Both the position numbers and the translations under genes were made by a program. From assembly GCA_021800275.1 (NCBI GenBank), contig JAJYZB010000009.1:1-64000 (forward strand): a DNA stretch of 64,000 nt, read 5' to 3'. Every line of letters starts with the position of its first letter. The stretch's first letter is position 1. Below, one piece after another: positions 1 through 64,000 of the stretch. The notes under the pieces were generated by a model. That model had not been told where the DNA came from. It did not search any database and saw only the letters and a list, made by a program, of their open reading frames with translations. This DNA is from a bacterium (GTDB lineage: Bacteria; Vulcanimicrobiota; JABDET01).

Positions 1-24
1 ATCGGAAAGCTATCCAGAATTTTA

Positions 25-279
25 TTGAAAGTGAGCGAGACGACTGACCGTTTACGAGGCAGGGGCGAGCGAACGCCAAAGAGTGCGTTTTAGCGCTCTA
101 TTGAAAGTGAGCGAGACGACTGACCGTTTACGAGGCAGGGGCGAGCGAACGCCAAAGAGTGCGTTTTAGCGCTCTATTGAAAGTGAGCGAGACGACTGAC
201 CGTTTACGAGGCAGGGGCGAGCGAACGCCAAAGAGTGCGTTTTAGCGCTCTATTGAAAGTGAGCGAGACGACTGACCGT
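25..279. repeat. 76-bp tandem repeat array (3.4 copies)
   Basis: Three complete copies start at 25, 101 and 177, followed by a 27-base fourth copy at 253-279. Each begins TTGAAAGTGAGCGAGACGAC, and the copies look identical. Every unit holds an imperfect hairpin: GAGCG-AACGC, loop CAAAGAGT, GCGTT, a TTAG bulge, then CGCTC (67-98 in the first copy). The unit looks richer in G+C than the surroundings. A period of 76 is not a multiple of three, so it is unlikely to encode a protein repeat. There are no spacers, so it is not CRISPR. The array ends 14 bases from the encoded CCA end of a tRNA gene. Confidence 0.95.
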
Positions 280-293
280 ACCTGCTTGAATAT

Positions 294-370
294 TGGTGGG
301 CGAAAGAGGACTTGAACCTCTGACCTCCTGAATGTAAGTCAGGCGCTCTAACCAACTGAGCTATTCGCCC
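294..370 (-). tRNA. tRNA-Val (anticodon UAC)
   Basis: The minus strand reads as a complete cloverleaf: acceptor GGGCGAA pairing with TTCGCCC, D arm GCTC/GAGC, anticodon stem CCTGA/TCAGG with loop CTTACAT (anticodon UAC), a five-base variable loop, and T arm AGAGG-TTCAAGT-CCTCT. The discriminator base is A and the CCA end is encoded. Total length is 77 bases. It lies 20 bases downstream of the small ORF ending the two-component operon, in the same orientation, so it could be transcribed from that operon or its own promoter. Confidence 0.97.
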
Positions 371-390
371 CTATTTTATTAAGTCTTGAA

Positions 391-567
391 TTACGGTTCT
401 GAGCTTTCTGCTCGAACTGCGATTCCTCCAAGCTCTTTTTCTTTAAGTTCAACATATCGGGTGAAGGCTCGATAAAGGAATTCTCTTTCCGACAATTTTA
501 ATTTATCCAGAAGCTGGCTAAGTCGAGTGTAATCTTCGGGAGAGATGTAGAAGTTTAATTCAACCAT
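391..567 (-). CDS. small hypothetical protein, 58 aa
   Basis: This ORF is too short for the supplied track. It begins ATG two bases after the histidine kinase stop and encodes MVELNFYISPEDYTRLSQLL, ending AESSEP. Composition is protein-like: a short strand (VELNFYIS), then charged amphipathic helices. That shape loosely resembles a ribbon-helix-helix DNA-binding protein or small antitoxin, but no signature is certain. I see no separate ribosome-binding site, so translation is probably coupled to the kinase gene. No toxin gene lies beside it. The function is unknown. Confidence 0.6.
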   Translation of the reverse strand: MVELNFYISPEDYTRLSQLLDKLKLSEREFLYRAFTRYVELKEKELGGIAVRAESSEP

Positions 568-569
568 GA

Positions 570-2327
570 TTAGTTTAATTTTTCAGAGTAGGGGAGAAGT
601 CCTCTGGTTGGAAGAAAAATAGTAACCGTTGTTCCTCGATTTTCATGGCTGTTTATCTCAATGCGGCCGCTGTGGGATTCAACGATTTTTTTAACGATAG
701 GCAGTCCAAGTCCCCATCCCTTTTGTTTTTTGTTTTTTTTTCCTTGGAAAAAAGGCTGCAGAATATTGGGCAGATCTTCTTTAGGGATACCGTATCCATT
801 GTCAGAAAACGTCATGATAATCTCATTTTTAAGATAGGTTAAATCTACCTGAATCTTGCTGCCAGGGGGAGAATATTTAACAGCATTGTCTAAAAGATTG
901 AGGATGACTTGTTTCAGGCGGCTGCTGTCCCCCATGATTTCAGGAATTTCTCCATGGCATTGATAGTTAATTAGAATTTGATATCTCTGTGCATGGTTCT
1001 GAAAGCTTTCTATGGTTTCAGTGGTTAAATCACTCAGGGAAACAGGTGAAAAAGTGAGTTGGGTTTGGCCGCTGCTGAATTTTGAAAACTCTAAAAGTTC
1101 TTCGACCATCTCTGTCAGGCGGTTAGATTCAGCTTCTATGCTGGATAGTATTTTTTTGATTCCATTTTCTTTCTCTAAAATAGGGTCATCCTGCAGTGTA
1201 ATGGCATATCCTTTTATAATGGTTAAAGGGGTACGCAGTTCATGAGAGACCTGTCCCAAAAAAGAATTCCTGGCTTCTTCCAACTGCCTGATTTCAGTGA
1301 TATCTCTGAAGATGACCATTCCTGAGACTTCTTCTAAAAGTGGGAGAGAAATGACATAAATTTTTAAAACGTTGTAAGGGAGCGAAATTTCTCTGCTTAA
1401 AATTTTTCTCTGATTTAAAGAATCTGTAGTCAGATTCAGCACTTCTTTTAATGGCCAGATTGATTCCAGAGATTTTCCTGCTGCTTCTGAAGATTTTATA
1501 CGCAGCATATTTTCAGCGGCAGGATTCAAAAAATTGACCTTCTGATTTTTGTTTAACACAATCAGTCCATCAATCATTGAAGAAAAAAGCGTTTCCAGTG
1601 TTATTTTTTCTTTTTGAAGCTCTTGAAATTGAACGCGCAGCTTTTCTGCCATGTCATGGACAGCTTTCCCTAACTGTCCTAACTCATCTTTTCTTTTAAA
1701 AGAAACTCGCTGATCCCATTCTCCCTTTGAGATTTTTTGAGTCACCACTTCTAGTTCTCGAATGGGTTTGACAAGAGCTGCAGAAGCCACAATAGAAAGA
1801 ATGACAGCAGCAAGAAAAGCCGCGGCTGCAACCCAGAGGGAAGTTGTTCTAAAAATTGATAAGAGAGGTGAAAGGTTGGATTTTTTAATTTTTCCCTCAA
1901 TAATTCCCACCGGTTCATTGAATTGAGAGATGGTTCTTGCTGCATATAAGGAGTTTCTGGATGACCATGTTTTTCCATTGATACTCTCCAGAGATTCCAG
2001 AGCAGTTTTAGAGATAGAACCCACCGGTTTTTTTCTGATTTTTGAGTTGAAAACGATTTTCCCCTGGAGGTTTGCGACAAGGATTTGGATTTGAGGATTT
2101 AGATATTTTTTCTTTAGAGATGATTGAGAAGCCATAGTTAAACTTCCCGTGATTCCTAAATTTGTTTCAATGGAATGACTGAAGAGGCGAACTTGAGTTT
2201 TAAGACGAGTGGCAAGCTCTTTTTGCAGCGCTTTTTTTACTCTTATATTGATGAAAAAGATTTCAGCGCTGAGGATAAAGGAGATTAAAATTAAAAATGA
2301 CAATAACCATCGGAATCGGAGGTTCAT
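570..2327 (-). CDS. membrane sensor histidine kinase (HAMP-PAS-HisKA-HATPase)
   Basis: Autophosphorylating sensor kinase of an OmpR-type two-component system. From the N terminus: a membrane segment (about residues 5-25), an extracytoplasmic sensor of about 130 residues, a second membrane segment, HAMP (KPIRELEVVTQKIS), a PAS domain, the H box SHELRTPL, and an ATPase domain with N box (NLLDNAVKYS) and G boxes (DNGYGIP, GWGLGLPIVKK). This layout matches the PhoR/VicK group. The track start lies 30 bases upstream. I prefer the ATG at 2327 because it overlaps the response-regulator stop as ATGA and starts just before the first hydrophobic segment. The signal sensed is unknown. Confidence 0.93.
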   Translation of the reverse strand: MNLRFRWLLSFLILISFILSAEIFFINIRVKKALQKELATRLKTQVRLFSHSIETNLGITGSLTMASQSSLKKKYLNPQIQILVANLQGKIVFNSKIRKKPVGSISKTALESLESINGKTWSSRNSLYAARTISQFNEPVGIIEGKIKKSNLSPLLSIFRTTSLWVAAAAFLAAVILSIVASAALVKPIRELEVVTQKISKGEWDQRVSFKRKDELGQLGKAVHDMAEKLRVQFQELQKEKITLETLFSSMIDGLIVLNKNQKVNFLNPAAENMLRIKSSEAAGKSLESIWPLKEVLNLTTDSLNQRKILSREISLPYNVLKIYVISLPLLEEVSGMVIFRDITEIRQLEEARNSFLGQVSHELRTPLTIIKGYAITLQDDPILEKENGIKKILSSIEAESNRLTEMVEELLEFSKFSSGQTQLTFSPVSLSDLTTETIESFQNHAQRYQILINYQCHGEIPEIMGDSSRLKQVILNLLDNAVKYSPPGSKIQVDLTYLKNEIIMTFSDNGYGIPKEDLPNILQPFFQGKKNKKQKGWGLGLPIVKKIVESHSGRIEINSHENRGTTVTIFLPTRGLLPYSEKLN

Positions 2328-2986
2328 ATCATCTTTAAAATGTATCCTTTCCCCCAAACTGTTTTTAAAATGAGGTCATTTTTCATTTTTTCTCTTAAGT
2401 TTTTTACATGAACGTCCAGGGTTCTGCTGTCCAGGTTTTCGGACCCCCAGACCTGTTTTAAAATTTCTTCTCGCGCTAGAATTCTTCCAGGATTTAGAGC
2501 AAAATAATGGAGCAGATCAAATTCTTTTGGAGATAACTCCAGAGCTCTATCCTGAAAAACAGCTTTTCTTTTCAAAATATCCAGACTCAGAGAACCAACG
2601 ACAATTCTTTTTTCTTGATCTCTGCCCGCTAATCTTCGAAGAACAGCTCTAACTCTTGCCACGACTTCTCGAGGATTAAAAGGTTTTGTGATATAGTCGT
2701 CAGCGCCTTTTTCAAGCCCCAGAATTCGATCCAGATCACTTCCTCTAGCGGTTACAAAAATAATGGGGATGCTGCTAATCTTTCTAATTTGCTCTGTGAC
2801 CTGATTTCCGTCCATATCTGGCAGTTGAAGGTCAAGCAGCACGAGATCCACAGGAGAAGTTTTGGCGGTTGAAATCGCCTCGTTTCCTGTTGACGCTGTT
2901 AAAACACGATAACCTGCTCGGTTGAGATTGATTTGAAGAAGATCGAGAATCGTTTCTTCATCATCCACAACCAGAATTGTCTCCAT
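2324..2986 (-). CDS. OmpR/PhoB-family response regulator
   Basis: DNA-binding partner of the adjacent kinase. The 220 residues split into a receiver domain and a winged-helix output domain. The receiver has an acidic pocket (VVDDEE), a phosphoacceptor Asp in LVLLDLQLPD, and a conserved Lys in TKPF. The C terminus (RTLDVHVKNLREK, WGKGYIL) is typical of OmpR-type effectors. The start is 6 bases from the end of greA in the same direction and the stop overlaps the kinase start, so the pair is cotranscribed with greA. Target genes cannot be read from the sequence. Confidence 0.95.
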   Translation of the reverse strand: METILVVDDEETILDLLQINLNRAGYRVLTASTGNEAISTAKTSPVDLVLLDLQLPDMDGNQVTEQIRKISSIPIIFVTARGSDLDRILGLEKGADDYITKPFNPREVVARVRAVLRRLAGRDQEKRIVVGSLSLDILKRKAVFQDRALELSPKEFDLLHYFALNPGRILAREEILKQVWGSENLDSRTLDVHVKNLREKMKNDLILKTVWGKGYILKMI

Positions 2987-2992
2987 GAGAAA

Positions 2993-3484
2993 CTATTTTT
3001 TGGAGATATCTAGGATTTTATATTTAATTTTTCCTCCAGGAGTTTTCGCTTCTATTTGTTCTCCTTTATGTTTTCCCAGCAGCGCTTTTCCAACAGGGGA
3101 TTCGTTTGATATTCTGTGGTGGGAGGGGTCGCTTTCCGCAGATCCCACGATCGTGTAACTTTCTGTTTCATTGGAATCCATCTCTTTCAATTTGACGGTC
3201 GAGCCAACGCTGACTATATCGGTGTGAATTTCTTTTTCATCAATCAGTTTTGCTTTTCGAACCATCCGCTCAAGATTTATAATCTCGGCTTCAATAAAGG
3301 CTTGTTCCATTTTTGCGTCTTCGTATTCCGCGTTTTCGCTGATATCGCCGAATTCTTTAGCTTGACGAATTCGATCAGCCACTTCTTTTCTATGGAATGT
3401 TTTGTAATATTCCAATTTTTCTTCCAGCTTTTTTAATCCTTCCGGTGTTAACAGTATTTCTTTTTCCAGGTCTTTCTCAGGCAT
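2993..3484 (-). CDS. greA: transcription elongation factor GreA
   Basis: GreA enters the RNA polymerase secondary channel and stimulates cleavage of backtracked RNA. The 163 residues show the N-terminal coiled-coil with the conserved acidic tip region GDISENAEYEDAK, then the FKBP-like C-terminal domain (SPVGKALLGKHKGE). Length is normal (about 158). The ATG has a strong ribosome-binding site (GAGGAGG). It sits 26 bases after the quinate-dehydrogenase-like gene and ahead of the response regulator, so it may be part of the same long transcript. Confidence 0.97.
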   Translation of the reverse strand: MPEKDLEKEILLTPEGLKKLEEKLEYYKTFHRKEVADRIRQAKEFGDISENAEYEDAKMEQAFIEAEIINLERMVRKAKLIDEKEIHTDIVSVGSTVKLKEMDSNETESYTIVGSAESDPSHHRISNESPVGKALLGKHKGEQIEAKTPGGKIKYKILDISKK

Positions 3485-3510
3485 TGTCTTTCCTCCTCAT
3501 CATTTATATT

Positions 3511-4419
3511 TTAATTGAGTCTTTCAATACGAGGTTTTAATTTCAGCTCGCGCAGCAGTCGCAGGTAATCTTCTTTCTGGACTTCTTCCCATTTTTTCCC
3601 TAAAAGGGCAATAAAAGCAGCTTCCATGACATTGGTTCCAAAAGATCTCCCATTTAGTTCCGGCGTGGTTGTTATGACGAGCGAAGCTTCAGCATTTTTA
3701 AAGGATTCCAGATCAGGCGGGGTAATGGTATTGGTTACAATGGTTTTTCCTATAAGTTTTTGCGGTTTGTGTTTTCTGATAAAGTGGAAATCTCCAGCGA
3801 TAATGTCTGCTTCTTCATAGTAGTGAAAGAAATTCGGGTTGGCGGGAGGCGGATTCTCCTGCTGCTTTCCAATAGGATAAAGGAACCCAATGGGCAGCTT
3901 TCCAATTTCTGGGAGAAGTTTTTCAGCCTGTTCTTCAAGCTCTTGAAAGCTGCTGAGAGGTTTGTCAAGCCCTAGAGCAAAAATAAAATCTCCAAAAGTA
4001 ACCCTGGCTCCGCATTCCCAGAATGCTTTTGCCATTCCATTGCGATCTAAAGCGCTGACCATTAAGACGGTTTTATCATGAAGAGGCAGAACTTCTCTGT
4101 GTATTTGTTTAATCACTTCTGCTTCAAGCGTGTTTTTTAATCCGCTTCCATCAACAACAGGGGTTATTTTTACTTTTTCCATGAGTCTCAGTCCATCTCT
4201 GAGGGGATACCGCTTTTCTCCTGCATAAAGATAAATATCGAGACCTCCCAGTCCGATAGCATCCACTTTCCCATCAAGTTCTTCCAGAAGTTCTCCCGCT
4301 TTTTTAAAGTTTCCATCTGTGCCAATTCTTTTAATGTGAAATTTTTCTTGAAGAAAAGTGGTATGAACCTCGTGATCTCTTTTCGAAGATCCCAGGCTTA
4401 CGCTGACGATTTTTTTCAT
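3511..4419 (-). CDS. 'quinate 5-dehydrogenase'-type protein of unproven function
   Basis: 302 residues beginning KKIVSVSLGSSKRDH, with blocks GKVDAIGLGGLDIYLYAG, VVDGSGLKNTLEAEVI, EADIIAGDFHFIRKH and TTTPELNGRSFGTNVMEA. I recall this family from Firmicutes and relatives, where it is auto-annotated as quinate/shikimate 5-dehydrogenase; I know of no biochemical proof. It overlaps the LolA-like gene by ATGA and is the last gene of the acyl reductase/aminotransferase cluster. That points to a role in that pathway rather than in quinate metabolism, and no other quinate or shikimate gene is nearby. Family assignment is confident; function is not. Confidence 0.75.
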   Translation of the reverse strand: MKKIVSVSLGSSKRDHEVHTTFLQEKFHIKRIGTDGNFKKAGELLEELDGKVDAIGLGGLDIYLYAGEKRYPLRDGLRLMEKVKITPVVDGSGLKNTLEAEVIKQIHREVLPLHDKTVLMVSALDRNGMAKAFWECGARVTFGDFIFALGLDKPLSSFQELEEQAEKLLPEIGKLPIGFLYPIGKQQENPPPANPNFFHYYEEADIIAGDFHFIRKHKPQKLIGKTIVTNTITPPDLESFKNAEASLVITTTPELNGRSFGTNVMEAAFIALLGKKWEEVQKEDYLRLLRELKLKPRIERLN

Positions 4420-5207
4420 GCCTTTCCCCTTTCTAAAATTTTTTCCATGAAGGGCGTCAGATTGTGAATGTGTTTTTCCCCGGGCGGAAAATAGTAAAAT
4501 TTTGCAGCGCTGATTTTTGGATTTGGAATAAAGTGGTAGAGCTCGAAAGTAGATATGATGTGATCTTTATCCCCCAGAAATAGCTCTTGATAGCAGATTC
4601 CATTTTCTGTTCCGAGCCAGAGCTTTATTTGACTAATTTTTATTTTTTTCCCTGAAGGCAGATTGAATGATTGGATTTCGTTCGGATTTTTAATCTTAAA
4701 AACAAAGGTTTTAATGTTTCTCAGGGTAGTTTCTCCAAGGAATTGAGTCTGCTTTGAATGAACTTGAGTAATAACTGCCGCTGGATTTAAAAAATCCACG
4801 AATCGTCGGTGCAGAAAATAGTTAGAAAATTTTTTTTTAATCATTTTTGGGTCAGCATGAGCAATAAGGGCTGTTTTCCCTTGAGATGAAACGACCTCCC
4901 AAAATCCTGTTGAATTTAAGTAGAAAGAGCTTTTTAGTTTTTGATGAGAATTTCCGTCCATATGAATTTTTGAGTCCATGCGCATCCAGTGATTTAAGAT
5001 GTAAATTCTCCCTGACACGGTCAGAGGGTGGTGGTCATTATTTTTTTTTTGGAACGAGAAGATGAAGCTGCTTTCAAATGATGAGAGATTTGAAATTTTT
5101 TTTTGGAGGCGTTGGACAAGGGAAGTTTTAACTTGAGCATAGCCAAGGGCTGATGTTAAAAAATATAGGAGAAAAACGAACGACAGTATATTTAGATCTT
5201 TTTTCAT
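4416..5207 (-). CDS. LolA-like outer-membrane lipoprotein carrier homologue
   Basis: 263 residues with a signal peptide (hydrophobic ILSFVFLLYFLTSALGYA, likely cleavage after GYA) and a LolA/LolB-type half-barrel: an early SSFESSFIFSFQKKNN strand, GRIYILNHWMRMDSK, and a later PNEIQSFNLPSGKKIKISQI strand. Members of the superfamily bind acyl chains of lipoproteins or other lipids in the periplasm. It starts with an ATGA overlap on the acyl reductase gene and ends with an ATGA overlap on the next gene. No lolCDE or lolB partner is visible. It may carry the lipid product of this operon, which is inference from position. Confidence 0.65.
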   Translation of the reverse strand: MKKDLNILSFVFLLYFLTSALGYAQVKTSLVQRLQKKISNLSSFESSFIFSFQKKNNDHHPLTVSGRIYILNHWMRMDSKIHMDGNSHQKLKSSFYLNSTGFWEVVSSQGKTALIAHADPKMIKKKFSNYFLHRRFVDFLNPAAVITQVHSKQTQFLGETTLRNIKTFVFKIKNPNEIQSFNLPSGKKIKISQIKLWLGTENGICYQELFLGDKDHIISTFELYHFIPNPKISAAKFYYFPPGEKHIHNLTPFMEKILERGKA

Positions 5208-6304
5208 AGACCGATAGAAATTTTTTGCTTTTTTTTCAATGCCCTGACGTTTTCTTTGATTTTATAAATATCTTCTTTTGTGATTTGCGTATTGAACGAT
5301 CTGAATCCCGCGAGTTTAAATCCGTGTTTTTGTGCAAGGAATTGAATTTCTATCACTTTTTCAGGTTCTATTCGTCTTCCAAGACTAAAATGTTCAAACC
5401 TTTTTTCAAGTGTCAAAATCATAGTTTCAGCCATACAGGCTAAAGAAATACCTGGCGGGTAGCCAAAATTGGTTCTAAAGTCCACTTTGCCAGGAACTTC
5501 TACTAATCCCCCCTCGATAACGAGAACATCTCTCCGAATTTCAGCAATCTCTCGGGAGCAGTCATGAGGAAGAGCCACGTCGCAAACCACGCAGCCTGAT
5601 TTTAGAAAATGAGGCTGGATGATCCCCCTGCCTGCGCTGGAGGCTGTTATGACGATATCTGCTCCCTGTAAAGAGGCATGCAGATCTGTGGTGACGTTAG
5701 GCCTTTTTCCAGAAAATTGATAAATCATTTCTGCGACATTTTTCAGTCGCGAGAGACTTCGCGCTGTAATGGTCAAAGAATCTACTTTCTGACTCAAAAT
5801 CTGCGCGCAGACTCTTCCAATGGATCCAGTCGCTCCAACCACAGTGGCAGAAGATTCTTCGGGATGTATATCCATGGTTTTTGCAGCTTCAAGGGCTCCT
5901 TCAAGAGCTGTAGCAATGGTGTAGCTATTTCCTGAGGTAACTGCGATATTTAAGTTTTCTGAAATAGTTTCTCCTGCATCTCCAACAACTGAAGTAAAGC
6001 CGCCCAGTCCAACGATTTTAGCGCCTAGAGATTCAGCCAGTTTTCCTGCATCAATGATTTTTTTATAGACCTGTTCTCTGGGGAGTTCTGTAAATTGATG
6101 CGGGAGAAAGGGGCAGGCACAGAAATAGCCATCAATCTCTTCCCCTGTTTTAGAACGAATGCCTGTGATGTGGCTCTGCTTATAGGCAGGCATCCATTCT
6201 AGAATTTTAGAAACTAGCTCTATTCGTTTCCCAGCAGATCTGGGCTCATAACGAACCACATCATTCATGTCCAGAGCGTGAGTGATAAACCCAAATGTTT
6301 GCAT
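5204..6304 (-). CDS. acyl-ACP reductase (cyanobacterial AAR-type) homologue
   Basis: The family reduces long-chain acyl-ACP (or acyl-CoA) to fatty aldehyde with NADPH through a cysteine thioester. This 366-residue protein begins GFITHALDMND, has the Rossmann motif VVGATGSIGRV at about residue 155, and carries a Cys in SLACMAETMILTLE. That cysteine aligns with the catalytic Cys of Synechococcus AAR (ACFAEA context, from memory). Automated tools may call it shikimate dehydrogenase-like. The start ATG overlaps the SRPBCC stop (TAATG). No aldehyde-deformylating oxygenase is beside it, so alkanes are an unlikely product. An aminotransferase two genes upstream offers a fate for the aldehyde. Confidence 0.8.
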   Translation of the reverse strand: MQTFGFITHALDMNDVVRYEPRSAGKRIELVSKILEWMPAYKQSHITGIRSKTGEEIDGYFCACPFLPHQFTELPREQVYKKIIDAGKLAESLGAKIVGLGGFTSVVGDAGETISENLNIAVTSGNSYTIATALEGALEAAKTMDIHPEESSATVVGATGSIGRVCAQILSQKVDSLTITARSLSRLKNVAEMIYQFSGKRPNVTTDLHASLQGADIVITASSAGRGIIQPHFLKSGCVVCDVALPHDCSREIAEIRRDVLVIEGGLVEVPGKVDFRTNFGYPPGISLACMAETMILTLEKRFEHFSLGRRIEPEKVIEIQFLAQKHGFKLAGFRSFNTQITKEDIYKIKENVRALKKKQKISIGL

Positions 6305-6759
6305 TAAACTGCTGCGCTCTCGCTTTTTTTCTCGATTTTTTTCTTCATCGCTTCTAACATCATGTCACAGTTTTCTCTCACTTTCAGTTCCAGCGTTGGA
6401 CCAATAAGTTCAGTCAAAGAAGGCATGCCGAAATCATAATCTACTCTTAAAATGACCTTAGTGCCTGTTTTTTCTTTGACGAATCTCCATTCGCCTTCAA
6501 ATTTTTCCAGGTCTCCTTCTATTAACTTGTAATGAATTTCTAATTTTTCATCCAGGAAAATATCTTCTTCTTTCCAGATGATTGGAGTTCCTTCTACATT
6601 GGTTATCCATTCAGAAACTGCCTGTCTGCCACTTTTCTCCACGACTTTGACAGATTCCACGTCAGGCATGAATTGGGGATATTCTTCAAGGTTTTTCCCT
6701 ATTGTATAAACAGCCTGGGGATCTCCTTCAATGTAAATGCTTCGTTCAATTTGAGGCAT
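6304..6759 (-). CDS. SRPBCC / START-like lipid-binding protein
   Basis: 151 residues with the helix-grip pattern of the polyketide cyclase/CoQ-binding (COQ10-type) SRPBCC group: an opening strand RSIYIEGDPQAVYTI, then YPQFMPDVESVKVVE, a central sheet, and a long C-terminal helix (LELKVRENCDMMLEAMKKKI). Such proteins bind hydrophobic ligands and present them to enzymes. It overlaps the aminotransferase by 14 bases and the reductase by one base, so stoichiometric synthesis with both is likely. I infer a chaperone or substrate-presenting role for an acyl or aldehyde intermediate. A polyketide cyclase role is less likely because no PKS is present. Confidence 0.8.
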   Translation of the reverse strand: MPQIERSIYIEGDPQAVYTIGKNLEEYPQFMPDVESVKVVEKSGRQAVSEWITNVEGTPIIWKEEDIFLDEKLEIHYKLIEGDLEKFEGEWRFVKEKTGTKVILRVDYDFGMPSLTELIGPTLELKVRENCDMMLEAMKKKIEKKSESAAV

Positions 6760-8053
6760 GGATCGGCTCCTTTTTCGAAAAGAACTGCTTTACTTTTTCT
6801 AGACTTTTTGAGAGGGCTTGCAGAACAGTGCTGATTTCGGTTTCTTTGATGATAAGGGGAGGTTCCATTCGAATGACTTTAGGTTGATTTAAGGTGTAAG
6901 CAACCAGAATCCCTTGTTTCGCCATTTCTGGTATCAGCGCGCCACCGTAATGTGGAGAGGTCAATTCTATTCCAATCATCAATCCAAGACCTCTTACTTC
7001 TTGAATGATATCAGGATAATTTTTTGCTACATTTTTTAATTCTGACATAAAGAATTCCCCTTTTTGCCTTGCTTTTTCTGCTATATTTTCTTCCTGCATC
7101 ACTTCAAGAGCTGCAAGAGCTGCTCTGCAGGCAAGCGGATTTCCGCCAAAGGTTGAAGTATGAATCAGAGGGTTTGTTTTGAATGCATCCCAAACTTTCT
7201 CAGTCCCAATAAAGGCTCCAATAGGCATGACTCCTCCTCCAAGGGCTTTCGCGAGGACAAGAATATCAGGGATAATATTGAAGTGCTGACAGGCAAACCA
7301 TTTTCCTGTTCTCCCAAGTCCGGTTTGAACTTCGTCTAAAATGAGGAGAATTTTCTCGCGGGTGCAGATTTCTCGAATTTTCTGCAGATAGCCATCCGGG
7401 GGAAGACAGATACCTCCTTCTCCTTGAATGGGTTCTAAAATGACGGCTGCAGTATGAGCGGTAATGGTTTTTTGAATGGCAGCGATATCTCCAAATGGAA
7501 CAGAAAGAAAGTCCGGAAGCAGAGGTTCGAATGGAGTTTTATACTGCTCTCTGCCTGATGCGCTTAAAGATCCGAACGTTTTTCCGTGAAAAGCATTCTG
7601 AGCATGAATGATCTGGGTTTTCCCAGTCGAAAGCCTTGCTAGTTTAAGGGCTCCTTCAACAGCTTCTGTGCCGCTGTTAGCAATAAAGGCATACTTTAGA
7701 TCACCAGGAGTGATTTCTGCGAGTTTTTTGCAGAGATCCCCGAGCGGTTTATTGAAAAAAACCTTTGTGGAAAGAGGAAGTCGGTCCAGCTGCTCTTTTA
7801 CAGCTTCTATGACGATGGGATGACGATGTCCTAGAGCAAAAACTCCATAGCCGCCTAAGCAGTCAATATACTCTTCCCCTTGAATATCCCTGACAATGCA
7901 GCCTTCCCCTTCCCATTCAATGGTATTAAAACCAGAGAGTTTCAGCAGTCTGGCAAGAGAAGGATTATGGTGGTTGCGGTAATTTTCAATCGTTTCCATA
8001 ATTGGAGCGTCAATACCCATGGTTTTAAACTTTTTCGGCAGCAGGGGAAACAT
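6746..8053 (-). CDS. class-III PLP-dependent aminotransferase (putrescine/omega-aminotransferase-like)
   Basis: Fold-type I transaminase, 435 residues. It has the phosphate-binding block NSGTEAVEGALKLAR, AFHGKTFGSLSASG, the Asp of LLILDEVQTGLGRTG, and the PLP lysine in LAKALGGGVMPIGAF. The N-terminal block YIDCLGGYGVFALGHRHP resembles putrescine aminotransferase (PatA/YgjG) more than ornithine aminotransferase. In arginine operons such genes sit with arg genes; here it sits with an acyl-ACP reductase and lipid-binding proteins. That fits amination of a long-chain aldehyde. An internal ATG (MGIDAPIM) is an alternative start. Substrate assignment is inference. Confidence 0.9.
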   Translation of the reverse strand: MFPLLPKKFKTMGIDAPIMETIENYRNHHNPSLARLLKLSGFNTIEWEGEGCIVRDIQGEEYIDCLGGYGVFALGHRHPIVIEAVKEQLDRLPLSTKVFFNKPLGDLCKKLAEITPGDLKYAFIANSGTEAVEGALKLARLSTGKTQIIHAQNAFHGKTFGSLSASGREQYKTPFEPLLPDFLSVPFGDIAAIQKTITAHTAAVILEPIQGEGGICLPPDGYLQKIREICTREKILLILDEVQTGLGRTGKWFACQHFNIIPDILVLAKALGGGVMPIGAFIGTEKVWDAFKTNPLIHTSTFGGNPLACRAALAALEVMQEENIAEKARQKGEFFMSELKNVAKNYPDIIQEVRGLGLMIGIELTSPHYGGALIPEMAKQGILVAYTLNQPKVIRMEPPLIIKETEISTVLQALSKSLEKVKQFFSKKEPIHASN

Positions 8054-8057
8054 TCCT

Positions 8058-10229
8058 TTATAGATATCCCATCCCTTTGAGTCTTTCCAGCAGCTCAGCT
8101 TCCTCTTGAAGAGTATAATCTTTAGAATTTTCTTTTTCGAACGTGAAGGGTTCTGAAATTTCTATGAGCATTTTCTGAGAAGCATTTCTTAAATCCAGCG
8201 TCATGGCTGGTTTCTCATCTCTTAAATTGTTTTGTTCCTGTGGGTCATTTCCTAAATGAAATAGATTTTCTTCCAGGATGTTAGGAGACTGCGGATTTTC
8301 ATTCACATTGTGTTTTGCCGTGTATTTCCATTCTCCCTGTTTGAAACATAAATATCGAGTTGGTTCATTGGTAAACACCAGGTGTTCACTGAAAATAAAA
8401 GGATGGAAAGGCTTTTTTGTTTGCCTGACAGGAAGAAGAGAATATTTCTGGTTCTGCAGCGGTCCAACAAGGCTTTTTCCGTCAAGTGGATAAGGGTGAT
8501 TTCTTTTCAGCTCGAATTGTTTCACAAGGGTCGGAAAAACGTCTAAAAGTGAAACAGAGTCCTGGACCACAATTCCTGTTCTACGGTCAGTGTCTGTAAG
8601 GTTGTAAAAAATTAAAGGGACATGCAAGATTTCTTCAAACATTTCTCCGTGTCCCCACCAGGTATGATCCCAAATATCTTCCCCATGGTCTCCAAAAATG
8701 ACTAAAGCAGTATTGTCAAGAATCTTTAATTTTTCTAATTCTTCCATAAGAACACCCAGATAATGATCTGCAAAAAGAAGGGAGCTGTCATATAAATCAT
8801 TCGCGTATTCTTTTTCCTCAGTGGTCACTTCTATAGGGGTGTTTGTGGGATAATCACTGAGATGAATCAAGCCACCTGCGTCAAGATCACGGAGAGATTC
8901 TGCTACCCGACCCCCTTTTCCCGTGTGCCGTACGAGTTCGTGATGGTAGTGGGGACCATGGGCTTCATAAGTGTGGAGGAAAAGAAAAAACGGATTTTTT
9001 TTCCCGTTTTCTCGAAGCCACTGTATTCCATTTTTAAAAATTGGTCCAGTCTTATTTTTAATGTTTAGTTCGATAGGAAAATCAGCATATCGAGAAAAAC
9101 CATTTGCAAATCCAAGGGCTCCATCTACCAGTCCCCCTCCAGTAAAGGCTGCGTTGAGATACCCTGCTTTTTTAAAAAGAGCGGGCAGGTTTTCGGGAAA
9201 GTTGTTTAGTGTCTCCATGAATCCTTGTAGAATTTCCTGCTGGTTCGCGATTTTTTGGGTTTTAAATTTCAGCAGTCTTGAAGAGTAAAGCCCTGTGAAT
9301 AAAGAAGCATGAGAAGGGAGTGTGTATCCCGCATTACTGTAAGCGTGCTTAAAAAGCGTTCCTTTTTCTGCGATTTCTTTCAGAACTGGTCCTGTTTTCC
9401 TTGAGTATCCATAGGCCTGCAGATGATCTGCTCTAACAGTATCAAGACCGATTAAAATTAAATTTTTTCTTTTTTGTTTTTTTCTCTCTGCATTTTTTTT
9501 CTCCCTATTTTCCGGGACAAACCACGGCTCTGAAAGAAAAATGCCAAAATTGTCCGGGGGGTTTCCGATTTTTTCTTGAGATAAGCAAAATTCTAAGCCT
9601 GAAGGAGAGGAAATAGGTAAGACAAATTCCTCCCATGAAGAGCCATTCTCTGTCCTGCTACATGGGGTTTTTATCAATTTTTTTTTGTTTTCTGTTTCCC
9701 AGATCTCTAAAGAGAAGTTTGAAGTTTTCCCGAAAAGTTCTGGAGTGAATGAAAAAAATAGTTTGCCTTTTTCTGACCGCTCTTTTTGATCCCAAAGCAG
9801 CTTATTTTTAGGGGATAAAAAAAAGACTTTTCTTTTTTCTTTTCCATTCGGCGGAACGTCAAAAGACTTTTCAATCCACTGATTGTCTCCGATAGGAGAT
9901 AAAGTTAAATGCCTATATCTCCAGAGGTCTTTAGCGGGGCAGTTGTTAGCAATCGAAATCTTATTGATGCCTTGAATTAAATATCCTGGAAGTGGAAGAG
10001 CTGATTGGATTAAAATGAGATCATTTTTCTGAGAGGTAAACCCCTGGATTGAGAAATGGGCAGGTCTTTCATTGATGCGAAAATCCCATTCTAATGATGA
10101 GGGAAGAGGAATTAGGCGGGTTAGAACAAGCTGCAGAGAATACCAGTTTTTTTCTTTTAATTCAAAAAATAGCTTAAGTCCTGTTTCAGTTTCTAAGATT
10201 TTAGTGTTAAAACCCGAGATAGAGTTTAT
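8058..10229 (-). CDS. sulfatase-superfamily hydrolase/transferase with N-terminal beta-rich domain and non-canonical start
   Basis: The track begins at TTG 9677, but the frame stays open to a stop at 10242. The added roughly 184 residues look coding (WDFRINERPAHFSIQGF, RYRHLTLSPIGDNQWIEKSF), like a beta-sandwich. An AAGGAG site precedes ACG-ATA, and no ATG, GTG or TTG exists before 9677; I place the start at ATA 10229. The alkaline-phosphatase-fold domain has metal ligands GLDTVRADH and IFGDHGEDIWDH. The nucleophile block is TLPSHASLFTG, with Thr in place of the Cys/Ser converted to formylglycine. That fits phosphoglycerol/phosphoethanolamine-type transferases better than true sulfatases. It is the first gene of the aminotransferase/acyl reductase cluster. 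Confidence 0.8.
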   Translation of the reverse strand: MNSISGFNTKILETETGLKLFFELKEKNWYSLQLVLTRLIPLPSSLEWDFRINERPAHFSIQGFTSQKNDLILIQSALPLPGYLIQGINKISIANNCPAKDLWRYRHLTLSPIGDNQWIEKSFDVPPNGKEKRKVFFLSPKNKLLWDQKERSEKGKLFFSFTPELFGKTSNFSLEIWETENKKKLIKTPCSRTENGSSWEEFVLPISSPSGLEFCLSQEKIGNPPDNFGIFLSEPWFVPENREKKNAERKKQKRKNLILIGLDTVRADHLQAYGYSRKTGPVLKEIAEKGTLFKHAYSNAGYTLPSHASLFTGLYSSRLLKFKTQKIANQQEILQGFMETLNNFPENLPALFKKAGYLNAAFTGGGLVDGALGFANGFSRYADFPIELNIKNKTGPIFKNGIQWLRENGKKNPFFLFLHTYEAHGPHYHHELVRHTGKGGRVAESLRDLDAGGLIHLSDYPTNTPIEVTTEEKEYANDLYDSSLLFADHYLGVLMEELEKLKILDNTALVIFGDHGEDIWDHTWWGHGEMFEEILHVPLIFYNLTDTDRRTGIVVQDSVSLLDVFPTLVKQFELKRNHPYPLDGKSLVGPLQNQKYSLLPVRQTKKPFHPFIFSEHLVFTNEPTRYLCFKQGEWKYTAKHNVNENPQSPNILEENLFHLGNDPQEQNNLRDEKPAMTLDLRNASQKMLIEISEPFTFEKENSKDYTLQEEAELLERLKGMGYL

Positions 10230-10285
10230 CGTTATTTCTCCTTAGATTCGGTATTCAATGTCCACAGCCATGTCCCCTGTTTGAT

Positions 10286-10534
10286 TTAAGCTGGAATGAC
10301 ATTGTAAATCCCTTCTGCTGCTTGAATGATCGCGGCATCCTCTGGTGTGGCTGGCTCATCCTCAATCCACAGCTTCTGGTTCACAATCTGTTCTACATCG
10401 CTGGCAAAGGTTATTCCTCCTATACTGATGGCAGCAGTTATATGAAGATTGGATGGAATTTTGTATCTGAAAGGGATGGATTCCTGCATCAAAAGTTTGA
10501 CAGTGAGCATAATATATTTGAAGTGCTCCCCCAA
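10286..10534 (-). CDS. hypothetical protein, 82 aa (possibly a truncated gene)
   Basis: Begins TTG with no good ribosome-binding site; the open frame runs a further eight codons upstream (VLPALKQY). The sequence is protein-like: an amphipathic start (EHFKYIMLTVKLLM), an apolar centre (HITAAISIGGITFASD) and an acidic end (WIEDEPATPEDAAIIQAAEG). I recognise no family. A 77-aa ORF on the other strand overlaps most of it and cannot be excluded. It lies about 40 bases before the extended sulfatase-like gene, same strand. Without a clear start it may be the remnant of a longer gene. Confidence 0.4.
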   Translation of the reverse strand: MGEHFKYIMLTVKLLMQESIPFRYKIPSNLHITAAISIGGITFASDVEQIVNQKLWIEDEPATPEDAAIIQAAEGIYNVIPA

Positions 10535-10619
10535 ATACTGCTTCAGGGCGGGTAGAACTTACAGCATTTTCTTTGTCTTTTATTCCCTTTAAAAAAATCT
10601 TGCGGTTTAAAGTTTTTTC

Positions 10620-10648
10620 TTGTGGTTTCGTTTATTTTATGGTACAAT
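10620..10648 (+). promoter_or_regulatory. sigma-70-type promoter for the Uma2 gene
   Basis: TTGTGG, a 17-base spacer, then TACAAT preceded by TGG (extended -10). It points at the Uma2-family gene about 75 bases downstream. Two TTGACA hexamers at about 10671-10690 could form an alternative start region, but they lack a good -10 partner. Confidence 0.6.
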
Positions 10649-10722
10649 CAGGGTGTGCTGCAGCTAAATTTTTGACAATTTTTTGACAAGAGTATGTTAA
10701 GTTGCAAAGGAGATGAAATCTG

Positions 10723-11280
10723 ATGGCGATCCTGCATGAAAAATGGAAATACACGTACGAGGATTACTGCAAGCTCCCTTCTGATATCCGAGCAGAAGTT
10801 CTGGAGGGGGAACTTCTAATGTGTGCCTCTCCCAATACCAGACATCAAAGGATATCGCGAGAGATCGAGTTTCCTCTTTCCCAGTGGGTGAAAGAAAAAG
10901 GGTTAGGGGAAGTTTTAAATGCCCCGATGGATGTGGTCTTATCCCCTTATACTGTCCTTCAGCCTGATATTTTGTATCTCTCTAAGGAAAGACTTTCGAT
11001 TATTACAGAGCCCAATATTCAAGGGGCTCCGGATTTAGTGGTTGAGATTTTTTCTCCTGGGGATGAGAAAAGAGATGCGGTTAAGAAAAAAGCGATTTAT
11101 GAGAAGTATGGGGTGAAAGAGTACTGGATGGTGGATCCCGCTCATGAGAGGATTACTCTTTTATATTTAGGTGAAAAGGGTTATCAAGAAAAAGCTGTTT
11201 ATGCGAAAGGACAGGTTTTAGAATCTGTGATTCTTCCTGGGTTTACGTTAAAGTTGGATGAAGTATTTAAGGTTTGGTAG
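10723..11280 (+). CDS. Uma2-family (DUF820) PD-(D/E)XK nuclease-like protein
   Basis: 185 residues with the family pattern: YTYEDYCKLPSDIRAEVLEGEL at the start, SPNTRHQRISREIE, then the catalytic core LQPDILYLSKER, PDLVVEIFSPGDEKRDAVKKKAIYEKYGVKEYWMVDP (Asp, Glu and Lys of the PD-(D/E)XK fold). The family is abundant in cyanobacteria and other multicellular or environmental bacteria; its role is unproven. The start has AAGGAG eight bases upstream and its own promoter. It stands alone, with no methylase or toxin partner. Confidence 0.93.
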   Translation: MAILHEKWKYTYEDYCKLPSDIRAEVLEGELLMCASPNTRHQRISREIEFPLSQWVKEKGLGEVLNAPMDVVLSPYTVLQPDILYLSKERLSIITEPNIQGAPDLVVEIFSPGDEKRDAVKKKAIYEKYGVKEYWMVDPAHERITLLYLGEKGYQEKAVYAKGQVLESVILPGFTLKLDEVFKVW

Positions 11281-11426
11281 GAGAAGAATTCTTATCCCTT
11301 CTGCCGATAGTTTTCTAGAATCTGGTTTGTTCCCTAATAGCTGTATCCTGATTTCATTTTCTGATCAGTGGGTTTAAACATTGGTTTTAAGACAGCTATG
11401 ATGGTTAAGGAAAGCAAATAGAAGGT

Positions 11427-12416
11427 ATGCCTTTTTATTTTATTGAAATTTCTATCATAAAAACAATGAGAAAGATTATAGCTGTTGGGGATCTCCATGG
11501 AGATGTTCATCGCCTGATTCGTATTTTAAAAGAGGAGTCAGTGATTGATGAGATAACTCTTCAATGGACTTCTACTGCTGAAAAATGCGATCTTGTTTTG
11601 TTAGGCGATTATGTGGATTGGAGAGGAGAACCTTTAGAAGCTCCTTATCTGGAATGGCCTCAAGGGGTTAAAAAATTGATAGAGTTTATTTATTCTCTTT
11701 TTCAACAGAATTCCCGCCTGCGAGAAGAGAAAAATTTTCAAGGAAGATTTTACCCCCTTCTAGGAAATCATGAAGGGATGATGCTTGAAGGCTTTGAAAT
11801 CATCAATAAATTATCAGACTCGAAAAATAAGTCCCTTCAATTATTTCAGACAGCCAGTGATTGGGTTGATTTTTTTACAAAAGAATCCTTGAGTTTAAAA
11901 GAAGAAGAGCAGCTTATGCGCTTTTTGAACTGGTATGAGCAGGGAGGAGATAAAACCATTCAAAGTTTTGGGGACCTCCATTCCTGGGTCAAGATGATGG
12001 AAGGGGAGATCGGGAATTTTTTGAGAGCTCTTCCTCTTGGGGTTGTCGTGAATGAAAAATTGTTCTGCCATTCAGTGCCTGATGATAAAAGCTGCTGGGT
12101 TCCTATTTATAAATACGAACTTCCTTCAGACGGACATGGAAAGAGAATTCGAGATCAGTTTTTGTGGGGAAGAAAACTTTGGGGATATGATGCTTTTTTA
12201 GGCGCTCCTACTAAAGCATTTACTGAAAAAGAAGTGGATGAGATGTTGGAGAAAATGGAAGTAAAAGGGGTTTTTGTAGGACATACTTCTCTCCATAAAA
12301 GCAAGCCTTTTCATTTGTTCGGTGGAAAAATCGTAAACCTGGATACTCACGGGATTCCTGGAAGTCAGGCTTACGTTGAAGAATATGAAGAGAAGGTTTC
12401 CCAGATGGAGAACTGA
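11427..12416 (+). CDS. calcineurin-like metallophosphoesterase
   Basis: Two-metal phosphoesterase of the protein-phosphatase/diadenosine-tetraphosphatase type. Motifs in order: AVGDLHGDVHRL, LLGDYVDWRGE, LLGNHEGMM, FCHSVPDD, FVGHTSLHKSK, and a final DTHG. At 329 residues it has a longer middle insertion than ApaH. The ATG at 11427 is the track start. An ATG at 11466 (MRKIIAVGDLHGD) lies right before the first motif and may be the real start; neither has a convincing Shine-Dalgarno site. A TATGAT at about 11396 could be a -10 element. The substrate is unknown. Confidence 0.88.
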   Translation: MPFYFIEISIIKTMRKIIAVGDLHGDVHRLIRILKEESVIDEITLQWTSTAEKCDLVLLGDYVDWRGEPLEAPYLEWPQGVKKLIEFIYSLFQQNSRLREEKNFQGRFYPLLGNHEGMMLEGFEIINKLSDSKNKSLQLFQTASDWVDFFTKESLSLKEEEQLMRFLNWYEQGGDKTIQSFGDLHSWVKMMEGEIGNFLRALPLGVVVNEKLFCHSVPDDKSCWVPIYKYELPSDGHGKRIRDQFLWGRKLWGYDAFLGAPTKAFTEKEVDEMLEKMEVKGVFVGHTSLHKSKPFHLFGGKIVNLDTHGIPGSQAYVEEYEEKVSQMEN

Positions 12417-12440
12417 ACCAGCATATTGGAGAAATAATGG

Positions 12441-13370
12441 ATGGAAGAGATTAAAGTTATATCAGACAGGCTGCAGACAAACATTGAAAAAGTTATTATA
12501 GGCAAATCCTTGATTGTCCAGTTGATTCTTGCTGCAGTTTTTTGTGAAGGCCATGTTTTAATTGATGATGTTCCAGGAGTTGGGAAAACTATGCTGGCTC
12601 GAGCTATTTCTAAAAGCCTTGGATTGACCTTTCACAGGATTCAGTTTACCCCGGATCTTCTCCCATCCGATATTTTAGGGGTTAATGTTTACAATCAAAA
12701 AACAGGTGATTTTGAATTTAAGCCGGGGCCAATATTAAGTCAGGTTGTCCTGGCGGATGAAATCAATCGAGGAACACCTAAAACACAGTCTAGCTTATTG
12801 GAGTGTATGGAGGAAAAGCAAATTTCTGTGGATGGGATGACTCGTAAAACTCCGCGTCCTTTTTTAGTGATTGCAACACAAAATCCAATTGAGCATTACG
12901 GCACTTTTCCTCTCCCTGAAGCACAGGTTGATCGGTTCCTGCTTCGAGTGCATTTAGGTTATCCTTCCCAGGAAGAAGAAAAACAAGTGCTTCGAGATCA
13001 AATCCTGCAGCACCCGATAGAAGAGATAAATTCTGTTGTCAGCGCTGAGGAACTTTTGTTAACTCAAAAAAAAGTGAGAGAAACTCATCTCGAAGAAAGC
13101 GTTGAAAATTATATTGTTCAGTTGGTTGAAGCGACACGCGCAGATGAGCGACTTTTTTTAGGCGCTAGTCCAAGGGGTTCTTTAGCTCTGTTTAAAGTAT
13201 CTCAGGCATGGGCAGCCATTCATGGAAGAGATTATGTGATTCCTGATGATGTTAAACAACTTGCTTTACCTGTGTTAGCCCACCGTCTTATTCCTCGAGG
13301 AGTCAGAACTTGGGAAGCCTCAGAAGAGATTTTAAAGAGCATTTTGTTGAAGGTTCCGGTTCCTGTCTAA
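12441..13370 (+). CDS. MoxR-family AAA+ ATPase
   Basis: 309 residues with Walker A DVPGVGKT, Walker B VVLADEINRGTPKTQ, sensor 1 ATQNPIEHYGTFPLPEAQ, arginine finger region VDRFLLRV and a C-terminal lid ending HRLIPRG. MoxR proteins are chaperone-like ATPases that usually act with a von Willebrand A protein and a DUF58 protein. Neither partner is here; the next gene is gltX, whose ATG overlaps this stop (TAATG). GGAG lies nine bases before the ATG. Its client is therefore not evident from context. Confidence 0.94.
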   Translation: MEEIKVISDRLQTNIEKVIIGKSLIVQLILAAVFCEGHVLIDDVPGVGKTMLARAISKSLGLTFHRIQFTPDLLPSDILGVNVYNQKTGDFEFKPGPILSQVVLADEINRGTPKTQSSLLECMEEKQISVDGMTRKTPRPFLVIATQNPIEHYGTFPLPEAQVDRFLLRVHLGYPSQEEEKQVLRDQILQHPIEEINSVVSAEELLLTQKKVRETHLEESVENYIVQLVEATRADERLFLGASPRGSLALFKVSQAWAAIHGRDYVIPDDVKQLALPVLAHRLIPRGVRTWEASEEILKSILLKVPVPV

Positions 13371-14833
13371 TGTCAGTCAGAGTTCGTTTTGCTCCCAGTC
13401 CTACTGGACGCCTTCATATTGGTTCTGCTCGAACCGCTTTGTATAATTGGCTTTTTGCCAAGCATGAAAAAGGAACCTTTATTTTAAGGATTGAAGACAC
13501 AGATAGGGAACGGAGCAAAAAGGAATATCTTCAGACCATTCTTTCGGATCTTACTTGGTTGGGGTTAACATGGGATGAAGGTCCTTATTGTCAATCTGAA
13601 CGTCTTTCTTTTTATCAAGAGTTGGCGCAGCAACTGCTAAATAAGGGAAATGCTTACTACTGCTACTGCACTCCTTCTGAGTTGGCTTTGAAAAAAGAAA
13701 AAGCAGTCCTTGAAAAGAAACCTCTGCGGTATGATGGATCTTGCAGAAAGCTTACATCTACGCAGAGATCTATTTATGAATCTGAAGGCAGGAAGCCTGT
13801 TCTGCGATTGGTCTGCCCTGAAAACGTACATTTAACAGTTCATGACGCGATTCGCGGCGAAATTAATTTTTCCACAGAGGTTTTAGATGATTTCATCATC
13901 GTGAAATCAGATGGTTTTCCTGTTTATAATTTTGCCTGCGCCGCTGATGATCATGACCTTGGAATCACTCATGTTCTTCGCGGAGAAGAACATCTTTCCA
14001 ATACCCCAAGGCAGCTGCTCATTTATAGAGTTTTTGGATGGGTTCCTCCTATTTTTGGTCATCTTTCGATCATTTTGGATGAAAATCGGAAAAAGCTGAG
14101 TAAAAGAGAAGGATCTACGTTTTTAGATGAATTTCGAGAGTCTGGTTTTCTGCCAGAGGCTCTTTTAAATTTTTTGGTTCTGCTGGGATGGGCATCTGAT
14201 GAAAATAAGGAGAAGATGTCCCTATCTGAGATTGTACAAAAGTTTACCCTCAATGGAGTCACAAAATCTCCTGCTATTTTTGATTTTAAAAAACTGGAGT
14301 GGATGAACAGCCAGTATATTCGCGAGCTGCCTGTTGAGAATTTTATAAAATTGGCCATTCCGTTTTTGGAAAAAGCGGGATGGGCCGCTGATGGAGCATT
14401 GAAAACGATCCTTTTATCAGAAGATAAGAAAGAAAGGCTGCGGTCGCTGGTTATGCTGTACCGTGAGAGAGTTAAGAGATTGAATGAATTTCCTGTATTG
14501 ACGCGGTATTATTTTTTGGAAGATATTCCATTAGAGTTTTCAACTCTTAAGAAATGGGCGGACTCAAAGGGAATTCTTTTTTTTGAGGAATTTCTTAAAA
14601 AAATTCAAGACGCTTTTTTTACTCCTGAGGTTCTTGAAAGAACGTTAAGAGATTTTGTTGATTCTAAGGGACTGAAGGCAGGAGATCTCATCCATCCTCT
14701 GCGGTATTTCTTAACAGGACAGGAAGTCAGCCCAGGGGTTTTTGAAGTTATGGCTGTTTTAGGAAAAGAGAGAACCCTAACTAGAATCCAGAAGGGAGTT
14801 TTGACATTAAATCAATTGAAGAATCCAGCTTAG
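13370..14833 (+). CDS. gltX: glutamate--tRNA ligase
   Basis: Class-I synthetase charging tRNA-Glu (and tRNA-Gln if the organism uses the amidotransferase route). The HIGH motif is in RFAPSPTGRLHIGSARTALYNW and the KMSKS equivalent is KLSKREGS. Length, 487 residues, is normal. The track start 60 bases upstream lies inside moxR and adds residues with no homology. The ATG at 13370 shares a base with the moxR stop and gives the expected N terminus MSVRVRFAPSPTG. Pairing with moxR and an MgtE-like gene is unusual but carries no functional inference. Confidence 0.97.
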   Translation: MSVRVRFAPSPTGRLHIGSARTALYNWLFAKHEKGTFILRIEDTDRERSKKEYLQTILSDLTWLGLTWDEGPYCQSERLSFYQELAQQLLNKGNAYYCYCTPSELALKKEKAVLEKKPLRYDGSCRKLTSTQRSIYESEGRKPVLRLVCPENVHLTVHDAIRGEINFSTEVLDDFIIVKSDGFPVYNFACAADDHDLGITHVLRGEEHLSNTPRQLLIYRVFGWVPPIFGHLSIILDENRKKLSKREGSTFLDEFRESGFLPEALLNFLVLLGWASDENKEKMSLSEIVQKFTLNGVTKSPAIFDFKKLEWMNSQYIRELPVENFIKLAIPFLEKAGWAADGALKTILLSEDKKERLRSLVMLYRERVKRLNEFPVLTRYYFLEDIPLEFSTLKKWADSKGILFFEEFLKKIQDAFFTPEVLERTLRDFVDSKGLKAGDLIHPLRYFLTGQEVSPGVFEVMAVLGKERTLTRIQKGVLTLNQLKNPA

Positions 14834-14835
14834 TC

Positions 14836-16083
14836 GTGGAGCTCTATTTGACCGAAATATTAAATACCCCTGTGCTGGACAGAACAGGGGATGATGTGGG
14901 TAGGGTTTCAGACGTTTTAATTTCACTGGGGGAGATTTTCCCCAGGGTTTGCGCTGTGGAAATAAAAAGAGATAAGCAGACCCGCTTAATTTCTAAAGAG
15001 GATGTGGATTATTTCAGCAAAAGGGTGATTACTTTAAAAATAGCAGGAGATAAAATAGTTCTGTATCAACCTTCATCCCGAGATTTATTTCTGGTAAAAG
15101 ATCTTTTGGATAGACAGATCATTGATATCTATGGAGCAAAAGTGGTGAGGGTGAATGATTTAAAGTTAATGAGATTTAACGCCGATTTTCACCTTGCGGG
15201 AGCAGACATAGGTTTATCTGGCTTAATCAGGCGGTTAAATTTAGAGAGGCCCGTGAAAGCGCTGCAGAGCTTGTTTAAAAAGCCCCATCATGAACATGTT
15301 ATTGCCTGGAACTTTGTGGAACTGATTCCTGGAGAAAAGCCAAAAGTTAAACTAACGGTGGAGCAGAACAAGATTAACCAGCTTCATCCTGCTGATATAG
15401 CTGAAATTTTAACCGGTTTATCTCCTCAAGATAGAGCAGTTGTAATGGAAACACTGGATGAAGAAAAAGCTGCTTCTGCTTTAGGGGAAGTCGAAACAGA
15501 AATTACTTTGGATATTTTAGATGATCTTTCAAAAGAAAAAGTCGCCTCTATTTTAAAAGAGATGAATCCTGATGATGCGGCTGATATTTTAGGGGAGCTG
15601 CCAAAGGAAAAAGTTTCTGAAATTCTTTCTACTCTTGAGTTAAGGGAAGCAGCTGATTTAAAAGACCTTTTGAAACACCCTGAACACACTGCTGGCGGAC
15701 TAATGACTACTGAGTTTATCAGTTTGTCTGAGAAATTAACAGTCGAACAGACGATTCAGCATCTTAGAGAAAAAGCGCCAGATGCAGAGACCATCTACTA
15801 TCTCTATGTGGTGGATGATGATGACCATGTTATAGGAGTCGTCAGTTTAAGAGATTTGATCGTAGCAAAGCCTGCGACTCTGCTGTCTGCCATCATGGCG
15901 ACAAAACTTGTAAAAGTGTTTTCTTCGGCTTCAAAAGAGGAAGTTGCTGAATTAATTGCAAAATATGATCTTCTGGCTGTGCCGGTTGTGGATGAATCTG
16001 AAAAACTAATCGGTATTATCACAGTGGATGACGTGGTTGATGTTTTGCTCTCACGTCGGTGGAAACGCAGAAAAGGAGGATAA
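14836..16083 (+). CDS. MgtE-N/CBS protein with PRC-barrel-like N terminus (no membrane domain)
   Basis: 415 residues starting GTG two bases after gltX. The N-terminal 160 residues look like PRC-barrel repeats (LDRTGDDVGRVSDVLISLGE, QIIDIYGAKVVRVNDLKLM). Then comes the MgtE N superhelical domain (HPADIAEILTGLSPQDRA, VASILKEMNPDDAADILGELP) and a CBS pair (LKHPEHTAGGLMTTEFISL, VSLRDLI, LLAVPVVDESEKLIGIITVDDVVDVL). The protein ends there, so the five-helix magnesium channel is absent. It has the parts of the MgtE cytosolic Mg2+ sensor without the channel, and may act as a soluble regulator of another partner. Confidence 0.88.
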   Translation: MELYLTEILNTPVLDRTGDDVGRVSDVLISLGEIFPRVCAVEIKRDKQTRLISKEDVDYFSKRVITLKIAGDKIVLYQPSSRDLFLVKDLLDRQIIDIYGAKVVRVNDLKLMRFNADFHLAGADIGLSGLIRRLNLERPVKALQSLFKKPHHEHVIAWNFVELIPGEKPKVKLTVEQNKINQLHPADIAEILTGLSPQDRAVVMETLDEEKAASALGEVETEITLDILDDLSKEKVASILKEMNPDDAADILGELPKEKVSEILSTLELREAADLKDLLKHPEHTAGGLMTTEFISLSEKLTVEQTIQHLREKAPDAETIYYLYVVDDDDHVIGVVSLRDLIVAKPATLLSAIMATKLVKVFSSASKEEVAELIAKYDLLAVPVVDESEKLIGIITVDDVVDVLLSRRWKRRKGG

Positions 16084-16088
16084 GCGTG

Positions 16089-16619
16089 ATGGTGGATCAG
16101 AAAATTCTAGATTTAAAAGAGAAGATTCGCAGCATTCCGGATTTTCCAGTGAAGGGGATTCTTTTCAGAGATATCACTACTTTATTAAAAGACTCTAAAT
16201 CGTTTTCTAAAGTGATTGATTTGTTAACCGATCATTATGAGAAAAAAGAGATTGATACTGTGGCTGGAATTGAAGCAAGAGGATATATTTTAGGCGCGCC
16301 TCTTGCGGCAAGACTTGGGGTAGGTTTTGTCCCTGTGCGGAAACCAGGAAAACTGCCTTCAGAGACGATTTCTGAGACGTATAGTCTGGAGTATGGAAAT
16401 AGTACTCTGGAAATCCATGCAGACGCTGTTCAAAAAGGAGAAAAGGTTTTGATTGTGGATGACTTGATTGCCACTGGGGGATCTGCTCTGGCTGCTAAAA
16501 AGTTAATAGAGAGATTGAATGGTGTTGTGGCAGGTTTTTGTTTCTTAATCGAGTTAACTGATTTGAATGGCAAAAAGATTTTAGGAAATTCTGACATTTA
16601 TTCTTTAATTCAATATTAG
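16089..16619 (+). CDS. apt: adenine phosphoribosyltransferase
   Basis: Purine salvage: adenine plus PRPP to AMP. The PRPP-binding loop is KVLIVDDLIATGGSALAA, and IRSIPDFPVKGILFRDITTLL is the family N terminus. The track start at 16059 lies inside the upstream gene. AGGAGGA at 16074-16080 sits eight bases before ATG 16089 (a GTG at 16086 is also possible), giving 176 residues, the usual size. In other bacteria apt often neighbours recJ or relA; neither is here. Confidence 0.97.
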   Translation: MVDQKILDLKEKIRSIPDFPVKGILFRDITTLLKDSKSFSKVIDLLTDHYEKKEIDTVAGIEARGYILGAPLAARLGVGFVPVRKPGKLPSETISETYSLEYGNSTLEIHADAVQKGEKVLIVDDLIATGGSALAAKKLIERLNGVVAGFCFLIELTDLNGKKILGNSDIYSLIQY

Positions 16620-16685
16620 CAAGGATTAGAGAGGCTGGTTCAAGAAGTTAGTATCCAGGATATAAGTTTTTTTGAGGTGAAAATG

Positions 16686-17690
16686 ATGAGAAATTTCAGC
16701 TGGCCTGAAAAGATTTTATTGGCTTCTCCGAGAGGATTTTGCGCCGGGGTAGATAGAGCGATAGACGTTTTGAATCGTGTTCAAGCGGCTGATGGAGGAG
16801 AACAGATTTATTCTTATCATCAAATCGTGCATAATACTCACGTTGTTAAAAAATTTGAGGAGCAGGGTGTAAAGTTTGTCGAAAATATATCTCTTGTCCC
16901 TGAAGATAAAACCGTTGTCTTCAGCGCTCATGGAGTTTCTCCTGAGGTCAGAGAAAAAACCAAGGAACGGAGATTAAACTGGATTGATGCCACTTGCCCT
17001 CTGGTAGAAAAACCTCATCGAGAGGTGAAAAAATTTGCTGAACAGGGATATACGATTCTGTATATTGGTCACGCTGGTCACGATGAAACAATTGGAACAA
17101 TGGGAGAAGCTCCTGATCACATGATTTTAATTGAAACAGTTGAGGATGCCGAAACCGTTCAAGTTTCTAACCCGGATAAATTAGCTTTGACAACACAGAC
17201 CACTCTTTCTTTGGATGACACAGCAGAGATCGTAGCCGTTTTGAAGAGGCGATTCCCTCATCTGACAGCTCCCAGAAGTGAAGATGTTTGTTATGCCACT
17301 CAGAATCGTCAGGATGCTGTTAAAGCCATGGTAAAAAAAGGAGCAGAATCAGTTGTCATAGTGGGCTCTTCAAACAGTTCCAATGCCCATCGGATGAGAG
17401 AAGTGGCTGAGCAGGCATTGAAAATGAAGTTTGAGATAAATGGGAAGGGGGCTGCTTATTTGATTGATGATGTGCAGGAATTGAACGGGAAAGAATCTTA
17501 TTTTTCCCATCTTCACGTCGTGGGATTGTCTTCAGCAGCTTCAGTTTCTGAAGAAAAGTTCCAGGAGGTAGTTAATTGGTTTAAAGAAAGAGGGAGTCGA
17601 ATTGTTGAAGAAGAAGTGGTTGCTGACGAAAGCAATATTCACTTTGCTTCCCCTCAAAGATTGAAACTTTTAGAGGAACGTGCCCGTTAA
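16686..17690 (+). CDS. ispH: 4-hydroxy-3-methylbut-2-enyl diphosphate reductase
   Basis: Last enzyme of the MEP isoprenoid pathway, a [4Fe-4S] protein making IPP and DMAPP. The three cluster cysteines are in [29 protein letters not shown] and [14 protein letters not shown] and the SSNSSNAHR motif are also present. GAGGTG lies six bases before the second of two tandem ATGs, so I start at 16686. Its TAA shares bases with the stop of convergent rmlA (TTAA). dxs at 52-54 kb and a geranylgeranyl reductase at 27-28 kb belong to the same metabolism. Confidence 0.97.
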
Positions 17691-18595
17691 GGGATAGTTG
17701 CAAGTTTTTTCTCTGCGAATTCGGACGCCAATCTTTTTAAGTACTGCCCATATTCGTTTTTCTTGTTTTTTTCTACGTGCTGCATAAAACGACTGATATC
17801 AATATATCCCATTCTCAGGGCGATTTCTTCAGGGCATGAGATTTTAAATCCCTGTCTTTCCTCTACGATTTTCACAAAATTGGCGGCATCCAGCAGGGCA
17901 TTGGGTGTGCCTGTGTCAAGCCAGGCTGTACCCCTTCCCAGAAGTTCAACGTGCAGTCTGCCTTGTCGGAGATAAACGTTGTTTAGATCAGTGATTTCCA
18001 GCTCTCCGCGCGTAGAAGGTTTCAGTGATTTAGCGATTTCTAAGACTGAGGAATCGTAATAATAAAGCCCTGTAACGGCATAGTTTGATTTTGGGGTTTT
18101 AGGTTTTTCTTCAATACTGGTTGCTCTGCCATCAGGGTCAAAAGCCACGACTCCATACTGCTGCGGGTTTGTGACATAATACGCGAAAACAGTTGCTCCA
18201 TCAGCAGTTGCTGCGGTTTTTAAGATTTTTGGCAAGCCATGTCCATAAAAAATATTATCTCCCAGAATTAAGCAGGCAGAATTTTTTTGGATGAAATTTT
18301 CTCCAATAATAAATGCTTGCGCAAGTCCTTCTGGTTTTGGCTGCTCAGCATAGGATAAAGAAATTCCCCATTGGCTTCCATCCTCCAGCAAATGTTTAAA
18401 CATTGGACCATCTTGGGGAGTGGTTATGATTAAGATTTCTCGTATTCCGCCCAACATCAGCACTGACAGAGGATAGTAAATTAAGGGTTTGTCATAAACT
18501 GGCATGAGCTGTTTGCTGACAGAGAGGGTTAATGGATGAAGTCTTGTTCCTGATCCCCCGGCTAGAATGATACCTTTGCATTTCACTGGAGTCAT
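17687..18595 (-). CDS. rmlA: glucose-1-phosphate thymidylyltransferase
   Basis: Makes dTDP-glucose, the first step to dTDP-rhamnose and related sugars. Signature [16 protein letters not shown], then [44 protein letters not shown] and the late GTAWLDTGT. Length 302 is normal. rmlB, C and D are not in the window. It is the last gene of the 28.3-17.7 kb minus-strand run, starting one base from the end of the preceding gene. Its stop overlaps that of ispH in a palindromic TTAA. Confidence 0.97.
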
Positions 18596-18596
18596 T

Positions 18597-19286
18597 TTAA
18601 AAGGTACGATTCTCCTGCTGCGTGGGATTCACTAGATTATAAACCTGAAATCCTGAGAGCAGGTGGATGATCAATCTTTGTGGAAAGCTGTTGGTTGGAA
18701 TTTTAAAAAGTAAAGTTGATGCAAATGAGTAACCGGGTAGAATTCCACTTTCAGGAAATTCAGGATAGGCATTATAGCTGGAGAAAGTTCGTCCAAATTG
18801 GTCCTGAAGATAGATGTCTTCTGGTGTTAAGATTTCAGTTCCTATTTCCTGATTGAGAAAACGAACAGGGAGAGAATAGCGGGCTTGAATTCCGTTACTT
18901 CCTTGATACTGTAAATTTCCTAATTGCGTCTGAAAAGGCGGGGGAGGAGATGGGTGAATGATTGTCTCAGCAGTAGGAACATTCTTCTTTTCAGGAGCGA
19001 TTCGGTTTTTTTTTGAAGGGGGTGGACTTCCTGATTCTGCAGGATATTGGGCAGGTACAGGGAGAGTTAATGTGGCAGGAGTTTGCACTGCGACTGTTTC
19101 TTTCTTTAGAACCTTTTTGGATGGAGTGTAAATTTTAGATTGGTTTTGAGAAGGGGAAAGGGATGGAGCGGATTTAGGAATATGAACAGGAGCTTTGTTT
19201 TGACTCCAAAAATACCCCCCTAAAAAACCTCCTGCGAGGAGCAGTATTCCCGCAGAAAGAATCAGTATTTTTAGTTTTAAGCCCAT
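18597..19286 (-). CDS. single-pass membrane protein with Pro-rich linker and Ig-like C-terminal domain
   Basis: 229 residues. It starts with one membrane segment ([22 protein letters not shown]), continues with a Pro/Ser/Lys-rich linker of about 90 residues ([16 protein letters not shown]), and ends in a beta-rich domain ([37 protein letters not shown]) loosely like DUF4352 or telomeric-repeat-type Ig domains. The domain should lie outside the cytoplasm. The track start (TTG overlapping the FHA stop) is less likely than ATG 19286, which has GAGG upstream. It is coupled to the FHA and Clp genes. I do not recognise the exact family. Confidence 0.65.
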
Positions 19287-19309
19287 GTCATCCTCGTTTT
19301 TTAAATTTT

Positions 19310-19603
19310 TCAACCATAATTGATCTTTAAAAGGGTTTGGCCTACTTTGAACAGTTGTCCATTCATCAATAGAACGGGCTTATGAACGGGTTCACCATTA
19401 ATATAAGTGCCATTGGTTGAGTCTAAATCTTCCAGGACATATCCCTCATTTCCCAGTCGGAGCAGAGCGTGTTTTTTAGACAAATACGTATCAGCAGGGA
19501 TAAAAACATCGCAAGTTTTGTCTCTTCCAATAAACGAACTTTTAGAAATGATGGTTTCATTTCCATCCAGGACACCGCCAATTATTTCAATGGTCGCTTT
19601 CAT
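19310..19603 (-). CDS. FHA-domain protein
   Basis: 97 residues, essentially one forkhead-associated domain that binds phosphothreonine peptides. Conserved positions are present: FIGRDKTCDVFIPADTYLSKKHALL and LEDLDSTNGTYING. It overlaps the Clp ATPase stop by ATGA, so the two are made together. A stand-alone FHA fused in expression to a Clp-type unfoldase suggests phosphorylation-dependent recruitment of a substrate or partner. No Ser/Thr kinase of the Hanks type is in the window. Confidence 0.93.
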   Translation of the reverse strand: MKATIEIIGGVLDGNETIISKSSFIGRDKTCDVFIPADTYLSKKHALLRLGNEGYVLEDLDSTNGTYINGEPVHKPVLLMNGQLFKVGQTLLKINYG

Positions 19604-21816
19604 GATGATTCCCCTTGTTGTAATATTACACGTTCATCCTGAAAATCCGCCTGAATTGTTTCCCCTTCTGAAAATTTTCCTTCTAGCAAAGCCTGGGCAA
19701 TTCGCTTTGCCAGAATCTGCTGAATCGCCCTTTTCAGGGGTCTGGCTCCAAATACAGGATCAAATCCATTTTGGATTAAGTGTTTAGTGAGGGCAGGAGT
19801 TATGTCCAGGTTTAATTTTTGTTCTTGAAGTCGATTTTTCAGATCTTGAATTTGTAGAAAGACAATTTGTTCCAAGTTTTTTTCAGTTAACGGGTTAAAA
19901 ATTAAGATTTCATCAATTCGGTTGATAAATTCCGGTCTGAACGATGATTTTACGATTTCAAGGATATGAGATCGAATTTCTTCTCTATCGGCTTTTTTAG
20001 CAATTCCTTCCATGATTTGTTCTGCTCCTAAATTGCTGGTCATAATCATTAAGGCGTTATTGAAATGGACAGTTCTGCCTTTTGAATCTGTTAATCTTCC
20101 GTCATCAAAAATTTGAAGAAAAAGATCTAAAACTTCAGGGTGGGCTTTTTCAACTTCGTCCATCAAAATGAGGGAGTATGGTTTTGCCCTTACAGCTTTT
20201 GTAAGGGTTCCTTCTTCTTCGTATCCAACATAGCCTGGAGGAGCTCCAATTAATTTTGAGATGGAATGTTTTTCTTTGTATTCCGACATATCCAGGCGAA
20301 TCATCAGATTGACTGACCCGTATAAAAATTCTGCCAGGGTTTTAGCCATTTCTGTTTTGCCGACTCCTGTTGGCCCTAAAAAAAGGAAAACCCCTACAGG
20401 TTTTCCTGGATTTCCGAGTCCTGCTCTAGAAATGCGAATGACTTCGGAAATTTTAGAGATTGTTTCGTCTTGCCCTACAATTTTCATTTTAAGCTTTTCT
20501 TCCAGTTGGAGCAGTTTTTCTTTTTCGTCTTCAGAGAGTTTGTGGACAGGGATCCCTGTCCAGGCTGAAACTGTTTCAGCGATATCTTCTTTTGTGACAG
20601 TAGGAGACAAACCTGCCAGAGTTTTCATTTTAACTTTTGAAGCTGCTTCATCCAGTAAATCCAGAGCTTTATCCGGGAGATGTCGGTCAGGGAGATATCG
20701 AATTGAAAGCCTGATCGCTTGTTCAATGACTTCTGATTCAAAGTTGACACCGTGAAATTTTTCGTATCGGGGCTTTAATCCATGCAGAATCTGCAAAGTT
20801 TCTTCATAAGAAGGCTCTGAGACCAGAATGGGCTGCACTCTTCTTTCAAACGCGGGATCTTTTAACAGATATTTTTGATATTCTGATGTTGTCGTGGCTC
20901 CAATTAATTTAATGGATCCATCCGCAAGAGCAGGTTTGAGCATATTTCCAATGTCCAATCCTCCCCCTGAGCTTCCAGCGCCGATCAACTGATGGATTTC
21001 ATCCATGAATAAAATAACATCAGGATTATGAGCAGCTTCTAATAAGATTTTCTGCACTTTTTCTTCCAGTTCTCCCCTGTGAGCTGTTCCGGCAAGAATA
21101 GAGCTTATGGGCAGCTCAATCAGTTTTTTGTCAAGCAGCGTGCCAGGAACTGCTCTATGATAGATTCGTTCCGCAAGAGCCATGACAACAGCAGTTTTTC
21201 CAACACCTGGTTCTCCAATTAAAAGAGGAACATTTTTAGTTTTTCTTGTCAGAATTTGGATGACTCGTCTCAGTTCTTCATTCCTGCCAATGACAGGTTC
21301 TAGTTTTTGCTCTTCTGCAAGTTGGGTTAAATTTCTTCCAAGTTTGTCTAAAGTTGGAGTTTTCACGGTTTTTTTCTTTTCTTCTTTGACAGGAGAACTG
21401 TCTGAAACCACAGAGCCCTGGAGAAGTAATTCCGGTGAAACTTTCAGTTCTGTTAATGCCAGCGCCACAATTCCGCTTTTCTCTTCGAGTATTGCGGTAA
21501 AAAGATCCTGAGGAATAAAGGAGTGATCTGATTTATGATAAGCTTTTTCTAGAGCTCTTTCCATTACTTTTTTAAGACGTGGAGTATAAGGAAGTTTCGC
21601 CGAGATCGAAGAATTTTTTTCTTTTGGCAGTAAGTCTTTAATGGCTTGTTCTAAAGCCTGGACAGAGATATTCGCGGTAGAAAGAAATGGGCTGAAAGTT
21701 CCTTTTTCCAGTCCTGTTAAAATGATGTGTTCTACCCCTAGATAAGAGTGTCCAAGAGCTCTGGCAGCAGATTCGCTGCTCAAAAGTAGATCTTTTATTT
21801 CAGGGTTTTCATTCAT
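19600..21816 (-). CDS. Clp/Hsp100 AAA+ ATPase lacking M domain and ClpP-docking loop
   Basis: 738 residues: double Clp-N repeat (1-135), AAA1 with Walker A GEPGVGKTAV and Walker B VILFMDEIHQL, AAA2 with GPTGVGKTEMAK and LILMDEVEKAH. The two ATPase modules are joined directly (DEAASKVKMKTL to VTKEDIAETVSAWTGIP) with no ClpB/ClpC coiled-coil M domain. The segment after MTSNLGAEQIM is short and lacks the IGL/IGF-type loop that contacts ClpP. The AAA1 pore loop reads TAHRGE instead of the usual KYRGE; the AAA2 GYVG loop is intact. It is therefore neither typical ClpA, ClpB nor ClpC. It overlaps thiolase by 8 bases and FHA by 4. Confidence 0.9.
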   Translation of the reverse strand: MNENPEIKDLLLSSESAARALGHSYLGVEHIILTGLEKGTFSPFLSTANISVQALEQAIKDLLPKEKNSSISAKLPYTPRLKKVMERALEKAYHKSDHSFIPQDLFTAILEEKSGIVALALTELKVSPELLLQGSVVSDSSPVKEEKKKTVKTPTLDKLGRNLTQLAEEQKLEPVIGRNEELRRVIQILTRKTKNVPLLIGEPGVGKTAVVMALAERIYHRAVPGTLLDKKLIELPISSILAGTAHRGELEEKVQKILLEAAHNPDVILFMDEIHQLIGAGSSGGGLDIGNMLKPALADGSIKLIGATTTSEYQKYLLKDPAFERRVQPILVSEPSYEETLQILHGLKPRYEKFHGVNFESEVIEQAIRLSIRYLPDRHLPDKALDLLDEAASKVKMKTLAGLSPTVTKEDIAETVSAWTGIPVHKLSEDEKEKLLQLEEKLKMKIVGQDETISKISEVIRISRAGLGNPGKPVGVFLFLGPTGVGKTEMAKTLAEFLYGSVNLMIRLDMSEYKEKHSISKLIGAPPGYVGYEEEGTLTKAVRAKPYSLILMDEVEKAHPEVLDLFLQIFDDGRLTDSKGRTVHFNNALMIMTSNLGAEQIMEGIAKKADREEIRSHILEIVKSSFRPEFINRIDEILIFNPLTEKNLEQIVFLQIQDLKNRLQEQKLNLDITPALTKHLIQNGFDPVFGARPLKRAIQQILAKRIAQALLEGKFSEGETIQADFQDERVILQQGESS

Positions 21817-23020
21817 GTCTTTGAATTACCATAGCGGCTGCAACCCCTCCTGCTCCTCCAATGGCTGCAGCTCCAATTTCTCCATCAAAATCCTTAAGAA
21901 TGTGATAAAGTGTAACTAAAATTCTTGCTCCGCTGCATCCAACTGGATGACCTAAAGCAATGGCGCCGCCTTTCACATTTAGTTTTTCAGGGTTCCATCC
22001 TTTTTCAGTTTCTAGAATTTTTTGGTTTGCCAGAACCATTCCTGAAAAGGCTTCGTTGATTTCTAGGAAATCAATATTTTTCAGGCTCATTCCCGCTTTT
22101 TTCAGAGCCATGGGAAGGACTCGGGCGGGACCTTCCCCCATCAATTCATTATTAACTGCCCCGATGGCATAAGAACAAATGCTGAATAGAGGCCTTGCTC
22201 CAAGGCTGCGTCCTTTTTCTTTAGTGGTTAAAATAAGAGCAGCGGCTCCATCTGATAAAGGAGAGGAGTTTCCGGCTGTTAAAGTTCCATTTTCACCGAA
22301 CACAGGTTTTAGTTTTGAAAGTTTTTCCAGGGTGCTGTCTTCTCTGATCGTTTCATCTTCAGTAAAAAAATGTTTGAGTCTTTCGCTTGTTTCTAGTTCT
22401 ATGGGTACAATTTCAGTTTTAAAAAGATTCTTTTTTCTCGCTTGTGAGGCTTTTTGATGGCTCTGCAGGGCGAACTGGTCTTGTTTTGCGCGTGTGATTC
22501 CATATTTTGCGATCAAAGTTTCTGTCGTTTCTGCTGTTCCCTTATTGGCGATGAATGGATCTCTGCTGTCATACCAGCCATCTACTAACATTTTACTGCC
22601 ATGATTGAAGCCTTTCCATCGAGCATCCAGGAGGAGATAAGGGATAGTGCTCATACTCTCCATTCCACCTACTGCGGTTATTTCTGAGTCTCCTGAGAGG
22701 ATGGTTTGGATTCCTAGAATAACAGCCCTCATTCCCGATGCGCACGCCATCGTAATTGTTGCTGCTGGAGTTTCTTTGGATAAACCGGCTGACAGGGCTG
22801 CTGTGCGCGCAGGATTTGTTCCGTTTCCTGCCTGGCGGCAGCAGCCCAGGACGCACTCGTCAATCTCATTAGGAGAAACACCTCCTTTTTTACAAGCTGC
22901 TCTAATAACTGAAGCGCCCAGGTGATAAACAGGAATTTCCTTTAAAGTGCCTCCAAACTTCCCTGTGGGTGTTCTTACTGCAGAAATGGCTGTGATTTTT
23001 CGCGGCAAGTTGTTTTTCAT
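21809..23020 (-). CDS. acetyl-CoA C-acetyltransferase (thiolase)
   Basis: 403 residues, type-II thiolase. Nucleophilic Cys in TITMACASGMRAV, NEAFSGMVL, GAIALGHPVGCSGARI with the second catalytic Cys, and a glycine-rich end IGGAGGVAAAMVI. It catalyses reversible condensation of two acetyl-CoA, or cleavage of 3-ketoacyl-CoA. It follows fabZ by two bases in a stress-sigma operon, not a beta-oxidation cluster. An acyl-CoA dehydrogenase is encoded far away at 59 kb. Biosynthetic versus degradative direction cannot be decided. Confidence 0.95.
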   Translation of the reverse strand: MKNNLPRKITAISAVRTPTGKFGGTLKEIPVYHLGASVIRAACKKGGVSPNEIDECVLGCCRQAGNGTNPARTAALSAGLSKETPAATITMACASGMRAVILGIQTILSGDSEITAVGGMESMSTIPYLLLDARWKGFNHGSKMLVDGWYDSRDPFIANKGTAETTETLIAKYGITRAKQDQFALQSHQKASQARKKNLFKTEIVPIELETSERLKHFFTEDETIREDSTLEKLSKLKPVFGENGTLTAGNSSPLSDGAAALILTTKEKGRSLGARPLFSICSYAIGAVNNELMGEGPARVLPMALKKAGMSLKNIDFLEINEAFSGMVLANQKILETEKGWNPEKLNVKGGAIALGHPVGCSGARILVTLYHILKDFDGEIGAAAIGGAGGVAAAMVIQRHE

Positions 23021-23022
23021 TT

Positions 23023-23484
23023 TTAAACAGAATCTGCGATAGCAAAAGAGAGAAATCCTTCAGCAGCAAGCTCTTCTTGAACTTTTGATACGGCTTTCAT
23101 TTTTCCTAAGTTGTTTTTTAAATAGACTTGCTGCACCTGAGTGACCAGGGAATCTCCAGGGAATACCTGCCGATAAATTTTAAATTCGTCTATTCCCGCA
23201 AAAAGCATAATTTTCCCTTTGTAAATAGGCCGACTTAAAATTGCGACAGCTCCAATTTGTGACATGCTTTCAATAATAAGGGTTTCAGGGAAAATTAATT
23301 TTTGCGCTGAATTTCTTTTCAAATAAGGTTCATTATTTGAAATGTTTTTATAGCCTGCAGCAGAGTTTGTTTTATCGATTTTTATGATTCGATCAATGAG
23401 AAGAAAAGGATGGCGGTGGGGGAGATATTTAAGAATCTCCGAGATCATCATTCCACTTTCGATGTCATTTTTAATTTCTTCCAT
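23023..23484 (-). CDS. fabZ: 3-hydroxyacyl-ACP dehydratase, FabZ-type
   Basis: Hotdog-fold dehydratase of fatty acid elongation. The active-site His is in LKYLPHRHPFLLIDRI and the Glu in FPETLIIESMSQIGA; FPGDSLVTQVQQVYLKNNLGKMKA is the usual later block. Length 153 is normal. The usual NEPFFQGHFPGNPVMPG segment is altered (NNEPYLKRNSAQKLIFPE), so it may be a specialised paralogue rather than the housekeeping FabZ. It sits between the sigma factor and thiolase genes. Confidence 0.9.
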   Translation of the reverse strand: MEEIKNDIESGMMISEILKYLPHRHPFLLIDRIIKIDKTNSAAGYKNISNNEPYLKRNSAQKLIFPETLIIESMSQIGAVAILSRPIYKGKIMLFAGIDEFKIYRQVFPGDSLVTQVQQVYLKNNLGKMKAVSKVQEELAAEGFLSFAIADSV

Positions 23485-23493
23485 AAGTTTTTT

Positions 23494-24270
23494 TCATCCT
23501 TCAGGTTTCTCCTCGGTTAAGAATTTTCTCAGTTTTTCCAGTGCCTTAGCTTGCAGCCGCGATACATTCATTTGTTGGGTTTGCAGGTGGCGGGCAATTT
23601 CGTTTTGAGAGAGATTTTCAGAGAATCTGAGATATAAGACAACCTGTTCTTTTGGGTCAAGTTTTTCAAAGGATTTCTGCAGGCTTAATCTGTCATCCAC
23701 ATTTTCCAGTGAAAGGTCTTCTTTTCCTAAATAATCCAAAAGATTAACTGGAGTTTTCGAATGCTCAGAAGTTATCTCCACATCCAGACTTAATGGAGTG
23801 TATGCCTGACCCAATTCTTGAGCTTCAAGCACCTCTTCATCTGACACGTGAAGTTTAGACGCAATTTCAGTGATTGTTGGGATTCGTCCGAGATGGACAG
23901 AAAGGTCTTCCATTGTTTTATTGACGGCTGAATTTAGTTCCTGTAGTTTTCGCGGAACTTTAAAAGCCCATCCTTTGTCTCGAAAATGTCTTTTAATTTC
24001 TCCGACAATAGTAGGTGTAACATACGTTGTGAATTCGATTCCTTTAGATAAATCATACCTGTCAATAGCTTTTACTAGAGCCAGACATCCAACCTGAATC
24101 AGGTCTTCTAGAGGTTCTCCGCGGTAAGCAAATTTAGAAGCCAAAAATCTAACTAAATTCATATAATGGGTGACAATCTTTTCTTTGATATCTGGATTTT
24201 GGCTGGCGGCGTATTCTTCGAAGAGTCTTTTTGCTTCTAGTCTTTCAGCTTCTTTGGTTTCTATGCTCAT
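23494..24270 (-). CDS. SigB/SigF-family RNA polymerase sigma factor
   Basis: 258 residues with region 2 (EPLEDLIQVGCLALVKAIDRYD, GIEFTTYVTPTIVGEIKRHFRDKGW), region 3 (TITEIASKLHVSDEEVLEA) and region 4 (LDPKEQVVLYLRFSENLSQNEIARHLQTQQMNVSRLQAKALEKL). It belongs to the group controlled by partner switching. It overlaps rsbW by 26 bases, as in classical rsbV-rsbW-sigB operons. It probably directs a general stress regulon; a promoter consensus could not be established here. A second factor of this type lies at 40.6-41.3 kb. Confidence 0.95.
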   Translation of the reverse strand: MSIETKEAERLEAKRLFEEYAASQNPDIKEKIVTHYMNLVRFLASKFAYRGEPLEDLIQVGCLALVKAIDRYDLSKGIEFTTYVTPTIVGEIKRHFRDKGWAFKVPRKLQELNSAVNKTMEDLSVHLGRIPTITEIASKLHVSDEEVLEAQELGQAYTPLSLDVEITSEHSKTPVNLLDYLGKEDLSLENVDDRLSLQKSFEKLDPKEQVVLYLRFSENLSQNEIARHLQTQQMNVSRLQAKALEKLRKFLTEEKPEG

Positions 24271-24646
24271 GATTCCTTTTTTTTGTCATTGCTAATATTG
24301 AGCCTGTTTTTGGCAGCTTCTCGACGATCACTTCATCCATAAGGGATCGGATTAAGAAGATTCCCATATCCTCTTCATCCTGCTCTTCTGTTCCTTGATC
24401 TTGAACCATTACAGTAACAGAATGGGCTGATATCAAACACTCAATGCTGATTTCTTCTCCTCTGCCGCGAAGGATCGCTCTAGAGCATGCTTCAGCAGCA
24501 GCTAACTTCAGATCCTCCACATCTTCATAAGAGAGATCGTCAACTCTGCTGGTTAAACCGGATATGGTTAGACGAACAAGACTAACGTATTCAGGTTTTC
24601 CAGGAATTTTTAAAAAAAGGCGCCCTTGTTCTGCTTCAGGGCTCAC
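24245..24646 (-). CDS. rsbW: anti-sigma factor / serine kinase RsbW
   Basis: 133 residues, GHKL ATPase fold reduced to the RsbW/SpoIIAB form: LKLAAAEACSRAILRG (N box), VMVQDQGTEEQDEEDMGIFLIRSLMDEV (G boxes). It binds and silences SigB, and phosphorylates RsbV. The start is GTG overlapping the rsbV stop (GTGA), giving tight coupling. The G1 box is somewhat divergent (DQGTEEQ rather than DxGxG), so kinase activity is likely but not certain. Confidence 0.9.
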   Translation of the reverse strand: MSPEAEQGRLFLKIPGKPEYVSLVRLTISGLTSRVDDLSYEDVEDLKLAAAEACSRAILRGRGEEISIECLISAHSVTVMVQDQGTEEQDEEDMGIFLIRSLMDEVIVEKLPKTGSILAMTKKRNHEHRNQRS

Positions 24647-25011
24647 GCTAAACTTTTTAAAGCTTCTTGTTCATCTTTGTAAATTCCAAAGATTTTAACA
24701 AGTCCTGTAATGCTGAAAATTTTCTTTATTTGAGGGTTATTGCAAATAATGCCGATGGTTCCATTGTGTTCTCTGACCTTTTTAAGCGCTCCAATGAGAA
24801 CCCCTAGACCCGTGCTGTCAATATAGCGAACTCCTTCTAAACTAATGATTAAATTATAAACTCCTTTTTCGATAAGTTCAGTGATGCCTTCTTTTACTTT
24901 AGGAGAGGTGTAAACATCTATTTCACCTGTCAATTCAGCCAGCCAGATGTTAGGTGAAAGCTGGCGATTCGCAATTTTAACTTCAACTCCAGTTTCTTTA
25001 GCATCCATCAT
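24643..25011 (-). CDS. rsbV: anti-sigma factor antagonist RsbV (STAS domain)
   Basis: 122-residue STAS protein. GEIDVYTSPKVKEGI and the phosphorylatable Ser in RYIDSTGLGVLIGALKK are diagnostic. When dephosphorylated it captures RsbW and frees SigB; RsbW phosphorylates it back. No RsbU-type PP2C phosphatase is in the window, so the input side of this switch must be encoded elsewhere. It is preceded by two small envelope-type genes (YtxH, DUF948-like), often members of the general stress regulon. Confidence 0.95.
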   Translation of the reverse strand: MMDAKETGVEVKIANRQLSPNIWLAELTGEIDVYTSPKVKEGITELIEKGVYNLIISLEGVRYIDSTGLGVLIGALKKVREHNGTIGIICNNPQIKKIFSITGLVKIFGIYKDEQEALKSLA

Positions 25012-25020
25012 AAGCCTCTT

Positions 25021-25365
25021 TCAAGCGTTATTTTCGTCGATTTTAGAAAAGCTTTGAAATATGCCTTCTTTCTTTTCGACAACCGCTTTTTTGATTTTGT
25101 CGCTCAGGTCCCCTGCTCTGTCCTTTAAATCTTTTGCTACTTCGTAAGCTTTATCTTTTATTCCGTCGGCTAAATCTTGAGCTTTTGTTTTTGCGCTGCT
25201 GGTAAAATCCGCTATTTTTGCTTTTGCTGGTTCATAGGCTTTCTCTTTAATGATGCGCCTGTTTTCTTCTCCTGTTGTTGGTGTCAGCAAGACAGCAATG
25301 GCTGCGCCTACAATAGCTCCTGCAAGAAAACCAACCAGAAAGCTCATTCCTTTATTGTCATCCAT
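25021..25365 (-). CDS. YtxH-domain stress protein
   Basis: 114 residues: one N-terminal membrane segment (FLVGFLAGAIVGAAIAVLLTPTTGEENR), then a Lys/Ala/Asp-rich amphipathic helix with repeats (AKAKIADFTSSAKTKAQDLADGIKDKAYEVAKDLKDRAGDLSDK). This is the standard YtxH/LEA-like layout. An AAGGAGG site precedes the ATG. Family members are general-stress proteins in Bacillus; position directly before rsbV fits. Its molecular role is unknown. Confidence 0.9.
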   Translation of the reverse strand: MDDNKGMSFLVGFLAGAIVGAAIAVLLTPTTGEENRRIIKEKAYEPAKAKIADFTSSAKTKAQDLADGIKDKAYEVAKDLKDRAGDLSDKIKKAVVEKKEGIFQSFSKIDENNA

Positions 25366-25410
25366 AGCGTTCCTCCTCCTTGAATACTCTTTGTTTTAGT
25401 TCTACTTTGG

Positions 25411-25707
25411 TTAACCTTCCCCTTTTTTCTTTTTGAAAAGAAAACTGAGGAGTTCAATGGGCGAACCTTTGAGAAGAGTTGGAATTAGATTTTTAAGAAA
25501 TAAAATCGTATCTGCAGCTTCATTAATTTTTTCGGTTGTTACAATTGCCCTATTGAGAACCTGTTCTATCTGTTTATCGCGGTTTTGTAAAATATCAGAT
25601 GAAGTTTTTAGAAAATTTTGGATTGAAATCAAGGTTTGGATAGAGTAGTAAGTTAGAACAAGGACTGCTGAGATAAATAAGATTCCAATAATAATCCAGA
25701 TAAGCAT
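25411..25707 (-). CDS. DUF948-like small membrane protein
   Basis: 98 residues with a single N-terminal membrane helix (MLIWIIIGILFISAVLVLTYYSIQTL) and a helical tail (IQNFLKTSSDILQNRDKQIEQVLNRAIVTTEKINEAADTI) ending in a Lys-rich patch. This matches the YtxG/DUF948 pattern, which commonly sits with YtxH. It is ten bases from the end of the zinc-ribbon gene. The function is unknown; an envelope stress role is inferred from the company it keeps. Confidence 0.7.
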   Translation of the reverse strand: MLIWIIIGILFISAVLVLTYYSIQTLISIQNFLKTSSDILQNRDKQIEQVLNRAIVTTEKINEAADTILFLKNLIPTLLKGSPIELLSFLFKKKKGEG

Positions 25708-25717
25708 GGTTTTACTT

Positions 25718-25873
25718 TTACTCCTCTTCTAGTTCTTCTAAGTCGTTTTCGCTTTCATAATTGTATTCCTCTTCTGATTCAATCGGCATTCCGCATTCAG
25801 GACAGGAGATCATTTCCCCTTTGATAGGAAGAACTGCTCCACAGGTTGGACATTCTATTGTTTTTTTAGGCAA
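25718..25873 (-). CDS. LysW-like zinc-ribbon mini-protein, 51 aa
   Basis: Too short for the ORF track. It starts TTG with an AAGGAGG site about seven bases upstream and reads PKKTIECPTCGAVLPIKG, ISCPECGMPIE, then an acidic tail ENDLEELEEE. Two CPxCG knuckles make a rubredoxin-like zinc ribbon. Size and acidic tail recall the amino-group carrier LysW, but the tail ends EEE and not in the EDWGE needed by known LysW systems. It lies between cysteine desulfurase and the stress genes. It could equally be a regulatory zinc ribbon; the coding call itself is strong. Confidence 0.8.
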   Translation of the reverse strand: MPKKTIECPTCGAVLPIKGEMISCPECGMPIESEEEYNYESENDLEELEEE

Positions 25874-25902
25874 TGGATTTCCTCCTTTAAATTATTTTAA
25901 AA

Positions 25903-27078
25903 TTATGCTGTATAACTAAGTGAAGAGGCAGCTCGTAGTTTTTGAACGGATTGAGGCAAGATCTTTAAAACTGCCTCAATGTCTTCAGAACTGGTAAATT
26001 TTCCAAGGGAGAAGCGGATAGAACTTTTTGCTTCATCTGGTGTCCGGCCAATTGCGATCAGAACGCGAGATGGGTCGGCTGCCCCTGCGGCGCAGGCAGA
26101 ACCGGCAGAACATGAAATTTTTGATAGGTCTAAATTGATTAAAAGAGCTTCTCCATCCACGTGCTTAAAGGTTAAGTTTAGGAAACCAGGAAGTCTTTTT
26201 TCTGGATCTCCATTGAGAAGAACGTGGCTGATTTTTTCCATCAGTGAATTTTCAAGTTTACTGCGCAGAGTAAGAATTTTTTTTGAGTCTTTATCTCGAT
26301 CTCGCATGAGAATTGCAGCAGCTTTTCCAAAGCCAGCAATCCCAGGCATATTTTCTGTGCCTGGGCGTACTTTTCTTTCCTGTTCTCCTCCCAATGAGAG
26401 AGGCTTAAAAGGAGTTCCTCTTTTTAAATAAAGGGCGCCCACTCCTTTTGGGGCATAAATTTTATGGGCAGAAATGGTCAGGGCATCCACGGCAAGATTC
26501 TGCACATCAATGGTTAGGTATGGGAACGCTTGTACAGCGTCTGTGTGGAAATAAAGGTTGTGAAGTTTAGCTATTTTTACTAATTCCTCAATGGGCTGGA
26601 TAGTTCCAATTTCATTGTTAGCCATCATGATGGTAACCAGAACACTTTCTTTTTTAATAGCTTTTTTAAGAGATTCTGGTTCAACCAGTCCATTGGAAGA
26701 AGCAGGCAGGCGGGTTATTTGAAATCCTTCCTCTTCTAGAATTTGGCAGGCTCCAAGCACTGCGCTGTGCTCAATAGAGCTTGTAATAATGTGGTTTCCT
26801 TTGTTTTTTAGGGCATGCGCAATTCCAAGGACAGCTAGATGATCTGATTCTGTTCCACCAGAAGTGAAAAAGATCTCATCTGGTTTTGCCTTAATCGCCT
26901 GAGACACTTGCTCTCTCGTTGTTTCACGGTATTCCCTTGCTTTTTGTCCATCTTGATGCAGGCTGGAAGGATTGCCAAACTCGGCAAGCATGACTTTTTG
27001 AACCTCTGCAGCCACTTCTGGCAGAACAGGAGTCGTTGCTGCATAGTCTAGATAAATTCTGTGCATTTTGGTTTTCAT
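25903..27078 (-). CDS. iscS: cysteine desulfurase (NifS/IscS family)
   Basis: PLP enzyme releasing sulfur from cysteine for Fe-S clusters or tRNA thiolation. Features: IYLDYAATTPVLPEV, FTSGGTESDHLAV, SIEHSAV, HTDAVQAFPY, PLP Lys in LTISAHKIYAPKGVG, and the persulfide Cys in ISCSAGSACAAG. About 391 residues. The track start lies within the upstream reductase gene; ATG 27078 is the first plausible start clear of it (ATG 27066, MHRIYLDYAATT, is an alternative). No iscU or mnmA neighbour is present. Confidence 0.93.
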   Translation of the reverse strand: MKTKMHRIYLDYAATTPVLPEVAAEVQKVMLAEFGNPSSLHQDGQKAREYRETTREQVSQAIKAKPDEIFFTSGGTESDHLAVLGIAHALKNKGNHIITSSIEHSAVLGACQILEEEGFQITRLPASSNGLVEPESLKKAIKKESVLVTIMMANNEIGTIQPIEELVKIAKLHNLYFHTDAVQAFPYLTIDVQNLAVDALTISAHKIYAPKGVGALYLKRGTPFKPLSLGGEQERKVRPGTENMPGIAGFGKAAAILMRDRDKDSKKILTLRSKLENSLMEKISHVLLNGDPEKRLPGFLNLTFKHVDGEALLINLDLSKISCSAGSACAAGAADPSRVLIAIGRTPDEAKSSIRFSLGKFTSSEDIEAVLKILPQSVQKLRAASSLSYTA

Positions 27079-27097
27079 TTTCGCTGCGCGTTCTGGT

Positions 27098-28288
27098 TCA
27101 ACACAGAGAAAAAGAAGTCCTGCTAGAAAAGAGGTTTCTGCGCACAAGCTGAATCATGACCGCTCTGATATCTGGAACTTTTGAAAGAGCAAAAATCAAA
27201 TCTCGGTGGCGGTCAAAATTAGCATGCTGATAAAGCACATCTTGAAGTTCTTTTTTCTTCAGCAATTGAGTTAAGTAGTTCAAATCAGCATCCTGAATTT
27301 TTTCGAAAATTTTGCGAAAATAAAGTCCTGCTTTTAATTCAAATCCTAGTTGTTTCTGCCACATAAAATGATATTGTTTAAGTAAAGGCGGGGAAAAATC
27401 TCCATTTTTATAGGATTTTAAACCCATAGAAACAGCTGCCTCAGCTCCAATTAGTCCATAATAAATCCCTCCCCCTGTTGTTGTTTTTACCTGTCCAGCC
27501 ACATCTCCAACTGCCATGAGGCGATTTTCAACAGTGGAATTAGAAGGACCTAGGGGTATTCTGCTTGCTCTTGGTTTTCCTAAAACTCGAATCAGTCTTT
27601 CTTTTAAAAAAGGGGAATTGAATAGTTTTTCTAAATAAAGACTGGCATTCTGCAAAGTGATTAACCCTGTTTTGGCTATTTTTTCATGAGTGGGAACTGC
27701 CCAGGCGAATGAGCCAGGGGCAATTTTTGAGCCTAGAAATAGCTCAATCGTTGGAATGTTATTGATTTCTACTTCTACCTGTACACCTCTAATATACTGC
27801 GGGGGTTCTCCCAAGTGACTTTGACGAGCAAGATTGGAGGTAGAACCAGTGGCTAAAACAACTATTTTTGCTTGATGTACCGTTGTCTGCTGCCCGGGAG
27901 TCACTGCTTGCACTGTGACTTGTGATGGTTCTTGAGATATAGAAGAAACTTTGTGATTCAAGAAAAAATGAACCCCTTCTTTTTCAGCTTCATGAGCAAG
28001 GGTTAAATCCAGTTTTTGTCTGTTTAGAATAAAAGCTGTGATATGGGGAAGAATAATAGATTCTCCTTCAGGGGAGAAGATCTTAAACTCATTGACCTGC
28101 TTCCAAACACAAGATTTGGTTTGTGGAAATTGATCAAGCATTGATTGGCCTACTACCCCTGTGCAGTGAACTGGGATTCCAATCTCGGAATGTTCTTCCA
28201 GCAGCGCTGTTTTCATGCCGGCTTTCGCAAATCCTCTGGCTGTCCATGAACCAGTTGGTCCGCCACCAACAACAATAATGTCCCACAT
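27098..28288 (-). CDS. geranylgeranyl reductase-family flavoprotein
   Basis: 396 residues. FAD-binding DIIVVGGGPTGSWTARGFAKAG at the N terminus, the family Cys block GIPVHCTGVVG, FILNRQKLDLTLAHEAEKEGV, and the second FAD block RLMAVGDVAGQVKTTTGGGIYYGLIGAEAAV. Relatives saturate isoprenoid double bonds in chlorophyll, archaeal ether lipids or menaquinone side chains; others act on different substrates. With ispH and dxs nearby on the chromosome, isoprenoid or quinone reduction is plausible. It opens the long minus-strand stress operon. Confidence 0.9.
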   Translation of the reverse strand: MWDIIVVGGGPTGSWTARGFAKAGMKTALLEEHSEIGIPVHCTGVVGQSMLDQFPQTKSCVWKQVNEFKIFSPEGESIILPHITAFILNRQKLDLTLAHEAEKEGVHFFLNHKVSSISQEPSQVTVQAVTPGQQTTVHQAKIVVLATGSTSNLARQSHLGEPPQYIRGVQVEVEINNIPTIELFLGSKIAPGSFAWAVPTHEKIAKTGLITLQNASLYLEKLFNSPFLKERLIRVLGKPRASRIPLGPSNSTVENRLMAVGDVAGQVKTTTGGGIYYGLIGAEAAVSMGLKSYKNGDFSPPLLKQYHFMWQKQLGFELKAGLYFRKIFEKIQDADLNYLTQLLKKKELQDVLYQHANFDRHRDLIFALSKVPDIRAVMIQLVRRNLFSSRTSFSLC

Positions 28289-28459
28289 TTGTTTTTCGGG
28301 TTTCTATAAAGTACCTAGGATTCCTTTGTCAGACTTAGAGATTGGGTTAAAATGTTCACAAAACATTAACAATTTAGCAGCAGATTGGCAGCATTTGCTC
28401 CTTTACTATTTTTACAAAAGAGGGATAAAAATAGTAGGTTCATTGCGGAGGTGTTTATA

Positions 28460-28987
28460 ATGAAAAAAGTTTATTGTATTTCACTTATTGCAGCCATGAT
28501 TTTTATTTTCATGACCTCTTCAGCCTCAGCTAATTCTCCTACAGTGAAAGAATTGGCGGCAAGTGTTAGAAGATTGGCAAATCAAGGGATTGTTTTTAAA
28601 AAAGATGTGGTTCTGCCCGCCGCAGAGCTCCAGGATGAGTTAAATATAATGAATAAAGTATCAGCTTTACAGAGTCTTGCTTATTATGTTAAAACAAGGG
28701 GACCTGTGAGTTACAGGGAAGTCACTGCCGAACTTCAGGCTTTTAGGCAGAGACATCCCAAAATGGCAAAAATCATTAGAGTGAAAGTTCTGCCGCGAGC
28801 CTTAAAAAAAGTTTCTCAGAAAGTTACTAAAATCCAGGCCAATGTTGATTTTATGTTCTATTCTGGCTTAGGAGTTATATCTAACAAAACACTTCAAAAT
28901 AGTTCTGAGGCAGTTTCTCTCGGATTAGATATGGAGGATGCAGCTTTTACCACCGCTGAAATGGTGAAATCAGGAAATAATCCGTAA
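28460..28987 (+). CDS. secreted hypothetical protein, 175 aa
   Basis: Clear signal peptide (KKVYCISLIAAMIFIFMTSSASA, cleavage after SASA). The mature part is helical, with VKELAASVRRLANQGIVFKK and LQSLAYYVKTRGPVSYREVTAELQAFRQRHPKMAKIIRVKVLP. I recognise no family. The ATG has GGAGG eight bases upstream; the track start further upstream is spurious. The gene is a single transcription unit: divergent from the reductase operon and followed by a strong terminator. A perfect inverted repeat, CTATTTTTA/TAAAAATAG, lies at about 28404-28435 in its leader. Confidence 0.75.
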   Translation: MKKVYCISLIAAMIFIFMTSSASANSPTVKELAASVRRLANQGIVFKKDVVLPAAELQDELNIMNKVSALQSLAYYVKTRGPVSYREVTAELQAFRQRHPKMAKIIRVKVLPRALKKVSQKVTKIQANVDFMFYSGLGVISNKTLQNSSEAVSLGLDMEDAAFTTAEMVKSGNNP

Positions 28988-29013
28988 TCCCGTTGATAAA
29001 GAAGGTTAATAGG

Positions 29014-29043
29014 AGTAGTGGTTTTAAAACCACTACTTTTTTT
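29014..29043 (+). terminator. Rho-independent terminator
   Basis: Perfect palindrome AGTAGTGGTTTT-AAAACCACTACT followed by a run of Ts, 27 bases after the stop of the secreted-protein gene. There is no T run on the minus strand, so it acts in one direction only. Confidence 0.93.
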
Positions 29044-29085
29044 ATTCTTGAAGAGAGAAGAACGATGCTCGAAAAGGAGGATGGG

Positions 29086-30075
29086 TCAGGTTTTTATGCG
29101 GAAAGAGGTTTTAAACTGCTGACTGGCATTTATAACTGCTTCCTGGATCGGTCCTTCCAGTTGAGGGTTATAGGAACCGGGGACCAGGGTACTCAGCAGC
29201 GAGGGAGAATTTCCAATAGGGGCATCTGAATTTGATGCTAACTCTGTTTTTTTTTCGAGTAGAAATTGCTGCATGCTGCTTGTATATTCTTGGATTTTTT
29301 GTCCTTCTGGAGATTGGCTTAATTGATTGGTAAAATCACTTTCTTCGTCTTTAAATCGTTTAAAAAGTTCATCTGCTTTTTCTTTTAATTCTGAAGTGGG
29401 AAGCCCAACTTTTAAAATATTCATTTGCAGGTTTTGTTCGAAATCATTGAGACCTGTTTCGGCTTTTGCCACTGATGCCTGAAGCTGAGCCTGCACCTGA
29501 GGATCTGTTAACTGATTGATGTTGTTTTGTATTTGTGTCTGATAAGAATCTGTAAAATTTTTAATGTAGGCTTGTTTTTGTTCTGCTGTGTTTTGTTGGA
29601 AAAGTGTCGTTTGTTTTGCTTCCCAATTTTGTCTTGCAGTGGTTTGAGCAGGTGTTTCTGCCCCATTGAAAAGTTTTGGATTTCCTTGTGAATCCTGGAG
29701 AGGATTCCCGCTTTGAGCAAATTCATAATGTTGGGAAGAAAAAAGCTCGGTTTTTTCCTGGGAGAGTTTTCCAAATTCATTTGACCAGATTGTGCTGTGA
29801 ACACTGTAGAAAGTGTTTGCTTTTTGCGCGGCTGAGTCTGCCGCCTCAGTTGGCACTGCGGGAAGGCCTGACGTGTTTAAAAGCTGCTGCTCTTCTTCTT
29901 TCTGCATTTCCATCTGCCGCTGCATGGTAAGCATTTCCTGGTTCATTCGATTAAATATCTGCTGCTGAGTTTGCTGATTTTCTGTCATGTTTTGAAAAAC
30001 TGTTTGAGCCACTCCTGATTGGTTTTTTCCACCAAGAAAGTGAGTAATTCCTAGAGCAAGTCCTGCCATTTGCAT
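29086..30075 (-). CDS. Gln-rich coiled-coil hypothetical protein, 329 aa
   Basis: Rich in Gln, Glu, Asn and Ala throughout: QNMTENQQTQQQIFNRMNQEM, a charged helix MQRQMEMQKEEEQQLL, and QTQIQNNINQLTDPQVQAQL. Coiled coils and long helices are expected. There is no signal peptide, though the first 14 residues are apolar (MAGLALGITHFLGG). A TATAAT ends only six bases before the ATG, so the message may have no leader. No family is recognised. A role as a scaffold or surface-associated protein is only a guess. Confidence 0.7.
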   Translation of the reverse strand: MQMAGLALGITHFLGGKNQSGVAQTVFQNMTENQQTQQQIFNRMNQEMLTMQRQMEMQKEEEQQLLNTSGLPAVPTEAADSAAQKANTFYSVHSTIWSNEFGKLSQEKTELFSSQHYEFAQSGNPLQDSQGNPKLFNGAETPAQTTARQNWEAKQTTLFQQNTAEQKQAYIKNFTDSYQTQIQNNINQLTDPQVQAQLQASVAKAETGLNDFEQNLQMNILKVGLPTSELKEKADELFKRFKDEESDFTNQLSQSPEGQKIQEYTSSMQQFLLEKKTELASNSDAPIGNSPSLLSTLVPGSYNPQLEGPIQEAVINASQQFKTSFRIKT

Positions 30076-30081
30076 AGAATT

Positions 30082-30090
30082 ATTATACCA
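30082..30090 (-). promoter_or_regulatory. extended -10 promoter giving a leaderless-looking start
   Basis: TGG-TATAAT on the minus strand, six bases before the ATG of the Gln-rich gene. A start site about seven bases past the -10 falls on the A of ATG. No good -35 lies 17 bases upstream, so the extended -10 would carry recognition. An inverted repeat AATTTGT-TT-ACAAATT lies further upstream. Confidence 0.6.
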
Positions 30091-30170
30091 TAAAATTGTT
30101 AAATTTATATTTCTAATTTGTAAACAAATTTTTAATAATTTTTAATGGTTGAATAAACTTCTATTTGTTC

Positions 30171-31445
30171 TTAGATTTTTGTTATTCCACCCATATAGGA
30201 TCTCAATACTTCTGGGATAACGATGGTCCCATCTTTTTCCTGATAGTTTTCAAGAATCGCAATGACCACTCTTGGCAGAGCTAATCCTGAGCCATTTAAG
30301 GTGTGAACAAATTCGGGTTTTTCTTGAGGTCCTCGGCGAAATCTGATATTGGCCCTTCTTGCCTGGAAAGCTTCGAAATTAGATACTGAAGAGACCTCAA
30401 GCCACTTTTCTTCAGAAGGGGACCAGGCTTCCAGATCATAGCATTTTGCAGCAGAGAATCCCATGTCTCCCGCGCAGAGCAAAATCACACGATAAGGGAT
30501 TTGGAGGACTTGGAGTATTTCTTCAGCATCATGTAACAGTTTTTCGTGTTCCTGATAGGAGGTTTCAGGAGTGGTCAGTTTCACTAGTTCTACTTTATCG
30601 AATTGGTGCAGTCTTTTAAGCCCTCTGGTTTCGACTCCTGCTGCTCCAGCCTCCCTGCGAAAACAGGCGGTGTAAGAGGCATAATATTTAGGAAGTTCGT
30701 CAAAGTTTAAAATTTCGTCACGATGAAGGTTTGTTACTGGTACCTCTGCTGTAGGAATTAAGAACAGGTCATCCTTTTCACAGCAGTACATATCTTCTTC
30801 GAATTTTGGAAGCTGACCTGTTCCAATCATAGTCTCTCGTTTTACCAGGTAAGGGGGATAAATTTCTCGATAACCGTGTTTATCAACGTGGAAATCCAAC
30901 ATGAATTGGATCAGAGCTCTTTGGAGTTTTGCTCCTGCTCCTACATAAAGAGAAAAGAGTGACCCTGAGAGTTTTGAAGCCCTCTTCTGATCAATGATGC
31001 CCAGAGATTCTCCGATTTCCCAATGGGGTTTCACAGGAAATAGAAATTTCCTTTTCTCTCCCCAGGTTCTGATCACCTGATTTTCTGAAGCGTCTTTTCC
31101 GAAAGGAACGGTTTCATGGGGAAGATTAGGAAAGTAGAAAAGCAAATGGTTTAGTTTGTTTTCATTTTCTTTTAATTCGTTTTCTATTTCTTTGATTTTA
31201 AGATTAATTTTTTTTACTTCTTCTTGCTTTTCGTTTGTGTTTTCTCCGGATTTTTTTAATTTTCCGATCTGGTCAGAGGCTTCGTTTCTTTCTTTTTTAA
31301 GCTCATCGGATTGAGCAATAAGCCGCCGCCAGTTTTCATCCAGGGATAGGAAATCATCTAATAGTGAAACCGAAGTTCCACTCCTTTTTAGCAACCCTTC
31401 TCTTACTTTTTCAGGCTGCTGCCTGATAAATTTTTGTTCCAGCAT
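30171..31445 (-). CDS. serS: serine--tRNA ligase
   Basis: Class-II synthetase, 424 residues. The N-terminal antiparallel coiled coil (about residues 25-105, [19 protein letters not shown]) grips the long arm of tRNA-Ser. Motif 2 is [27 protein letters not shown] and motif 3 is [20 protein letters not shown]. The ATG overlaps the last base of the PilT paralogue stop, so it is cotranscribed with that gene and the radical SAM gene. No T-box leader is present. Confidence 0.97.
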
Positions 31446-32509
31446 TAGATTGGCAGAGCCGACATTCGTTTTAACTCTTCGGGTCGAGCTACTTTTGCTT
31501 GAGCATCTTCCACATTAATCAAGTTCTTTTTTGAAAGATTGCGAACGTATAATTCCTGAGTGATCATTCCTTGTTCCCTGTTGTTATTCATTAAAGTGAT
31601 CAATTGAGGTATCTTCCCTTCTCTAATAGCATTTCTAACATTGGTAGTTCCTATTAAAATTTCTAATCCTAGAACAGCCCCTCCCCCTTTTTTATTTAGC
31701 AAAAGTTGGCTGACTGCGATTTCGAGTCCTGCCGAGATCTGGTTTCTAATAATTTGTTGATAATGAGGAGGCGCCAGCTCTATCATTTGTTCTAAAGCCA
31801 TGATGACCCCATTTGCTGTTGTCGTGCCAATGACAAGGATTCCAGAAGATGCCGCCGCTAAAACTCCCATCATTGTTTCAAAATCTGCAAATTCTGTTAC
31901 TGCCAGCACATCAGGGTTTTGGCGCATTGCTGTCTGAAGAGCCTGTTTGAAAGTTGGCGCATCGGTCCCGATTTCTCTTTGATAAATGACGCCTTTTTTG
32001 TTTCGAAGCAGGAATTCAATTGGATTTTCAAGGCTCACAATTTGGCTTGAGCGATTTTCTAACAGATAATCCAGCAGGGCCGCGAGTGTTTGCGATTTTC
32101 CGCTTCCTTTAGGACCAGCAATTAAAATTAATCCCTGGGGTTTCGTCGCAATTTCTCTTAACAGGTTTGGAAGTCCAAGATCTTCTAATGACTGCGGAGT
32201 AGGGGGGGTTAACCGAAAAACAGCAGCTAGGGTGCCCCTTTGGTAAAAAATATTGGCACGAAACCGACTAACTCCTTCAACACTGTATGCGGTATTGAAT
32301 TCCCTCTGTTTTTCCAGAATTTCTTTTTGAGAAGGGGTGAGCACATTCTCTAAAGTTGCTTTAACATCGGCAGCAGATAAGATTTCATTAGTTAAAGGTA
32401 GAAGCTGATTTTCGGTAGATTTATACAGAGGAGGGCTTCCTCCAACGAGATGCAGAATTAAGCCTTTTCGCTCAATCATAAGAATAAGAAGCTGATTTAG
32501 ATTTACCAT
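31445..32509 (-). CDS. degenerate PilT-like ATPase paralogue
   Basis: 354 residues aligning end to end with PilT, but key positions are changed. Walker A is [10 protein letters not shown] (kept). The Asp box reads [15 protein letters not shown] where PilT has IEDPIE. Walker B is [13 protein letters not shown] where PilT has VGEMRDPET. The His box reads [14 protein letters not shown] where PilT has GHLVLSTLHT, so both histidines are gone. Nucleotide binding may persist while efficient hydrolysis is doubtful. It sits between a radical SAM gene and serS, away from the pilBTC operon. A PilU-like accessory or regulatory subunit is the best guess. Confidence 0.85.
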
Positions 32510-32515
32510 TGAGAT

Positions 32516-33802
32516 TTATGAAACTTTAGCTTGATGAGCGATCGCGCAGTTCCCATCAGGTTGATTCAGGTTTTTTTCTGTAAACAGAGCCCTGGCTCTA
32601 CAGCCGCCTCTGCAGCTCGAAAAATAGTTGCAGGCAGAACAGGTCTGGTTTCCTTCCAGCATTCTGAATTTGTCTAGTTCTTGAGATTGATCCCATATTT
32701 GTTTTAAAGATTTTTCTCGGATCGTTCCTGCAGGGAAAAGATCCTTTAAAAATCCAGTAGGGGAAACAGTTCCCCTTGGATCGATGTGACAGATTAAAGT
32801 TCCGCATTTGCACCCAAACCCTTCAAACATCAGGTTTTGGCCTGCTCGGAAAGGGACATAATGGGGAATTTCAATCTTTATATGTGTGTTTTTTTGAATT
32901 TTTAAGGCGGCTTCCCATAAACGATTAGCTTCTTCAAAAGTTAAAAGCATCTGAGGATTTTGAGTTGCTCTGCCAACTGGCATGATCGTTTCTAACAGGA
33001 TTTTTTCTACTTTTAGTTTTTCAGCAATTCTGATTAAGGAAGGAAGCTCAGAAATGTTGGGTTTCATGAAAACCATCTGAAGGGAGATAGGGATGCTTAA
33101 TTCTTTTAAATTTTTAATCCCTCGTAAAGTTTTTCGAAAAGATCCTGATTTTCCACGAATATAATCATAAATTTTTTCGCTTCCCCCTTCCATGCTAATT
33201 TTTAGGGCTCTAATTTTCAGTCCTTTTAGTTTTTTCACAATCTCTTTTGTGGCTGCTGCCGCATTGGTTGAAATTCGCACAGATATACCACGCAGATTAG
33301 CGTGAGCGATAATTTCATGGAGGTCATCCCTTAGAAGAGGTTCACCTCCTCCGAGCGATAATTCGAAGCATCCGATAGTAGCCATTTCATCTATTAATTT
33401 TTTGACTTCAGATGTTTTTAATTCGTCGGGATAAGAGTTTCCAGAAGAAGAAAAGCAGTGGCGGCAGGAGAAATTGCACGATTTTGTTGTGGAGAAGTAA
33501 ACTTTTAAAGGGGCTGATAAGTGCTCCTCTTTTGAGAGGTCTCTTCCTATAAAAGTACCTGTAAATTTTCCTTTCGAATCTAAAATTTCAATGCTCTGGC
33601 ATAATTGCACAAAGGTTTCAAAATTTCTCTGCTGGATTCTGCCCTCCATTATTTTATAAATTTGAGACAGAGTTTTTGTTTCTGTTAATTCGAAAATTTC
33701 TGCGGCATCGTGGTCAAAGGGGATATAATCTGCCCTTTCTCGATCGTAAATAATAGATCCGAAATGCTCTTTCCTCCCGATAAATCTTGTCAGTCCTGTC
33801 AA
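32516..33802 (-). CDS. radical SAM/SPASM protein with fused PqqD-like domain
   Basis: 428 residues. The first 85 or so resemble PqqD peptide-binding (RRE) domains (DYIPFDHDAAEIFELTETKTLSQIY). The radical SAM core has CNFSCRHC for the SAM cluster and SLGGGEPLLRDDL. The C-terminal SPASM region has Cys in FGCKCGTLICHIDPRGTVSPTGF and TCSACNYFSSCRGGCRA. The pattern is closest to PqqE/MftC-type peptide maturases or AhbD/NirJ heme enzymes. TTG start with a GGGAGG site. I found no precursor peptide within 200 bases upstream, so the substrate could be encoded elsewhere. Confidence 0.88.
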   Translation of the reverse strand: MTGLTRFIGRKEHFGSIIYDRERADYIPFDHDAAEIFELTETKTLSQIYKIMEGRIQQRNFETFVQLCQSIEILDSKGKFTGTFIGRDLSKEEHLSAPLKVYFSTTKSCNFSCRHCFSSSGNSYPDELKTSEVKKLIDEMATIGCFELSLGGGEPLLRDDLHEIIAHANLRGISVRISTNAAAATKEIVKKLKGLKIRALKISMEGGSEKIYDYIRGKSGSFRKTLRGIKNLKELSIPISLQMVFMKPNISELPSLIRIAEKLKVEKILLETIMPVGRATQNPQMLLTFEEANRLWEAALKIQKNTHIKIEIPHYVPFRAGQNLMFEGFGCKCGTLICHIDPRGTVSPTGFLKDLFPAGTIREKSLKQIWDQSQELDKFRMLEGNQTCSACNYFSSCRGGCRARALFTEKNLNQPDGNCAIAHQAKVS

Positions 33803-34000
33803 TTTCCCTCCCCCTGCTGTTTTTTACATTTTCCCCCTCTCTCCTGAGGCGAGAAAAAATTCTGTTATTTTTTTCTATTTTGCATAAAGGATTCCTTCAA
33901 ATAATGGTGTATTCGCATAATTAGATTAAATATTTCAGCCAGGAGCAGCTGGATTAACTAAGATCCTGGGGGAGAGCTTAAAACTCTAAGGAGGCCTTGT

Positions 34001-34993
34001 ATGTATTTAAGAAATTTTATTTCCATGAATGACGTTTCGGAAGTTGGACTGCGTGAGCTTTTGAGACTTTCTAAAGAACTTAAAGATAAGTTGAAGAATC
34101 ACGAGTCTCATCGGCGGCTTGAAGGTAAAACTCTTGCCATGATTTTTGAGAAGCCATCAACCAGAACAAGGGTGAGCTTTGAAACAGGAATGTATCAATT
34201 AGGAGGGCATGCCCTTTATCTTTCTGCTTCTGATTTGCAGCTGGGAAGAGGAGAAACCATTGAAGACACGGCAAGGGTTTTGTCAGGATATGTGGACTGC
34301 ATTATGGCTCGAACTTTTAAACATGAGACCGTTGTTAAACTGGCGGAATCTGCTTCAGTACCTGTTATTAATGGATTGAGCGATTTAGAACATCCCTGTC
34401 AAATTCTGGCTGATTTATTGACCATTCAGGAAGAAAAAGGTGATTTTAAAGGTTTAAAAATAGCTTATATTGGGGATGGAAACAATGTTGCTCATTCCTT
34501 AATGCTTGGCTGCGCAAAACTTGGGATGAGTGTTTCAGTGGCTGCTCCTAAGGGATATGCTCCAGATTCAGAAATCGCAAAATTGTCGCATAAAGAAGCT
34601 GAAAGACATGGAGCCTTTGTTGAAATAACAACTGATCCAGGAAAGGCGGCTAGCCAGGCAGATGTTCTTTATACTGATGTCTGGGTTAGTATGGGGCAGG
34701 ACAAAGAAAAAGCAAAACGGTTGAAAGTTTTTAAACCTTTCCAGATTAATGAAAAACTCTTTAAAAAGGCTAAGCCAGACTGTATTGTGCTGCACTGTCT
34801 GCCTGCCCACAGAGGTCTTGAAATTACAGGAGAGGTCATGGATGGGATGCGCTCGCGCATCTTCCAGCAGGCTGAAAATAGACTGCACAGCCAAAAAGCT
34901 CTGCTGGTGACACTGGTAATGCCAGTCAAACGTGAAAGTTTGGAGAATCAGGGTGGCAAAGTGGCGTTAATGTTTCACGGTCAAACAGATTGA
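34001..34993 (+). CDS. argF: ornithine carbamoyltransferase
   Basis: Transfers carbamoyl phosphate to ornithine in arginine synthesis. Motifs: EKPSTRTRVSFETGM (carbamoyl phosphate site), EHPCQILADLLTIQE, and VLHCLPAHRGLEITGEVMDG. 330 residues; the ATG has AAGGAGG nine bases upstream. The gene stands alone on the plus strand with no other arg genes, so it is regulated separately. AT-rich sequence with two GCATAA steps lies upstream; I would not call it an ARG box. Confidence 0.96.
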   Translation: MYLRNFISMNDVSEVGLRELLRLSKELKDKLKNHESHRRLEGKTLAMIFEKPSTRTRVSFETGMYQLGGHALYLSASDLQLGRGETIEDTARVLSGYVDCIMARTFKHETVVKLAESASVPVINGLSDLEHPCQILADLLTIQEEKGDFKGLKIAYIGDGNNVAHSLMLGCAKLGMSVSVAAPKGYAPDSEIAKLSHKEAERHGAFVEITTDPGKAASQADVLYTDVWVSMGQDKEKAKRLKVFKPFQINEKLFKKAKPDCIVLHCLPAHRGLEITGEVMDGMRSRIFQQAENRLHSQKALLVTLVMPVKRESLENQGGKVALMFHGQTD

Positions 34994-35021
34994 AAATCTA
35001 GATATTGCAGCAGAAATTGCT

Positions 35022-35255
35022 CTAAAACTGCCCTGATTGTCTGAATTTGACCCCTAGCATGATTCCTTTCATGAAATCATCTGCTTCATCATGGGTAAAA
35101 ACGCCATGACTAGGGGTAAATTGGTCTTGTCCAAAGGAACTGATAGGATTGGATGTAGCCTGGGTATTTTGGGGCTGAGATTGAGACGGAAAACCGCCAT
35201 TCCCTGCTCTGAGGCTTTGAGGCGATCTAACGGAAAAATTAGTTTGGATATTCAT
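35022..35255 (-). CDS. small hypothetical protein, 77 aa
   Basis: Ser/Gln/Asn/Gly-rich N-terminal 45 residues, predicted disordered (GNGGFPSQSQPQNTQATSNP), then a short ordered end (HDEADDFMKGIMLGVKFRQSGQF). It has its own promoter (TTGTTC-17-TAGAAT) and an AGGAG site next to the ATG, so it is very probably expressed. No family is recognised. It is convergent with argF and downstream of the NarL-type pair. Confidence 0.7.
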   Translation of the reverse strand: MNIQTNFSVRSPQSLRAGNGGFPSQSQPQNTQATSNPISSFGQDQFTPSHGVFTHDEADDFMKGIMLGVKFRQSGQF

Positions 35256-35271
35256 AGCTCCTCTTGACTAT

Positions 35272-35300
35272 ATTCTACCATAAAGGGGGAAAAAGAACAA
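35272..35300 (-). promoter_or_regulatory. promoter of the 77-aa protein gene
   Basis: On the minus strand: TTGTTC, 17-base spacer ending TATGG, then TAGAAT. TGG before the hexamer makes an extended -10, as in other promoters of this window. It begins 17 bases before the ATG. Confidence 0.65.
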
Positions 35301-35311
35301 TAAACAATAAG

Positions 35312-36022
35312 TTAAGATTGTAAACTTTTTGTTACTATCTCTTTCCCTTTTGGGCTGCTGATCAGTTTTTGCTGCAGGGCGACAACAACAGCATGTGTTC
35401 TGTCATTGACGTGAAGCTTTTGAAAAATATTGCTGATATGATTTTTTATTGTTCTTTCGGCAATGGCGAGTTTCTGGGCAATTTCTTTGTTGGATAAACC
35501 ATCGGCAATCCAGTTTAAGACTTCTATTTCTCGAGGAGTTAGATGATCATAGACTTTTTCTTCCAGACCCTGAGGAATTTCATCTTTCTCGTAAAATTCT
35601 CGAAATTCTCTCAGAAGAATGCTGGCAATCCGACTGGAAAGCAGAGCTTCTCCTTGAGAAATGGATCGAATGGCGCGCAGGAGCTGCTGGGGGGATTCGT
35701 CTTTCAGGAGGTATCCCATAGCTCCAGCTTTAATTGCAGGGATGACGGCATTGGGATCGTCGGCAATGGTGAGCATAATAACTTGAACTCCTGGATTTTG
35801 TTTGCGAATCAGTCGAGTTGCTTTAATTCCATCTAGAGCGGGCAGTGTGATATCCATCAGCACGACATCCGGGAGGTGCTCTCCAATTTTTCGGATGGCT
35901 TCATTTCCATTTAAAGCATGTCCAACAACCTCCATATCCTGCTCTTTTTCTATGACTCTTTTTAAACCCTCGATGAAGAAAAGCTGATCATCCACAATAA
36001 AGATTCGAATTGGGCTTTTCAT
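35312..36022 (-). CDS. NarL/FixJ-family response regulator
   Basis: 236 residues: receiver domain (IVDDQLFFIEGL, phosphoacceptor Asp in VVLMDITLPALDG, Lys in LLKDESP) and LuxR-type helix-turn-helix (LTPREIEVLNWIADGLSNKEIAQKLAIAERTIKNHISNIFQKL). The kinase gene overlaps it: ATG 36022 shares ATGA with the kinase stop. The track start (GTG, nine bases earlier) is possible but less likely. It partners the soluble kinase upstream. Confidence 0.95.
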   Translation of the reverse strand: MKSPIRIFIVDDQLFFIEGLKRVIEKEQDMEVVGHALNGNEAIRKIGEHLPDVVLMDITLPALDGIKATRLIRKQNPGVQVIMLTIADDPNAVIPAIKAGAMGYLLKDESPQQLLRAIRSISQGEALLSSRIASILLREFREFYEKDEIPQGLEEKVYDHLTPREIEVLNWIADGLSNKEIAQKLAIAERTIKNHISNIFQKLHVNDRTHAVVVALQQKLISSPKGKEIVTKSLQS

Positions 36023-36693
36023 GGCTGGCACGGAACCATGACCTTGAGTGTGGTTCCTTTTCCGATTTCGGATTCTAATATAAGTTCTCCCCCCATTTGC
36101 TCAGCTCTCTCTTTTATGAATTTAAGGCCAAAATGAGGAGCGTTTTTAGTTTTTTCTGCTGGATTCATACCAATCCCATTATCTTTTATTGAAACAGATA
36201 CCGCGTATCTTTGAATTTTTAAAGAAACTTCACAAAAAGAAGCCCTGGCATGTTTTAGAATATTGTGCAGTCCTTCTTGAATGAAAATTTGAACAAAATT
36301 TCTAACTTCTTGAGGGATTAGTGAGTCTTCTCCTTCAGTCAGAAATCGAACTGGAATTTGGGACAGCTCTTTGAAATCATTGATGGAATCGCGAATCACT
36401 GGAATCAAGGGCCAGGGTTCTTCATTTCTCAGTTCATGGATGGCATGTCTGATTTCAGTGACCGCAATTTTTATAGCCTGACGAGCCCCTTCTAGATCTT
36501 CTTGCTTTTTTTCTTGTTCATAAAGGTTTAAAAGAAAAAGGGCGTGCGAGAGGGTTTGAGCTGCTCGTGAATGAAGTTCTTCTCCAATTTTACGTCGTTC
36601 TTCCTGGAGAAGAACTTCTAGATTAAGAACTGGTTCACCCTTTGTGATAGGGCTGAGAACGCCGATAGGAGTTTCTTTGGTCGTTTTTTTCAA
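36019..36693 (-). CDS. soluble NarX/DesK-type sensor histidine kinase
   Basis: Only 224 residues, with no membrane segment and no recognisable input domain. The dimerisation/phosphoacceptor helix is ERRKIGEELHSRAAQTLSHAL, followed by a HATPase domain (FIQEGLHNILKHARA, VSIKDNGIGM, FGLKFIKERAEQMGGEL, GKGTTLKVMVP). The start is TTG. Lack of a sensor domain suggests input through a separate protein or direct cytoplasmic sensing through the 30-residue N terminus. It follows upp by about 65 bases. Confidence 0.92.
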   Translation of the reverse strand: MKKTTKETPIGVLSPITKGEPVLNLEVLLQEERRKIGEELHSRAAQTLSHALFLLNLYEQEKKQEDLEGARQAIKIAVTEIRHAIHELRNEEPWPLIPVIRDSINDFKELSQIPVRFLTEGEDSLIPQEVRNFVQIFIQEGLHNILKHARASFCEVSLKIQRYAVSVSIKDNGIGMNPAEKTKNAPHFGLKFIKERAEQMGGELILESEIGKGTTLKVMVPCQP

Positions 36694-36757
36694 TGTTCCA
36701 GACTCTCCCCATTTATTTTATTCTTACAAGTGCTCCATCATCCCTGCAGGTTTGACT

Positions 36758-37384
36758 CTACCGTGTACCAAAAAGCCTGTCTCCAGCATCCCCAAGGCCT
36801 GGAACAATATATCCCTTTTGATTCAGAGTTTTATCAATGGCTCCTACAAATATAGGAATATCAGGATGGCTTTTTGTTACTGCATCAATTCCATTTTGAG
36901 AAGCGATTAAACAGATCAAGGTAATACCTTTTCCACCTCTTTTTTTTATATAGTCTATGGCTGCAGTAGAGGATCCTGCAGTTGCAAGCATAGGATCCAG
37001 AACAAAAAGATGTCGTTCCTGTAAGTCTTCTGGGAGTTTAGCGTAATATTCGACAGGCTTTAAGGTATGGTGATCTCGATAGATTCCAAGATGCCCAACT
37101 TTTGCCGCCGGTATGAGTTTGAGAATACCATTTACCATCCCAAGTCCAGCCCGTAAAATTGGGACTAGTCCCAATTTTTTACCCGAAATAATCCTGGAGC
37201 TGCACTGTCCTAACGGTGTTTCAATAAGTGTGTCTTCAAGGGGAAGATTTCGGGTCGCTTCATAAGCCATCAGAGTGGAGATCTCTTCAACTAAGTCTCT
37301 AAAGTCTTTCGGACCCGTATTCTTGTCTCTGAGAATACTGATTTTGTGCTGCACCAGAGGGTGGGTGATCAGTTCAACAGGCAT
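36758..37384 (-). CDS. upp: uracil phosphoribosyltransferase
   Basis: Pyrimidine salvage, uracil plus PRPP to UMP. 208 residues with [16 protein letters not shown], the PRPP loop [16 protein letters not shown] and the uracil-binding end [17 protein letters not shown]. It overlaps rpiB by 11 bases. The order LMW phosphatase-rpiB-upp matches the ywlE-ywlF-upp region of Firmicutes, though the rest of that neighbourhood (glyA, atp) is missing. Confidence 0.97.
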
Positions 37385-37826
37385 TTTTCTGTTCCTGAAT
37401 GTGGATTTTTTCGAGTCTGCGGCTGTGGTGTCCTTTTTGAAAATCAGTTTCTAACCAGATTTTTACCACCGCTTTAGCTACTTCTGCGCCAATGATCCTA
37501 CCTCCCATGGTTAGTATATTAGCATCATTATGCGCGCTGCTGAAATAAGCGCTGACTGGTTCATGGCATAAAGCAGCTCGTATTCCCGGGAATTTATTCG
37601 CTGAAACGCACATTCCTATCCCTGTGCCGCAAATTAAAATTCCCTTATCAGCTTTGTTTTTGAGAATGAGAGACGCTACTATTTCCGCGATATCAGGATA
37701 ATCCACAGGTTCCGGGGAAAAACACCCGCAGTCCTCTGTTTCTATTTTTAGAGATAGGATTAAGTACTGTTTTACTGCTTCTTTTAATTGATATCCTGCG
37801 TGATCACTGCCTATCGCTATTTTCAA
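37374..37826 (-). CDS. rpiB: ribose-5-phosphate isomerase B
   Basis: 150 residues interconverting ribose-5-phosphate and ribulose-5-phosphate. [16 protein letters not shown], the catalytic Cys in [40 protein letters not shown] and HHSRRLEKI are all present. Start is TTG, 23 bases inside the phosphatase gene, with AAAGGA about nine bases upstream. Confidence 0.96.
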
Positions 37827-38277
37827 TTGTTTTAATCCTTTCGAACGTCATTTCTACGGTATCTATTATTTCTTTGTATATTGTTTCGTAAATCTTTGAA
37901 GTTGTCCCTATTGGATCTTCAATATCCCCTGTTTTATTCACAAATTCCTTGATGGTAAACAATTTTCCTTTTGTTTTTGGAAATTGTTCTAAAACCTCCT
38001 TTTTCTGCTTTTCAGTCATGGTTAGGATCCAGTCGCTTGCAAGCACTAATTCATACGATATCGGACGACTGGAATGGGTAGAAATATCAATTCCAAAGCG
38101 CAGAGATGATTCGACTGCCTGTTCAGATGCTCTGTCTCCAGGATATGCTCTGGTGCCGGCAGAGATGGCTTTTAAGGATCCAGAGAGGTGGTTTTTATCT
38201 GCTAGATAGTTAAAATATGCTTCTGCCATTGGACTTCTGCAAGTGTTTCCTGTGCACACAAAAAGGACTTTTTTCAT
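37804..38277 (-). CDS. low-molecular-weight protein arginine/tyrosine phosphatase
   Basis: 157 residues with the CX5R loop at the N terminus, VCTGNTCRSPMAEAYF, and the general-acid Asp in DIEDPIG. It resembles YwlE, the phosphoarginine phosphatase of Bacillus, and its neighbours (rpiB, upp) match that locus. No McsB-type arginine kinase is visible in the window, so protein tyrosine phosphatase activity remains possible. Confidence 0.9.
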   Translation of the reverse strand: MKKVLFVCTGNTCRSPMAEAYFNYLADKNHLSGSLKAISAGTRAYPGDRASEQAVESSLRFGIDISTHSSRPISYELVLASDWILTMTEKQKKEVLEQFPKTKGKLFTIKEFVNKTGDIEDPIGTTSKIYETIYKEIIDTVEMTFERIKTIENSDRQ

Positions 38278-38302
38278 GATTTAATGGCTGTCATATTCGT
38301 TT

Positions 38303-39163
38303 TCACTTAACGATGATAAGGGCTCGTTCCTGTCCTGAGAAATCTTTTTTTATGGAGAGGCTTTCGTAAAATTTTTCATATTTTTTCAGTTCTTTTTCCA
38401 GGATAGTTTTTAATAATGGATCTATTTCCAGAATGCAGTATCCTGGTTTTTTTAAAAAAAACCAGAGATCAGTCAGTATTTTTCTATAGGCTTCAAAACC
38501 GTCTTCTCCACCATTAAATGCTTCTCCTGGCTCGAATCGCAATTCAGTTGATATTTTCTTAGACTCAATGTAGGGGGGATTAGAGACAATTAAGTCAAAT
38601 TTTTCTTTTTGGGTAAGGGCGGAAAAAAAGTTTCCTTCCAGAAATTCTGCCCGTTCTTCTACGGCATGAATTCGAGCGTTTTCCACGGCGTAATTCAGAG
38701 CATTTTTCGATATATCAACTCCTATACCTTTTGATAAAGGGTATTGTTTTAGGAGAGAGATAAGAATAGCTCCACTGCCTGTTCCTAAATCCAGAATTGA
38801 GAGTTGCTGAAAAGGCATGAATATTTGAGACCCTGCTTCAACCAGTAACTCTGTTTCAGCTCTCGGGATAAGAACTCCAGGGCCAACCTTGAAAGATAAT
38901 GAAAAAAAATCTTTTTTCCCTCTCAAATAAGCTGTGGGCATTCCATCCGCACGTTTTTTTAGTATTTCTTCATACAGCAGCAGAGCTTCTGTGTTGATTT
39001 TTTCCTCAGGGCAGCGATAAAGATGCATTCTGTCTTTGTTGAGTATGTGGGCGAGGAGAATTTCTGCTTCTAATCTAGGGGATTGGATGGAGTTTGACTC
39101 GAGAAACACGGCTGCATTCTGCAAAGCTGTTTGAATAGAAACAGGAGGCTGCTGGATAATCAT
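38303..39163 (-). CDS. prmC: peptide chain release factor N5-glutamine methyltransferase
   Basis: Methylates the GGQ glutamine of release factors RF1/RF2. 286 residues: helical N-terminal domain, YLRGKKDFFSLSFKVGPGVLIPRAETELLVE, SAM motif ILDLGTGSGAILISLLK and catalytic NPPY in LIVSNPPYIES. prfA, its usual upstream partner, is absent; the preceding gene is divergent. The start codon ATG is unambiguous. Confidence 0.95.
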   Translation of the reverse strand: MIIQQPPVSIQTALQNAAVFLESNSIQSPRLEAEILLAHILNKDRMHLYRCPEEKINTEALLLYEEILKKRADGMPTAYLRGKKDFFSLSFKVGPGVLIPRAETELLVEAGSQIFMPFQQLSILDLGTGSGAILISLLKQYPLSKGIGVDISKNALNYAVENARIHAVEERAEFLEGNFFSALTQKEKFDLIVSNPPYIESKKISTELRFEPGEAFNGGEDGFEAYRKILTDLWFFLKKPGYCILEIDPLLKTILEKELKKYEKFYESLSIKKDFSGQERALIIVK

Positions 39164-39250
39164 TTACTCTTTTTTCATTTTGGAAGAGGAGAAACCTTCT
39201 TGCTTCTCTATTTTGATTGTGTGGTGTTGATTTGATTCAGCAGCAGTGCT

Positions 39251-40591
39251 GTGAAAACACCAGAAAGGAGTTTAACTATTGATAATAAAATTCAATCTCA
39301 TATTATGTTGAAGAATGGAACCGAATCATCTACGCCTTCCACTATGGACCGCAGAAAAAGTTTTTTAAAATTGTTAAGTTTTTTTAAGATTTTTGGTCCT
39401 GGCTTTATTGTCATGATTGCTGACATGGATGCAGGTTCTATTGTTACTGCCGGCGTTTCTGGCGCTGACTGGGGATATAAATTGATCTTATGGCAGGTCC
39501 TTTTGATTTATCCTCTTTATCTAGTTCAATCCATTACTGCTAGATTAGGATGTGTATCAAGCAAGGGACATGGAGAATTAATTAGAGAACATTATGGAAA
39601 TTTTTGGGGAGCCTTTGCCACTGCGATTTTATCTTTTGTTGTATTTGCATCTTTATTAACTGAATTTATTGGCATTGCAGCTGCAGGTGATATTTTTAAT
39701 GCCCCTAAGTATTTGTCTGTAGGGGTTAGTTTATTAATATTGATTTTTGTTGCTTTATCTGGCTCCTATAAAAAGGCAGAAAATATTGCCTTAATTTTTG
39801 CCCTTTCTGGATTCGTCTTTATTCCTGCTGCTATTGCCGCAAGACCTAATTTACATGATCTGGTTATCCAGGGGATCTTTGGAAGTCAGCCCATTTTGAA
39901 TCAGAATTATTTGTGGTTAATTGCAGCTAATGCTGGAGCAGTGATTATGCCCTGGATGATTTATTATCAACAGAGCGCGACAGTTGACAAAGGATTATGT
40001 CCAAAAGATATAAAGGAGACAAAAATTGATACTTTAATTGGATCCATTGCTACTCAGGTTTTAATGATCGCTGTGATTGCTCTAACGGCTGCAACTCTTT
40101 ATCCTCATCATATCGTCCCTTCAACAGCAAAATCATTAGCAGCATCTTTAATTCCATTGGCTGGAAAATATGCTGGTTACTTTTTCTGCGCAGGACTTTA
40201 TACTTCTTCATTTTTAGCTGCTTTTGTGGTTTCCATGGCTTTTTCGTGGGCTGCCACTGAAACCTGGGGGGGAAGCCACAGCTTGAATGACAAGTTCCAA
40301 GATGCCAGAAGTTTTTATATCATCTATATTTTGTTTTTAGTTATTTCAGCTGCGATTGTTTTGATTCCGGGGATTCCTCTTGTTAGAATAATGGTGGATG
40401 TGGAGGCTTTTAATGGTTTTGCGCTGCCAGTAGTTTTGGCTTTTCTAATTGTTCTAGCTTCCAACAAAAAGATTCTAGGTGAATACGCATATTCTAAAAA
40501 AACCTTGACGTTTATCGCTTTTTTGGGAATCGTTATTGTTGTATTAGGAGTTTTAACATCGGTTCCACCAAGCTGGATAAAGATTTTATAA
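39251..40591 (+). CDS. NRAMP-family transporter with non-canonical metal site
   Basis: 446 residues with about 11 membrane helices. In standard NRAMP Mn/Fe transporters helix 1 carries DPGN and helix 6 carries MPH. Here helix 1 reads FIVMIADMDAGSIVTAG and helix 6 reads AGAVIMPWMIYYQQSATVDKG, so Asp and Met remain, while Pro, Asn and His are replaced. This belongs to a divergent NRAMP branch; related branches include Mg2+ transporters, so the ion is uncertain. The track start GTG 39251 has no ribosome-binding site. A consensus AAGGAG (39265-39270) instead faces an ATT at 39278. ATG 39305 is a third option. Confidence 0.85.
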   Translation: MKTPERSLTIDNKIQSHIMLKNGTESSTPSTMDRRKSFLKLLSFFKIFGPGFIVMIADMDAGSIVTAGVSGADWGYKLILWQVLLIYPLYLVQSITARLGCVSSKGHGELIREHYGNFWGAFATAILSFVVFASLLTEFIGIAAAGDIFNAPKYLSVGVSLLILIFVALSGSYKKAENIALIFALSGFVFIPAAIAARPNLHDLVIQGIFGSQPILNQNYLWLIAANAGAVIMPWMIYYQQSATVDKGLCPKDIKETKIDTLIGSIATQVLMIAVIALTAATLYPHHIVPSTAKSLAASLIPLAGKYAGYFFCAGLYTSSFLAAFVVSMAFSWAATETWGGSHSLNDKFQDARSFYIIYILFLVISAAIVLIPGIPLVRIMVDVEAFNGFALPVVLAFLIVLASNKKILGEYAYSKKTLTFIAFLGIVIVVLGVLTSVPPSWIKIL

Positions 40592-40598
40592 AGTCATG

Positions 40599-41294
40599 CT
40601 ACCACAATTCTTTTTCTAAAGTGTTTTTTAGTTTTTTCACACCTTTGAGTATGACTCGAGAGACATTTTTCTGGCTGAGTCCTAGTTTCTTTCCAATTTC
40701 CATTTGGGTTAAATCATAATAAAAGAATAGGAAAATAGCTTTTTTTTCTATTAATAGGAGTTTTTCAATGGCCTGAATCAGCGTGATTTTGTCTTCAACT
40801 GGCAGCTGAAAACTGATTTGTTTTTGGGACCGCAGCTTATGCCTCAGTAAATCAAACTCTTCTTCTTCAGCAGCTGACAGCAGAGGATTAGAAATGGTTT
40901 TTTGGAGTTTTAAAGCTTCCGTGATTCCTTCTTCTGCAATGTTCAGTGATTCTGCTATCTCTTTATGGGTGGGAAGTCTGCCTAATTTTTGTGTAAGTTT
41001 TTCTGATTCCTGGCCAATTTTGTAAAGCAAGAAATTGAGCCAGCGAGGGGGCCTGACCAGGTTCTGTTTATCCCGCAAGTAATGTCTGATTTCCCCCGAA
41101 ATTTGGCTGACGGCATAGTGGTTAAATTCAGATTCTCGGGCTGGATCAAAGTGATCTACAGCTTTAATTAAGCCTACTGCCCCAACCTGAATTAAGTCTT
41201 CTAAAAGTTCGCCATGGCTTTTTCGCAGAAATTTTTTTGCCATAGTTTCAACAAGGGGCATATATTGAAGGATAAAATTTGCCCGATCTTCCAA
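40599..41294 (-). CDS. second SigB/WhiG-type sigma factor
   Basis: 231 residues with region 2 (GELLEDLIQVGAVGLIKAVDHFDPA, EFNHYAVSQISGEIRHYLRDKQNLVRPPRW), region 3 (GRLPTHKEIAESLNIAEEGI) and region 4 (YYDLTQMEIGKKLGLSQKNVSRVILKGVKKLK). TTG start after a GGGAGGA site. No anti-sigma gene adjoins it. It lies just downstream of the second pilC and is convergent with the NRAMP gene, 7 bases between stops. It may serve pilus or stress genes. Confidence 0.9.
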   Translation of the reverse strand: MEDRANFILQYMPLVETMAKKFLRKSHGELLEDLIQVGAVGLIKAVDHFDPARESEFNHYAVSQISGEIRHYLRDKQNLVRPPRWLNFLLYKIGQESEKLTQKLGRLPTHKEIAESLNIAEEGITEALKLQKTISNPLLSAAEEEEFDLLRHKLRSQKQISFQLPVEDKITLIQAIEKLLLIEKKAIFLFFYYDLTQMEIGKKLGLSQKNVSRVILKGVKKLKNTLEKELW

Positions 41295-41358
41295 AAGAAA
41301 ATCATCCTCCCTCCAATAGGTGTCCCAATTTCAGAAAGAAAGTGTTTTTTTAGAGGAT

Positions 41359-42609
41359 TTATCCTCCGCCATTAGGGTTGCCCAGATGTCCAATTAATCC
41401 ATAGAGAGGCATGAAAACTGAAATAACGATGAATCCTACAATTCCACCCATCCCTAAAATTAAAAGAGGTTCTAACATGGAAGTCAAGGAAGAAAGCATA
41501 TATTCAACTTCGGTGTCATAAAAGTCAGCTATTTTAGACAGCATTGCATCTAAATTTCCGGTTTCTTCTCCTACAGCAACCATCTGTGTAACCATTGGAG
41601 GAAATAAACCAGAGTCTTGCAAGGGACCTGCAATGCTTTCTCCTTCTCTGATGCTTTCTCTAACTTTTATAATGGTTTCAGCAACAACTTCATTGCCTGA
41701 AACTTTTCCAACAATTTCAAGAGCCTGCATAATTGGAACGCCAGAACTTAAAAGGGTTCCAAGGGTTCGACAAAAGCGTGAAATAGAGACCTTTTTGTTG
41801 AGCATTCCAAAAACAGGAATCTGCAGCTTAAATTGATCGAAGTACAGCTTTCCTTTTGGTGTTTGTACCCATTTTGCAAAAATGGCGAAAAGGACGACGA
41901 GAATGACGAGAACAGCAATATCTATATACCATATTCTGACCCCATTGGTGATATCCATTAATATTCTGGTTGGCAGCGGAAGTTTTACATCCATGCCTTT
42001 AAATAATTTGACAAAGGTTGGGAGAATGAATAAGACCAGGAAAGTGACGATTAAAATTGCCATGATTAAAATAACAACAGGGTAGGTGAGAGCAGATTTA
42101 ACTTTTTTCTTTAAATTAAAATCTCTTTCCATAAAACCAGCGAGTCGATCTAAAACTTCATCCAAAACACCTCCAAGTTCTCCCGCCCGCACCATGCTCA
42201 CGTAAAGGTTAGAAAAAACAGTGGGGTATTTAGCCATGGAATTGGAAAGAGATTGTCCTCCTTCTACATCCTTGCGGACAGAGAGAAGAGTCGCTTGAAG
42301 TTTCCTATCTTCTGTTTGTTCAGAGAGGATGTCAAGACATCGGACCATTGCCAATCCTGCATTAATCATAGTAGCAAATTGACGGCTGAAAACGGTTAAA
42401 GCCTGTTCATTAACTTTTTGGAATTGGCGTAAAGAGGCAAAGATATCTTGTTTCCAATCAACCTGGCCGCTTTTTCTTTCCGTAATTTCAATAATTGTAA
42501 GCTTCTGTTCTCGAAGCTTGTTTAAAACCAATCGGTGGCTTTCCGCTTCAATGGTCTCCTGAACAACCCTGCCATCCGCTGTTTTAGCTTTATAAGTATA
42601 TTGAGGCAT
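41359..42609 (-). CDS. pilC: type IV pilus inner-membrane platform protein PilC (copy 2)
   Basis: 416 residues with two T2SF domains, each ending in hydrophobic helices. Landmarks: YTYKAKTADGRVV, the first domain FSRQFATMINAGLAMVRCLDIL, LTYPVVILIMAILIVTFLVLFILP, the second domain ISRFCRTLGTLLSSGVPIMQALEIV, and the closing GFIVISVFMPLYGLIGHLG. PilC couples the PilB/PilT motors to the pilin. The next gene upstream is a paralogue of the same family, separated by 300 bases holding a micro-ORF and hairpins. Confidence 0.95.
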   Translation of the reverse strand: MPQYTYKAKTADGRVVQETIEAESHRLVLNKLREQKLTIIEITERKSGQVDWKQDIFASLRQFQKVNEQALTVFSRQFATMINAGLAMVRCLDILSEQTEDRKLQATLLSVRKDVEGGQSLSNSMAKYPTVFSNLYVSMVRAGELGGVLDEVLDRLAGFMERDFNLKKKVKSALTYPVVILIMAILIVTFLVLFILPTFVKLFKGMDVKLPLPTRILMDITNGVRIWYIDIAVLVILVVLFAIFAKWVQTPKGKLYFDQFKLQIPVFGMLNKKVSISRFCRTLGTLLSSGVPIMQALEIVGKVSGNEVVAETIIKVRESIREGESIAGPLQDSGLFPPMVTQMVAVGEETGNLDAMLSKIADFYDTEVEYMLSSLTSMLEPLLILGMGGIVGFIVISVFMPLYGLIGHLGNPNGGG

Positions 42610-42683
42610 AAAGGCTAACCCCCTCTGAATTTTTAAATCACGTATTTTTGGAACTCGTTAATTTGTTTTGAAAAAACTGAGGC

Positions 42684-42752
42684 TTAAACTCGATAAGCCA
42701 ACCCTACGAGTGTTATTGCAAGATAAAGAAGCCACCACCATGCTGATCCCAT
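42684..42752 (-). CDS. 22-aa hydrophobic micro-protein between the pilC genes
   Basis: Below the ORF-track limit. It reads MGSAWWWLLYLAITLVGLAY plus RV. The ATG has a near-perfect ribosome-binding site, GGAGGTG, five bases upstream. Three consecutive Trp followed by one short membrane helix and a terminal Arg are typical of tiny membrane proteins. It is cotranscribed with the pilus motor genes. It could be a regulator of the pilus platform or a leader peptide. Expression is likely; function is unknown. Confidence 0.65.
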   Translation of the reverse strand: MGSAWWWLLYLAITLVGLAYRV

Positions 42753-42791
42753 TTTTTCACCTCCTCTAAAATTGAATCACCCATATAACTC

Positions 42792-42815
42792 CTGGTGCTG
42801 CAACAGCAGCACCAG
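42792..42815 (-). promoter_or_regulatory. intercistronic hairpin between pilC genes
   Basis: Perfect 10-bp stem CTGGTGCTGC/GCAGCACCAG with a four-base loop. On the minus-strand message it lies 40 bases before the micro-ORF. There is no U run after it, so it is not a simple terminator; an RNA-processing or stability element is more likely. Confidence 0.7.
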
Positions 42816-42858
42816 AGGCTCTCTTAATATTTTGAGCTTTACTGTACCTTCTAGGAGA

Positions 42859-42880
42859 AACAAAAAACTCCTTTCAGGAG
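42859..42880 (-). terminator. weak Rho-independent terminator after the first pilC
   Basis: On the minus strand: CTCCT-GAA-AGGAG followed by TTTTTTG, starting about 30 bases past the pilC stop. The short stem suggests partial termination or attenuation between the two pilC genes. Confidence 0.55.
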
Positions 42881-42908
42881 CATAGAGAGTCTTGACAGCA
42901 GTTTTATC

Positions 42909-44126
42909 TCAGCCTGTCATGCTGAAATGTCCAATGAGTGAGTAAATGGGCATAAAAATTGAAATAAGCACAAATCCGACAATCATTCCCAGGACCGTAA
43001 TTAAAAGCGGTTCGAGAAGTTTAGTGAATTGAGTTAAAGCTAAATCGATTTCCATGTCGTAAAAATCGGAGACTTTTCTCAGCATTTTGGGAAGTTCACC
43101 TGTTTGTTCTCCTACTTGCAGCATGCTGATAGCGAGCGGGGGAAAGATTTTTGATTCTTCCAGAGGCGCAGAAATAGTGCTGCCATAATTAACTGCATGT
43201 CTAACTTGATGCACAACCTCATTCATCACATCATTTCCTGTTACACCGCCAACAATTTCAAGAGACTGCATCATAGGAATTCCTGACGCAGCCAGTGTTG
43301 CAAGTGTTCTGCAAAAACGTGACGCTGCTACTTTTTTATTCAAGTCGCCAAAAATAGGCATGAATAAAAGCCACTGATGGTAGTGTCTCCTCCCTACCGC
43401 AGTTCGCAAATACTGCCACAGTAAGAAGGCAAGCGTTCCCATAATTCCTGCGGATAAAAGGATGAATAATGGATTTTTAGCGAACATAACCAAAAAAATT
43501 AAAATTTGTGTTGGCAGAGGTGTTGCCACATGAAACCCGCGAAATAGGCGAGTGAATCTGGGTAAAATATAAATGACCAGAAAAAATGCGACCAGAATAC
43601 AGAAGCTAAAAACAACCAGCGGATAGGCAAGAGCAGCTTTTAAGCGTTTTCTGATGAAAGTGTCTTTTTCAAGATAGTCTGCCATTTTTTGCAGAATATT
43701 AACAAGTTCTCCTGATAATTCTCCGGCTTTTATCATTTCTAAATAAATCGTGTTAAAGACGTCAGGATAACGAGCCAGCGCCTGGGATAGGGAGCTCCCA
43801 GCTTTTACATGTTCTCTGACAAGAAGGATGATATCTTCAAGTCTTCGATTGTCTCCTTTGCGGCTGAGTAAATCCAGGCAGCGCATGATCGGAAGCCCTG
43901 CTTCTATCATAGCCGCAAATTCCCTCGTAAAAATGGCAATACTATCTAGATTAACTTTTTTGAGTCTGTGAAAAAAAAGAAGGAATTTAGTCTGTTCCTG
44001 AATTTTTTTTATTTCATACCGGTACTGTTTTAAGGAATCAAGAGCCTGAATTTTAGTTTTCGCTTCGACAAGTCCTCTGACTGCTCTTCCCTCATCATTG
44101 ACTGCATCGTAAACGTAAGTAGGCAT
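42909..44126 (-). CDS. pilC: type IV pilus inner-membrane platform protein PilC (copy 1)
   Basis: 405 residues, same architecture as the downstream copy: YVYDAVNDEGRAVRGLVEAKT, FTREFAAMIEAGLPIMRCLDLL, first membrane pair LAYPLVVFSFCILVAFFLVIYILP, ASRFCRTLATLAASGIPMMQSLEIV, and the end GFVLISIFMPIYSLIGHF. The two proteins are clearly related but well diverged, so this is an old duplication. It follows pilT by 25 bases. The pair may form a heteromer or serve two different pilus or secretion machines. Confidence 0.95.
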   Translation of the reverse strand: MPTYVYDAVNDEGRAVRGLVEAKTKIQALDSLKQYRYEIKKIQEQTKFLLFFHRLKKVNLDSIAIFTREFAAMIEAGLPIMRCLDLLSRKGDNRRLEDIILLVREHVKAGSSLSQALARYPDVFNTIYLEMIKAGELSGELVNILQKMADYLEKDTFIRKRLKAALAYPLVVFSFCILVAFFLVIYILPRFTRLFRGFHVATPLPTQILIFLVMFAKNPLFILLSAGIMGTLAFLLWQYLRTAVGRRHYHQWLLFMPIFGDLNKKVAASRFCRTLATLAASGIPMMQSLEIVGGVTGNDVMNEVVHQVRHAVNYGSTISAPLEESKIFPPLAISMLQVGEQTGELPKMLRKVSDFYDMEIDLALTQFTKLLEPLLITVLGMIVGFVLISIFMPIYSLIGHFSMTG

Positions 44127-44151
44127 CCTGGAATATCCATTTGCGGGTTAA

Positions 44152-45237
44152 TTAATTTGTTTCTTCGATATGGCGGCGAAGCTCATCAGGATGAGCGGTT
44201 CTAGCCATAGCTTCTTCGGCAGAAATTTGTTTGCTTCGATAGAGATCCAGCAGGCTTTGATCCATAGTGAACATGCCAAATTTAGACCCTGTTTGCAGAT
44301 GAGAGTAAATTTGATGTGTTTTACCATCGCGGATTAGACTTCGGACTGCTGGAGTAGCAAGCAGAACTTCTGTGGCAGGTGTTCTACCAATGCCGCTGGC
44401 ATGAGGGATTAACTGCATGGAGATAATAGCTTCTAAAACACTTGCCAATTGAATTCTAACTTGCTGCTGTTGATGGGGGGGAAAGACATCAATCACTCGA
44501 TCTATGGTTTGAGCTGCATCAACGGTATGCAGTGTGGATAGAACCAGATGTCCTGTTTCTGCCGCTGTTAAAGTTGCAGCAATGGTTTCTGGATCTCGCA
44601 TTTCTCCCACCATAATGACGTTTGGATCTTCACGCAGAACTGAACGTAAAGCGATTGACCAGGACTGCGCATCCTGTCCAATTTCTCTCTGGTTGATCAT
44701 TGATTTTTTATGTCCATGAACATATTCGATGGGGTCCTCAATGGTTATAATATGACACTGCCGCTCAGAATTGATGGCATCTATCATGCAGGCTAAAGTG
44801 GTGGATTTTCCCACGCCAGTAGCTCCAGTTACAAGGATTAAACCATAGGGGCGTCTAATGATTTCATCGAGAATTTGCGGTAGATTAAGCTCTTCTCGGG
44901 ATTGAATGGTATGGGGAACATGCCTGAAAGCTGCTCCATAAGCCCCTCTTTGTTTAAAAACATTGACCCTAAATCTTCCGTAACCTTTGACCCCATGGGA
45001 ACAGTCAAGATCCCAGAATTTTTCCAGTTTTTCTTTTTGTTTGTCATTGAGAATTCCATAAATCAATCTTTTCGTGTCTTCTGCTGTCAATCTGGGAAAT
45101 TCGGTTGGGGTCAGTTTCCCATCAATTCGGAGCATGGGAGGAAGTCCTACAGCCAGATGAAGATCAGATGCACCTCTTTCAACTGTTAATTTTAAAAGTT
45201 CGTCCATTCCAAGTCTAAGAGGTTCTGTTAACATCAT
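44152..45237 (-). CDS. pilT: pilus retraction ATPase PilT
   Basis: 361 residues, hexameric ATPase that depolymerises the pilus for twitching. All motifs are intact: Walker A TGATGVGKSTT, Asp box ITIEDPIEYVHGHKKS, Walker B VIMVGEMRDPETI, His box GHLVLSTLHTVDAAQTIDR. The C-terminal region AVRSLIRDGKTHQIY corresponds to the retraction-specific AIRNLIRE motif. It begins four bases after the pilB stop. Intact motifs contrast with the degenerate paralogue at 31-32 kb. Confidence 0.96.
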   Translation of the reverse strand: MMLTEPLRLGMDELLKLTVERGASDLHLAVGLPPMLRIDGKLTPTEFPRLTAEDTKRLIYGILNDKQKEKLEKFWDLDCSHGVKGYGRFRVNVFKQRGAYGAAFRHVPHTIQSREELNLPQILDEIIRRPYGLILVTGATGVGKSTTLACMIDAINSERQCHIITIEDPIEYVHGHKKSMINQREIGQDAQSWSIALRSVLREDPNVIMVGEMRDPETIAATLTAAETGHLVLSTLHTVDAAQTIDRVIDVFPPHQQQQVRIQLASVLEAIISMQLIPHASGIGRTPATEVLLATPAVRSLIRDGKTHQIYSHLQTGSKFGMFTMDQSLLDLYRSKQISAEEAMARTAHPDELRRHIEETN

Positions 45238-45240
45238 TGA

Positions 45241-46971
45241 CTATTCTCCTTCCATGTAAATAACTCTTAAAGTTTCTTCAATACTGGTGATTCCGTCCAG
45301 AACTTTGCGAATCCCATCATCCTGCAAAGTCCTCATCCCTTCTTCCAAAGCCGATTTTTTAATCTCAGTGGATGAAGCCTTTTGCAGAGTTAATCCTCTA
45401 ATTCGATCCGTCAGCATCATAAGTTCATGGATACCTGTTCTTCCTTTATAGCCTGTTTGTTTGCAAGCATCGCAGCCTCTTCCTTTATAGAAGTTTATTT
45501 CTTCCCCAGCATACATTCCTAATCCAAATTTGCGCACAGCTTCTTGGGGAGGACTGTAAGGCTCTTTGCAGTTTGGACAAATCAATCGAGCCAGTCTTTG
45601 AGCCTCGACTCCAATTAAAGCTGATGCAATAAGAAAGGGTTCAATTCCCATGTCAATGAGGCGGTTAACTGCTGATGGAGCGTCATTGGTGTGCAGGGTT
45701 GAAAGCACTAGGTGCCCTGTTAAAGCGGCTTCTATGGCGATTCGCGCTGTTTCAGCGTCTCGGATTTCTCCTACCATGATGATGTCAGGGTCTTGACGCA
45801 GAAATGATCTTAAAGCATTTGCAAAGGTAAGTCCTGCTTTTTCATTGACTTGAACCTGGTTAATTCCTGGAAGCTGATATTCAACAGGATCTTCGATTGT
45901 GATAATGTTCTGCACGCCGGTATTGATTTTATTCAAACAAGAATAAAGAGTCGTGGATTTTCCTGATCCCGTAGGTCCTGTCACAAGAATCATTCCATAG
46001 GGTTTACAGATCATGGCTTCTAATTTTTCTTTGATGTCCGGATAAATGCCCAGTTTATCCAGTCCCAGCATGACTGAACTTTTGTCTAGAATACGTAAAA
46101 CAGCTTTTTCCCCATGAACTGTAGGAATCGTTGAAACACGAAGGTCGAACTCTTTATTATCGTGTTTTAAGTGAATCTTTCCATCTTGAGGAATTCTCCT
46201 TTCAGCAATATCCATACTGGCCATAATTTTCACACGAGAGATCATGGGGGCTTGAATATGTTTAGGCGGGTTCATCACATCATGAAGAACTCCGTCAATT
46301 CTGTATCTTACACGGACCTGTTTAGTGTCAGGTTCTACATGAATATCTGATGCTTTCTCATTGATGGCTTGAGAAATAATGAGATTTACGACTTTAACAA
46401 TGGGAGCTTCATCAACCAGTTCTTTTAATTTGTCAACTGAAATTTCTTCTTCTTCCTGGATCGCTTCTAACGCAGAACCTGTGTCTGACGCTTCGAGTGT
46501 TTTTACGGTTTCTTCGACCTCTGCAAGTTCAGTCACTCCGAAATTGCGGTCAATAACTTTAGTTATTCCCGCTTCTGTTGCGATCATGGGTTGAATGTCA
46601 AATCCCGTGATCAATCGAATGTCATCAATGGCAAGAACGTTTAAGGGGTCAGCCATGGCGACCGAGAGTTTGCTGCCTATTTGTCCAACAGGTACTACCT
46701 TGTATCGTCTGGCAAGGTGTTCTGGAATAGTTTTGATCATCTCAGGATCGATTTCTTGGTTATCTAGATCCACAAAAGCAACACCCATCTGTTTTCCCAT
46801 GACTTCAGTAATGTCTTTTTCAGTAAGGAAGTTGAGTTGAATCAGGACTTTTTCAAGTTTTTCGCCAGTTTTTTTCTGCTGATCAATCGCTTTCTGGAGT
46901 TGGCGTTCTGTGATCAGCTTTTCTTCAATCAGAAGTTCTGACATATCTTGTTTAGATGATTTAGTTACCAT
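45241..46971 (-). CDS. pilB: pilus extension ATPase PilB (GspE family)
   Basis: 576 residues. The N-terminal GspE-II domain (LLIEEKLITERQLQKAIDQQ, MGVAFVDLDNQEIDPEMIKTIP) is followed by the ATPase core with Walker A LVTGPTGSGKSTT, Asp box IITIEDPVEYQLPG, Walker B IIMVGEIRDAETA, His box GHLVLSTLHTNDAPSA. A four-Cys zinc site is present (ICPNCKEPY, GCDACKQTGYKGRTG). It is first in pilB-pilT-pilC-pilC and driven by the near-consensus promoter upstream. Pilins and pilM-Q are not in the window. Confidence 0.97.
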   Translation of the reverse strand: MVTKSSKQDMSELLIEEKLITERQLQKAIDQQKKTGEKLEKVLIQLNFLTEKDITEVMGKQMGVAFVDLDNQEIDPEMIKTIPEHLARRYKVVPVGQIGSKLSVAMADPLNVLAIDDIRLITGFDIQPMIATEAGITKVIDRNFGVTELAEVEETVKTLEASDTGSALEAIQEEEEISVDKLKELVDEAPIVKVVNLIISQAINEKASDIHVEPDTKQVRVRYRIDGVLHDVMNPPKHIQAPMISRVKIMASMDIAERRIPQDGKIHLKHDNKEFDLRVSTIPTVHGEKAVLRILDKSSVMLGLDKLGIYPDIKEKLEAMICKPYGMILVTGPTGSGKSTTLYSCLNKINTGVQNIITIEDPVEYQLPGINQVQVNEKAGLTFANALRSFLRQDPDIIMVGEIRDAETARIAIEAALTGHLVLSTLHTNDAPSAVNRLIDMGIEPFLIASALIGVEAQRLARLICPNCKEPYSPPQEAVRKFGLGMYAGEEINFYKGRGCDACKQTGYKGRTGIHELMMLTDRIRGLTLQKASSTEIKKSALEEGMRTLQDDGIRKVLDGITSIEETLRVIYMEGE

Positions 46972-47021
46972 AACGCTGTTCTTCCTCCGTTGAATTGGAA
47001 TGGCTAAAAACCAATGATTTT

Positions 47022-47049
47022 ATTATATCATACCTTGTTTTAATGTCAA
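47022..47049 (-). promoter_or_regulatory. near-consensus sigma-70 promoter of the pilBTCC operon
   Basis: On the minus strand: TTGACA, a 16-base spacer, TATAAT, with TGA before the -10 (extended -10). It overlaps the last bases of the upstream TPR gene and gives a leader of about 45 bases before pilB. This is the best promoter match I see in the window. Confidence 0.85.
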
Positions 47050-48155
47050 GATTCTCCTTTTTTCATCGTTTTTGCGCTTTGAGAGTATTCTCTGGCTTTT
47101 ATAGAATTTCCTGATTTTTTATAAAATTCGGACAGCAGATTGAGTAGAACGGCAGAAGAATTTGATTCTTTTTCTAGTTCCATCAGGAATGGTTTTACCT
47201 CTTCCAAAAAGCCAAGCTGCACCCCCAAAATTCCTAATTGCAGTTTGATTTCTAAATTTTTTGGGAAAGTAGCAGCTCCTTTTTTCAATAAATTGTAAGC
47301 GATCTTTTTTTTATCTCCCACAGATAGAGCTTTTGAGAGAAGAAGGTAGCTGTCCTGGTCCGATGGGTCCAAATCCAGAGCCTCATAAAAATACTGAGCT
47401 GCGTCATCGTACCTTGATAGATAGAGAGAGATTTTTCCCACCAGGCGATAAAGTGGAGAAAAATCTGGAAATAAGTTGATCGCCCCTTGAAACATTTCAA
47501 GAGATTCAGATGTTTTGAGTTCATGGAGGTAAAGATATCCTGCAGTAAGATAATCGCCAACTGTTCTGAGATTTAGTTTTTCTTGGGTTAAGAGGGTTTT
47601 CAGGTGATGCTGTGTTTTTTTTAAGTAATCCGCATGTTTCTCTTTTGTCGGTGATAGGGGTGCTCTTCCATAAGTAGTTACGTATTCCTGCACATATTTC
47701 TGATGGGCATTCCAGACTTCTGATAGACTTCCAGGTTCCCAACGAATTTTACTTTCTCCTGGGAAAAAATGAATTGAGCTTTCCCTTCCACCGTAAGCTG
47801 TTACAATATAACCTTTTGGAAATTCCGAGATGAAAAGGATTAAAATATTTCCTGTCGGAAAAATGGTCAGATCCGAATAAGATGGAAATTTTTCATGAAA
47901 GAAGTTCCAACAGGAAGATGGCCAGAGTTTAAATTGCTCTCTTGTGAGCTGCTGCCTTAACGAGAATCCAAGCTTTTCAAGTTCTTCACGAAAATGCTTT
48001 AAATCTTCCTCTGAAATGACAGGAGCAGGCAGAGGAAATTGAAGGGATCCAAGTTTGCGGCGCTGTGATTTTTTCTGCAGAAAAATGATGGTTAAATAAA
48101 CAAGGAGCCATAAGATGAAAAAAGTCCCGGCCGCGGCAAGAATTTTAATAACCAC
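47046..48155 (-). CDS. membrane-anchored TPR protein
   Basis: 369 residues: an N-terminal membrane helix (ILAAAGTFFILWLLVYLTIIFLQ), an unassigned globular middle (FKLWPSSCWNFFHEKFPSYSDLTIFPTGNILILF), and TPR repeats from about residue 190 (FQGAINLFPDFSPLYRLVGKISLYLSRYDDAAQYFYEALDLDPSDQDSY). It lies just upstream of the pilus operon in the same direction but is separated from it by a strong promoter. TPR proteins often assemble pilus or envelope complexes; that link is inference. Confidence 0.8.
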   Translation of the reverse strand: MVIKILAAAGTFFILWLLVYLTIIFLQKKSQRRKLGSLQFPLPAPVISEEDLKHFREELEKLGFSLRQQLTREQFKLWPSSCWNFFHEKFPSYSDLTIFPTGNILILFISEFPKGYIVTAYGGRESSIHFFPGESKIRWEPGSLSEVWNAHQKYVQEYVTTYGRAPLSPTKEKHADYLKKTQHHLKTLLTQEKLNLRTVGDYLTAGYLYLHELKTSESLEMFQGAINLFPDFSPLYRLVGKISLYLSRYDDAAQYFYEALDLDPSDQDSYLLLSKALSVGDKKKIAYNLLKKGAATFPKNLEIKLQLGILGVQLGFLEEVKPFLMELEKESNSSAVLLNLLSEFYKKSGNSIKAREYSQSAKTMKKGES

Positions 48156-48344
48156 AATACGGATTTTGGGCAGAGTTTTTCTTTAATCCTTCTCTGTCTT
48201 GTTTTTTATTGAAAATAAACGAAAGACATGGATGTAAATTTGCAGGTGGTGTAAGTGCAGTGAGGAGCTCTATTATATGGAGATTTCAACTATTTAATCC
48301 TGCAGTAAAGGAAACTTTCAGGTCTTATTCGAAAAATATAAGCC

Positions 48345-49352
48345 ATGGTGACCATTGCTTTGGATGCAATGGGAGGGGATTACGCCCCTTCTGAAATTGT
48401 TAGAGGCGCTCTTGAAGCGTGCCATCAGGATCAAGCCCTGCATGTTGTTCTTGTGGGGGATGAAAAAAAGATTAAAAGAGACATTAGAAGGCCGGTTTCT
48501 AACCTTTCCATTTTTCATACAGATGAAGTCGTTGAGATGCATGAATCTCCTTCCCATGCCTTAAAAAAGAAAAAGAAAGCTTCCATTGTGCTGGCAGCCA
48601 CTCTGGTGAAAAATGGAGAAGCTCAGGCAGTTTTGTCAGCGGGAAATACAGGCGCCATTTTAGAAACATCTGTTTTGACTCTTGGAAGACTAAAAGGAAT
48701 CAGAAGGCCCGCTATAGCAACTTCCTGGCCTACTCATAGAGGAGTAGCTCTGCTCCTGGATTCGGGAGCAAATGCAAATAATAAGCCTGAGCATCTCGTT
48801 CAGTTTGCCTTAATGGGTTCTTTATTTGTGGAAAAAATTCGCGGGATCATGCGCCCTGCTGTTGGATTGGTGAATATTGGAGAAGAATCAAATAAAGGAC
48901 CCTTAGAGATTCAGGAGGCATTCCAGATGCTGCAGAGGTCAAAATTGAATTTTGTGGGTAATATTGAAACAACAGGGTTTCTGGCAGGGGAAGTGGATGT
49001 TGCGGTTTGTGATGGTTTTGTCGGGAATATGGTTTTAAAAACAGCGGAAGCTGTTTCGGAATTCCTTTTTGATGTGATTAAAAAAGAACTGCGTCGGAGG
49101 TTTCACACAAAGGTTCTGTCAGGTTTTTTAAAGCCAACGTTCCGTTCTATTGGAAAAAGGATTGATTATACAGAATATGGAGCTGCTCCTTTTTTAGGAG
49201 TGAATGGGATTTGTTTGAAAAGTCACGGCAAATCCAAAGCTAAAGCGATTAAAAATGCAATTTTAACTGCCTGTCAGATGGTTGAAATAAGAATTCTTGA
49301 TGAAATGAGCAGTCTTGCTGAAGAAGTTAAAGAAGAAGTTAAAATTGAATGA
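48345..49352 (+). CDS. plsX: phosphate acyltransferase PlsX
   Basis: Converts acyl-ACP to acyl-phosphate for phosphatidic acid synthesis. 335 residues: ALDAMGGDYAPSEIVRGAL, AVLSAGNTGAILETSVLTLGRLKGIRRPAI, LLLDSGANANNKPEHLVQFALMG, VGLVNIGEESNKG and YGAAPFLGVNGICLKSHGKS. The usual yceD-rpmF pair upstream and fabH/fabD downstream are missing; recG follows with a four-base overlap. No clear Shine-Dalgarno site precedes the ATG. Confidence 0.96.
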   Translation: MVTIALDAMGGDYAPSEIVRGALEACHQDQALHVVLVGDEKKIKRDIRRPVSNLSIFHTDEVVEMHESPSHALKKKKKASIVLAATLVKNGEAQAVLSAGNTGAILETSVLTLGRLKGIRRPAIATSWPTHRGVALLLDSGANANNKPEHLVQFALMGSLFVEKIRGIMRPAVGLVNIGEESNKGPLEIQEAFQMLQRSKLNFVGNIETTGFLAGEVDVAVCDGFVGNMVLKTAEAVSEFLFDVIKKELRRRFHTKVLSGFLKPTFRSIGKRIDYTEYGAAPFLGVNGICLKSHGKSKAKAIKNAILTACQMVEIRILDEMSSLAEEVKEEVKIE

Positions 49353-51694
49353 TTCTGGAAGATTTGCTGCTTCCGCTGGAAAAAGAAATGAAAACAGGCT
49401 GCCTCGATTCCAGCGCTTTCGGTGGATTTCAGCGGTATTTTTTAGATTCACTTGAGCAGTGCAGATATGCTGATCAAGGGAAAGATAGAAGCACCGATAA
49501 AAATTTACTCTTTGAACTGAGAAAACTATTTCAAGACTATGCAGAACGTCCAAGACATGTCCGGAAGGAGCGCATCGAACAAGCCAAACAGTTAATTCAA
49601 CATTTGGAGAAAAAAAATGTGTTTTCAAAGAAGCTTGATCCCCTCGGATTTTCAGTTCAATACGAAAAAGGTGTTGGCCCTTATCTGGCGCAGAGATTTC
49701 AAAAACTCGAAATTAGCACAATTCGAGATTTATTAACTCATTTTCCGAAACGTTATGAAGATCGAAGGCAGTTCGCTGCAATTCGGGATGCCTCCTGGGG
49801 AACTATGCAGACCATCCGTGGAAAAATTGGCAAATCAAGCGTAGTAAGACCTAAAAGAGGACTTTCTATTACAAAAATTTTGATCAGTGATGGAACTGCT
49901 GCGGCTTATCTGGTCTGGTATAATCAACCCTACATGAGAACTTCTTTAAAGCCAGGATTAGAGATTATTGCCTATGGAAAATTAGAGAGAAAATTTAGGG
50001 AACTTCAGATGGTAAACCCTGAGGTAGAAGTTGCCGCAGCGGATCAAGAGACAACGATTCATACCAATCGAATCACACCGATTTATTCTTCAACTGAATC
50101 ACTTTCTCAGACAACCTTGAGGAAGATTATTTATCAAGCTCTTCAGAGGCACGAAAATGATTGGCATGAGATTCTTTCTGATGCCGTCAGGGAAGATTAT
50201 GGGTTAGTCGGGATTAGAGAAAGCATCAGTGAAATTCATTTTCCAGAGGAATGGGATAAGTTTAAAAAAGCCAGACGTAGATTTGTTTTTGAAGAGTTCT
50301 TCATTTTTCAGTTGTTTCTTGCTTTGAAAAAAAGAGGGGATGAAGCCCAAAAGGGGATTTCTTTTTCGATTGATGATAAGATTTTAAATGAGTTTCATGC
50401 TCAGCTTCCTTTTTCTTTAACAGGAGCGCAGAAAAGAGTCGCTTCTGAAGTTGTTGAGAATATGCGGGATTCTAAGCCCATGCATCGTTTAATTCAAGGA
50501 GATGTTGGTTCAGGAAAAACGGTTCTTGCCGCTTTTGCTGCTCTCTGCGCTGTTCGTTCAGGATATCAAGCTGCTTATATGGCTCCAACCGAAATTCTAG
50601 CTGAGCAGCACGCGGCAAATTTAATGAAACTTTTAGCCCCTTTTAAAATCCCTGTTTTTAAACTTTTAGGGGATCAGACGAAATCAGAACGGGATTATGT
50701 TCTTCGTTCTCTGCAGATTGGAACTGCCAGGTGTGTTGTTGGAACCCATGCCCTTGTCCAGGAAGATGTTTCCTTTCAAAATTTAGGAATCTGTATTATT
50801 GATGAGCAGCATAAATTCGGGGTGCTGCAGAGGACCGTGTTAAAAAAGAAAGGGAATAATCCAGATGTACTCGTTATGACAGCGACTCCGATTCCGAGGA
50901 CTCTAGCCATGACCTTGTATGGAGATCTGGACGTTTCTGTTTTAGATGAAATGCCGCCTGGACGAAAACCAGTTAAAACCAAGTGGGTATCCTTAGAGCA
51001 AGAGCAGAAAGTTTGGGATTTTGTTCGAAAAGAAGTGAGCCGTGGAAATCAAGTATTTATTGTCTGTCCTTTGATTGAAGAATCTGAAAAATTAAGTTTG
51101 TCTTCCGCGGTAAAGGAATTAGAGCGGTTGAAACATCAGGTTTTTTCAGATATTTCTGTTGGGCTTTTACATGGTAGAATGAAATCTGAAGAAAAAGATC
51201 AAATCATGGGACAGTTTAGAGAAAAAAAGCTGGCTATTTTAATAGCAACAACAGTGATTGAAGTAGGAGTGGATATTCCTGATGCCACTGTTATTGTTAT
51301 CGAAAACGCGGAAAGATTTGGACTAAGTCAGCTCCATCAGTTAAGAGGAAGAGTGGGTAGAAGTCAGCAGCAGGCATACTGCGCTCTTCTGGCAGATGTC
51401 AGAGGAGAAGAGGTTAGAGAAAGGCTTGAAATTTTTTGTCAATCTCAAGATGGCTTTGCGATTGCTGAAGCCGATTTAAAACTCCGTGGGCCTGGAGAAT
51501 TTTTTGGAACTAGGCAGCATGGAATCCCTGATTTTAAGATGGCTGATTTGATTCGGGATAGTTCTATTTTAGAAGAAACCAGACAACTTGCTTTTAAAAT
51601 TGTTAGAGAAGATTCGAATTTAACAAAATCCGAGAACCGTCTGCTTCGAGAGGTTATTCAGGAGAAGTTTGGCGATAAAGTTGAATTGATATGA
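49349..51694 (+). CDS. recG: ATP-dependent DNA helicase RecG
   Basis: Branch-migrating helicase that remodels stalled forks. 781 residues: an N-terminal extension, wedge/OB domain (VQYEKGVGPYLAQRFQKLEI, LLTHFPKRYEDRR, LVWYNQPYM), Walker A RLIQGDVGSGKTVLAAF, DEQH-type Walker B CIIDEQHKFGV, MTATPIPRTLAMTLYGDLDVS, and helicase-C VIEVGVDIPDATVIVIENAERFGLSQLHQLRGRVGR. Overlaps plsX by ATGA. The recG-rsmD order is common in Gram-positive and related bacteria. Confidence 0.97.
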   Translation: MILEDLLLPLEKEMKTGCLDSSAFGGFQRYFLDSLEQCRYADQGKDRSTDKNLLFELRKLFQDYAERPRHVRKERIEQAKQLIQHLEKKNVFSKKLDPLGFSVQYEKGVGPYLAQRFQKLEISTIRDLLTHFPKRYEDRRQFAAIRDASWGTMQTIRGKIGKSSVVRPKRGLSITKILISDGTAAAYLVWYNQPYMRTSLKPGLEIIAYGKLERKFRELQMVNPEVEVAAADQETTIHTNRITPIYSSTESLSQTTLRKIIYQALQRHENDWHEILSDAVREDYGLVGIRESISEIHFPEEWDKFKKARRRFVFEEFFIFQLFLALKKRGDEAQKGISFSIDDKILNEFHAQLPFSLTGAQKRVASEVVENMRDSKPMHRLIQGDVGSGKTVLAAFAALCAVRSGYQAAYMAPTEILAEQHAANLMKLLAPFKIPVFKLLGDQTKSERDYVLRSLQIGTARCVVGTHALVQEDVSFQNLGICIIDEQHKFGVLQRTVLKKKGNNPDVLVMTATPIPRTLAMTLYGDLDVSVLDEMPPGRKPVKTKWVSLEQEQKVWDFVRKEVSRGNQVFIVCPLIEESEKLSLSSAVKELERLKHQVFSDISVGLLHGRMKSEEKDQIMGQFREKKLAILIATTVIEVGVDIPDATVIVIENAERFGLSQLHQLRGRVGRSQQQAYCALLADVRGEEVRERLEIFCQSQDGFAIAEADLKLRGPGEFFGTRQHGIPDFKMADLIRDSSILEETRQLAFKIVREDSNLTKSENRLLREVIQEKFGDKVELI

Positions 51695-51701
51695 AATTAA
51701 G

Positions 51702-52244
51702 ATGATTCGGATTACAGGGGGGGAATTCAGAGGGAGGAAGATAAAAAGCCCTCCCGGATATTTTTCTCGCCCAACAATTGACAGAGTGAGGAAAGCGCTG
51801 TTTGATATTTTGCAGAGTTCTATTCCTGGATCCTGTTTTTTGGATCTTTATTCAGGAGTTGGATTGGTTGGCATTGAAGCTTTGAGCAGAGGAGCAGCCA
51901 GGGTTATTTTTGTTGAAAAAGATGAAAGGCTTGTTTTTCTGCTGAAAGAAAACTTGAGTTTGCTGGGGGTTAAAGAAAAAGCTGTTGTTTTGAAAGGAGC
52001 CGTTAACTCTTTTCTCGGTCAGACTTTGAATTTTAACCCTGATATTATTTTTTTGGATCCTCCTTATGAAAGGGATGAAGTGAATAAATTTTTAGAGGGA
52101 CTGGGCTCTTTTAATTTAAAGCATGGTTTTTTAATAGCTGCGCAGCATTCTATAAAAGAGAAAGTTTTAGATCGTATAGAAGGGTTAATACGGGTAAAAC
52201 AGGAGCAGTATGGTGAAACTGCTCTTTCTTTTTTTAGGAGTTAG
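51702..52244 (+). CDS. rsmD: 16S rRNA (guanine966-N2)-methyltransferase
   Basis: 180 residues: RITGGEFRGRKIKSPPG at the N terminus, RPTIDRVRKALFDIL, SAM site FLDLYSGVGLVGIEALSRGA and catalytic motif IIFLDPPYERDE. Methylates the 30S subunit near the P site. Seven bases after recG. coaD, its usual next gene, is not here; the operon ends and dxs converges. Confidence 0.95.
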   Translation: MIRITGGEFRGRKIKSPPGYFSRPTIDRVRKALFDILQSSIPGSCFLDLYSGVGLVGIEALSRGAARVIFVEKDERLVFLLKENLSLLGVKEKAVVLKGAVNSFLGQTLNFNPDIIFLDPPYERDEVNKFLEGLGSFNLKHGFLIAAQHSIKEKVLDRIEGLIRVKQEQYGETALSFFRS

Positions 52245-52310
52245 AATAAGTCTGCAGGGCTGCTTCCAATGCACGTGCAACTCAGTTCACTTGAAAAATA
52301 GCGTTTAATC

Positions 52311-54287
52311 CTACAAAGAGACTGCGAGCGGCAACGTTTTTCTGCCTGAGAGAAAAGCTTTTGCTGTATCCGCAATTCCTTCTGGGTCTAATCCACATTC
52401 TTTCAGAAGAGCAGAAGAAGAGCCATGTTCAATAAATTGGTCGGGTATTCCGAGGCTTGTAAAAGAAATATCATTAAGTCGGGAATGTTCATTATAGAGC
52501 CGTAGGACAGTGTTTCCAAATCCACCCTGGAGCATATTTTCTTCAACTGTGATGACACAGGGATAATCGTGGGAAGCCTTTAAAATCAGATCTTCATCCA
52601 AGGGTTTAATGAACCTGGCATTAATGACCCCTGCTTCAATTCCATTTTTGCGGAGGATTTCAGCAGCTTTTAAGCACTGGCTTACCATTCTGCCAACTGC
52701 AGTAAATACCAATTCTTTACCGGTTTTTACAATTTCTCCTTTTCCCCAGGGAAGTGTTTTGAATTCTAAATCTAGAGGGACCCCAACTCCACTACCGCGT
52801 GGGTATCGAATGGCTGCAGGTCCTTTTCCCCAGTTTACAGATGTGAAGAGCATGTGACGAAGTTCATTTTCATCTTTAGGAGCCATGATGGACATATTGG
52901 GAATACAGGATAAATAACTTAAGTCAAAAACCCCGTGGAAGGCTCCTCCATCTTCCCCCACTAAACCTGCTCTATCCAGGCAGAAGACAACCGGGAGGTT
53001 TTGCAGACAAATGTCATGAATAACGGGATCAAATGCCCTCTGCAGGAATGTGGAATAAATTGCGACAACAGGTTTCATTCCTCCAACTGCCAATCCTGCT
53101 GCAAAAATAGCAGCATGCTCTTCTGCTATTCCTACATCATAGTATCGCTCAGGAATCTCTTTGGAAAATTTTACAAGTCCGGTGCCATCAGGCATTGCAG
53201 CTGTAATAGCCACTATTTTTTCATCTTGTTTAGCTAACTCAACCAAGGTGTTTCCAAAAACCGTTGTGTAAGCAGGAGGTGCTCCTGATGTAGATTTCAG
53301 CATTTTTCCCGTGGAAACGTCAAAAGGAGTAACACCGTGAAAAGTAGTGGCATCTTCTTCCGCAAATTCATACCCTTTCCCTTTTGTCGTAATTACCTGG
53401 AGCAAAACAGGACCCTCTATTTCTTTGGCTAAATTTAAATAAGAAATTAACTCTGTCAGGTTGTGTCCATCAATTGGACCAAGGTAGTTAAATCCAAACT
53501 CTTCAAATAAAACTCCCATTTTGTCAGGAACTGTTAAAAAAGTGAGCCCCTGTTCAAGGGTTTCAGCTGCTTTTCCAATGGAGTTTCCTACAATAGGCAG
53601 CCCTTTCATAAACTCGCGCAGTTCTTTTTCTGTTTTCCGAATAAAAGGGCTATTTCTAAGTTTTCTAAGTTTTGTTAAATACTGTGTCATGGCTCCAACA
53701 CTTCTGGCAATGGAAAACGCATTGTCATTTAAGATAGCTGTGAAATTTTTTGTTTTATAGTGTCCAATATTATTTAAAGCCTCATAGGCGATTCCACCGG
53801 AGAGAGCGCCATCTCCAATAATAGGAATAATATGCTCATTTCCTCTCATCGCATCTCGCGCTTTTGCTAGGCCAAAAGCAACAGATAGAGAAGTGCTGGC
53901 ATGACCTGTGGCAAAAATATCATGAGGGGATTCATATCTTCTGGGGAATCCGCTGATCCCTCCGAGCTGTTTGACTGTATCAAGATCATTTCTTCTTCCT
54001 GTCAGTAACTTGTGCGGATAGCTTTGATGTCCGGTGTCCCAGATGATTTTGTCTTGTGGAGATTGAAAAAGATAGTGAAGAGCTACCGTTAATTCCACAA
54101 CTCCTAAACTGGAAGCAAAATGCCCTCCAATGACTGAAATGGCATCCACAATTTTTTCGCGAATATCGGCACAGAGTTGGATCAGCTCTACAGAGGTGAG
54201 AGTTTTTAAATCTTCAGGCCCGTTGATTTTGTCTAATACAGAATAATTTTTCTTATTATCATTTTCCATTATGTCCAGATATTTCAT
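52311..54287 (-). CDS. dxs: 1-deoxy-D-xylulose-5-phosphate synthase
   Basis: First MEP-pathway enzyme, thiamine-diphosphate dependent, pyruvate plus glyceraldehyde-3-phosphate. 658 residues: WDTGHQSYPHKLLTGR, TPP motif PIIGDGALSGGIAYEALNN, LNDNAFSIARSVGA (most relatives have NDNxMSI), VDRAGLVGEDGGAFHGVFDL-type block, and the C-terminal domain (VITVEENMLQGGFGN). ATG 54287 or the internal MENDNK at 54269 may be the start. Divergent from the pterin genes. Pairs with ispH at 17 kb. Confidence 0.96.
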   Translation of the reverse strand: MKYLDIMENDNKKNYSVLDKINGPEDLKTLTSVELIQLCADIREKIVDAISVIGGHFASSLGVVELTVALHYLFQSPQDKIIWDTGHQSYPHKLLTGRRNDLDTVKQLGGISGFPRRYESPHDIFATGHASTSLSVAFGLAKARDAMRGNEHIIPIIGDGALSGGIAYEALNNIGHYKTKNFTAILNDNAFSIARSVGAMTQYLTKLRKLRNSPFIRKTEKELREFMKGLPIVGNSIGKAAETLEQGLTFLTVPDKMGVLFEEFGFNYLGPIDGHNLTELISYLNLAKEIEGPVLLQVITTKGKGYEFAEEDATTFHGVTPFDVSTGKMLKSTSGAPPAYTTVFGNTLVELAKQDEKIVAITAAMPDGTGLVKFSKEIPERYYDVGIAEEHAAIFAAGLAVGGMKPVVAIYSTFLQRAFDPVIHDICLQNLPVVFCLDRAGLVGEDGGAFHGVFDLSYLSCIPNMSIMAPKDENELRHMLFTSVNWGKGPAAIRYPRGSGVGVPLDLEFKTLPWGKGEIVKTGKELVFTAVGRMVSQCLKAAEILRKNGIEAGVINARFIKPLDEDLILKASHDYPCVITVEENMLQGGFGNTVLRLYNEHSRLNDISFTSLGIPDQFIEHGSSSALLKECGLDPEGIADTAKAFLSGRKTLPLAVSL

Positions 54288-54395
54288 ATTTTTTGTTTTT
54301 TTCCTGCTATTGAATGGGCTTTGTAATTTATTCCTCGCGATCTATTTCTTTTGAAACAGAGGGGCTTCTGCCTTAAACTCGAAAATATTGCTGCT

Positions 54396-54812
54396 GTGAA
54401 AATTTATAGCGCTTCCATTTCCTGTCGTATTGAGTTTTCTGCTTCTCACTACTATCGAGTATCAGGCTGGTCTGAAGAAGAGAATGAGCGGCGGTTCGGG
54501 AAAGACAGCAGGCATCATGGTCATAATTATCGTGTGGAGATTATGATCCAAGGAAAAGTTAATCCTGAGACAGGAATGGTCATGAATGTGCGAGATTTAA
54601 AGAAAACAATCAAAGAGGTTGTGGAACCTTTAGATCACAAAAACTTAAATGAGGAGGTCCCTTATTTTCGAACCTGTCTGCCAACTCCTGAAAATTTAGC
54701 TTGTTATTTCTTTGAAGTTCTATCTCTCAAGATTCAATCTGCCAGGATGGCTTCAGTTCGAGTTTATGAAACTGAGTCTTTGTGGGCGGAGTATAGGGGG
54801 GAAGCAGGTTGA
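54396..54812 (+). CDS. 6-pyruvoyl-tetrahydropterin synthase/QueD-family paralogue lacking the catalytic Cys
   Basis: 138 residues. Zinc histidines are present in FSASHYY and RHHGHNYRVEI, and the family end VRVYETESLWAEYRGE is normal. Where PTPS and QueD carry the catalytic Cys (FGKC/FGNC), this protein reads FGKDSRHHGHNY, so the Cys is gone and the loop is two residues shorter. PTPS-III enzymes, which feed folate synthesis, also replace this Cys (with Glu), so altered chemistry is plausible. I start at GTG 54396 because it gives exactly the same distance to FSA as the next paralogue. No clear Shine-Dalgarno site. Confidence 0.85.
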   Translation: MKIYSASISCRIEFSASHYYRVSGWSEEENERRFGKDSRHHGHNYRVEIMIQGKVNPETGMVMNVRDLKKTIKEVVEPLDHKNLNEEVPYFRTCLPTPENLACYFFEVLSLKIQSARMASVRVYETESLWAEYRGEAG

Positions 54813-54883
54813 TGGGGAATGGAGGTCGTGAAAGATCTGAATTTGCGAATGATGAGAATGATGGCTGGTTGTGAGGGATCGGC

Positions 54884-55339
54884 ATGATTCAAAAATTCGT
54901 TTATTTAACCCGTGTTTACTATTTTTCAGCTGCCCACAGGCTCCACTCTCCTAAATTTTCGGAAGAAGAAAATCGTCGAATTTTCGGGAACTGCAGCAAT
55001 TTCAAAGGACATGGGCATAATTATATCCTGGAGGTGACGGTTTCCGGAGTTCCTAATTCTTTAACAGGTATGGTTTGCTTTTATCGTGATCTGGATAAAA
55101 TCGTGGAAGAAAAAATTATTGTTCCATGGGATCACAGGCATCTGGATGAAGAGGTAGAAGATTTCAAAGGAAAATTGAGCACTGGAGAAGTGATCGTTCG
55201 ACTGGTATGGGATAAATTGTGCATCTGCCTTGAAGGGGTAAAGCTCTCTAAAATCAAATTATGGGAAACGAGCACTAGTTTTTTTGAATATCAGGAGAGC
55301 GCTTCAAAAACAATGTTAAAGTTAGATAATCTGATTTGA
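54884..55339 (+). CDS. 6-pyruvoyl-tetrahydropterin synthase/QueD-family protein (Cys present)
   Basis: 151 residues, close in pattern to eukaryotic-type PTPS: FSAAHRLHSPKFSEEENRRIFGNCSNFKGHGHNYILEV holds the zinc His residues and the catalytic Cys; SLTGMVCFYRDLDKIV, PWDHRHLDEEV and the Glu in IKLWETSTSFFEY follow. GAGGG lies six bases before the ATG. Tandem with a Cys-less paralogue and upstream of folE, so the product probably derives from dihydroneopterin triphosphate. queC, queE and queF are absent, which argues against a dedicated queuosine operon. Confidence 0.9.
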   Translation: MIQKFVYLTRVYYFSAAHRLHSPKFSEEENRRIFGNCSNFKGHGHNYILEVTVSGVPNSLTGMVCFYRDLDKIVEEKIIVPWDHRHLDEEVEDFKGKLSTGEVIVRLVWDKLCICLEGVKLSKIKLWETSTSFFEYQESASKTMLKLDNLI

Positions 55340-55394
55340 ACGGTATGTTTTGAAAGAAATACTTAAAAAGTAATAAGGGAGACTTTGATAGGAA

Positions 55395-55982
55395 ATGGTA
55401 GAGCGGTCAGGAGCAAAAATCGGCTCCAAAAATGGTTCCAGGGTTTATTCTTTAATCCACGATTTATTTCAGGAAATAGGGGTTGATTTTTCCCGTGAAG
55501 AATTAAAAAAAACTCCCGAACGTTTTGTTCAAACTCTTTCTTTTTTTACACAGGGTTATCATGAAAATCCGGATGAAATGTTAGCCAGCGCTCTGTTTCC
55601 AGAGCCTTATTCTGAGATGGTGATTGTGAGAGACATTGATTTTTATTCTTTATGTGAGCATCATCTTCTGCCCTTTTTTGGAAAATGCCATATTGCGTAT
55701 ATTCCGAATGGGAATGTGGTGGGTCTGTCGAAAATGGCAAGACTGGTGGAAATTTTTTCACGAAGGCTTCAGGTGCAGGAGAGAATGACTGTCCAAATTG
55801 CCGAGGCATTGTATAAAAATTTGAAGCCTATGGGGGCGGGAGTTGTGGTTGAGGCGCAGCATTTATGCATGATTATGAGGGGTGTGCAGAAGCAGAATTC
55901 AGCTGCTGTTACCAGTTCGCTTTTAGGGGCATTTCAAAAAGAAAAAGTAAGAATGGAATTTTTGGAGTTAATACGAAAATGA
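55395..55982 (+). CDS. folE: GTP cyclohydrolase I
   Basis: Converts GTP to 7,8-dihydroneopterin triphosphate. 195 residues: [16 protein letters not shown], zinc ligands in [23 protein letters not shown] and [28 protein letters not shown], and [21 protein letters not shown]. Supplies the substrate of both PTPS paralogues upstream. Its TGA overlaps the ATG of the asparaginase-family gene. Confidence 0.97.
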
Positions 55983-56878
55983 GTTTTGTTGGGATTGTTA
56001 CCCATGGAGGAGCAGGATCTCCTAAAGAGTGGCGGGATGGCTGTGAGCATTCTGCTGATATCGGGCTTAAGCAGCTTTTAGAAAATCATTCAGCCTATGA
56101 AGCTGTCCTAAAAGCTGTTGTTTTTCTTGAAGATGATGGAAGATATAATGCAGGAAGCGGTTCCTCTTACCGTCTGGATGGGAAAACCATTGAGATGGAT
56201 GCAGCTGTCATGAGTTCTGATGGGAAGCTTGGCGCTGTTGCATGTATCTCAGGAGTGAAAAACCCTGTTTTAGTTGCCAGTGAAGTGGTTTGTTCCCCTC
56301 ATCACATACTGAGTGGAGCAGGATCTGTTTTGTTCGCAAGAAAAAAAGGTTTCCCTGAATATTATCCGGATATACGGTGGGCAAAAGAAAGATATGAAAA
56401 ATTATTAACGACGTTTTTGAAAAAGAATGGAGATTCTGCCGCAGAATATGAAATTCAGGATTTTGTGAAAAATTGGAATTTTGAAACAGCTTCTTCTGAG
56501 ATTTTTCCGCTGGATACCGTAGGCGCTGTCGCAAAAGACAAAAACGGGAATTTTGCTGTCGCGGTTTCAACAGGTGGTTCAGGGGCTATGTTGAAAGGGA
56601 GGGTAGGGGATACTCCATTGATTGGTTCCGGTTTTTTTGCAGGGGCTCATGGAGCTGTGGCTTGCACCGGAATAGGGGAAGAAATCATGAAAAAGCTTTT
56701 AGCTAAAACCGTGTACGATTTATTAGCTCAAGGAATTGCACCAGAGGCTGCCTGTGAGAAGGGGGTTCGTCTTTTTCCCGAAACTATTCCTGTTGGGGTA
56801 ATTGCTGTTTCTTTAGAGGGTGCGGGTTATTTCTCTAATACAGGCATGGCCGCCGCGATTTTAGAAAGACGTGAATAG
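55979..56878 (+). CDS. isoaspartyl peptidase/L-asparaginase-family Ntn hydrolase
   Basis: 299 residues. [14 protein letters not shown] at the start, [22 protein letters not shown], and the autoprocessing site before Thr in [33 protein letters not shown]-type loop replaced by [19 protein letters not shown]. Such enzymes self-cleave at that Thr and hydrolyse isoaspartyl peptides or asparagine. The track start inside folE is spurious; ATG 55979 overlaps the folE stop (ATGA). No link to pterins is known; grouping may be incidental. Confidence 0.9.
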
Positions 56879-56917
56879 AGCGCTTTACTTCACGCAAGCC
56901 GGTTTTTTGATTTTGTC

Positions 56918-57640
56918 GTGAAGAAATTTTTTTTTAAAGCGGTTTCTTTTGATGCTGATGGAACACTTCTTGGAACGTTTGCCGATACTGAAAAAGGATT
57001 TGAGAATTTTTTTCTGGAAGCTGCCAGAAGCAGGGGAAAAACTTTTACAATCAGCCAGTTGTCTCCTATCCTGTTTCGCCTACAAAACATAGTGCGAGAG
57101 AAGAGAAAAGAAGGCTATCGTCCTTATGTCAGCGAGTCGTCAACGCGTTCGTACTGGATCTGGTTTTATACTGAAGTCTTTCAGGAGATGGGATTGCTAA
57201 ATCCTGACCAGATGGCAGAAGAATTCTTTGAACGTTATCAAACAGGCGAATTTACAGGTTTATATCCTGATGTTCTTCCCTGTCTGGAGAAATTAAAATC
57301 TTTTTCAATTCCTATGATTTTGATTTCTAATTTTTCCCCGGTGCTCCGGCTATTTTTAGAAAAATTCATGCTCACGGGTTTTTTTAAAGAGACCTTTATT
57401 TCTGGAATTGAAGGGGTTGAAAAATCTGACATAAAACTTTTTGAAAGAGGAATTCGTGCTTTGGATCTCCCCCCTTCTCAGATCCTGCATGTTGGTGACA
57501 ATTACGAAGAGGATTATCTGGCTGCCCAGCAGGCGGGCTTTCAGGCTGTTCTGCTGGACAGGGAGAATCACTATCCTGATTCTGATCTTTTAAAAATTAG
57601 CAGCCTTTCAGAATTGAACTTGGAGCAGGTTTTTAAGTAA
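56918..57640 (+). CDS. HAD-superfamily phosphatase
   Basis: 240 residues, subfamily I with helical cap. Motif I FDADGTLLGTF, motif II LISNFSP, motif III KSDIKLFERGI, motif IV HVGDNYEEDYLAAQQAG. Resembles the HDHD3/REG-2-like group of phosphatases. GTG start. A HAD enzyme close to folE and PTPS could dephosphorylate dihydroneopterin phosphates, a step whose bacterial enzyme varies, but this is speculation from position only. Confidence 0.85.
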   Translation: MKKFFFKAVSFDADGTLLGTFADTEKGFENFFLEAARSRGKTFTISQLSPILFRLQNIVREKRKEGYRPYVSESSTRSYWIWFYTEVFQEMGLLNPDQMAEEFFERYQTGEFTGLYPDVLPCLEKLKSFSIPMILISNFSPVLRLFLEKFMLTGFFKETFISGIEGVEKSDIKLFERGIRALDLPPSQILHVGDNYEEDYLAAQQAGFQAVLLDRENHYPDSDLLKISSLSELNLEQVFK

Positions 57641-57660
57641 AGTCGCGGAAGCCGTTAAGA

Positions 57661-58887
57661 ATGGATTTGAAGCAGCTTATTTATGATTGGAATCACGGTG
57701 AGGATAAACCCTTATTTTCCCACCCGTTTGAAATTACGGATGAAACCTTGAGGGATGGACTCCAGTCACCTTCTGTGAGAAATCCTGAAATCGGGGAGAA
57801 GATTCAAATGCTCCACTTCATGGAAGAGCTGGGAATCCAGGCGGTTGATATTGGGCTTCCTGGCGCTGGACCAAAACATTATCAGGATACCTTTCGGCTG
57901 GCGCAAGAGATTGCGGGACAGAGAATGAAAATACATCCGAACTGCGCTGCCAGAACCACTTTCTCTGATATTCAGCCTATCATCGAGATCAGTCAGAAAG
58001 TCGGGCTAGAAATAGAAATAGCTGCTTTTTTAGGATCCAGCCCTATTCGTCAGTTTGCAGAAGAATGGGAGTTAGAAACGCTTATAAAGCATACAGATGA
58101 AGCAGTAAAATTGGGAGTAAAGAATAGTCTTCCCGTTATGTTTGTAACTGAAGACACGACTCGGTCTCATCCTGACACACTGAGGCAGTTGTATCAAAAA
58201 GCGATTGAATGTGGCGCTGGCAGGATTTGTCTTTCTGATACAGTTGGTTATGCGACTCCTCATGGAGTGAAGAATTTAGTAAATTTTGCGAAAAAGATTG
58301 CAAGGGATGTAAATCCAGAGGTGAAAATTGACTGGCATGGACATCGAGATCGAGATTTAGCGATTGCCAATACACTGACTGCTCTTGAGTCTGGAGTTGA
58401 TCGGGTTCATGGCGCAGTGCTAGGAATGGGTGAGAGAGTAGGAAACACTCCTCTTGATTTACTTTTAATTAATTTAAAACTGTTGAATGGTATTTCGCAA
58501 AATCTTGTGAAATTGGGCGATTATGTGAGTTTAGTTTCTCGCTCCTGTTCTGTTCAGATCCCTGATAATTATCCTGTTTTTGGCAGAGACGCTTTTCGGA
58601 CAGCTACAGGGGTTCATGCTTCTGCCATTATAAAAGCTGAAAAAAAGGGTGATTCCTGGCTGGCAGATAGGGTATATTCCAGTATTCCAGCAGGGGATTT
58701 TGGGTTAAAGCAGAGAATTGAAATCGGGTATATGAGCGGGCAGTCGAATGTGATTTATTGGCTTGAAAAGCACGGACTTTCAGCGGGAAAAGATGATGTT
58801 GAGAGGATTTTAAAGAAAGCAAAAGAATCGAATAAAATTTTAACTGAAGAAGAAATTTTACAAACCCTTTCATTAAAAAATATTTGA
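57661..58887 (+). CDS. DRE-TIM acyltransferase/lyase (2-isopropylmalate synthase-like, no LeuA regulatory domain)
   Basis: 408 residues. FEITDETLRDGLQSPS carries the Arg-Asp pair of the DRE-TIM fold; DWHGHRDRDLAIANTLTALESGVDRVHGAVLGMGERVGNTPLDLLL carries the metal His residues. The C-terminal part (GRDAFRTATGVHASAI) matches the IPMS/homocitrate/citramalate subdomain, but the allosteric leucine-binding domain is missing. The substrate may be a 2-oxo acid other than 2-oxoisovalerate. No leuBCD genes are nearby; the next gene is an acyl-CoA dehydrogenase. Confidence 0.85.
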   Translation: MDLKQLIYDWNHGEDKPLFSHPFEITDETLRDGLQSPSVRNPEIGEKIQMLHFMEELGIQAVDIGLPGAGPKHYQDTFRLAQEIAGQRMKIHPNCAARTTFSDIQPIIEISQKVGLEIEIAAFLGSSPIRQFAEEWELETLIKHTDEAVKLGVKNSLPVMFVTEDTTRSHPDTLRQLYQKAIECGAGRICLSDTVGYATPHGVKNLVNFAKKIARDVNPEVKIDWHGHRDRDLAIANTLTALESGVDRVHGAVLGMGERVGNTPLDLLLINLKLLNGISQNLVKLGDYVSLVSRSCSVQIPDNYPVFGRDAFRTATGVHASAIIKAEKKGDSWLADRVYSSIPAGDFGLKQRIEIGYMSGQSNVIYWLEKHGLSAGKDDVERILKKAKESNKILTEEEILQTLSLKNI

Positions 58888-58933
58888 GTGATGCGGTTTT
58901 TATGGAGATATTTTACAAACACAGGAGGAAATC

Positions 58934-60154
58934 ATGATTGATTTTGAGTTGACTGAAGAGCATCAATGGGTGGTTGAAAACGTTAGAAAAATGGCTGCTA
59001 AGGAATTTGCTGCTGCGATCCAGGAAGACGACATTAAAGGTCATTATAATCCTGAGACTTTTTCGAAGCTTGCTAAAATGGGAGTTACTGGCATTTGTTT
59101 CCCCGAAAAATACGGTGGCGCGGGAATGGATTATATCAGTTTGGGTTTGGCTTGCGAAGAGTTAGAGTATGTAGATACTTCTTTAAGAACTATTTTAAGC
59201 GTTCATGTTGGCCTTTCAGGATGCGGTATTTATCAATGGGGCAGCGAAGAACAAAAGGAGAGATTTTTGAAACCGATCGCCAGCGGGGAAAAGTTTGGAG
59301 TTTTTGGATTAACCGAACCGGATGCTGGTTCTGATGTGGCGGGAATGAAATCTTATGCTCGCAAAGACGGAGATCATTATGTTTTAAATGGTCAGAAGAT
59401 TTGGATTTCTGGAGCTGATTACGCAGATTTGTTTCTTGTTTTTGCTTATACGCATAAAGAGAAAAAACATGAGGGAATAAGCGCTTTTGTTTTGGAACGT
59501 GGAATGCCTGGTCTTTCTACGTTTACACTTCACAATAAGGTTGGTATTCGCGCTGGAAATGTTGGTGGAATTATGCTGCAGGATGTAAAAGTTTCTGAAA
59601 AAAATCGGCTTGGAGAAGAGGGAGAAGGATTTAAAATAGCGATGAGCTGTTTGGATAATGGAAGGTTTACCGTTGCCGCCGGTTCGACAGGATTAATTAG
59701 AGCCTGTTTGGACGCCAGTATTAAGTATGCAAAAGAAAGAAAGACTTTTGGGAAGCCCATTGCTGAATATCAATTAGTTCAAGAAATGATTGCTAAAATG
59801 GCTGCTAATTATGATTCCTCAAAACTGCTCTGGCTGAGAGCGGGTTGGCTGAAAAATAAAGGATTGAGAAACACACGGGAAACTTCTCTTGCAAAATGGA
59901 TTGGAACGGTTTCAGCTTTCGAAGCTGCTAATGACGCCATAGAAATTCATGGCGCCTATGGATACTCTGATGAGTACCCGGTGGGCAGATTTTTAAGAAA
60001 TGCAAAGGGGGAAGTTATTTATGAAGGGACAGTTGAAGTACATAAATTGATTCAAGCGGAATATGCCCTTGGATTTCGCAAAGACAAAGAATTGCGGCGC
60101 AGGCTGCCAGCTTATGTGTCTTCACAGACACTGCAAAACACCACTGCCTTATAA
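58934..60154 (+). CDS. acyl-CoA dehydrogenase
   Basis: 406-residue flavoprotein. [46 protein letters not shown] (FAD site), [80 protein letters not shown] with the catalytic Glu in YEGT. Closest in feel to short/branched-chain dehydrogenases. GGAGG six bases upstream. The ETF electron acceptors are not in the window. It may handle the product of the preceding DRE-TIM enzyme. Confidence 0.95.
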
Positions 60155-60167
60155 GCTCTGTGCGGTC

Positions 60168-60201
60168 AAAAAAAGCTCTGCCGGTAGTTCCGACAGAGCT
60201 T
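60168..60201 (-). terminator. terminator-like hairpin, U-tract on the minus strand
   Basis: Stem AAGCTCTGCCGG/CCGACAGAGCTT with loop TAGTT (one mismatch). The seven-base A run lies on the 5' side of the plus strand. Read on the minus strand the hairpin is followed by TTTTTTT, a textbook terminator. On the plus strand it has no T run and is only a stem-loop between two genes. Confidence 0.7.
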
Positions 60202-60211
60202 CGGAGGGGGT

Positions 60212-60301
60212 ATGGAGCTTTATGAATTCCTCATTGACTCTATCTTATCATGTTCTCTGTTCTACGTCTATGTACAAAAGATTAAAATTTCGACAGGATA
60301 A
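60212..60301 (+). CDS. possible 29-aa micro-ORF before the antiporter
   Basis: GGAGGGGGT immediately precedes ATG; the ORF reads MELYEFLIDSILSCSLFYVY and ends KISTG ten bases before the antiporter ATG. An overlapping frame (MNSSLTLSYHVLC..., from 60221) ends in a TGA overlapping that ATG. One of them may be a leader or coupling peptide. The strong ribosome-binding site is the main support. Confidence 0.35.
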   Translation: MELYEFLIDSILSCSLFYVYVQKIKISTG

Positions 60302-60310
60302 TAAACGATT

Positions 60311-61612
60311 ATGATTACAGACGGTTCTATTATTTTAATGGTAGGTCTAATTATCTTTTTAGCTCATTTTTTTGTGGTATTGTTTGAAAAAACCCGAATT
60401 CCGGATGTTTTTTTTCTGCTTTTATTAGGAGTTATTTTAGGTCCTTTGTTAAAAATTGTTTCTCCTGAGGATTTTGGCAAAATTGGACATGTATTTACAA
60501 CCATTACAGTTGTAGTGATTCTATTTGAGGCAGGACTTTATCTCAGCTATCATGGTTTAAAAAAGGCTTTTCACCAGACACTTTTAATCACTCTTCTGAG
60601 TTATATAGTAACTTTTCTCCTTTTGTCCACTGTTTATTTCGAATTTTTTAGAGTTTTTTCAGTTTCTTATCCTTCGTTAGCGCTTTCATTATTTGTTGGA
60701 GCTCTTTTAGCCAGCACAGCACCGACGATTGTTATCCCGATTCTCTCTCAATTAAAGGTGGATGACTCCACCCGCATTATTCTGACTCTTGAGTCAGCTC
60801 TTGGAGAAGCGATCAGCATCGTGATCGCTTTGAGTATTTTGACCTCTGTTCATTTGAATAAAATGCCGGTAGGTCAGGTTTTAGGGAAATTGTTTTCCTC
60901 TTTTGTGCTTGCCATGGGGGTTGGATGGATTGGCGGATATTTCTGGTCATTAGCCCTGAATCGGATTCGCAATTTGCAAAATTCTTCTTTTACAACTTTT
61001 TCTTTTCTTTTTGTGCTTTATGGAACTGCTGAGTTTCTTGGATATAGTGGACCTGTGGCGGCTTTAATGTTTGGGATTACAATGGGAAATATTGAACTAT
61101 TTAGAATTCCATGGATTTCGAAGAAAATCAAAATGGATCCTGTTTCTCTCAGTCAAGATGAAAAGTTATTTTTTAGTGAAATTGTGTTTTTGGTGAAAAC
61201 ATTTTTTTTTGTTTATATAGGCTTGTCTATTGTCAATTTTCATCTCATCTCTATCGAAATGGTTATTGCATTGGTTATCGTTATTTTGCTGGCAAGATTT
61301 TTAAGCATTAGAATTTTAGCCAGAAAATTGAATTTAGACGCTGAAGGAGCTTCGATAATGTCATTTATGGTGCCAAGAGGAACTGCTGCAGCAGCTTTAG
61401 CCGCTGTTCCTCTGCAGTTGGGCGTGCCGGGTGGAAAGCTGGTTCAAGAGGTTCTTTATCTGGTGATTATTTTTAGCATTTTTTTCACCAGTTTTCTGGT
61501 CTATTTCAATAGCAAAAAACCATTTTCTCATTTTATAAAGCGAGTTTTTTTAGGGTATCCGGCAGGAGGTGAAAAAAGGTTAGCTAAGCCTCAAAAAGCA
61601 AAAGTAGGGTAA
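60311..61612 (+). CDS. divergent CPA1/NhaP-type cation:proton antiporter
   Basis: 433 residues with about 12-13 membrane helices (SIILMVGLIIFLAHFFVVLF; MVIALVIVILLARFLSIRIL). Homologous landmarks: FFLLLLGVILGPLL, VVILFEAGLYLSYHGLK, EFLGYSGPVAALMFGITMGN, MVPRGTAAAALAAVPLQ. The ion site is changed: GALLASTAPTIVIPIL where relatives have a TDP motif, and LTLESALGEAISIVIAL where relatives have ND. It may transport K+ or Na+ with altered coupling. No TrkA-N domain is fused at the C terminus. Confidence 0.88.
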   Translation: MITDGSIILMVGLIIFLAHFFVVLFEKTRIPDVFFLLLLGVILGPLLKIVSPEDFGKIGHVFTTITVVVILFEAGLYLSYHGLKKAFHQTLLITLLSYIVTFLLLSTVYFEFFRVFSVSYPSLALSLFVGALLASTAPTIVIPILSQLKVDDSTRIILTLESALGEAISIVIALSILTSVHLNKMPVGQVLGKLFSSFVLAMGVGWIGGYFWSLALNRIRNLQNSSFTTFSFLFVLYGTAEFLGYSGPVAALMFGITMGNIELFRIPWISKKIKMDPVSLSQDEKLFFSEIVFLVKTFFFVYIGLSIVNFHLISIEMVIALVIVILLARFLSIRILARKLNLDAEGASIMSFMVPRGTAAAALAAVPLQLGVPGGKLVQEVLYLVIIFSIFFTSFLVYFNSKKPFSHFIKRVFLGYPAGGEKRLAKPQKAKVG

Positions 61613-61641
61613 AAGCAGGTTTGGATCGGGGTGAAAAATGG

Positions 61642-62715
61642 ATGAATAAACTTTTGTTTTCTCCTTTGAAAATTAAAGACATTACACTGAGAAATCGGAT
61701 TACTGTTTCTCCGATGTGCCAGTATTCTTCAATGGATGGGTTTGCGAACAATTGGCATTTGGTTCATTTAGGCAGCAGGGCTGTGGGCGGCGCATCTCTG
61801 GTTACGACAGAAGCCACTGCTGTTGAATCAGAGGGTAGGATTTCTCCTCAGGATTTAGGGATTTGGAAAGACGAACACATTGAATTTTTAAAACAAATTA
61901 CCGGTTTTATCGAATCTCAGGGAGCTGCAGCAGGAATTCAGTTGGCTCATGCAGGCAGGAAAGCTTCGACTCGTAGGCCATGGGATTCGGGATCAAGATC
62001 CGTTAAACCAGAAGAAGGAGGTTGGGTTCCAGTAGGGCCAAGTCCTATCCCTTTTGATAAAGGGTATCTGGTTCCAATTGAATTAACGCTTAAGGAGATG
62101 GAGAATATAAAAAAATCGTTTCAGGAAGCCACAGGAAGGGCTTATCACGCAGGATTTAAAGTGATTGAAATCCATGCTGCTCATGGATATCTGATCCATG
62201 AATTTCTTTCTCCTCTCAGCAACCGGAGAAAGGATGAATATGGCGGGACTCTAGAGAACAGAATGAGATTTCCTCTGGAGATTGTAAAAGCCGCGCGAAA
62301 AGTTTGGCCTGAAAAGTATCCTTTGTTTGTGAGAATTTCAGCGACTGATTGGGTCCCAGAAGGATGGGATTTAGAGCAGTCTGTAGGTTTTTCTAAAAAA
62401 TTGAAAGAGGAAGGTGTTGATTTAATTGTGTGTTCTTCAGGAGGGTTAGTTCCTGATGCTGAAATTCCGAATGAACCAGGATATCAAGTCCCTTTTTCAG
62501 ATCGGATTCGAAATGAAGTTGGAATTCTTACTGCAGCTCTGGGTCTTATCACAGGGGCAGAGCAGGCTGAGAAAATTTTGCAGGAAGGGAAAGCTGACCT
62601 GGTAGCAATTGCCCGTGAGTTTCTGAGGAATCCCTATTGGGCGCTGCTTGCTTCAATCCAGCTGCAGGTGGAGGCAGATCTATGGCCAGTGCAGTATTTG
62701 AGAGCGAAAATTTGA
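61642..62715 (+). CDS. NADH:flavin oxidoreductase, old yellow enzyme (YqjM/NamA class)
   Basis: 357-residue FMN enzyme reducing activated C=C bonds. LRNRITVSPMCQYSSMDGFANNWHLVHLGSRAVGGASLVTTEATAV includes the redox-tuning Cys of thermophilic-like OYEs; GIQLAHAGRKAS, VIEIHAAHGYLIHEFLSPLSNRRKDEYGG and the substrate His pair are present. The track TTG is replaced by ATG 61642, which has GGGGTG eight bases upstream. Nearby acyl-CoA dehydrogenase is the only metabolic hint. Confidence 0.95.
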   Translation: MNKLLFSPLKIKDITLRNRITVSPMCQYSSMDGFANNWHLVHLGSRAVGGASLVTTEATAVESEGRISPQDLGIWKDEHIEFLKQITGFIESQGAAAGIQLAHAGRKASTRRPWDSGSRSVKPEEGGWVPVGPSPIPFDKGYLVPIELTLKEMENIKKSFQEATGRAYHAGFKVIEIHAAHGYLIHEFLSPLSNRRKDEYGGTLENRMRFPLEIVKAARKVWPEKYPLFVRISATDWVPEGWDLEQSVGFSKKLKEEGVDLIVCSSGGLVPDAEIPNEPGYQVPFSDRIRNEVGILTAALGLITGAEQAEKILQEGKADLVAIAREFLRNPYWALLASIQLQVEADLWPVQYLRAKI

Positions 62716-62778
62716 TTCTGCTGACAGCAGAGTACAGGCAGGATCAGTGGAAATAGATAGTTTAAGGATAGTTAGTTG

Positions 62779-63336
62779 ATGAGTAAACTGAGAGTATTTC
62801 AATATTCGGGATACGCTGGATTTTGGAGGAGATTCGGGTCTAATTTGTTAGACTTGTTTGTGGTTCTGTTTATCCTGCTGCTGGTGGATGTTCTGGTTGG
62901 TCTTTTACTGGCTTTCTTTCATCCTGTTATACCTCCATTTCCGGGGAAGTTTTCTTTGTTTTTAAAGTCATTCTTAGCTTCACTCCCATTTAAAAGAATG
63001 TTTTCTTTTTTTATCTCTCGAATTGAGTTTTTTTTATGGATTATCGCATTTGTTTTTCTGGAGGTTATTCTCATACCATGGCTTTACTCTTCTATTATGC
63101 ACAGCTCTTCTCGTCAGGCTACTTTTGGGATGGAAATGGTCAGGGACAAAATAACGGATTTGAATGGAAATCGGATTTCCTTTTGGAGGGCAAGCGCCAG
63201 GTACTGGCTCAAGTTCATTTTTGGGCTTGTTTTTGTCATTGGTATAATGGATAATATATTAATTGTCATAACAGGAAGGAAACAGGCATTTCATGATATT
63301 CTCACAGGCTGTTTGATCTGGAGAGAAAAGGTATGA
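62779..63336 (+). CDS. RDD-family membrane protein
   Basis: 185 residues with three to four membrane helices. Family Arg/Asp residues in YAGFWRRFGSNLLDLFVVLFILL, the central YSSIMHSSSRQATFGMEMVRDKI (usual SPWQATLGK block) and RISFWRASARYWLKFIFGLVF, ending KQAFHDILTGCLIW. Function is undefined; some RDD proteins are Na+/H+ or drug transporters. TTG at 62776 is an alternative start. Confidence 0.85.
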   Translation: MSKLRVFQYSGYAGFWRRFGSNLLDLFVVLFILLLVDVLVGLLLAFFHPVIPPFPGKFSLFLKSFLASLPFKRMFSFFISRIEFFLWIIAFVFLEVILIPWLYSSIMHSSSRQATFGMEMVRDKITDLNGNRISFWRASARYWLKFIFGLVFVIGIMDNILIVITGRKQAFHDILTGCLIWREKV

Positions 63337-63407
63337 TTGGATTTTTTTTAAACTTTAAAAAGGATTAAGATTTCTTCATATCAAAGTTTTATTAAGGAGG
63401 AGAACCC

Positions 63408-63626
63408 ATGAAAAATCAAAATTCAAAAAAAAGGCGTGTTCTGCTTTTTTCTGAAATCGCTCTGTTTATTTATATGTTCGCTGCTTTTCAACTTTATTCA
63501 TATTTAAAAAAATTGTTCCATTCTTCTGTCTATTATGTCCCTCTTTATATTTATGCTGTTGCAGCTCTGATTGTCATGCTGGCAGGGTTGATATACTGCA
63601 CTGTGCTGGCTTTAAAAATGGAATGA
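63408..63626 (+). CDS. small two-helix membrane protein, 72 aa
   Basis: Starts ATG with AAGGAGGAG nine bases upstream. A basic N terminus (KNQNSKKRR) is followed by two membrane helices (VLLFSEIALFIYMFAAFQLY and YVPLYIYAVAALIVMLAGLIYCTVLAL). No family is recognised. Same orientation and about 70 bases after the RDD gene, so the two may be cotranscribed. Confidence 0.75.
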   Translation: MKNQNSKKRRVLLFSEIALFIYMFAAFQLYSYLKKLFHSSVYYVPLYIYAVAALIVMLAGLIYCTVLALKME

Positions 63627-63929
63627 TCTGGCAGGCTTCTTGTAGGTTTACTCCTTGCGTACAGCAAACTCCAGTACGCCGTGGCTGAACTAGAATCACT
63701 TGAAAAAGGAGCCCTTGTGGCTTATCTTTTTGATCCTGTCCTGGCTGTTCATATTTCTTTAGTGACTCCTCTTCCTTATCAGATTACCGCTGTTTATGGT
63801 CAAATGCTGGAGCACAGAAGCGCTTTCCTTTAATATGCTGGCTGTGCTTCTTGGAATGAAATCGAGAAACTGGCTGCAAAAAGCGCTACTGCGATTCAAG
63901 AAAAAATGACTGTGTATAGCTATGTATAG
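63627..63929 (+). pseudogene. coding-like remnant interrupted by a stop
   Basis: Directly after the 72-aa gene the same frame remains protein-like for 68 codons ([36 protein letters not shown]), meets TAA at 63831, and continues coding-like (AGCASWNEIEKLAAKSATAI) to TAG at 63929. There is no credible start except a GTG at 63681. It could be a decayed gene, or a short real gene from the GTG plus chance sequence. The last 30 bases hold three 10-bp TATGTATAGC-like repeats (63911-63940). The rest of the window end shows nothing else. Confidence 0.35.
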
Positions 63930-64000
63930 TTATGTATAGCTAAGTCTAACATAAGTACATCAAGCAAGCAGTACAGCAGGGAAAGTTTATTCTTGCTAGA

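Follow-up and report, generated by a model that had tools for sequence, protein, structure and literature searches.

CydX of cytochrome bd, KdpF of the Kdp pump and CcmD are very short proteins, each predicted to form a single membrane helix, and their genes share an operon with that of the large membrane subunit. All three are treated as small membrane proteins (PMC10903887). In the PilC/GspF/PulF platform, PulF has been described, from modelling and crosslinking, as a trimer that has a central channel (PMC10790770). An unanswered question is how the PilC/GspF platform couples the cytoplasmic motors to the pilus as it grows; the literature that we searched describes no micro-subunit of this platform. 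A 20-residue partner fixed beside pilC throughout a phylum, such as the candidate presented here, would offer a small and easily mutated handle on that question, and it illustrates that a gene too short for the usual annotation limits can be discovered via the conservation of its neighbourhood.

The window (a 64,000-nucleotide stretch of contig JAJYZB010000009.1) comes from a member of the phylum that we take to be Candidatus Eremiobacterota, which the NCBI taxonomy now lists as Vulcanimicrobiota. It carries on the minus strand a run of pilus genes in the order pilB, pilT, pilC1, micro-ORF and pilC2, as called by NCBIfam profiles (PilB and PilT scored above cut-off; for both PilCs, the best-scoring family was taken, at scores below the equivalog cut-offs). 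The first gene of the run encodes the extension ATPase PilB (45241..46971) and is followed by the gene of the retraction ATPase PilT (44152..45237), the upstream neighbour of the micro-ORF in other genomes. Then come pilC1 (42909..44126), encoding a diverged second PilC that is 44% identical to pilC2, and, beyond the micro-ORF, pilC2 itself (41359..42609). The latter encodes a type IV pilus platform protein with orthologues that are 64–88% identical, and corresponds to the PilC type that comes after the micro-ORF in other genomes. A perfect consensus promoter (TTGACA-16-TATAAT with an extended TG) is present on the minus strand at 47022–47049, about 50 bases 5′ of pilB. Directly 3′ of pilC2 lies a gene encoding a SigB/F/G-like sigma factor (40599–41294), and a similar sigma-factor-like sequence follows pilC at three other loci (L021, L024 and L027), hinting at a possible conserved association of pilC with a sigma factor.

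The micro-ORF (42684..42752, minus strand) consists of an ATG start, 22 codons in all and a stop, and encodes the peptide MGSAWWWLLYLAITLVGLAYRV. Five nucleotides before the ATG stands the Shine-Dalgarno sequence GAGGAGGTG (42766–42758, minus strand), a strong signal that is rare among the short ORFs of the window: only four of the 782 ORFs of 15–40 codons have the 6-nt Shine-Dalgarno core, this one among them. The peptide is predicted to form a single membrane helix, with the Trp run at its N-terminal end and a basic residue beside the C-terminus. The Trp-rich 22-aa micro-ORF between tandem pilC genes, and the near-perfect ribosome-binding site that the earlier note attributed to it, are thus both as described there. 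The note had also suggested that the spacer could encode a pilus regulator, to be checked by conservation of the peptide in relatives; the peptide turned out to be conserved across the phylum, which strongly supports a pilus-linked micro-protein, for which a regulatory role would be one conceivable function.

We read the sequence 5′ of pilC at 28 loci of the phylum, and most of them encode this peptide. A search profile built from 22 peptide sequences and run on 149 genomes of the phylum then gave 41 matches in 40 genomes at E ≤ 2e-5, the next match appearing only at E = 0.14. The sister species G001 (JAKAVV010000001.1), whose PilCs are 80% and 88% identical to those of the window, encodes MLPSGWWWLLFLAMTLVGLAYRV behind GGGAGGTGAAAAA, and the more distant G004 encodes MWWWLLVLALIIVGNTGKI, again between two pilC genes. 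A purine-rich Shine-Dalgarno sequence precedes most of the orthologous micro-ORFs as well. The family is 19–26 residues long and its consensus is xxSxWWWLxPLAIxxVGxLTKI (34 sequences). One Trp is invariant in this alignment, one Leu is nearly so, and a Gly is present in 29 of the 34 members; by hydropathy, the columns after the Trp run form a strongly hydrophobic core. The last four positions include a basic residue in 26 of the 34 members, the first ten in none. The genomes that have the micro-ORF contain one each, although some genomes hold about 30 PilC/GspF paralogues, with the exception of one genome with two: in one lineage, a tandem pair of micro-ORFs stands upstream of pilC (L101:2120–2281; G062:C262:2126–2278, corresponding to the two matches in G062). 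No match to the peptide above cut-off was detected in Pfam, NCBIfam, PHROGs or PDB (the family scans covered members of at least 20 residues), nor any in a plasmid search, and our literature search retrieved no paper describing such a peptide and no family name. A global smORF catalogue includes ORFs of this length (PMC11364881), and individual sequences of the family may be present there without annotation.

The codon statistics, calculated on a 17-codon core of 35 different sequences, show that selection acts on the protein. The pN/pS ratio is 0.23 for pairs differing by up to 25% and 0.31 for those differing by up to 35%, and the second codon position has the lowest entropy, the third the highest. 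Pairwise similarity in frame amounts to 48, vs 11 (sd 4) when columns are shuffled (the best of 500 shuffles reached 25). Selection extends along the whole peptide and is not limited to the Trp codons. The micro-ORF is thus a real, unannotated gene located directly 5′ of pilC, and the important part of what the spacer contains.

We combined the coordinates of the micro-ORF, pilC2 and pilT matches of each genome to determine gene order. A pilT orthologue is found upstream on the same strand for 40 of the 41 copies, and pilC2 follows on the same contig for 37, at a distance of 16–242 nt (median 45; one distance, 230 nt, is too large because of a gap in the sequence where pilC starts). Wherever the contig allows a check, the copy is flanked by pilT and pilC, all three on one strand. 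A second pilC between pilT and the micro-ORF is present in three genomes only, those of the window's genus (the window and G001) and G004. This order indicates that the unit is pilT–micro-ORF–pilC, pilC1 being an addition in front. In these three genomes, the inserted pilC1 encodes a second PilC that sits on a long branch.

The micro-ORF also co-occurs with one PilC type, being present in 37 of the 38 genomes with a strong pilC2 match, while the 108 other genomes show neither. The single genome without it, G046, is 61% complete; its PilC is only 58% identical, sits in a different context and has no micro-ORF upstream. Three genomes (G003, G059 and G062) carry the micro-ORF but show no pilC2 match that passes the threshold, which probably reflects the end of the contig. 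In two families, f8 and f16, this pilT type, pilC2 and the peptide are all missing together; with micro-ORF and PilC gene side by side in the phylum, their loss as a unit is no proof by itself that they function jointly. One f8 genome (G009, a single contig) probably corresponds to Vulcanimicrobium strain WC8-2 (PMC9758169), for which production of type IV pili has been reported. Its best PilC is only 32% identical and it has no micro-ORF, so that, if the assignment is right, pili as such do not require the peptide. This pili-forming organism, probably Vulcanimicrobium alpinum, represents a natural negative control.

Given the conservation of the micro-ORF, the selection on its coding sequence, its strict gene order and its co-occurrence with one PilC type, we are inclined, with some reserve, to view it as a gene that would be translated into a single-helix inner-membrane protein of about 20 residues, acting as an accessory subunit or an assembly or stability factor of the PilC platform. 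The ribosome would produce this micro-protein from its own strong Shine-Dalgarno sequence, within the pilus operon and just before PilC. The helix would then insert with the Trp run at one face of the membrane and the conserved Lys/Arg near the C-terminus at the cytoplasmic face, and could pack onto the membrane helices of the PilC translated next, with a putative effect on the pilus. AlphaFold2 models of natural in-frame read-throughs of micro-ORF and PilC (L014 and L003, with the stop read as Gly) gave the micro-helix a pLDDT of about 41–54 and no confident placement.

Beyond the phylum, the pilC loci of Rubrobacter, Planctomycetota, Verrucomicrobiota, Omnitrophota and Thermincola showed no copy 5′ of the gene. 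There was no credible match either in 31 genomes reached via the PilC loci of these groups or in 349, 297 and 285 genomes of three phyla. Two matches at E = 0.001 were rejected as chance, one being antisense inside a gene for a Lon-like protease and the other located in a region without pilus genes. A wider sample yielded one real case, G1193 of a second phylum, which encodes MGWWWLLALAIILVGLSYPDQF behind AAAGGAGGTGAAATT; this peptide is 70% identical to that of the window over the aligned part, bearing in mind that homology of 20-residue hydrophobic peptides is not provable from sequence. The first out-of-phylum match (E = 0.0017 among 320 genomes) was weak by itself, and what lends the case credibility is that the gene turned out to be conserved. 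All seven genomes of this second phylum encode a similar peptide, well conserved in six genomes of one family (pN/pS 0.12) and present in a weaker version, MWWWLLALVFFLVLENEKII, in the seventh. In the six genomes of that family, the micro-protein reads MGWWWL(V/L)xLAI(I/L)LVGLSYPD(E/Q/T)F (L142–L147 around position 1501; L171:9378–9935; L172:10292–10879), and it stands together with a Zn_ribbon_TFIIB gene behind differing genes, encoding clostripain-like or PBP2-like proteins.

The best PilC of five of the seven second-phylum genomes is 57–59% identical to pilC2, and the two others (G1275 and G1279), both incomplete, show none such. PilCs of Rubrobacter are 47–48% identical to pilC2, in a sample that consists of loci with certain short patterns and is no exhaustive ranking. 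In a PilC tree, the peptide-associated PilCs group together, with one peptide-free row (G046) among them; this is rough support only, given the numerous unresolved forks and the long branches.

The second phylum bears directly on the main rival explanation, in which the peptide is a general small membrane protein (involved in envelope stress, membrane-protein insertion or as a protease adaptor) with a gene that just happens to lie in the pilus operon of Eremiobacterota. In the six genomes of one family, the gene is located upstream of a Zn_ribbon_TFIIB (PF13453) gene and not of pilC or any other pilus gene, as expected of such a protein. However, all checkable copies of Eremiobacterota occupy the slot between pilT and pilC, and genomes without this pilT/pilC pair also lack the peptide, so that we regard this explanation as rather unlikely, if still deserving real weight. 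Extending the preferred reading of a PilC partner beyond one phylum, we tentatively suggest that the micro-protein might be an overlooked, dedicated subunit of about 20 aa in one lineage of type IV pilus platforms, one that would predate the split of at least two phyla, bind PilC and tune either assembly or the coupling to PilB/PilT.

We consider it improbable that the micro-ORF is a cis-acting leader, whose translation rather than product would control pilC by translational coupling or by an attenuation mechanism that senses Trp supply. Its fixed place just 5′ of pilC and its strong Shine-Dalgarno sequence would fit such a role. So would the Trp run, as in trp leader peptides, and trp-type attenuators likewise place a short, Trp-rich ORF 5′ of a structural gene. 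However, the micro-protein differs from them in that amino-acid selection spans the whole peptide, beyond the Trp codons, and in that the number of Trp is not conserved (one, two or three; a single one in 5 of 34 members). Moreover, half of the 37 spacers to pilC measure at most 45 nt (range 16–242), too short for pairs of terminator and antiterminator hairpins. These three points make a leader less likely, and the similar peptide of the second phylum is not upstream of pilC. An amino-acid attenuator was rejected as a class for the micro-ORF, which presents no conserved run of regulatory codons (1–3 Trp) and, with spacers this short in half of the copies and no Rfam leader in the window, no sign of a terminator and antiterminator.

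The earlier note had also proposed that a weak terminator and a perfect hairpin in the spacer set the ratio of the two PilCs. The 10-bp hairpin with its 4-nt loop is present as described (42792..42815, minus strand; arms 42792–42801 and 42806–42815); it is not followed by a T-run and is therefore not an intrinsic terminator. The hairpin sequence occurs once in the window, and a repeat element was rejected as its nature. As for the weak terminator, a 6-bp stem (42881–42867, minus strand) followed by the T-run TTTTTTGTTT does exist; its significance did not hold, since 8 kb contain six terminator-like sites vs 7.4 expected from shuffles, which places this one at chance level. The terminator scan detected a second such site at 42699–42681, overlapping the end of the micro-ORF. 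Folding of the 299-nt spacer is no better than that of its own shuffles (z = −0.98), and an Rfam scan of the window gave no match, neither to a leader RNA nor to an antisense RNA. The spacer of G001, which measures 213 nt, lacks the 10-bp hairpin and the 5′ arm of the 42867–42881 stem and retains the micro-ORF. The hairpin is thus a real but species-specific feature, an RNA-structure reading of the spacer was rejected on these grounds (fold, conservation and Rfam), and the micro-ORF is the only one of the three spacer items to be conserved, indicating that hairpin and terminator are not the important part. Although both structures are present in the window, in 37 of the 40 genomes the stretch from pilT to the micro-ORF is free of a second pilC, so that setting a ratio of two PilCs was not the ancestral role; with neither structure intact in G001, we judge a ratio device very improbable. 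A small hydrophobic toxin of a type I toxin-antitoxin pair is hardly credible either, the peptide resembling one in size and hydrophobicity only, whereas its single operon position and long-term retention throughout the phylum contrast with the patchy spread of such toxins and Rfam reveals no antisense RNA.

Among known components of pilus systems, type IV minor pilins resemble the micro-protein in having a short hydrophobic helix encoded in a pilus operon, but the micro-protein has neither a prepilin peptidase site nor a globular domain. A type IV prepilin was rejected, as inspection by eye of the 34 aligned members found no class III signal peptide with a G/A cleavage site and Glu5. The PilC/GspF/PulF platform is the operon partner of the micro-protein, which is separate from PilC and does not figure among the known platform components. 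Since the tests for membership in any known family failed where they were made, the peptide would be CydX/KdpF-like in mode only. Similar to CydX, KdpF and CcmD, it is very short, well below about 50 residues, has one helix (predicted by hydropathy only) and is encoded with a large membrane subunit, PilC (37 copies). It differs from them in its even shorter length of 19–26 residues, in sharing no Pfam or NCBIfam similarity, and in its putative partner, which is the platform protein of a pilus.
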